From a virus, in the IMG/VR virus record IMGVR_UViG_3300030110_001052, positions 1 through 25,305 of that record: a stretch of 25,305 bases of DNA; one strand, 5' to 3'. The notes beneath the pieces are model-generated. The model made no database searches. It was not told the DNA's origin and saw only the letters and a list, made by a program, of their open reading frames with translations. The number at the start of each line of letters is the position of its first letter. The first letter of the stretch is position 1. Shown piece after piece: positions 1 through 25,305 of the stretch. The translations under genes and the position numbers were made by a program.

Positions 1-2
1 CT

Positions 3-449
3 AAGATAGATATTCAATGCAAGGAATGTAAAGAACACTTCACTCCAAAAACAAGGAAACAAACTAAGTATTGTTCAAGTAAATGCCGTTTTAATAATTG
101 GGCTAAACAACCTAAAAACAAACTTAATAAGGCAGTGCAAGATGCAGTAACAAAAGGACTAAAACCTAAAATCTGTATTCGCAAAAGTAAGTATCTTAAT
201 GGCTTAGATTTTACTATGGATGAATTAAGAATCCATTTAGAAAACCAATTTGATGATTGGATGAATTGGAATAATCACGGCCTTTGGCATATAGACCACA
301 TTAAGCCAGTGGCCTCTTTTAATTTTACATCTATGGAGGATGAAGATTTCAAGAAGTGTTGGGCCTTAGAAAACTTACAGCCACTTAAAGACACAGAAAA
401 TATGAGAAAGAATCATTATTTTTACAAAGCAAAGGAGTTGGAAGTATGA
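3..449 (+). CDS. HNH endonuclease with N-terminal zinc finger (5' end cut by window)
   Basis: The reading frame is open to the left edge, so the true start lies outside; a GTG at 135 is only an internal codon. The visible N-terminal part has a four-cysteine finger (C-x2-C-x14-C-x3-C, visible residues 6-28). The C-terminal half carries an HNH signature: WHIDHIKP near positions 285-309, followed by ENLQPL and a final N-x2-K segment, the usual DH...N...N/H metal-binding beta-beta-alpha core. HNH proteins cut DNA; in viruses they act as homing endonucleases, in packaging, or in host DNA attack. The next gene overlaps by ATGA, so it belongs to the rightward early operon. A free-standing homing-type nuclease is possible. 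The family call is firm; the role is not. Confidence 0.85.
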   Translation, partial: KIDIQCKECKEHFTPKTRKQTKYCSSKCRFNNWAKQPKNKLNKAVQDAVTKGLKPKICIRKSKYLNGLDFTMDELRIHLENQFDDWMNWNNHGLWHIDHIKPVASFNFTSMEDEDFKKCWALENLQPLKDTENMRKNHYFYKAKELEV

Positions 450-583
450 AATGTCCTGTATGTGAAGATGGAGTATTGAAAATAACAGAATATGTTCCAA
501 TCAAAAAGAAACATAACCTCTATTTTACTAAAGCAAAGGCAACAATGGTTTGTGATAAATGTAATCATAAGGAGAGTTTTTAA
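446..583 (+). CDS. Zinc-ribbon micro-protein, 45 aa
   Basis: This is a short gene whose ATG overlaps the preceding stop (ATGA). The protein has two CxxC knuckles, CPVC at residues 3-6 and CDKC at 36-39, separated by a basic linker, which is a minimal zinc ribbon. Such proteins usually bind nucleic acid or a protein partner such as a polymerase. No catalytic residues are seen and the exact function is unknown. The start is fixed by the overlap and by the CxxC directly at the N terminus. It is one of three similar double-CxxC micro-proteins in this operon (see 3364-3492 and 8016-8159). Confidence 0.8.
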   Translation: MKCPVCEDGVLKITEYVPIKKKHNLYFTKAKATMVCDKCNHKESF

Positions 584-584
584 A

Positions 585-803
585 ATGAATAAGCATTGTG
601 AAAGATGGACATTTAAAATAATAGACGAAATGGATAGTACCTTTTCAGCACTTACAATTAGAGAAAAATTGATTGAAAAACATGGAACTAAATATACAGT
701 TTCCTCGACATCAATAGGTCAATTTTTACGAAGGCATTGTGATGTAATAGGAAAGAAAAAAGATAGGTTCATTTACAAAAAGAGGGAAAGGAATGAAAAC
801 TAA
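585..803 (+). CDS. Small winged-helix-like DNA-binding protein, 72 aa
   Basis: The start was placed at the ATG at 585 because AAGGAGAG (569-576) lies at suitable spacing; a longer in-frame extension back to 492 would run through the preceding zinc-ribbon gene. The fold looks helical: a helix (ERWTFKIIDEM), an FSALTIREKL segment, then TSIGQFLRRHCDVIG and a short basic beta-like tail (RFIYKKR). This pattern resembles a winged helix-turn-helix, in which the TSIGQFLRR stretch would be the recognition helix. It could be an early transcription regulator, but this is a shape-based guess with no family recognised. Confidence 0.6.
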   Translation: MNKHCERWTFKIIDEMDSTFSALTIREKLIEKHGTKYTVSSTSIGQFLRRHCDVIGKKKDRFIYKKRERNEN

Positions 804-966
804 ATATGTAACAGTTAAAGTATCGTATGATACAGAAGAGACTTGGGATATTACTTTACAAGAAATAAAGGAACTATTTCAAATGATGAATAACTTGAAG
901 CGTAATGCTATCATTCAAGATATAGAGCAAGGAGCGAATATCAATGATGATGGACAAAACGAATGA
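793..966 (+). CDS. Hypothetical protein, 57 aa
   Basis: The ATG at 793 lies 11 nt before the end of the previous gene and is preceded by a GGGAAAGGA purine-rich site. The protein begins with a beta-strand-like stretch (KYVTVKVSYD) followed by an amphipathic helix (LQEIKELFQMMNNLKR) and an acidic tail. No family is recognised. Tight packing on both sides (the next gene begins at 944) supports it as a real gene. Confidence 0.6.
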   Translation: MKTKYVTVKVSYDTEETWDITLQEIKELFQMMNNLKRNAIIQDIEQGANINDDGQNE

Positions 967-1075
967 GTTATTAGAAGAATTGCTGGCTATGATAGCAAAG
1001 AGTAACAAGATATTGATGATGGTAAATATCGTAAACATAGCAACCATTATAACAATAGTGACGGTGATATTATGA
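944..1075 (+). CDS. Single-pass membrane micro-protein, 43 aa
   Basis: The gene starts at the first of three consecutive ATG codons (944, 947, 950) after AAGGAG (929-934), and ends by ATGA overlap with the next gene. The N-terminal half is charged and helical (KTNELLEELLAMIAKSNK); residues about 24-43 are an uninterrupted run of Ile, Val, Met, Leu, Thr and Ala that would span a membrane. There is no signal peptidase site. The function is unknown; it may be a virus-encoded membrane anchor or a lysis/superinfection factor, but the sequence does not decide. It is paired physically with the coiled-coil gene downstream. Confidence 0.6.
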   Translation: MMMDKTNELLEELLAMIAKSNKILMMVNIVNIATIITIVTVIL

Positions 1076-1353
1076 ATGAAGAAATAAAAAGATTAACAAT
1101 GGAAAACGAAGCCTTATCAGAAAGAACAAACAGTCTAATTGGGAAATTAGAATCTGTAATGGAAACTATTACCTCTTTAGAAAATGAAATAGAAGAGTTA
1201 AGTAATAAGTTATTTGAACTAGAAGAACAACGGGGAGCATCTTCTGATATAACAGACACTCTTAGAATCAACGAGATTGATGCTTGGACTATTAACCATC
1301 AGACTATATCTGATAAGATAGAAGAAAGAATACTTGCTAAATTGAAGGTGTGA
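1072..1353 (+). CDS. Coiled-coil protein, 93 aa
   Basis: Residues about 1-55 form a clear heptad-like coiled coil rich in Glu, Leu, Asn and Ser (ENEALSERTNSL, ENEIEELSNKLFELEEQ), followed by a more ordinary helical C terminus (ISDKIEERILAKLKV). It would oligomerise. The ATG overlaps the stop of the membrane micro-protein upstream, so the two are likely translationally coupled and may work as a pair. Nothing identifies a catalytic role. Antisense open frames over this gene are shadows. Confidence 0.7.
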   Translation: MNEEIKRLTMENEALSERTNSLIGKLESVMETITSLENEIEELSNKLFELEEQRGASSDITDTLRINEIDAWTINHQTISDKIEERILAKLKV

Positions 1354-1355
1354 TT

Positions 1356-1565
1356 ATGCCCTTTACTTATGATAGGTCTTGGGCTGATATACACGCTATG
1401 CTTGAAAAGGCAGAAAGAAAACAAAACATGCACTATACTAAAATGCAGAGTCCTAATAAGAAAGACCGCATATATCACATGAGAAACTACAAGGCATTGG
1501 AAGGAGTAATCAAAGCCTTAAAGTGGACTCTTGGAGATAAAAATATAGAACACCCATTGGAGTGA
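1356..1565 (+). CDS. Hypothetical protein, 69 aa
   Basis: The start was chosen at ATG 1356. The GTG six bases upstream is part of the ribosome binding site GGTGTGAT, which also contains the stop codon of the preceding gene. The protein is basic and helical with several His, Tyr and Lys residues and no recognised family. It directly precedes the PolB fragment, but it shows no polymerase motif A or B and no intein block, so it is not the missing part of that polymerase. Confidence 0.6.
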   Translation: MPFTYDRSWADIHAMLEKAERKQNMHYTKMQSPNKKDRIYHMRNYKALEGVIKALKWTLGDKNIEHPLE

Positions 1566-1570
1566 TATTT

Positions 1571-2452
1571 ATGAAAGTAGTTTACGGACATACAGATTCA
1601 ATCTATGTTCAAATAGATTCAGTGGAAACTGCTGAAATTGCTATTAAAGAAATAGAAGCATCTGTCAGAGAACACTTTCCTAATGTTATGGGGTTAGACG
1701 AACACCCCGTTCAATTAGAGTTTGAAAAGTATTTTTCAGCATTGGGTGTTGGAACCACTAAGAATAGAAATGCTGGTTTAGTATCTTGGGAGGATGGAGA
1801 ATGGTTAGATAAACCTAAGTTTACTATGACCGGCTTTACTGCTAAAAGAGTAAGCGAAACTAAACTTGCAAAATCAGTACAAACAGAAGTGCTAACTATG
1901 TGGGTGAATCAATGTTCTCTTCATGAGATAAATAAATATCTGCATTCTATCTATTGTAATGTCAGAGAAGGTAAACTAGAACCTAGTGAAGTCATTAAAA
2001 GAAGCAGACTAAGGGCTAACAGGTTTACTGTAAAATGTCCCGAATGTAAGACTAAATACTCTATAAGAGAAAACTTCAAATGGTGTGGTAAATGTGGTAA
2101 AGATAGTAAATACTTTACAACTCTAGAAGGTAAGAAACCTACCTTTGGTTCAGGTATTGCAGGTATCTTATATGGATGGCAAAAGAAGAATATGGAGTTT
2201 GATGACTCTTACTTATTTGTAAAAGTAAAACATGTGAATGATTCTTTTAGAAATCCATTAACACACGAAATGAAACAAGTCGAATATGTTTCAGGAACAA
2301 CCTATGCAGACTTCGACGGCTATCTAATTGATTGGGACCACTACGCCCAAGAGGTAGTAAGAAAGGCAGAACCTATTTACAAGGCTATGGATTGGGATAT
2401 ATCAAGCATAAGAACCGGTAAAATACAGAAAAAATTAGACGATTGGTGGTAA
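1571..2452 (+). CDS. C-terminal fragment of split family B DNA polymerase (motif C onward), 293 aa
   Basis: The protein starts almost directly with polymerase motif C, read here as YGHTDS (residues 5-10). It continues as a PolB palm/thumb: QLEFEKYF (48-55), a KxRxAGL block (64-70) matching the KKRYAGL region, and GFTAKRVSETKLAKSVQ (88-104) matching the conserved thumb helix. A CPEC...CGKC knuckle (Cys156, 159, 172, 175) adds a zinc site. The start is ATG 1571 after GGAGTGAT; a GTG at 1562 is part of that site. The exonuclease domain and motifs A and B are absent, so a partner subunit must supply them, probably encoded outside the window. The first Asp of YGDTDS is His; the second, the main metal ligand in PolB enzymes, is kept (Asp9). 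It is likely active only in complex with the partner. Confidence 0.85.
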   Translation: MKVVYGHTDSIYVQIDSVETAEIAIKEIEASVREHFPNVMGLDEHPVQLEFEKYFSALGVGTTKNRNAGLVSWEDGEWLDKPKFTMTGFTAKRVSETKLAKSVQTEVLTMWVNQCSLHEINKYLHSIYCNVREGKLEPSEVIKRSRLRANRFTVKCPECKTKYSIRENFKWCGKCGKDSKYFTTLEGKKPTFGSGIAGILYGWQKKNMEFDDSYLFVKVKHVNDSFRNPLTHEMKQVEYVSGTTYADFDGYLIDWDHYAQEVVRKAEPIYKAMDWDISSIRTGKIQKKLDDWW

Positions 2453-2453
2453 T

Positions 2454-3359
2454 ATGAATAACGATGAAAAATATAATGCGGTAATTTCTTCTATGCAAGA
2501 TTTTACTTATGACTGGAAGCCCGAAAATTATGATGACCCTAGTAAACCTATACTAAAAATAACGAAATCTTCGTTGGGTTCATTTCAATGGTGTAATAAA
2601 AAGTACGATTTTTCTTATATTCAGCGTTTGCCTCAAGACCAAACAGACGCTATGTTGAAGGGAACAATCTGTCATACATCAAGAGAGAACTTTTTTAATG
2701 ATTTTGATGTCAAGAAAGCAGAATCAATGAATGCCGAAGAAGTACATGAATACTGTCAAAGCCTTCATCCTATTGATGATTACTTAGACATATCAATCAC
2801 ACAATCGGCATTTGAGGCAGAGCGTTTCCTTGAAGCAAGGGCAGAAGGTAAGTTAGATGAATACTTGCCTGTTTGTAATGAAGGACAATTTGATGCTAAT
2901 ATAACTATTAGTAAAGACACTAACCCTAAATATCCTCTAAGAAGAGATTATGTAATACACATTCAAGGAATTATTGACCGTATCTTTGAAGTGGATGGTA
3001 GTTATCTTCCTTTTGAATATAAAACTGGGCCGTGGAAAGACTACAAGAAAACTATGATGCGTAAAGAAATGGCGTTTTATCAACTTTTGATTGAAAACTC
3101 TCCTGATGAAGTATTGATTAAGAACGGATTAGACCCCGAAAAGGAGGTAACTCATTGGGGTTGGTACTATCCTGTTTCTAATTATGCCTTTTCGCAAAAA
3201 GTTGCAAAGAGAACAATGACTTCTGTAATGAATCATATAGCACATTTAATTTGGTCTTATGAGAATAGTCATTTCCCTGCTAAATTCTTTTACAAAACTT
3301 GCTCATTCTGTTCCTTCTTTGGAATATGCGATGCGGCACAAGAAGATACATGGGTGTGA
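2454..3359 (+). CDS. Cas4/AddB-like PD-(D/E)XK nuclease with Fe-S cluster, 301 aa
   Basis: This is a RecB-family nuclease. Key residues in order: Cys47 in a KSSLGSFQWC segment, His74 in KGTICH, Asp175 in GIIDR, Glu188-x-Lys190 in FEYKTG, the Q-motif region AFYQLL (207-212), and a C-terminal Cys283-x2-Cys286-x5-Cys292. A single N-terminal Cys plus a three-Cys C-terminal cluster is the 4Fe-4S arrangement of Cas4, AddB and Dna2 nucleases. Such enzymes resect DNA ends or trim flaps in recombination and replication. Adjacent PolB and primase genes and the absence of Cas1/Cas2 or repeat arrays argue for a replication/recombination role. The start ATG follows GGTGGT, which overlaps the end of the PolB fragment. 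Confidence 0.88.
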   Translation: MNNDEKYNAVISSMQDFTYDWKPENYDDPSKPILKITKSSLGSFQWCNKKYDFSYIQRLPQDQTDAMLKGTICHTSRENFFNDFDVKKAESMNAEEVHEYCQSLHPIDDYLDISITQSAFEAERFLEARAEGKLDEYLPVCNEGQFDANITISKDTNPKYPLRRDYVIHIQGIIDRIFEVDGSYLPFEYKTGPWKDYKKTMMRKEMAFYQLLIENSPDEVLIKNGLDPEKEVTHWGWYYPVSNYAFSQKVAKRTMTSVMNHIAHLIWSYENSHFPAKFFYKTCSFCSFFGICDAAQEDTWV

Positions 3360-3363
3360 TTAA

Positions 3364-3492
3364 ATGAAATGTAAATTATGTAAAGAAGAAATAGAAGGCT
3401 ACGGTCATTATCTAAGTCAAGGCGGATATGCTTGTGATACTTGTAATTGGTTAAAAGTTATACCGGAAAGAATGAGGGGGAATCATCTATGA
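3364..3492 (+). CDS. Zinc-ribbon micro-protein, 42 aa
   Basis: The short gene begins after GGGTGTGATTAA, a binding site that contains the stop of the nuclease gene, and ends by ATGA overlap with the next gene. Two CxxC knuckles (CKLC at residues 3-6, CDTC at 24-27) with a Gly/Tyr-rich linker form a minimal zinc ribbon, followed by a basic tail (LKVIPERMRG). No catalytic features are visible. It is likely a nucleic-acid or protein-binding accessory; its identity is unknown. Confidence 0.75.
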   Translation: MKCKLCKEEIEGYGHYLSQGGYACDTCNWLKVIPERMRGNHL

Positions 3493-3863
3493 ATGACGAT
3501 ATAATTAAACAAAAGGTACTGGCTAGAGATTGGACTTTTACGGAAATATCTAATCTAAAACAAACTATCAACTTACTCTGTAATGAGATTTATTCTGAAT
3601 CTAAACTAGGTGAAAGATTTGCCTTAGTTAGAGATGTAAGGATTAATGAAAGTTATGTAGGACATACCTTTGAAGATATAATGAGAAAAGCAATAAATAC
3701 AAAACTATCTGGCGAAATTGCTGGTGTAATAAGTAATATGTTGGATTCAGCAACAGTAAATTTTGGAGGAAATAAAAATGAAATATCCGAGGGAAGTATG
3801 GGCGGGGAGCCACATAAAGAACGCACCACAAATGAAACGAAAAGTAGTCTCATCGAGGAATGA
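3489..3863 (+). CDS. Hypothetical protein, 124 aa, overlapping the primase gene
   Basis: The start was placed at ATG 3489, directly overlapping the previous stop and preceded by GAGGGGGA. The protein is largely helical: TFTEISNLKQTINLLCNEIY, then GERFALVRDVRINESYVGHTFEDIMRKAI and LSGEIAGVISNML. The last 25-30 residues are Gly, Ser, Glu, Thr-rich and lie in the 86-nt out-of-frame overlap with the primase gene; that disordered-looking tail fits a region under dual coding constraint. No family is recognised. Its position just before the primase suggests a replication accessory, which is inference only. Confidence 0.65.
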   Translation: MNDDIIKQKVLARDWTFTEISNLKQTINLLCNEIYSESKLGERFALVRDVRINESYVGHTFEDIMRKAINTKLSGEIAGVISNMLDSATVNFGGNKNEISEGSMGGEPHKERTTNETKSSLIEE

Positions 3864-4818
3864 ATATGCTAAGTTTGTTAACGCTCAAAATAATAGGACA
3901 AATGTTTATACAACGGTGTATGACTTTGAACATTTTTCAGAGACAGCAAAAATAGATTCATCAGTAATACTAGATAGAATATTTTTAGATTTTGACGGAC
4001 ATGATAATGATTTAGAATACGCATGGAGAGATTTAAAAATGGTAATGCAAAGGGTTTTAGAAAGAGATTGGAGATACACCATGTTCTTTTCTGGAAGAGG
4101 ATTCCATTTGTTTTTATTCGGTAAACCTGCCGAAAGTATCAGAAGTATTCAAACCTTCTTTAGAGATATTAAAGCATACATGAGAGCGAATGTTGCTGGT
4201 AAAATGACGCTTGATGATAGAGTAGGTCAAACCACTAGATTGAGAAGAGTACCCAATACCGTGAATATGTCCTCTAATTATTATGGCAATCCACTATACT
4301 GCATCCCATTACAGAAGGAAGACCTTAGCCATAGTTTAGATTCTATACTAGAGTTAGCAACCAAACCAAGGCATTTACGCTTTGAAATGGGTGGCAATAT
4401 CGAGGTAACTTTTCCTGATGTACCCCCTATCGAAGCCGTTGAAGGTGAAATTTCTGTCCCAAAATATACAGGAAAACTCCCAATATTACCTTGTTTACAC
4501 AATGCTATCATGACGGAGAATCCTTCACATATTGCTAGAGCATACTTAGTTTCTTGGTATAGAGACTTGTTAACAGGAAGGCGACCTTTAAATTCATTAA
4601 AAGAAAAACAAGAAGTATTAGACTTAATTGTAAAAGAAATAAAACAATTGGTTGAATCTAACGATGAAGTATGGTTAGATTGGGATGAACACACAACTAG
4701 AAAACATGCTAAGTTTACAGTATTTGGTAATTATAAAACTCCTTTCTGTAATAAGTTAATTAGTGAAGGTTACTGTGTTGGTAAGTGCTGGCGTTATCCA
4801 GATTATTTAGGTGAGTAA
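3778..4818 (+). CDS. Archaeo-eukaryotic primase, PriS catalytic domain fused to PriL-like Fe-S domain, 346 aa
   Basis: The primase makes primers for viral DNA replication. The N-terminal AEP domain shows the metal motif LDFDG (Asp71, Asp73), motif II SGRGFH (105-110) and a third acidic site in LDDRVG (146-147) followed by RLRRVPNTVN. The C-terminal part has the PriL-type cluster: Cys239 in LPCL, a SHIAR segment (250-254), then Cys324, Cys333 and Cys337 in PFC...GYCVGKC. Four cysteines with this spacing fit the 4Fe-4S domain of the archaeal/eukaryotic large primase subunit. The start is ATG 3778 after GGAGGA (3765-3770); a TTG at 3763 lies inside that site. A one-chain PriS-PriL arrangement is known from the Thermococcus nautilus plasmid pTN2 primase. 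AEP assignment is firm; the PriL part is a motif-level call. Confidence 0.88.
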   Translation: MKYPREVWAGSHIKNAPQMKRKVVSSRNEYAKFVNAQNNRTNVYTTVYDFEHFSETAKIDSSVILDRIFLDFDGHDNDLEYAWRDLKMVMQRVLERDWRYTMFFSGRGFHLFLFGKPAESIRSIQTFFRDIKAYMRANVAGKMTLDDRVGQTTRLRRVPNTVNMSSNYYGNPLYCIPLQKEDLSHSLDSILELATKPRHLRFEMGGNIEVTFPDVPPIEAVEGEISVPKYTGKLPILPCLHNAIMTENPSHIARAYLVSWYRDLLTGRRPLNSLKEKQEVLDLIVKEIKQLVESNDEVWLDWDEHTTRKHAKFTVFGNYKTPFCNKLISEGYCVGKCWRYPDYLGE

Positions 4819-4819
4819 T

Positions 4820-5515
4820 ATGTTAGTAATAGATAGCAGAGAAAAAGAAGGTTCTAGATTAGTTAAATTAGTACAGTCTAAATGTAAAACTTTAGGTATT
4901 AAAACAGAAAAGAAATGGCTTGAGATTGGAGACTATGTTTTTGATGATGTATGCTTTGAAGCAAAATCAACAACTGATTTCTTAGGCTCAGTTATGAGTA
5001 AAAGAATATGGACTCAAATAGATAACATGGATAGACACTACAAAACCAATGTAGTAATCATCTATGGTACTCTAGAAGAAGCGATTTATAATGTTAAAAG
5101 ACATGGTAAATCCAACATTCAAGAACCTGCAAGAAGTATAATGTTAAATAATAAGTTTCTAGGTGGTATCGGAAGAATTACTTTAGATACTGATGTAAAG
5201 GCTTTTTGGGTTCCAACAGAAGAAGAAGCGGCACTAATTATAAGTGCCATTTGTAAAATGAAACCTATTGAAAGAGATGTAATTAGACCTGAGATATTCA
5301 AAAGAATAACAACGGATGATTTAAGATTAGATGTATTAACTAGCATCAAAGGTGTTTCCTTAAAGAAGGCTAAAGCCTTTATTAAAGAATATGGAAGCAT
5401 TATGGAAATAGGAGAGCAAACAGTCCATGAATTGTGTTACATGGATGGTATCGGTGAGAAAACCGCAAAAAGAATATTAGACACATTAAATAGTGAAAAG
5501 AAGGTGAAAATATGA
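4820..5515 (+). CDS. XPF/ERCC4-family structure-specific nuclease with tandem HhH, 231 aa
   Basis: The N-terminal ERCC4 domain has the signature VIDSREKEG (Asp5, Arg7, Glu8), GDY (37-39), FEAKST (Glu47, Lys49) and the following TDFLGSV. The C terminus has two helix-hairpin-helix motifs: IKGVSLKKAKAF (176-187) and MDGIGEKTAKRI (208-219). This is the layout of archaeal XPF and of the Hef/Mus81 nuclease half, which cut flaps, forks and 3'-branched structures; the helicase part of Hef is absent. Function in processing viral replication or recombination intermediates is inferred. The start is ATG 4820 after GGTGA (4810-4814), which overlaps the primase stop region; an in-frame GTG at 4811 belongs to the binding site. 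Confidence 0.93.
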   Translation: MLVIDSREKEGSRLVKLVQSKCKTLGIKTEKKWLEIGDYVFDDVCFEAKSTTDFLGSVMSKRIWTQIDNMDRHYKTNVVIIYGTLEEAIYNVKRHGKSNIQEPARSIMLNNKFLGGIGRITLDTDVKAFWVPTEEEAALIISAICKMKPIERDVIRPEIFKRITTDDLRLDVLTSIKGVSLKKAKAFIKEYGSIMEIGEQTVHELCYMDGIGEKTAKRILDTLNSEKKVKI

Positions 5516-7041
5516 ATGAAGTTAGTGAAGAGAATAGAACAGCCTTGATGTATGAAGGTGAAGATGAAGAAAAATATATGGAGATATATGAAGAAAATAC
5601 TCAGGCTTTTACAGGCCAATTACCTGCAATTGTTCAAGAGTTTCAAAAAGACGCTACTAATGTAGCGCACTATAATGAAATACCTGCCGCAGTATCTTTC
5701 TTTGTTATATTAGGTCAAATATGTAAAGACTATATTAAGATACCAAATGGTTTTAGTATTGAAGATTCAAGAATACATTTTTGTCAAATCCAAACTTCGG
5801 GTACAGGAAAATCAACTTTGTATAATTTCGTGGGTCCGGTGGCTAGAAAAACATTTAAGAAAATTAATGATACTAATAGTCATCCCCTAGCAGAATTGAT
5901 TCCTCCTGAATATGAAGGAGATTTTGTTACTAAAGCACCTAAAAACTTTAATGTGTTTTCAACTACTCTATACACTGATGCGGCACTTATAGGACACTAT
6001 AAAGAAGAATTAGATAAAAGAGAAGATAGTGAAACTAAAGGCGAGTTTAGACAAAAAAGAGTTGCAGGTGAATTAGAAAATAGTGGTTTAGCACATTGGG
6101 ACGAATTTGAATACTCAGGGGTATTTAAAGAAAGTCAACATAAACAAGATGCTATTGTTATGCTTAATACTTTTATGAATACATTACATGGTGAAAATTG
6201 GGTTGTGTCTAAAAAGTTAAAAGAAGGCGACACAATGGAATGTTTTTGTGAGCGTTCAGTATTGGCTATGACATATCCACCTCACAAGTTAGAATCAGTA
6301 ATGACAGAAAAGGGTGTTCTTCAAAGAATGCTGTTGTTTATCTGGGATGTTCCGCATTTTATTCAGGATAAAATGAGAAGAAAACAAATATCTTATGCAG
6401 GTAAAATCGTTGATATAGACATGCCAATTGATAAACATGCAAATGCTTTATTTAAAATATATTCTATGGTAAAGCAAAGATGGGAAGAAGTCGGTAAAGA
6501 TGGATTAAAAGTAATGAAGTTTTCACCCGAATTTAATGCTGTTCTAGAGTTTGAATACGAAGGTATGGAAGCATACATTCAGTCGGCTTCTCCTGAAGTT
6601 AGAAAGATAGCATCTAATTTTACTACCCGTTTGCTTAAAATACTGTTTAAAATGTCTGTTCTATGCAGTGTGGCGCAAAGTCGGTCTATTACCAAAGAAG
6701 AGGACCGCTTCTTGGTTACGGGGTACAATGTGAGGCAAGCGGCCTCTATCGTGCGACAGTGTTATATGACATTGGTGGACTGGTTAGAGCGAAGCCTAAG
6801 AGTAAGGCGTAGGACAACGGCTGAACAAAGTCAAGAACCTGCTTTTATTAAGATATTCACAGAAATGGATAAAGATGAAGAAGGCTATGTTAGTAAGAAA
6901 TTATTTTTAGATACTCTTCTATCAGAAACCGGTCTTAAAAAGAGCAGAATATATCAATTGTGGAATAACAATGAACATAACTTTGAAACAGATAAAGTTG
7001 GTAGGTCAGTATTCATTAGATTAAAAGGTGAGAAGAAATGA
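5512..7041 (+). CDS. P-loop replicative helicase-like ATPase with C-terminal winged helix, 509 aa
   Basis: The ATPase core shows a Walker A SGTGKST (96-102), a Walker B-like LAHWDEFE (193-200, Asp197-Glu198), a polar sensor-1 candidate in LAMTYPP (251-257) and a possible arginine finger in GVLQRML (268-274). This order, with GVLQR preceding the end of the core, resembles DUF3987/primase-associated helicase-like proteins and superfamily 3/AAA+ viral helicases. The acidic N terminus (residues 1-30) is probably a flexible tail. The last ~70 residues (EEGYVSKKLFLDTLL... KKSRIYQLW) look like a winged helix. The gene overlaps the ERCC4 gene by ATGA and sits among primase and polymerase genes, so a replicative helicase role is likely. 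MCM or DnaB signatures were not found. Confidence 0.72.
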   Translation: MNEVSEENRTALMYEGEDEEKYMEIYEENTQAFTGQLPAIVQEFQKDATNVAHYNEIPAAVSFFVILGQICKDYIKIPNGFSIEDSRIHFCQIQTSGTGKSTLYNFVGPVARKTFKKINDTNSHPLAELIPPEYEGDFVTKAPKNFNVFSTTLYTDAALIGHYKEELDKREDSETKGEFRQKRVAGELENSGLAHWDEFEYSGVFKESQHKQDAIVMLNTFMNTLHGENWVVSKKLKEGDTMECFCERSVLAMTYPPHKLESVMTEKGVLQRMLLFIWDVPHFIQDKMRRKQISYAGKIVDIDMPIDKHANALFKIYSMVKQRWEEVGKDGLKVMKFSPEFNAVLEFEYEGMEAYIQSASPEVRKIASNFTTRLLKILFKMSVLCSVAQSRSITKEEDRFLVTGYNVRQAASIVRQCYMTLVDWLERSLRVRRRTTAEQSQEPAFIKIFTEMDKDEEGYVSKKLFLDTLLSETGLKKSRIYQLWNNNEHNFETDKVGRSVFIRLKGEKK

Positions 7042-7265
7042 AATGGGAAAATACATATGTAGTTTTTGATGTAACAAAAGGACCAAAAGTAATTATAGAG
7101 ACTTTAGACACTTATGGCGATGAAGGATGGGAATGTTGTTCTATGCTAAGTATAGCAGGTGCAAACATCGTTGCTTTCTTAAAAAGAAAGATTGGCGGCC
7201 ATGAAGAAGAAGTTGACGAAGATGCTAAGAAAATCTCTAAACTTTGGGCTAATGGTAGTGCGTGA
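7038..7265 (+). CDS. DUF4177-like small protein, 75 aa
   Basis: The gene overlaps the helicase stop (ATGA) after GGTGAGAAG. The pattern WENTYVVFD... LDTYGDEGWECCSML... IVAFLKRK matches the DUF4177-type small beta-alpha-beta proteins, in which a helix ending in GxEGWE is followed by a strand ending in FLKR. The function of that family is unknown. The C-terminal 20 residues are acidic and helical (GHEEEVDEDAKKISKLW). Being translated between the helicase and exonuclease suggests a replication accessory role, but this is context only. Confidence 0.6.
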   Translation: MKWENTYVVFDVTKGPKVIIETLDTYGDEGWECCSMLSIAGANIVAFLKRKIGGHEEEVDEDAKKISKLWANGSA

Positions 7266-7270
7266 TTATA

Positions 7271-7864
7271 ATGTCGGTTTTGGCATTAGATATTGAAACC
7301 AAGAATATGTCTCATGACATAGGTGGTTTCGGTAATACTCACATGTTTCAAGTATCAACCGTTGCTACTTGGGATGGTAATAATGGTACTGTTTATGTCG
7401 ATGAACCTTTAGATACATTTGCTAAATCAGGTCATGTAGTTAAATCATTAGGTGAACTAAAATATGATTTAGATAATCATTTACAAAAAGGCGGAGTATT
7501 GTTAGGACATAACATAGCCGCATTTGATTTACCTATATTAAGAGACTCTATGGATATTTATTGCATACATAAATATCTAGGAGATGAAAAATATATTGAT
7601 ACAAGTAAATATATTTTAAAGGAACACGGTGAAAGGATTCAACTAAAGAATCTAGTAAAGTGTTCCTTAGATGATGCTAAACTAATGGAAAGCGCAGATG
7701 CACCTAAATTATGGAAAATGGGCCAATACGATGAAGTCGTTGAATATTGTATGAAAGATACTCAACTAGTATATGACCTTTGGAAGTATGGACAGGATAA
7801 AGGTATTGTTAAAGCGTTCTCTATTGACAAAGAAGAGTTTATAGAATTAGGAGTGGAATGGTAA
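7271..7864 (+). CDS. DEDDy 3'-5' exonuclease (PolB-proofreading type), stand-alone, 197 aa
   Basis: The three exonuclease motifs are intact: Exo I ALDIET (Asp7, Glu9), Exo II GHNIAAFDLPIL (Asn81, Asp86) and Exo III EYCMKDTQLVYDL (Tyr159, Asp163). This is the DEDDy layout of PolB proofreading domains and of the related stand-alone family (COG3298/PF13482/PF10108). There is no polymerase domain. Because the same operon has a PolB fragment that lacks its exonuclease domain, it may proofread in trans for the split polymerase, or act as a separate nuclease. The start was set at ATG 7271; an upstream in-frame GTG at 7262 is part of a GTGATT binding site that includes the stop of the preceding gene. 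Confidence 0.88.
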   Translation: MSVLALDIETKNMSHDIGGFGNTHMFQVSTVATWDGNNGTVYVDEPLDTFAKSGHVVKSLGELKYDLDNHLQKGGVLLGHNIAAFDLPILRDSMDIYCIHKYLGDEKYIDTSKYILKEHGERIQLKNLVKCSLDDAKLMESADAPKLWKMGQYDEVVEYCMKDTQLVYDLWKYGQDKGIVKAFSIDKEEFIELGVEW

Positions 7865-8019
7865 TGAGTACAGCAGAATGGTTCGGTCTTTTGATTTTTC
7901 TAATAGTAGTAACTCTGTTATTCTTTGCGGCTTTTGGTGGTAACAATATAACCGACCAAAGCGTTGAAGATTACATGAGAAGGCTTATTGGAGAATCCGA
8001 AGGTGACGGGAAACAATGA
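7864..8019 (+). CDS. Single-pass membrane micro-protein, 51 aa
   Basis: The ATG overlaps the last base of the exonuclease stop (TAATG). Residues about 7-24 (FGLLIFLIVVTLLFFAAF) form a strong transmembrane helix, followed by a short polar/acidic tail (QSVEDYMRRLIGESEGDGK) predicted to be cytoplasmic by the positive-inside pattern only weakly. It ends by ATGA overlap with the next gene. No family is recognised; a membrane-anchoring or lysis-related role is possible but unsupported. Confidence 0.65.
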   Translation: MSTAEWFGLLIFLIVVTLLFFAAFGGNNITDQSVEDYMRRLIGESEGDGKQ

Positions 8020-8159
8020 GTTTAAAACAGAATTGCAAGTATTGTAATAAAGATACTTTAGCGAAGCGTTTATTGGGATTTTATGTAGGTTCCAATGAAA
8101 GACTCAAGTTATGGGAATGCCGTGAATGCGGCGGTATTTGGTCTAATAAAACACAATAG
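8016..8159 (+). CDS. Zinc-ribbon micro-protein, 47 aa, last gene of the rightward operon
   Basis: The protein has CKYC (residues 7-10) and CREC followed by GGIW (35-42), a zinc ribbon close to those of small archaeal/viral TFIIS- or transcription-factor-like ribbons (the C-x2-C-G-G-hydrophobic-W ending is typical of nucleic-acid-binding ribbons). The final G of its TAG stop is the first base of the terminator stem, so transcription ends directly after it. Function unknown. Confidence 0.75.
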   Translation: MSLKQNCKYCNKDTLAKRLLGFYVGSNERLKLWECRECGGIWSNKTQ

Positions 8160-8200
8160 GGGGAAGTAGTCTTTACGGGCTACTTCTCCCATTTTTTTTT
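8159..8200 (+). terminator. Hairpin plus T-tract terminator between convergent operons
   Basis: The stem pairs 8159-8171 with 8178-8190 (13 pairs, two G-T wobbles, GGGGGAAGTAG against CTACTTCTCCC) around a 6-base loop TTTACG, followed by nine T at 8192-8200. Two further T5 runs lie at 8203-8207 and 8217-8221. It ends the rightward operon; on the other strand the sequence after the hairpin is only moderately T-rich, so leftward termination is possible but weaker. Confidence 0.85.
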
Positions 8201-8241
8201 GGTTTTTCAAATGGTCTTTTTAAGAACGCAAATTGGACTAT

Positions 8242-8697
8242 TCACGGTGTTGCAACTGCTATAAACGCACAGGTTCTTGTTACTGTAATATCTCCACCTG
8301 CACCGTCTTGAACCCTACAACTAATTTCGTATGATACATCATGAGGCGGGTCAGAAGCATTTGCTGGTATTGTACCGTTAATAGCCAATGTATTGTATCG
8401 TGCGGCATTTGTTGTTCCAGTCGAATTAACACTATAAACATTAAATGTATCTGAACCCCCTACTTCGCTATTAGTCCAAGCATAAGTATAACTTCCACTA
8501 CCGCCCGTAGCCACCACTGATAAATCCCATATTGGGACTCCGCCAGTACCCGAAATAAAAGCAACTGTTGAACCTGTTTGGGCGACAGCATAATTTATAT
8601 TTTCATCTAAAGGCGCAGAACCGTCAGTAACAAATGAAACTGCAAGGGACGCACCACTAGCATTTTGAACAACGCCGTATTGCCAATGTAAGCCCAT
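8242..8697 (-). CDS. Ig/PKD-like small virion surface protein, 151 aa
   Basis: The protein is rich in Gly, Ser, Thr, Ala and Val, with beta-strand alternation throughout. A segment VVATGGSGSYTYAWTNSE resembles the PKD/Ig-like strand pattern (G-x-Y-x-Y-x-W), and a further strand region ends in ISCRVQDGAGGDITVTR. Such domains decorate tails, fibers or capsids and bind carbohydrates. The start ATG follows GGGTGATTAA, which includes the stop of the fiber gene. It is the last gene of the structural operon, next to the fiber, so a fiber tip or fiber-attached adhesin is plausible. The exact family is not identified. Confidence 0.6.
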   Translation of the reverse strand: MGLHWQYGVVQNASGASLAVSFVTDGSAPLDENINYAVAQTGSTVAFISGTGGVPIWDLSVVATGGSGSYTYAWTNSEVGGSDTFNVYSVNSTGTTNAARYNTLAINGTIPANASDPPHDVSYEISCRVQDGAGGDITVTRTCAFIAVATP

Positions 8698-8701
8698 TTA
8701 A

Positions 8702-10660
8702 TCACCCAATTCTTATCCAAGTGTTATTACCGCTACAAACAAATGTAGCCGCCTTATAGGATTCTATATCATCTAAAGCGGAAGCCGCACCACCATTAAT
8801 CGTAGCCGAATTAGAAACGGCTATTTGTGCGCTAATGTCCGAACCTGTTTCATTAAATACAGTAAATTGAACACCTGCACTTGTGTCATTATTAACAGAA
8901 GGTAAAGTTAAATTAGAGTTAGCGTGTTTAAATATAACTAATGTTCCTGAATCTCCGATAGTAGGAGCATAAGTAGCCGCCGCTACAATAGCGGTTGTTG
9001 CTCTTGAATTAAATCCAGCATGACAAGTTGCATTAGCCGTAGTATCAGGTGGCCCTATACTTGCTAGAGTAGTGGAAACAACATCATCATTTTCATCTAT
9101 TAAAGATACTCCAAGTTTAAGATTACCTCCTTTATCTCCGGTTCCGTGGTCTTCAGTTGCAAGAGAAGCAATAAAAGCAGAAGATTCTAAAACGGATGAA
9201 GGGACATTTCCATCTGTGGAATCAAAACCAATACCCCCTAATAAATCTCCATCAGCAGTTGAAGTATCTTCTCTAACAATCATTATTCCATTATCACCAT
9301 CTGCCGCAGTATGAGAAACTTGTAGTCTATTAGCAGGTGCATTTGTCCCTATGCCTATTGCATCAGCAGAAGAGTCAGCATAAAATAAATAGTCTGCCGC
9401 ACCATCAATTCTTACATCTATATCTTCATTATCCGCATTAAACATAGTTTGAGTAGGTGTAAGTTTTAGATTATAGACTAAAGAACCCCCTTTCATGGTT
9501 CTAATAAACAGTTGAGAATCTTCCGAAGCATGGGTTTCATCAACTATTTCAGCCATTATTCTTACATATTCCTGTTCAGTATTATTGTGGTCTGCACCTA
9601 AGAAACTAATTAATCCTAAATCATCACCATCAGCAGTACCATTATCAGAAGGGTCACGCAATAATTCTAACTTTGGCCCATTACCTGTACCAGTAACTTG
9701 AGAAGTAATTCTTACTTTTTGTGCAGACCCACTTATCGTCATTACCGGTTGGTCGGCAGTACCGTCATCATTTACTCTAAAAATAATATCTTTATTTGAA
9801 ACTGTATTTGTTATGTAAATATCATCAGAAGATTCTGTAATAGTTAATTCACCCGCAGTACCTACTTTTAACGATTTAATATCAGTAACTCCTGAACCAT
9901 CAACTGCAAACTTAGCCGCATCAGAATTATTTCTAACTTCAAAAGCAGTAGCGGTAGTATCGCTACCTAATCTCGCTACAATTTTTTTATCTGCGTCTGT
10001 ATTATCAATAATAAAATCTCCACCAGCAGTACCGACTTCAACAGTTGTTCCGCCAGAAGCGGCACTTATTTTAGACATTTCAGTATATCCCGAACTATCA
10101 TATCCAATGCTTAAATCATTACTAACTTTACTTGTAGTTAAGAATTGCACTAATCTATCAGAAGTTGCGGCTGAATCATCGGCTGAACCTGCTGTAATTT
10201 TAATAACAGCAATAGGTATATCTCCTTCAACAAAGTCAGGAACCCTGTTAGTTACAGCATTACTTCCTCGTAATACCATTGTATCATTAGAACCTCCGCC
10301 ATCTTTTGCTACCAGTAATAAATATACATCTTCAGTTGCATGAGGGGTAATATCAACTGCACCTGTTCCTGAGTTATAATTAGTTGCCATGTCCGTTGCG
10401 CTTAGAGCAGTAACAGTTTTTAATTTACCATCTCTAAATACTTTACCTGTTAATACTGCAATAGTAGTTAATGAACCTCCATCTGCAAATGTAATATCAA
10501 AACAAGTAGCACTACTTTTAATAGCATAATTGCCTCTAATACCTTGACTTAATGATTTAATTAATCCTGTATGCGGATAATCAATATCGTCAGTTATTTG
10601 CGTTGTAGTTGTTGCGCCTGTTGTTGTACTATACCAATGCGGGTTTTCTATTTGTACCAT
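8702..10660 (-). CDS. Long tail fiber / receptor-binding-like protein, 652 aa
   Basis: The sequence is typical of marine phage fibers: long low-charge stretches of Asp, Gly, Ser, Thr and Ala with repeating beta units such as FEVRNNSDAAKFAVDGSG and FRVNDDGTADQPVMTISG, RIDGAADYLFYADSSADAIGIG, and a C-terminal compact domain ending in NNTWIRIG that resembles the trimer-forming ends of many marine fibers (TLPSVNNDTSAGVQFTVFN segment). The N-terminal ~100 residues probably attach it to the baseplate. It likely binds the host surface. Position downstream of the hub gene agrees. There is no intramolecular chaperone dyad or peptidase motif that I can point to. Confidence 0.75.
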   Translation of the reverse strand: MVQIENPHWYSTTTGATTTTQITDDIDYPHTGLIKSLSQGIRGNYAIKSSATCFDITFADGGSLTTIAVLTGKVFRDGKLKTVTALSATDMATNYNSGTGAVDITPHATEDVYLLLVAKDGGGSNDTMVLRGSNAVTNRVPDFVEGDIPIAVIKITAGSADDSAATSDRLVQFLTTSKVSNDLSIGYDSSGYTEMSKISAASGGTTVEVGTAGGDFIIDNTDADKKIVARLGSDTTATAFEVRNNSDAAKFAVDGSGVTDIKSLKVGTAGELTITESSDDIYITNTVSNKDIIFRVNDDGTADQPVMTISGSAQKVRITSQVTGTGNGPKLELLRDPSDNGTADGDDLGLISFLGADHNNTEQEYVRIMAEIVDETHASEDSQLFIRTMKGGSLVYNLKLTPTQTMFNADNEDIDVRIDGAADYLFYADSSADAIGIGTNAPANRLQVSHTAADGDNGIMIVREDTSTADGDLLGGIGFDSTDGNVPSSVLESSAFIASLATEDHGTGDKGGNLKLGVSLIDENDDVVSTTLASIGPPDTTANATCHAGFNSRATTAIVAAATYAPTIGDSGTLVIFKHANSNLTLPSVNNDTSAGVQFTVFNETGSDISAQIAVSNSATINGGAASALDDIESYKAATFVCSGNNTWIRIG

Positions 10661-10661
10661 T

Positions 10662-11015
10662 TCATTCCACCTCTAATAAGAAAAATATTTCTAAATCACT
10701 TGTATTTGCTATTGGCCCTATTGCGTCAAAATTTAATCTTGCTAACATATTACCGTTTGAATCAAAAAATGCCGCTTCTCTAATACTTTTGCCCGTTAAA
10801 TTAGTATTAGAACCTGCTATTCTTAGACTGTATTCCACTGTATTTTCACCAGACTTGATTGCTGATTTAGTATAAGATGAATCAGACGCTCCAATATCGA
10901 CATCTAAATCTGTTGCGGCGGGACTAGTTGAATTACCACCTTGTCCGACCCTTGCGTTAGTTAGTAATGTAACTAATTGGTCTGCCATGAGCGATTTGAA
11001 TTTGTCTGTTATCAA
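10662..11015 (-). CDS. Small tail/baseplate protein with TTG start, 117 aa
   Basis: A TTG at 11015 is chosen as the start because GGAGGAAGAG lies six bases upstream; the first internal ATG (10988) has no binding site. The TTG overlaps the TGA of the 2294-residue gene (TTGA). The protein has a helical N terminus (FKSLMADQLVTLLTNARVG) and a beta-rich C-terminal half: SIREAAFFDSNGNMLARLNF then LEIFFLLEVE. The pattern of an E-x2-F-F/L strand, a hairpin with DSNGN and a final EI strand recurs in phage tail-fiber adaptor or baseplate proteins. Located between hub and fiber, it may be the fiber adaptor. Family not confirmed. Confidence 0.6.
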   Translation of the reverse strand: MITDKFKSLMADQLVTLLTNARVGQGGNSTSPAATDLDVDIGASDSSYTKSAIKSGENTVEYSLRIAGSNTNLTGKSIREAAFFDSNGNMLARLNFDAIGPIANTSDLEIFFLLEVE

Positions 11016-14000
11016 TACTCTTCCTCCAATAATGTAGTGTAAGTAACACCACTACCTTCCTCATGTCCTAATGGCCTAGTGCTAGTATTTAGGGGTGTCC
11101 CAAATCCTAAAGGCGCACCACCACTACTTCCCCTTTCTCTAATAACAAAACGAATAGGTTTAATTTTTATGTCTTCTGACATAATATATCCTACCTTACT
11201 TTCGTCAAATCTTTTATCTCTAATTGCTGTTCTTAAATTTTTTGCCTCAATAGCCAATTCTGAGAACCTATCTTCTAAAACCTTACTATATCTTCCTAAT
11301 TGTAGTTTCATGTTGCCTGTTAATAAATGCTCATTCTGTAAAACCTTATATGTATTTCTTCGGACATTTTCTCTTGGTATTTCTAATTCCACTATGTCAC
11401 CTGCTTTTACTTGGGATAAGTTTTTGTGTCCTACTTCTATTTCTATTCGTTCATTTAAAGATGTATGTAGTGCTAATTCTTGTTCGGCTCTTTCATTAAC
11501 TTCTTCCTGAGTAGTTAATTTATTATCATACACTTCTAAAGTCTTCTTACCATCTTCTTTTATGCTGGTAAAATCACTTCTAACTGCTTTATGACTTGAC
11601 CCATATACTGCAATTTCATTTTTTAGATTGAATAAATCTTCTTCTCTTTCGTAATTATATAATTCAACATCAGAAGAATCACTAATAAACACGCCCGTAT
11701 CGAAGAAAACATCGCTCTTTGATTTTATTTGGAAAGTGTCATTATCATGGAAAAGAGTTTTTTCTTTCTTGCTTAATAAAAAGTTTATTGCTGAAAATAA
11801 ATCAATACCCTGATAGTTAGGTGCTATAAATAAAGGGTATTCGGGAGAAGTATTTTCAAACTCAATACCTTCTTCTTCCAACAATTCATTAACTAAATCT
11901 TCCGCTTCATTACAAATAGTAACGGTACTTCCTATCATACCTCTTTCCATGTCTAACTCTATATCTTCTGATAAAGTTAAATTAAATACTTCAGAAACAG
12001 AAACAATACCTAATTGTTCTTTCATATCTGAGAATTTAATAACATGTCCTATGTCAACGCCGCTATCAATATATTCCAAAGAAGCCTTGAATGGGTTTTC
12101 TCCATCTGAAACGCACACATTATATGCTATATCGCTATCTAATATACTCTCAAAGTTATTTCCTTCTCTTAAAACTACATAATCCGAAGAACCCTGAACA
12201 TCTAAATCAGCAACTAAATACATAGATAAAGCCGCCTCATTATCTCCTGTGTTATATACATTTTGAATTTGTTTTTTTGATTTTTTATCTGCTACTATAT
12301 ATGAATTGATAGATGTATAACAAGAATCTTCCCCTGACATCTTAGTGTATTTAGAAGATAAAGTATTCAATGATATTTCTTTAGGAGAATAATTATACAT
12401 GCAGACATGATTAGGTTGCATAATTCTATAAAATCCATTAGGGAGTGCCTTATCAGTAGTTATGATATGTCTTAAATTAGTATTAGTAGTGTCTATTTCG
12501 TGAGATAATACATAAGCAATTGTAGTAGGCGACATTTCATCTAAAGATATAGGAGTCACTACATTATGACTATATGTTGTGACTGAATTACTTTCATTTA
12601 GATATTTACCTGCTTCAGAAACTAAATAACAACCTGTTAAATCATTCATCAATCTTAGGCTTCTCCTGTTTATTCTTGCGGCAGTAGTGTCTGAAACAAA
12701 GGAAACTAAATCATCGGCATCGGAATCATCGTAATGATTAACAGTTTTATTTGCATCAATATCAATAAAGTAATGAAACACACTTCTATTCCCTGCTGAT
12801 GTATCGGTAACTCCTGTTTCATCAAAAAATAATCTTGGTTTAAATGTTAACATAACACCGTCTGTATCTTTGTCATATGTTCTTATTGCATTACTATCTC
12901 CTTTGGAGTTATCGAATCTATTAAATTCTCTAAATGTTCTAAGCCCAATTATTCCCATATCGGTAGTATCTGTTGGAGTATCGTCTATTTGTTGACCACT
13001 TGCGGCTGTTATTACTTGACCAACCATTCCTTTATCTGCTCTTGATTTTCCATTCTCAACGCTAAATCTATCTAAAAACAATGGTAACATTCCATTGTAT
13101 AATGCGTCTTTATCATCAACCGTACTACTATCAGTAAAAGTATTCATACCGTCTAATTCATTCATTATTTTAGAAGGATGCTTTTGCATCGTAGTGCTGG
13201 TCCCGCTACCCATGTCGCTTTCTTGAGAAGCACCGCCCTGAGTAACATTTGCCATATTTAATTCAAATGATATTGGTAAAAAGATATTAGAAGCCCTACT
13301 ACTATGAACGCTATCATCTAAATGTACGCCATAAAAATCATCAAAATCACTATTATTTTTACCATATTCTGCCGCTTCATTTGTAACAATACTTTTTAAC
13401 ATGTGTATAGGTTGTTGCCATTCATTAAATGTATCTTCCTTTCCATGCCCATAAACTGATTGTCCCGAAGAAGTTACTTCATTACTATCTGAAATTAAAG
13501 CAGTTACTTTATACAAATGACCCGTCGAATAGGCATTACCGTTTGTTTTATTAGCCGCCGCATTAAATGTAATTACCGTATTACCTGCTCCACCAACACT
13601 TGCAACTTGACCTATCAATCTGCCATTTTCATCAACTACTAAATCATTGTTTGATAATACGGAACTAACATCAGCATCAGCAGTTAATGTTGAACCTGAA
13701 TAATCGGCTACTTCTGGCTTGTCATTCGTACTGCTTTGCCACTTGCCCGAACCGCCTGTTAGTAAAGTCCAATTATAACCACTGTAAGTAAATATAGGCA
13801 GAACCCTATCTTTGCTTGGTGCGTTTTCAGGGTCTATTTGATTAAAGGACCAATCAATCACTACTTCTGTTAATCTCATAAGAGAAAATCTTTTCAGGGA
13901 TGATAATGTTTTGCTGGAAGATACAATATTAGAAGTAACATAATTATCATCAGTTAAATTAACGCTACTTGTATATCCCATCATAGATTCTTTAGGGTCA

Positions 14001-17000
14001 GAATTGGTAGTGGGTGATGGCTTTTCTAAACCAAAGAAAGCATAATCCGTGATGTCTCTATTTATTACAGGTGACGAAGCACTAACGGCCATTAAACTAT
14101 CATATCGTTTTGACGAATAGACATCTTTATCGCAATTAGAAAACAAAAACATTCTTGCTACCTTTGGGTCTATTTGATAAAGGACTTCCTTTGATAAGAA
14201 AGGATTTGGTGGGATTTGAGTAAATGGTGTTGTTCCAAATACAACTTCATCAGCCCCACTATTGCTTTCATGAATACTAGTATCAAAAAACCTTGAACCA
14301 TTAACCGGTAGTAAGCCTCTTGATTCAGGTAATATATGACCATGACCATAATCGGTTCTATCGGTTTTACCTACTCCTGTTATTCTATTAAGATAACTAC
14401 TACTGCCTATTATAGTATATCCGAAATTGACCCTATACGCCGAAGCATAATATGGAATTTTACTAAGAATTTCTGTATAGTACCTGCTTGTGATATAATC
14501 GTTTGTAAACTGAACCCCGTTAGAATTACCTACTCGGTTATAATTACCCTTTTCTAAATTATAAATCCTATATATTGGTGCGCCATATTTCTGTATATAT
14601 GTATTACATTCCATATTACTGTTTTGGGCGGCTGAATTAGTGATGTTTCCACTAGCGTCTTTGTAATAAAGAGGATAATTCATTAATGTAGGTCTATAAT
14701 CCACACCACCTTCATAGCGAATATATGGATTTAATAAACCAATAAACTTACCTCCATGTAAATGTCCACCATTGAGCATATTTAATTCATGAGTTAGTTT
14801 AGTAGTTTCTCCAAAGTTTCCTGTTGCAGATATTGTTTGAATAGTTTGTCCATCAATATCAGCAGTGAGTGGAGTATCTATGTAAATGGTTACTGTACTA
14901 TCAGCAATAACTTGATTCGCCATTATCATTCTTCCTATAAATACTCCATTGGCATATAATGGTTCACCGTGGTATTTTCTAGCACTTGCCGTAGTGGATA
15001 ACGCATTATAACTAGCACTTGCGGCAGTAGTGACAAAACTCATATCACCGATAGTGCTTGCACCGACTACTCCTAAAGTAGTAGCATTAAATGTAGTGTC
15101 TTTAACATTTGCATAATTAATATCAACTCTTCCTAAAGTTAAAGGTATGTACGGGGCTAATTCCACAACTGTTCTATTATCCGTTCTTGTTTGAGATAAT
15201 ACGGTGAAATCTAATAAAGTATTAACCGTATCAAATGTTTGATAAGTTTTATCTGTGGCAGTTGTAGTACCTGTGGCATTATCATCTAATCTGGCTTGAA
15301 ACTTACCATCGGATAAAATAGATAAACAATCGCTTAAATAAAATCCTTTAGCCTTTGGATTAGTGCTACAACTAGTCCCTATTAAAGAACCTGTCTCCGT
15401 TCCTCCTAAATTTTGACTTGTGCCTCCTGTAAAAAATAGTCCTTTAGAAGATGCTCCCGATAAAGTGGAAACAGAATCCACTGCTCTGTTAGAAGAAAGT
15501 GCTTTATTAAAAACATAATAATTTGAATGACTTCGCAAAAGAATATGTGCGCCCGTACCCTCATTAGATTCTGCTAAAGAGTTTTCTTCCAAAACTACTC
15601 TTGTGGTGGAATTACTGCCATCGGGGTCGCCATCTCCATCCAAGCCACCCAAAACATCAACTCTTCCAATATAAGAAACAGTGTCACTATTTCCACCGCC
15701 TAATAAGTAAATATCATCACCTTCCGCCAAACTATGTGTTCCAGAACAAACTACTAATTTACTATTAAACGAACAAGTAGCCGCTACACCACTACCTGCA
15801 TAAAATAACCTTTCATAAGGACTATTAGTTGAATAAATAATGTCTTCTGAATGTAATGTATTTTTATTTACAATTGGGCCTAATAGTTTTCTAACTTCGG
15901 ACCTACCTGCGATTGTAAATATAGTTTGTCCGTCTTTCTTTGTCTTGTGTATTTTTTCAATAGCACCCGAAAACTTTTCCACTTCTATGTAAAAAGAGCC
16001 ATCCATGTAATCTAACGCAGTATCGGAACCACTATGACTTGTACCTGCAAAACTTAAAGTTAATAGTTGTTTATTAGCATCTGAATTAGTAACACTGGCT
16101 TCTAAGAAACCAAAATCGCTGGATATTAATTTAACATATAAATTATTGTGTCTATTTTCTATTATATCAAATGTAGTTAAAAGGGTTTTATCTGTATTAT
16201 TCCAAGCCCTTCTGTAAATAACAGCACCTTCTGATAAAGTATATCCACTACTACCAAATAGCCCTGTCCCTTCTATTCGACTTACTGCTCTAAAGGTAAT
16301 ATCTTGTTCTTTTCCTGTGGTTCCTGAATTATTAATAGCGTCTATTGTTTCGATAATTAAAATTGGCGCACTAGCACCTGTTCCTATTTTAACTTCATCT
16401 CCTACATTAAACATGGTATCTAAATCATATTCGGTAGTAAATCTATATTCATTAGAACCTAAAGAAGATTTTATCGTTGCTTTTAATGCAAACCAATCAT
16501 TAAAGATTCCTTTATGTAGTCTATGCCTAACTCTAATTTTATCTAATCTTTTTAATTTAGAATCTAACAGTCTTTTATTATCCACCATTTTACATTCTAA
16601 AAACGAACCTCTGCTTTCCGAAGAATCTAATACATTTAAATCGAATACATTGTATGCTTTATTTGCTCTTGTAGGTGAAAAGTCATAATGAACATATCTA
16701 ATTGGTCCTGTAAATACTTGTGCTGATTGACCCGCACCACTTAATGCCGCAGTGGAAGAAATATCTAAATCACTATCTCTTCTAGCATTAGGAAAACAAT
16801 CATTATAATCCGTAAATACTGAAGGAACAGTTGTAGGGTGAGTATTGGTTCCATTCCATTCATTAACTAGTGCTAATGGTAAATTAGTTCCCCCTTCTTT
16901 GTAGGCTGGATAATCCATATTTTTAAGATTGTCAACTATTTTTATATTGTGAGTATATTTACTATAATCTTTTATTACTGCTTTATTATCACTTACAGTA

Positions 17001-17896
17001 ACAAATGTATTCGTTACGCTAGGAGTGACAGTGGTAGCATTTGCTCCTAAGAACTTCATAAAATACTTAGTATTGTGGTCTAATTGATTATCTTTGTCTA
17101 AGTTATCATTAAAGAAATAAAATAAAGGCTTTGCACATACTAAGTCATTTTGTAAATCCTTTTTAATCCCTGCCGATACTGCTAATAACTTACATGCTCT
17201 TGCAGTATCAGCAACGGGTGGTCCCTTAAATACCATAAACTTAGTATCTCTTTCTATCTCTGTTCCTAATTTTGGTTCAAATTCAAAACCAACCACAGTA
17301 TTTTCCACTGTTCCTCCATTAGTAGTATTATTTTCTGTAATAGTGGAAGTTATTTTAGCGAAATGATGTTGGGTATAATCGTCGGAATGAACCAACACAA
17401 AGTAATTATCATTAGTTAAATTCATAGATAATTCTAACCCTACACCTGTATTAAAGTCATAAGCCATTATCTTAAACCCTTCAGTAGTTTCTAAATTAGA
17501 ATACTCGGTATCTGCACTATCGGAACCTGCTAGTTGTTGTACTAAAGTTTCAGCACTTCCTGACGGAGTTTGTTCATATACTATTGTGTATAGCCTTTCA
17601 CTACCTGAATAAGCATTAAATGTTTTAAATCTAGGATTAGTGGCAGTATCATAATTAGTTTTGTTAAATGTTGCGGATATTTCGGCAGTTGCAGTAGCGG
17701 CTTGAGATATAGTTAATTCATCCGAACCCAATGAAGTAGCAGTAACATATGTATTATCAGGAATACCTGTGCCTGTTACCCCCATACCAATATAATAAAC
17801 TCCACCAACATTAGTTAATGTGGTATTACTATTAGTGTTAAGTGTTTCTGAAACATTCCTAACTGCCCCTGAACCCTCTGCAAAAATACGACTCAT
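11012..17896 (-). CDS. Giant tail-tip protein with C-terminal baseplate-hub-like region, 2294 aa
   Basis: This is the largest gene of the window. The N-terminal ~70 residues carry a phage module with GTGIPDNTYVTATS and LTISQAATATAEISATF strands, seen in viral surface proteins. Most of the remainder is a beta-rich mosaic without a recognised fold. The last ~400 residues look like a hub/late-control-D type tail protein: DLVNELLEEEGIEFE, APNYQGIDLFSAINFLLSKK, NEIAVYGSSHKAV and GHKNLSQVKAGDIVELEIP, then YKVLQNEHLLTG and MKLQLGRYSKVLEDRF. It would therefore combine the hub beneath the tail tube with a large receptor-facing or spike extension. The start ATG follows GAGGTGGAT and overlaps the preceding stop (ATGA). 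Function in adsorption and DNA ejection is inferred from position. Confidence 0.72.
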   Translation of the reverse strand: MSRIFAEGSGAVRNVSETLNTNSNTTLTNVGGVYYIGMGVTGTGIPDNTYVTATSLGSDELTISQAATATAEISATFNKTNYDTATNPRFKTFNAYSGSERLYTIVYEQTPSGSAETLVQQLAGSDSADTEYSNLETTEGFKIMAYDFNTGVGLELSMNLTNDNYFVLVHSDDYTQHHFAKITSTITENNTTNGGTVENTVVGFEFEPKLGTEIERDTKFMVFKGPPVADTARACKLLAVSAGIKKDLQNDLVCAKPLFYFFNDNLDKDNQLDHNTKYFMKFLGANATTVTPSVTNTFVTVSDNKAVIKDYSKYTHNIKIVDNLKNMDYPAYKEGGTNLPLALVNEWNGTNTHPTTVPSVFTDYNDCFPNARRDSDLDISSTAALSGAGQSAQVFTGPIRYVHYDFSPTRANKAYNVFDLNVLDSSESRGSFLECKMVDNKRLLDSKLKRLDKIRVRHRLHKGIFNDWFALKATIKSSLGSNEYRFTTEYDLDTMFNVGDEVKIGTGASAPILIIETIDAINNSGTTGKEQDITFRAVSRIEGTGLFGSSGYTLSEGAVIYRRAWNNTDKTLLTTFDIIENRHNNLYVKLISSDFGFLEASVTNSDANKQLLTLSFAGTSHSGSDTALDYMDGSFYIEVEKFSGAIEKIHKTKKDGQTIFTIAGRSEVRKLLGPIVNKNTLHSEDIIYSTNSPYERLFYAGSGVAATCSFNSKLVVCSGTHSLAEGDDIYLLGGGNSDTVSYIGRVDVLGGLDGDGDPDGSNSTTRVVLEENSLAESNEGTGAHILLRSHSNYYVFNKALSSNRAVDSVSTLSGASSKGLFFTGGTSQNLGGTETGSLIGTSCSTNPKAKGFYLSDCLSILSDGKFQARLDDNATGTTTATDKTYQTFDTVNTLLDFTVLSQTRTDNRTVVELAPYIPLTLGRVDINYANVKDTTFNATTLGVVGASTIGDMSFVTTAASASYNALSTTASARKYHGEPLYANGVFIGRMIMANQVIADSTVTIYIDTPLTADIDGQTIQTISATGNFGETTKLTHELNMLNGGHLHGGKFIGLLNPYIRYEGGVDYRPTLMNYPLYYKDASGNITNSAAQNSNMECNTYIQKYGAPIYRIYNLEKGNYNRVGNSNGVQFTNDYITSRYYTEILSKIPYYASAYRVNFGYTIIGSSSYLNRITGVGKTDRTDYGHGHILPESRGLLPVNGSRFFDTSIHESNSGADEVVFGTTPFTQIPPNPFLSKEVLYQIDPKVARMFLFSNCDKDVYSSKRYDSLMAVSASSPVINRDITDYAFFGLEKPSPTTNSDPKESMMGYTSSVNLTDDNYVTSNIVSSSKTLSSLKRFSLMRLTEVVIDWSFNQIDPENAPSKDRVLPIFTYSGYNWTLLTGGSGKWQSSTNDKPEVADYSGSTLTADADVSSVLSNNDLVVDENGRLIGQVASVGGAGNTVITFNAAANKTNGNAYSTGHLYKVTALISDSNEVTSSGQSVYGHGKEDTFNEWQQPIHMLKSIVTNEAAEYGKNNSDFDDFYGVHLDDSVHSSRASNIFLPISFELNMANVTQGGASQESDMGSGTSTTMQKHPSKIMNELDGMNTFTDSSTVDDKDALYNGMLPLFLDRFSVENGKSRADKGMVGQVITAASGQQIDDTPTDTTDMGIIGLRTFREFNRFDNSKGDSNAIRTYDKDTDGVMLTFKPRLFFDETGVTDTSAGNRSVFHYFIDIDANKTVNHYDDSDADDLVSFVSDTTAARINRRSLRLMNDLTGCYLVSEAGKYLNESNSVTTYSHNVVTPISLDEMSPTTIAYVLSHEIDTTNTNLRHIITTDKALPNGFYRIMQPNHVCMYNYSPKEISLNTLSSKYTKMSGEDSCYTSINSYIVADKKSKKQIQNVYNTGDNEAALSMYLVADLDVQGSSDYVVLREGNNFESILDSDIAYNVCVSDGENPFKASLEYIDSGVDIGHVIKFSDMKEQLGIVSVSEVFNLTLSEDIELDMERGMIGSTVTICNEAEDLVNELLEEEGIEFENTSPEYPLFIAPNYQGIDLFSAINFLLSKKEKTLFHDNDTFQIKSKSDVFFDTGVFISDSSDVELYNYEREEDLFNLKNEIAVYGSSHKAVRSDFTSIKEDGKKTLEVYDNKLTTQEEVNERAEQELALHTSLNERIEIEVGHKNLSQVKAGDIVELEIPRENVRRNTYKVLQNEHLLTGNMKLQLGRYSKVLEDRFSELAIEAKNLRTAIRDKRFDESKVGYIMSEDIKIKPIRFVIRERGSSGGAPLGFGTPLNTSTRPLGHEEGSGVTYTTLLEEEY

Positions 17897-19149
17897 AAAT
17901 CCACCTCTTCAAATCGTAAATAAAGCAGAGTATCGTTAAAGTTAGGCATAAGATTGTCTATCATAGAAAATTCTGAAGTATTTCCAGTAATGGCTAATTC
18001 ATGAAATTCACCCATAAATTGCTTACATGTTGTAGCCGCATCTTGTCCTGAAGCCGTACCGCCGCCTAATTTATCTTCTATTCCTGAAATCGAAGTATCA
18101 TTTAATCCATTAGAACCTATATATGTGTCTGTTTTAGAGAATACAAAATCAGAAGTTTCTCCGTGAGTATCGGATTTAATCAAAATTCCATTAAGATACA
18201 AAGATATTTGTTTAGTTCTATTATTAAAAACACAACCTACATGAAACATTTGGTCTATGTAGGCCGCATGTTTGTATGTTGGGATATATAGGTCAGTACC
18301 CCCATTCATCTGTGGCGTTGGACTAGTCATCTCTATGTCAGTACCAGCAACCGAATGTATAGTCCCAAGAGAGATAAAAGATGTTCCAGTATCAAAAGCA
18401 GGTTCATTTGCAATATCGCCCCTAATAAATAATTCTTGGGTTGCAAATAAGGGATTAGTAGCGGAAGCCACAATTATGTCTATATTGTCATTAGAACCTC
18501 CACTATGTACTTCAGCCACTTTAGCGTACATTACTCTTCCTTTATCATCGAAGCCACTAAATAGGGCGGCTCCATTAGTACCATTAAATCTAAACCCATG
18601 TCCTTGACTTGGCTTAATTACAATATCAGAAGTGACTGTTTTAGTGGTACTTCCTATCTTAACTGTGGCTTTTATTTTATATTCTGCTGGATTATTTTGA
18701 GTGTGAGTAGTAGCATTAAGCAAAGATATTGTGAAATTATCATTATTAAAAATCATCATTTCATGAGTTATTCTATTTGCTCTAGTTAAGTATCTTTCAT
18801 TCTGCATTTCAGATTCGTCATTAGCATCGCTATCGCCTAAAGCATAAGTATCTTGTAATAGCCCTGCCATTATTTTCTTGCTATCGTTTCTGCTTTGACC
18901 TACTCCTAATGCGGTAGCGGCGTGGTCAATTGTGATTTGATGTGTACTATTACCATTAATTTCATACGGAGTGATTAATGCTTCAAAGGAAAATGAACCC
19001 TCATGCGCCCAAAGCCCGTAGGCTACATCATCGTAGGTTGCAGAATCTCCTGTATTTGGTACATTATCCGAATAATCCATCTTAACGAAAGCATTACACA
19101 TAATTGGAAAAACCAAAGAGCGTTGTTTTCCGGTTAAGACTTCATACAT
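17893..19149 (-). CDS. LamG/concanavalin-like tail protein, 418 aa
   Basis: Two lectin-like stretches are visible. An early GSFSFEALITPYEI segment and a later one reading YIDQMFHVGCVFNNRTKQISLYLNG, then TDTYIGSNG and MGEFHELAITGNTSEF, match the LamG jelly-roll signature (W/F-H-V-x-hydrophobic ... LYLNG ... IG ... F-x-G-x-h-x-E-hydrophobic-A). The domain binds glycans, so this is probably a host-surface or glycan-binding tail component. Position between the probable distal-tail and hub genes supports a tail-tip location. The start ATG at 19149 follows CCGTGATAC; the stop overlaps the next ATG. Confidence 0.72.
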   Translation of the reverse strand: MYEVLTGKQRSLVFPIMCNAFVKMDYSDNVPNTGDSATYDDVAYGLWAHEGSFSFEALITPYEINGNSTHQITIDHAATALGVGQSRNDSKKIMAGLLQDTYALGDSDANDESEMQNERYLTRANRITHEMMIFNNDNFTISLLNATTHTQNNPAEYKIKATVKIGSTTKTVTSDIVIKPSQGHGFRFNGTNGAALFSGFDDKGRVMYAKVAEVHSGGSNDNIDIIVASATNPLFATQELFIRGDIANEPAFDTGTSFISLGTIHSVAGTDIEMTSPTPQMNGGTDLYIPTYKHAAYIDQMFHVGCVFNNRTKQISLYLNGILIKSDTHGETSDFVFSKTDTYIGSNGLNDTSISGIEDKLGGGTASGQDAATTCKQFMGEFHELAITGNTSEFSMIDNLMPNFNDTLLYLRFEEVDL

Positions 19150-19153
19150 CGTA

Positions 19154-19783
19154 TCACGGTCCTATTGTTGCTACTTCAAACTGCATACTAAAACTTAAAT
19201 CAATTGATTCTGATTCCATATTAAAAGAAAAACTACGAATAAAACCTGACATACCGGTATCAGTTTGAGAATCAGGAAATGTTGATTTTTTAAATGCTAC
19301 TCCTGTATTGTCACCAAAACCAGCAGTACCTCTAGATGCAAAATTAAATGGTACTAGTGTTGATGTTCTAGCGGCATAGGCATTACTAACTTTAGAAGGC
19401 ATCAAAATAACTAATTCATTCATAGATTGGTTATCCTGTAATCCGGTTGAGTCCACACCTGATGCTATCATTTGTGCTATTTCGTGAGCAGTGTAAGTTA
19501 AAGCAGTATTAACTTCTGTTCCACCGGAAGCAGGGGTTCTAGTTTTTCTAATAGAAGTTTCAGAAATAAATCCGCTCAAATCAATTGTCTTGGTACACAT
19601 TCCTAAATCTAATGCGGCGGTTAATGATTCTCCGGTAACTACTCCTGAAAATGGAATAGGAAAAGAAGGAATAGTTTTGCTTACTGCAACCCCTACTGAT
19701 GTAACATTCAATGGAATAGTGTCAATGGTTAAATCATTAGAGTCTTTATCAAATTTTCCTGTCTTTAAATATACATATGCCAT
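19154..19783 (-). CDS. Probable distal tail protein, 209 aa
   Basis: The gene follows the tape measure gene and precedes the tail-tip genes, the usual place of the distal tail (Dit) protein. The start was set at the ATG after GGGTGATTAAG; an in-frame GTG nine bases upstream is part of that binding site. The protein is beta-rich, beginning with a strand (YVYLKTGKFDKDSNDLTI), with a SFPIPFSGVVTGESLTAALDLG segment and ending in SFSFNMESESIDLSFSMQFEVA, which is a hairpin typical of tail-ring proteins. No Dit-specific motif is definite, so the call rests on fold character and position. Confidence 0.55.
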   Translation of the reverse strand: MAYVYLKTGKFDKDSNDLTIDTIPLNVTSVGVAVSKTIPSFPIPFSGVVTGESLTAALDLGMCTKTIDLSGFISETSIRKTRTPASGGTEVNTALTYTAHEIAQMIASGVDSTGLQDNQSMNELVILMPSKVSNAYAARTSTLVPFNFASRGTAGFGDNTGVAFKKSTFPDSQTDTGMSGFIRSFSFNMESESIDLSFSMQFEVATIGP

Positions 19784-19788
19784 CTTAA

Positions 19789-21918
19789 TCACCCGAATGT
19801 TCTAGAAGAAGTAGTCCTATTAATTTTATTATTTACCATAGAACCTATTTTATCCGCAATTCTTCTTAATTCTTGGTCCGAAGTATCTTTTGCATTGATT
19901 GTGATATAATTATTGACAGTATTGCCTCCGCCTTTAGACATTGATGGAGTTTGTTGATTATTGTAAACTCTTGCACCTTTAGGTAATTGAACTAATTCTG
20001 GCCCTCTTTCACCTACCATAGTGGTTCCTCCTGAAGCAACCCCTCCTGTGTGCAGTAAATCCCAATCTAAAGCATCTAACACATTCATAATTCCGTCTTT
20101 TACAAACTTAATGAATTTTTTTGACCCCTTCCATACCTCTTGAATGTAATCCCATATCCTCTCTAGATAATTAGAAACACCTTCAACATAATGAGTTACT
20201 AGGCTTGCGTATTCATCAACCAAAAGCATCCAAGCCCTGTATATTACTGCCGCAATAACAATTGCTATCATAGCGGGAATAAGGTATATTCCCGCCAATT
20301 GTATTGCATTTGCTAATATTGTTTTAACAAACCATGCGGCTAAAATAATCTTTGCGACTTGAAATAATCTTTTAACAATAGGTTCTCTAAATTCAGGGTC
20401 AGTAAAGAATTTATGAACAAACTCTATTCCCATATCAATTAATGCAAAGAGTATTTCTTTACCTATTGTAAATAGACCCATTCCAAAATCTATCAATAAA
20501 CCTATTCCTGTATCAACTAACGGCCCTATCATCTTAATTGCTTTATCAAAATCTCCATCCATAAAGGTTTTAATAACATCAAATATATCTTTTCCGAAGT
20601 CTAACAGCCTCCCACCGAAATGTTTGATGTCACCCATAAATGGTTTTATTGCATTCTTTATAGCAAAGAATACAGGAATTAAAGTCATAAATGCTATTAT
20701 TGCTAATACTCCAAACAGGAAATATCTAAACGCTATATCTAATCCACCCTTTAGTTTGTTGGTGAATTTAATCATTTTGAGTTGTAGTTTCTTTCTATCC
20801 CCTGCTATCTTCAATATAGCAAATAGGGGTGCGCCTAACTTCATTAATGGCTCTAGGTCTTTTATGCTAGGTAGCATTTGGGCATTTTCAGAAATCTCTT
20901 TGCTTTTTATTATTTTTTGCTCTTTAGCCATTTGTGCCTTTTCTTTTTTTGCACCTTTTCTTCCAGCGAGCATTTGTCCTAATCTGCCTTTTCCTTCTGC
21001 TTCAGCCTTTTTTCTTGCTAATTTTTTTCTTGTTGATGCTCTTTTAGTATCAAAAGCGTATGCGCTTTTAGCGGCTCTAGTTAGTTTCTTTTCATCCTTT
21101 TGTAATTCTTTAAATCTAGCATTTAATTGCACGGTTCCTTCAGCAAAAGCCATTTGTTCAGTAGCACCTGCGGCAATAGCCAAAGCATATTCTTTTGTAT
21201 TTTTAACTGCTTCTTCTATTTGTTCAGTATATTGTTGCGCTGACTCTCTGCTTGCATTGAAACTTTCGGCTTCCTTTACTTTTAACGCAATTTGATTGTC
21301 TAATTTTTCAGTGTAGGTTTCCACTTCTTTATTGAGTTTCATAGCAAGTCTCATTGACCTTTTTGCTAAATCGTCAACGATATTTCTTGATTTTATATCT
21401 GCCTCAATTTTATCCGCCATTTCTTTTTTCTGTTGAATAGCCTTTCTTTCAGCCGCTTGTTCCTTTTCCAAAGTTTTTGTTAATTTTTCAATGTCTTTCC
21501 TGTAAGTTTTAATTCTATCAGAGGATTCTTCAAAACTAACTTTATGCTTAACTTGAAATCTTATGTTTTCTTTAACATACTCATTCATTTCTTGATGCTG
21601 TTTATTGACTCTTTTCATGCTATGAATTTTCTGAACAAACTTTTTATCTTCTTCTTTCATAGCCTTTACATTAGCCTTTGATGTATTCTCAAAAGCCGCT
21701 AAAATAGACAAATATGCTCTTAATTTATTCTGTACTGCCCAAATGGGACTACCTGAAACTAAGCGACTAAATGTAGTCCATGCTTTACTTGCGCCATCTG
21801 CACCTGCGGCGGCTTGAGTAATTGATTTAGTAAAACCTGAAAATTCCACTGCACTTCTAAGAGTAGCAGTATTCAAAGCATTTAGGTCATTAACTACATC
21901 AGAAATCTCATCAGCCAT
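19789..21918 (-). CDS. Tape measure protein, 709 aa
   Basis: The tape measure sets tail length and is ejected with DNA. Residues about 90-340 are long alpha-helical coiled coil rich in Lys, Glu and Ala; about 385-425 and 505-575 hold hydrophobic helices (FLFGVLAIIAFMTLIPVFFAI; IYLIPAMIAIVIAAVIYRAW) expected to insert in the host membrane. The C terminus has the hallmark GGVASGGTTMVGERGPELVQLP followed by NNYITINAKDTSDQELRRIADKI, shared by siphophage tape measures. At about 1.5 angstrom per residue, a fully used helix of this length would predict a tail near 100 nm; that is arithmetic, not measurement. The gene lies directly after the frameshifted chaperone genes, the canonical order. Confidence 0.95.
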   Translation of the reverse strand: MADEISDVVNDLNALNTATLRSAVEFSGFTKSITQAAAGADGASKAWTTFSRLVSGSPIWAVQNKLRAYLSILAAFENTSKANVKAMKEEDKKFVQKIHSMKRVNKQHQEMNEYVKENIRFQVKHKVSFEESSDRIKTYRKDIEKLTKTLEKEQAAERKAIQQKKEMADKIEADIKSRNIVDDLAKRSMRLAMKLNKEVETYTEKLDNQIALKVKEAESFNASRESAQQYTEQIEEAVKNTKEYALAIAAGATEQMAFAEGTVQLNARFKELQKDEKKLTRAAKSAYAFDTKRASTRKKLARKKAEAEGKGRLGQMLAGRKGAKKEKAQMAKEQKIIKSKEISENAQMLPSIKDLEPLMKLGAPLFAILKIAGDRKKLQLKMIKFTNKLKGGLDIAFRYFLFGVLAIIAFMTLIPVFFAIKNAIKPFMGDIKHFGGRLLDFGKDIFDVIKTFMDGDFDKAIKMIGPLVDTGIGLLIDFGMGLFTIGKEILFALIDMGIEFVHKFFTDPEFREPIVKRLFQVAKIILAAWFVKTILANAIQLAGIYLIPAMIAIVIAAVIYRAWMLLVDEYASLVTHYVEGVSNYLERIWDYIQEVWKGSKKFIKFVKDGIMNVLDALDWDLLHTGGVASGGTTMVGERGPELVQLPKGARVYNNQQTPSMSKGGGNTVNNYITINAKDTSDQELRRIADKIGSMVNNKINRTTSSRTFG

Positions 21919-21927
21919 ATTAACAAC

Positions 21928-22134
21928 TCACTTTTGTTTTTTCATCTTTTCTAATGCTTCTGCTTGAAATTCTTCTGAAACTGCATGAACCGCTAATAAA
22001 TCTAAAACTAAGTGCGTTGGCATTTTGTATATTTCTAATGGGCTTATCGCTAATGCTTTAGCGAGCATGTAAACCACGATTAAAGATGATATTTTAGGGC
22101 TGTGTTTTTTACCCTTAAATACATCTTTAATCAA
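21928..22134 (-). CDS. T extension of the tail assembly chaperone (made by -1 frameshift), 68 codons
   Basis: This frame is the C-terminal extension of the chaperone at 22131-22496. It has no good start: only a TTG at 22134 with no nearby Shine-Dalgarno site, which coincides with the -1 frame just after the slippery site. Read through frameshifting, the product would be 120 residues of the upstream gene, one Arg, then these 68 residues, 189 in all, analogous to lambda gpGT. The extension is helical and positively charged (KGKKHSPKIS; LSIVVYMLAKAL-like hydrophobic run; EALEKMKKQK). In known phages this part touches the tape measure. Confidence 0.85.
   Translation of the reverse strand: MIKDVFKGKKHSPKISSLIVVYMLAKALAISPLEIYKMPTHLVLDLLAVHAVSEEFQAEALEKMKKQK
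22078..22132 (-). promoter_or_regulatory. Frameshift-stimulating RNA hairpin downstream of the slippery site
   Basis: On the minus strand GATTAAAGATG (22132-22122) pairs perfectly with CATCTTTAATC (22088-22078), 11 pairs. After a one-base bulge (22089) a second helix pairs 22117-22121 with 22090-22094, then a 1x1 mismatch (22116/22095) and four more pairs (22112-22115 with 22096-22099), leaving a 12-nt loop (22100-22111). The total is 20 pairs beginning 4 nt after the heptamer, which is close to the 5-9 nt usual for -1 stimulators. Confidence 0.8.
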
Positions 22135-22496
22135 TCGTTTTTTTCTTCATCCCCCTGCATCATATTCATAGGATTAGGGAGTATTTCTTTTAATTGGTTG
22201 CCCACATAAGGGCTAAGACGCAACATATCCACTGTACTTAGTGAAGGTTCAGTCTTTTCTATAAAGTTTTCAACCATATACCTATACATAGCGTTTAGGT
22301 CAAGGTCAAAAGATTGAGTACGAGAATCAATTTTCATTACGGAATTAAGTGCCCTCTCGGTTTCAAGCCAAGTAGGTTCTTTAATCCATACCTTTAGGTA
22401 TTCATCTAATTCGGGTGACACTTTAATGTGATGTAGTGTCGATTCGCTCAGTGCAAAAAGCACATTCTTATCTGTTATAATTTTTTTATCTAACAT
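22131..22496 (-). CDS. Tail assembly chaperone (G-type), 121 aa
   Basis: The protein lies between the tail tube gene and the tape measure gene, where long-tailed phages encode two chaperones linked by -1 frameshifting. It is helical and acidic with segments LDKKIITDKNVLFALSE, PELDEYLKVWIKEPTW and TERALNSVMKI, and a C-terminal stretch that ends in the acidic, lysine-rich GDEEKND at the slippery site. It keeps the tape measure soluble while the tail tube polymerises. The start was moved to ATG 22496 because AGGTGGAA lies at good spacing; an upstream in-frame ATG at 22529 has no site. Sequence identity to known chaperones is low, so the call rests on position, size and recoding. Confidence 0.8.
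   Translation of the reverse strand: MLDKKIITDKNVLFALSESTLHHIKVSPELDEYLKVWIKEPTWLETERALNSVMKIDSRTQSFDLDLNAMYRYMVENFIEKTEPSLSTVDMLRLSPYVGNQLKEILPNPMNMMQGDEEKND
22137..22143 (-). promoter_or_regulatory. Programmed -1 frameshift slippery site A AAA AAC
   Basis: On the minus strand the chaperone frame ends GAA GAA AAA AAC GAT TGA. The heptamer A AAA AAC is a canonical X XXY YYZ slippery sequence in the correct phase. A -1 slip moves the ribosome into the open frame at 21928-22134 and bypasses the TGA. It lies 4 nt upstream of a long hairpin (22078-22132). Confidence 0.85.
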
Positions 22497-22500
22497 ATTC

Positions 22501-22544
22501 TTCCACCTACAAAACCAACAAACGAACAAACGGTGTTGGTGGAA
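22501..22544 (-). promoter_or_regulatory. Possible alternative hairpins masking the chaperone ribosome binding site
   Basis: The Shine-Dalgarno GGTGGAA of the chaperone gene (minus strand, 22507-22501) can pair with TTCCACC at 22544-22538. A competing helix pairs TGTTGGT (22520-22514) with ACCAACA (22540-22534), overlapping 22538-22540, so both cannot form together. The function is inferred only. Confidence 0.4.
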
Positions 22545-22546
22545 TA

Positions 22547-22669
22547 TTATTCTAGTTTAGACTTCTTAGGTTCCTCTTTCTTTACCTCAGTCTTAACTGT
22601 TTTAGGCTTCTTCTTTTCAGAAGCCAATCTTTCTAATTTAGCCCTATATTTATCATTATACGAAACCAT
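22547..22669 (-). CDS. Lysine-rich micro-protein, 40 aa
   Basis: A short gene lies between tail tube and chaperone. Its ATG follows GGGTGATTAAC, in which the TGA is the stop of the tail tube gene. The protein begins with a short helix (YNDKYRAKLERLASE) and continues as a Lys/Glu/Pro-rich disordered tail (KKPKTVKTEVKKEEPKK). No family is recognised. It may be a tail-tube accessory or a small binding partner of the chaperone. The reasonable start site and gene packing support it. Confidence 0.6.
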   Translation of the reverse strand: MVSYNDKYRAKLERLASEKKKPKTVKTEVKKEEPKKSKLE

Positions 22670-22674
22670 GTTAA

Positions 22675-24252
22675 TCACCCTTGAAGAACCCAATGGGTTG
22701 TTGTAGTACAATTAGTCAATGTTCTAGGCATTAATGTTGCTTCAACAGTAATCGGTCCTTTATCGTCAGGAACAGTCCATGTATTCGCAGTAGTGAAATA
22801 ATCGTCAAACTCTAAAGTAAAGGTTTCGGAAGGAGTATTCGCCTTACTGAATGTTAATGTCAAAGATTGGGAAGTATCGTTGTTCTCATTTTGATTTAGT
22901 AATTCTGTGAATAAAGTATCATCAGTTACTAAAGCAGTGATAGCGATTTCATATGTTCTTTGCGCTGGAATGCCGTCTTTAATAGACTTACTACCAACAC
23001 CAACGAATCTCTTATCTTGTAAGTTATTGTTAATAGTTAGTGTAAAGTTAGTAATCTTTAGGAATGTATTTCCGTATATACTAATCGAACCATCTGAAAA
23101 GAAGAAAGGTTCCAAGTGACCTTCATCTGTTGTAAAGTTAAACAAACTTGAATTGGTTGCTTGACCGCCCCTTGATTCATAGCCTGTTCCTACTGCCATA
23201 GCCTGTGGAATTTCTGTAACTGCCCTTGTATTAAGGTCTAATGTCATCTTTAATTCTTCATTTTCATTAGCGGTCATTGTAAGAGTATTAACTCTATTTC
23301 CTCTTGCTACTCTAACGAAGTTTAAATCTTCAGCATCGGCATCATTATCAGACTGATAAGGATTTGTAGCCAATTTACTTAATGAATATTCAAGAGCAAA
23401 AGAAGGTAAGTGGGCAGTATTAGATTCTTCAAACTTATATGTAATTAATGATGAATCAGTAACAGGATATACCATTGAATCTAAATCGGCCGCAGTATCT
23501 TCAACAGTATTTAGAATAGGAGGAACAATGTGGTCAGCCCCGCTTACTGAATTAACACGATAAATAAATGGTCCTTCATTAACATGTGAAGTGTTACTAT
23601 CTTTATTGTGGAAATACAATTTATCAGCCGCAGTTCCGGTATGATAATTAGAGGGTGGGTCAACAGTAGCATTGGCGGCAGATAATTGAGTACATAGACC
23701 CAATGCGTAATAAAGCCAAGTTACATGATTACACATCAATGCCAAGTTACCGCCTGATGCAGTTTCAATACCCTTGTATTGGTGAGTATAGTTTCTTGAA
23801 CCGCCAAGAGAAAGATTCAATTGTTTCATTTCAACTTCAATGTTAGGAAATGTAGCAGTTTCGATTAATCCTAACCAATTGTCGGCATGAAGTCTTGTTT
23901 TACCTGTTCCGTCATTATCTGAATCGGGTGCAGGGCAAGGTGCGCCATATGCTCTTAATACAAACTCATCATCAGCAGTGACAACCGCCGCACTCGTAGC
24001 AGGTGTAATTGTAAAGGTATCATGGTCATTTGCAGTAATTGTATGAGAAGAAGCATAAACCCCAGCATCATACCAATCAAGAGTACAGCCAACATACATA
24101 TCATCAACTAATTGAAATTGAACCGCATTGGTTGTTTCAATCTGAATTGCTGTCGTGCTTGTTGTTTGCGCTTTAAAGAAAAAGTCCAATTCTGGAACCA
24201 TTGTCATTGTTGCGCCGCTACCTAAAAATATACTACTGTTTTCAACTGCCAT
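22675..24252 (-). CDS. Major tail tube protein, 525 aa
   Basis: The tail tube protein polymerises into the DNA conduit. The gene has the best ribosome binding site in the structural cluster, AAAGGAGAGGAT, fitting a highly expressed virion protein. The protein is beta-rich, with tube-like strands NTFLKITNFTLTINNNLQ, AQRTYEIAITALVTDDTLF and the terminal ITVEATLMPRTL, the pattern of the tail tube fold in long-tailed phages (central hairpin strands followed by a change-of-register loop). At 525 residues it is larger than the usual ~200-350, suggesting inserted surface domains (about residues 90-330). It lies upstream of the chaperone, as expected. Confidence 0.8.
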   Translation of the reverse strand: MAVENSSIFLGSGATMTMVPELDFFFKAQTTSTTAIQIETTNAVQFQLVDDMYVGCTLDWYDAGVYASSHTITANDHDTFTITPATSAAVVTADDEFVLRAYGAPCPAPDSDNDGTGKTRLHADNWLGLIETATFPNIEVEMKQLNLSLGGSRNYTHQYKGIETASGGNLALMCNHVTWLYYALGLCTQLSAANATVDPPSNYHTGTAADKLYFHNKDSNTSHVNEGPFIYRVNSVSGADHIVPPILNTVEDTAADLDSMVYPVTDSSLITYKFEESNTAHLPSFALEYSLSKLATNPYQSDNDADAEDLNFVRVARGNRVNTLTMTANENEELKMTLDLNTRAVTEIPQAMAVGTGYESRGGQATNSSLFNFTTDEGHLEPFFFSDGSISIYGNTFLKITNFTLTINNNLQDKRFVGVGSKSIKDGIPAQRTYEIAITALVTDDTLFTELLNQNENNDTSQSLTLTFSKANTPSETFTLEFDDYFTTANTWTVPDDKGPITVEATLMPRTLTNCTTTTHWVLQG

Positions 24253-24281
24253 GTTATCCTCTCCTTTCCTTTACAAACTTA

Positions 24282-24791
24282 CTAAGGGAGTGCTAATGCG
24301 AATCTTTTTGTTTCAATGTTTAATTTATATCCAAATAATCTTTTTGAACGGTCATTACTTTCTGTTCTTGAGCCAACAAATACTTGATTAAAGTTAGAAC
24401 CGTCACTTGCAGTGTAGCCTGTACGACCCCGTTCAAGTGCATGACGAGCAATCAAGTATAAAGCCCTTAGCCTATCTTTGCCGAAATCAGCATCCGTTCC
24501 GGCTCTTTCATCGTGAATCGTGCGTATGTGCATAGTAAATGTATAAGTTTCACTTCTTATATCAAAGGTGACTGTTGGGTATTCTATATTTTGACTATCT
24601 TCAAAAAAGATAATTACATCTTTAGCGGTTAAATCATATCTAACCCCTTTATTCTTTGCTAATGTTCTAACATCAACAAAGTTAGGAGTACCTACATGGT
24701 CTGCTGAAATAGTGCCAGCACTTTGTAAAGTAGTAGCGGAAGAAGCCCATTTACTACTTACTAAATCAATTAGAAGCGAGACTTCATCCAT
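24282..24791 (-). CDS. Probable tail-completion/terminator protein, 169 aa
   Basis: The gene sits directly upstream of the tail tube gene, where tail terminator or neck-completion proteins are coded. The protein begins with a helix (MDEVSLLIDLVSSKW), then has strands VIIFFEDSQNIEYPTVTFDIRSETYTFTMHIRTIHD and a helical region FGKDRLRALYLIARHALERGRTG before a final strand block (GYKLNIETKRFAL). The V-x-I-F ... Y-P-x-V-x-F-D ... T-F-x-M-x-I pattern is that of head-to-tail joining/tail terminator families. Its ATG follows GGAGATTAATGA and the gene overlaps the preceding one by 22 nt. The exact family is not confirmed. Confidence 0.6.
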   Translation of the reverse strand: MDEVSLLIDLVSSKWASSATTLQSAGTISADHVGTPNFVDVRTLAKNKGVRYDLTAKDVIIFFEDSQNIEYPTVTFDIRSETYTFTMHIRTIHDERAGTDADFGKDRLRALYLIARHALERGRTGYTASDGSNFNQVFVGSRTESNDRSKRLFGYKLNIETKRFALALP

Positions 24792-24991
24792 TCATTAATC
24801 TCCTTTTTTACTTTTTTATTTACTGCTCTGACAAAGGCTTCTTCTGCATTTTTTAATACTTCTTCATTACTAAAACTAACATCAATACCTAATACTTCTG
24901 ATAATTCTTGCATGGCTAATTGTCTTTCTTTTTGAATCTCTAAATATTTTTTAAATTCGCTGATTGGTATTTTGTCGAACATAATAATCAT
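24770..24991 (-). CDS. Small helical protein, 73 aa
   Basis: The protein is almost entirely helical (SEFKKYLEIQKERQLAMQELSEVLG, then NEEVLKNAEEAFVRAVNKKVKKEINEWMKSRF) with amphipathic, Lys/Glu-rich character. The ATG overlaps the stop of the gene at the right edge (ATGA); an ATG nine bases further (24982) is an alternative start. It lies between a partial structural gene and the tail-completion gene, so a head-tail connector or scaffold-like role is possible. No family recognised. Confidence 0.55.
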   Translation of the reverse strand: MIIMFDKIPISEFKKYLEIQKERQLAMQELSEVLGIDVSFSNEEVLKNAEEAFVRAVNKKVKKEINEWMKSRF

Positions 24992-25305
24992 ACTTCAAAG
25001 TCAGGATTAGTTGTTTGTTCTTTTGGCTTTTTTAATTGTTGTTGGACTTTTTCAGGTAGTGGCTTTTTTCCTTCTGCTTGAAGTTTTTTTCTTTGGGCTA
25101 CTTTAGGGTCATAATTAGGATTTCTTTTTCCTGATTTATCGTATTCTATACTTGGGTGTACGCTAACAGTCTTTTGTCCTCCTGTAAAAGCATGACCTAT
25201 TCCCCTTGCACCTGCTTTAAATGGTGCGGCAATTGCTTTTTTACCTGCCGCAACTGCTTTACCTGCAACTGCTTTACCTGCAACTTTAGCCGCTTGAGCA
25301 ACAGG
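24988..25305 (-). CDS. Ala/Lys/Gly-rich virion-associated protein (5' end beyond window), 105 residues visible
   Basis: The frame is open through the right edge on the minus strand and ends in TGA at 24990-24988, giving ATGA overlap with the next gene. The visible part starts with an imperfect repeat VAGKAVAGKAVAAGKKA followed by a Gly-rich stretch and a disordered Lys, Gln, Pro, Glu-rich tail (QRKKLQAEGKKPLPEKV). The matching DNA repeat (gctttacctgcaact) is visible at 25257-25286. Such Ala/Lys/Gly stretches occur in DNA-binding or virion-internal proteins and in minor head proteins. The function cannot be stated. Confidence 0.55.
   Translation of the reverse strand, partial: PVAQAAKVAGKAVAGKAVAAGKKAIAAPFKAGARGIGHAFTGGQKTVSVHPSIEYDKSGKRNPNYDPKVAQRKKLQAEGKKPLPEKVQQQLKKPKEQTTNPDFEV

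What the first reader, a model, noticed from the sequence alone, without database searches (positions are those of the whole stretch)
1571..2452. Family B DNA polymerase split exactly at motif C
The fragment starts four residues before YG(H/D)TDS, and carries the rest of palm and thumb but neither motif A or B nor exonuclease. This is the same break as in Methanothermobacter thermautotrophicus PolB, whose C-terminal subunit also begins at motif C, and it is the common pol-c intein site. An old intein insertion or split intein may have left the gene broken, or the split may have arisen independently.
Basis: partly seen in the sequence, partly recalled or inferred. Interest (0 to 1): 0.72.

Follow-up and report, generated by a model that had tools for sequence, protein, structure and literature searches.

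The report
Two-gene DNA polymerase of marine archaeal viruses
This gene is the back half of a virus's own DNA-copying enzyme, which one large group of ocean archaeal viruses always makes as two separate proteins cut at exactly the same point, while their nearest relatives still make it in one piece.

Summary
ORF 1571-2452 is a stand-alone C-terminal family B DNA polymerase half starting MKVV-YGHTDS. It is not decay. In 212 related viral loci (169 distinct) the same half follows, on the same strand, a ~550-aa gene with Exo I-III, motif A and motif B. All 18 longest contigs searched carry both halves and no intact PolB. The window's N-half is missing because the contig ends inside the interval between the two genes. 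Both halves are under strong purifying selection (dN/dS 0.13 and 0.07). The split happened once, in one magrovirus clade (100/99 support), in a 3-residue turn before the motif C strand, with no residues lost. Two neighbouring magrovirus-like clades keep an intact PolB with uninterrupted YGHTDS. The break lies six residues upstream of the pol-c intein site, no intein remnant exists, and in four lineages the genes overlap by ATGA. So an intein origin is unsupported. Most likely mechanism: a non-covalent two-subunit polymerase. A mobile HNH gene lies in the gap. The split itself is already labelled (PolB-NTD/CTD) in ICTV's Aoguangviridae profile. The intact sisters, single origin and a thumb zinc ribbon found only in the split clade seem undescribed in the papers I could read.

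The parts
1571..2452 (+). PolB-C: C-terminal half of a family B DNA polymerase (motif C, rest of palm, thumb), 293 aa
   Evidence: PF00136 positions 222-354 only; 212 relatives with the same start; dN/dS 0.07 across close relatives
1583..1600 (+). motif C YGHTDS; D9 of PolB-C is the retained catalytic Asp
   Evidence: invariant in alignments A2 and A3
2036..2095 (+). zinc-ribbon-like insertion in the thumb, C156xxC159...C172xxC175
   Evidence: four Cys invariant among 27 near relatives, present with varied spacing in the split clade, absent from intact PolBs
2426..2449 (+). C-terminal PIP-box-like QKKLDDWW
   Evidence: Qxx[LMIF]xx[WFY][WFY] in 68 of 72 lineages; a sliding-clamp-like gene precedes PolB-N in relatives
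3..449 (+). HNH endonuclease (5' end cut by the contig end), lying in the polB-N/polB-C interval
   Evidence: PHROG endonuclease VII; 93.5% identical DNA over 247 bp next to a PolB-N only 58% identical to L002's
585..803 (+). small gene of the polB-N/polB-C interval (winged-helix-like by eye)
   Evidence: cluster 2 of interval genes
793..966 (+). small gene of the interval
   Evidence: cluster 1, found between the halves in 32 lineages
1072..1353 (+). small coiled-coil-like gene of the interval
   Evidence: cluster 0, found between the halves in 35 lineages
1350..1565 (+). small gene directly before PolB-C
   Evidence: cluster 26; 73% identical to the gene after PolB-N in L002
2454..3359 (+). 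PD-(D/E)XK nuclease, the conserved neighbour downstream of PolB in split and intact viruses
   Evidence: PF12705; synteny
3763..4818 (+). archaeo-eukaryotic primase-like protein
   Evidence: PHROG primase; synteny
4811..5515 (+). ERCC4/XPF-type nuclease with HhH
   Evidence: PF02732 and PF14520
7262..7864 (+). separate DEDD 3'-5' exonuclease
   Evidence: PHROG 403 and PF13482

Best explanation
The gene encodes the small subunit of a two-subunit family B replicase. The large subunit (PolB-N, ~550 aa: proofreading exonuclease, motif A, fingers, motif B) and the small subunit (PolB-C, ~295 aa: motif C, second half of palm, thumb, PIP box) are made separately. They associate non-covalently, so that the catalytic Asp of motif A and that of motif C meet in one composite palm. 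The split arose once in one magrovirus clade by a clean break in the turn between the last helix of PolB-N and the motif C strand, without an intein. The gap then became a landing site for small genes and homing-type endonucleases. SHOWN: partner, tiling, single origin, conserved residues, selection. INFERRED: non-covalent assembly, activity, zinc binding, clamp binding, and an initial frame-shifting or stop/restart event.
For: Both halves in all 18 long relatives, none intact. 212 split loci, all with motif C at the start of the second gene. N and C tile the intact sister polymerase with 0-1 residue overlap. Exo I, motif A, finger R/K and motif B are kept in 72 of 72 lineages, Exo II in 68 and Exo III in 66 by the patterns used. 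dN/dS is 0.13 (N) and 0.07 (C), and N and C distances correlate at r = 0.86. The window's genes upstream of PolB-C are the family members that lie between the halves elsewhere. The split clade is monophyletic at 100/99 with an intact sister group. Four lineages have the two genes overlapping by ATGA in different frames. AlphaFold of PolB-C alone gives a confident thumb but pLDDT < 50 for most of residues 1-94, the palm half; the intact sister is modelled as a whole PolB (pLDDT 86) in which the break falls in the turn at residues 557-559, between helix 533-556 and strand 560-565. No Rfam intron.
Against: The window's own PolB-N is off the contig, so its presence here is inferred from relatives. 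No biochemistry. The low palm confidence of PolB-C alone may partly reflect the shallow alignment (27 sequences). Motif B has A or S instead of the usual N, and motif C has H instead of D, although the intact magrovirus PolBs share the H. The ancestral state of the gap (overlapping or spaced) is not resolved.
Confidence: 0.87

Rival explanations
1. The split is the relic of a pol-c intein (lost intein, or a trans-splicing split intein as in Nanoarchaeum equitans).
For: The break is near motif C, where pol-c inteins insert; Makarova et al. 2014 (PMC4104785) suggest imprecise intein loss for Methanobacteriales.
Against: The pol-c site is YGD|TDS, six residues downstream of this break. No IntN or IntC sequence on either half in 212 loci: N ends 12-17 residues after SITASARE and C starts at M-x-VVYGHTDS. 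No intein at the site in the intact PolBs found.
Confidence: 0.06
2. Insertion of a homing endonuclease gene (HNH or GIY-YIG) broke the polymerase gene, as proposed for some T4-like phages; the endonuclease was later replaced or lost.
For: HNH genes in the gap in the window, L036-038, L061 and L355; a GIY-YIG gene in L165/L042. The window and L355 share 93.5% identical HNH DNA on divergent polymerases. HNH or LAGLIDADG genes also adjoin intact polB in HVTV-1 and HGTV-1.
Against: Endonucleases occur in few lineages and belong to different families, so they look like later arrivals; in four lineages nothing lies between the halves. As with phages 25 and 44RR (PMC2988022), invasion after the split cannot be told from cause.
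Confidence: 0.3
3. Decaying duplicate or assembly artefact.
For: The window holds only one half.
Against: 212 loci from many metagenomes, conserved start, low dN/dS, partner gene in each.
Confidence: 0.01
4. The two reading frames are joined at the protein or RNA level (frameshifting in the ATGA type, intron or bypass in the spaced type).
For: The frames overlap by 4 nt in four lineages.
Against: Most lineages have 79-2819 nt with several same-strand genes between the halves and no Rfam intron. PolB-C keeps its own start codon in 211 of 212 loci.
Confidence: 0.03

Closest known systems
Aoguangviridae / Magrovirales (Poseidoniales virus YSH_150918), PolB-NTD/CTD
   Same: The ICTV profile's figure legend lists separate PolB-NTD and PolB-CTD in a 92-kb marine archaeal virus with clamp, clamp loader, primase and exonuclease (PMC10768690)
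   Different: The profile does not say where the break is, how it arose, or that other magrovirus-like groups keep PolB intact; the record itself was not in the collections here
Methanothermobacter thermautotrophicus PolB1/PolB2 (Kelman et al. 1999)
   Same: archaeal family B polymerase made as two polypeptides
   Different: cellular PolB3-type; its break position was not checked here; attributed by others to intein loss (PMC4104785)
Nanoarchaeum equitans PolB
   Same: two genes, break near motif C
   Different: carries intein halves that trans-splice at YGD|TDS; none here
T4-like phages 25 and 44RR gp43A/gp43B
   Same: viral PolB in two genes; the phage 25 halves co-purify and are active; a homing endonuclease lies in the gap (PMC2988022)
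   Different: bacteriophages; the break position was not compared here
Intact PolB of magrovirus-like group Y (L331, L290, L303) and of Druskaviridae (HVTV-1)
   Same: collinear domains and same gene neighbourhood; group Y shares the YGHTDS motif and PIP box
   Different: one polypeptide; no zinc ribbon in the thumb

Membership tests
Family B DNA polymerase | Exo I-III, motifs A, B and C with catalytic Asp in A and C | tested here: met
   C in the window; Exo, A and B in PolB-N of relatives; not seen in the window's own contig, which ends first
Family B DNA polymerase | PolB fold | tested here: met
   intact sister model matches KOD/Tgo PolBs, E 4e-46; PolB-C alone matches P. abyssi PolB, E 1.5e-5, with low TM-score
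Two-subunit (split) PolB, like M. thermautotrophicus or phage 25 | both halves encoded, neither redundant | tested here: met
   18 of 18 long contigs, 212 loci
Two-subunit (split) PolB, like M. thermautotrophicus or phage 25 | halves associate and polymerise DNA | not testable with these tools
   needs expression
Split intein / trans-spliced polymerase | IntN at the end of N, IntC at the start of C, break at YGD|TDS | tested here: not met
Magrovirales (Aoguangviridae-like) | marine, ~90-100 kb tailed virus with PolB, clamp, clamp loader and primase, replication and virion genes in opposite directions | tested here: met
   (via relatives for size, clamp and loader); formal family assignment not tested, as the reference genomes were not in the collections

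The most novel reading that the evidence does not exclude
A permanently heterodimeric viral replicase that arose by a bare gene break (no intein, no endonuclease) in the palm domain, was fixed together with a new thumb zinc ribbon that helps hold the halves together, and has never re-fused even where the two genes touch by 4 nt.
Probability: 0.3. Interest if true: 0.6.

Novelty: new member of a known kind. Interest (0 to 1): 0.42.

Why it matters
It gives a natural series for studying how a one-piece enzyme becomes an obligate complex: intact outgroup, intact sister clade, and a split clade with one origin and dozens of lineages. The break runs through the palm between the catalytic motifs, so activity of the mixed halves would be a direct test of composite active-site assembly. 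It also warns that marine surveys using PolB as a magrovirus marker see two genes in one clade and one in others.

Tried and rejected
Intein remnant (no sequence on either side). Intact second PolB (none in 18 long contigs). RNA intron in the gap (Rfam found nothing). Host link through genome contigs: only one misbinned contig in a Maricaulis MAG (L269) and one distant bacterial match. ICTV reference genomes ON649702 and OR863078 are not in the collections. Philosof 2017 and Prabhu 2025 are not in the paper library. The M. thermautotrophicus break position could not be checked. A fold of the N+C complex was not possible with the single-chain predictor.

Full report
OBSERVATION. The ORF at 1562..2452 (+) has an ATG at 1571 and encodes 293 aa starting MKVVYGHTDSIYVQ. 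Pfam PF00136 matches only its C-terminal part (positions 222-354 of 453, E 4.9e-8), and PHROG 262 only positions 574-722 of 856. It is the only PF00136 match in the 25,597-base virus record, whose left end is the window's left end.

PARTNER. A first scan of IMG/VR gave 80 relatives (59-75% identity). In the 18 longest contigs searched (46-185 kb) every one has two PF00136 genes: a ~550-aa gene matching positions ~35-200 and the ~295-aa gene matching from ~217 on. None has an intact one. In 78 of the 80 first loci the N-half lies upstream on the same strand; the other two loci are cut too short. Two more scans brought the count to 212 split loci, 169 distinct pairs. The second gene starts at the same place in all of them, with ATG in 202, GTG in 6, TTG in 3 and ATC in 1. 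PolB-N ends 12-17 residues after the conserved SITASARE helix. Aligned to intact relatives, the halves tile with 0-1 residue overlap.

WINDOW. The window lacks PolB-N because its contig begins inside the interval between the halves. Its genes upstream of PolB-C fall into clusters whose other members lie between PolB-N and PolB-C elsewhere (clusters 0, 1, 2, 13 and 26). Another contig (L355) ends, in mirror image, at a PolB-N followed by an HNH gene whose DNA is 93.5% identical to the window's HNH over 247 bp, although its PolB-N is only 58% identical to that of L002, a close relative of the window. A near-identical mobile gene in different viruses would break assemblies at that point (inference).

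FUNCTION. Exo I, motif A, finger R/K and motif B are kept in 72 of 72 lineages, Exo II in 68 and Exo III in 66 by the patterns used. Motif C is invariant. PolB-C ends in a PIP-box-like QxxLxxW[WF] in 68 of 72 lineages. A sliding-clamp-like protein (profile match to beta clamps, E 3.8e-6) and a clamp loader (PHROG 168) are encoded upstream in relatives. Median dN/dS is 0.13 for N and 0.07 for C over 152 close pairs, and N and C distances correlate at r = 0.86. This is a working gene pair, not a remnant. The AlphaFold model of PolB-C alone is confident in the thumb and below 50 pLDDT for residues 1-15 and 31-94, as expected if the palm forms only with the partner, although the alignment was shallow. 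The intact sister (L331) is predicted as a whole PolB (pLDDT 86; best PDB match E 4e-46). In it the break falls in a three-residue turn (557-559) between helix 533-556 and the motif C strand 560-565.

ORIGIN. A DNA-pattern scan for short-spaced or fused forms found intact magrovirus-like PolBs: group Y (813-822 aa, ~43% identical to N and ~31% to C) and group X (mostly 771-801 aa, ~30%), all with uninterrupted YGHTDS. In trees of 94 and 48 rows the split forms are one clade (SH-aLRT 100; careful tree 100/99), Y is their sister, X lies outside and haloviruses are the outgroup. Gene order around PolB is the same in split and intact viruses. In four separate lineages PolB-N and PolB-C overlap by ATGA in different frames; in the others 79-2819 bp of small same-strand genes intervene. 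The gap content varies even among viruses at least 88% identical. Whether the overlapping state is ancestral is not resolved.

INTEIN AND HOMING. The pol-c intein site is YGD|TDS (PMC549080), six residues downstream of this break. No intein residues occur on either half, and no intein was found at the site in the intact relatives. HNH or GIY-YIG genes sit in the gap in a few lineages, and HNH or LAGLIDADG genes adjoin intact polB in HVTV-1 and HGTV-1. As with T4-like phages 25 and 44RR (PMC2988022), a homing endonuclease could be cause or later guest. The variety and rarity here favour guest.

ZINC RIBBON. The split clade has a four-cysteine insertion in the thumb (invariant C156, C159, C172, C175 among near relatives; other spacings in deeper lineages), absent from the intact PolBs aligned here. 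It may stabilise PolB-C or its contact with PolB-N (inference).

KNOWN OR NEW. The ICTV Aoguangviridae profile lists PolB-NTD/CTD in its figure legend (PMC10768690), so the two-gene state is already annotated. Split PolBs are known in M. thermautotrophicus, N. equitans and T4-like phages. The exact break, single origin, intact sister groups, overlapping genes and thumb ribbon were not described in the papers I could read, but key papers (Philosof 2017, Zhou 2023, Prabhu 2025) were not available.

Noticed in passing
window 2036-2095; alignments A2, A3: Four-cysteine zinc-ribbon-like insertion in the PolB thumb, found throughout the split clade and absent from the intact PolBs aligned.
   Followed up: partly
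window 3-449; L355:135-560: HNH gene 93.5% identical in DNA over 247 bp between viruses with divergent polymerases: a recently moved element.
   Followed up: partly
window 7262-7864: A separate DEDD 3'-5' exonuclease is encoded although PolB-N of relatives has its own Exo I-III.
   Followed up: no
L002:6237-7028: Divergent sliding clamp directly upstream of PolB-N, matching bacterial beta clamps by profile but no PHROG or Pfam family.
   Followed up: partly
all magrovirus-type PolBs found: Motif C is YGHTDS and motif B of the split clade has A or S for the usual N (KRLMASFYG).
   Followed up: no
record of L006 (184,733 bp): Contig carries two PolB-N and two PolB-C genes, perhaps two genomes or a concatemer.
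   Followed up: no
L269: Magrovirus-type contig binned into a Maricaulis MAG in a genome database (likely contamination).
   Followed up: no
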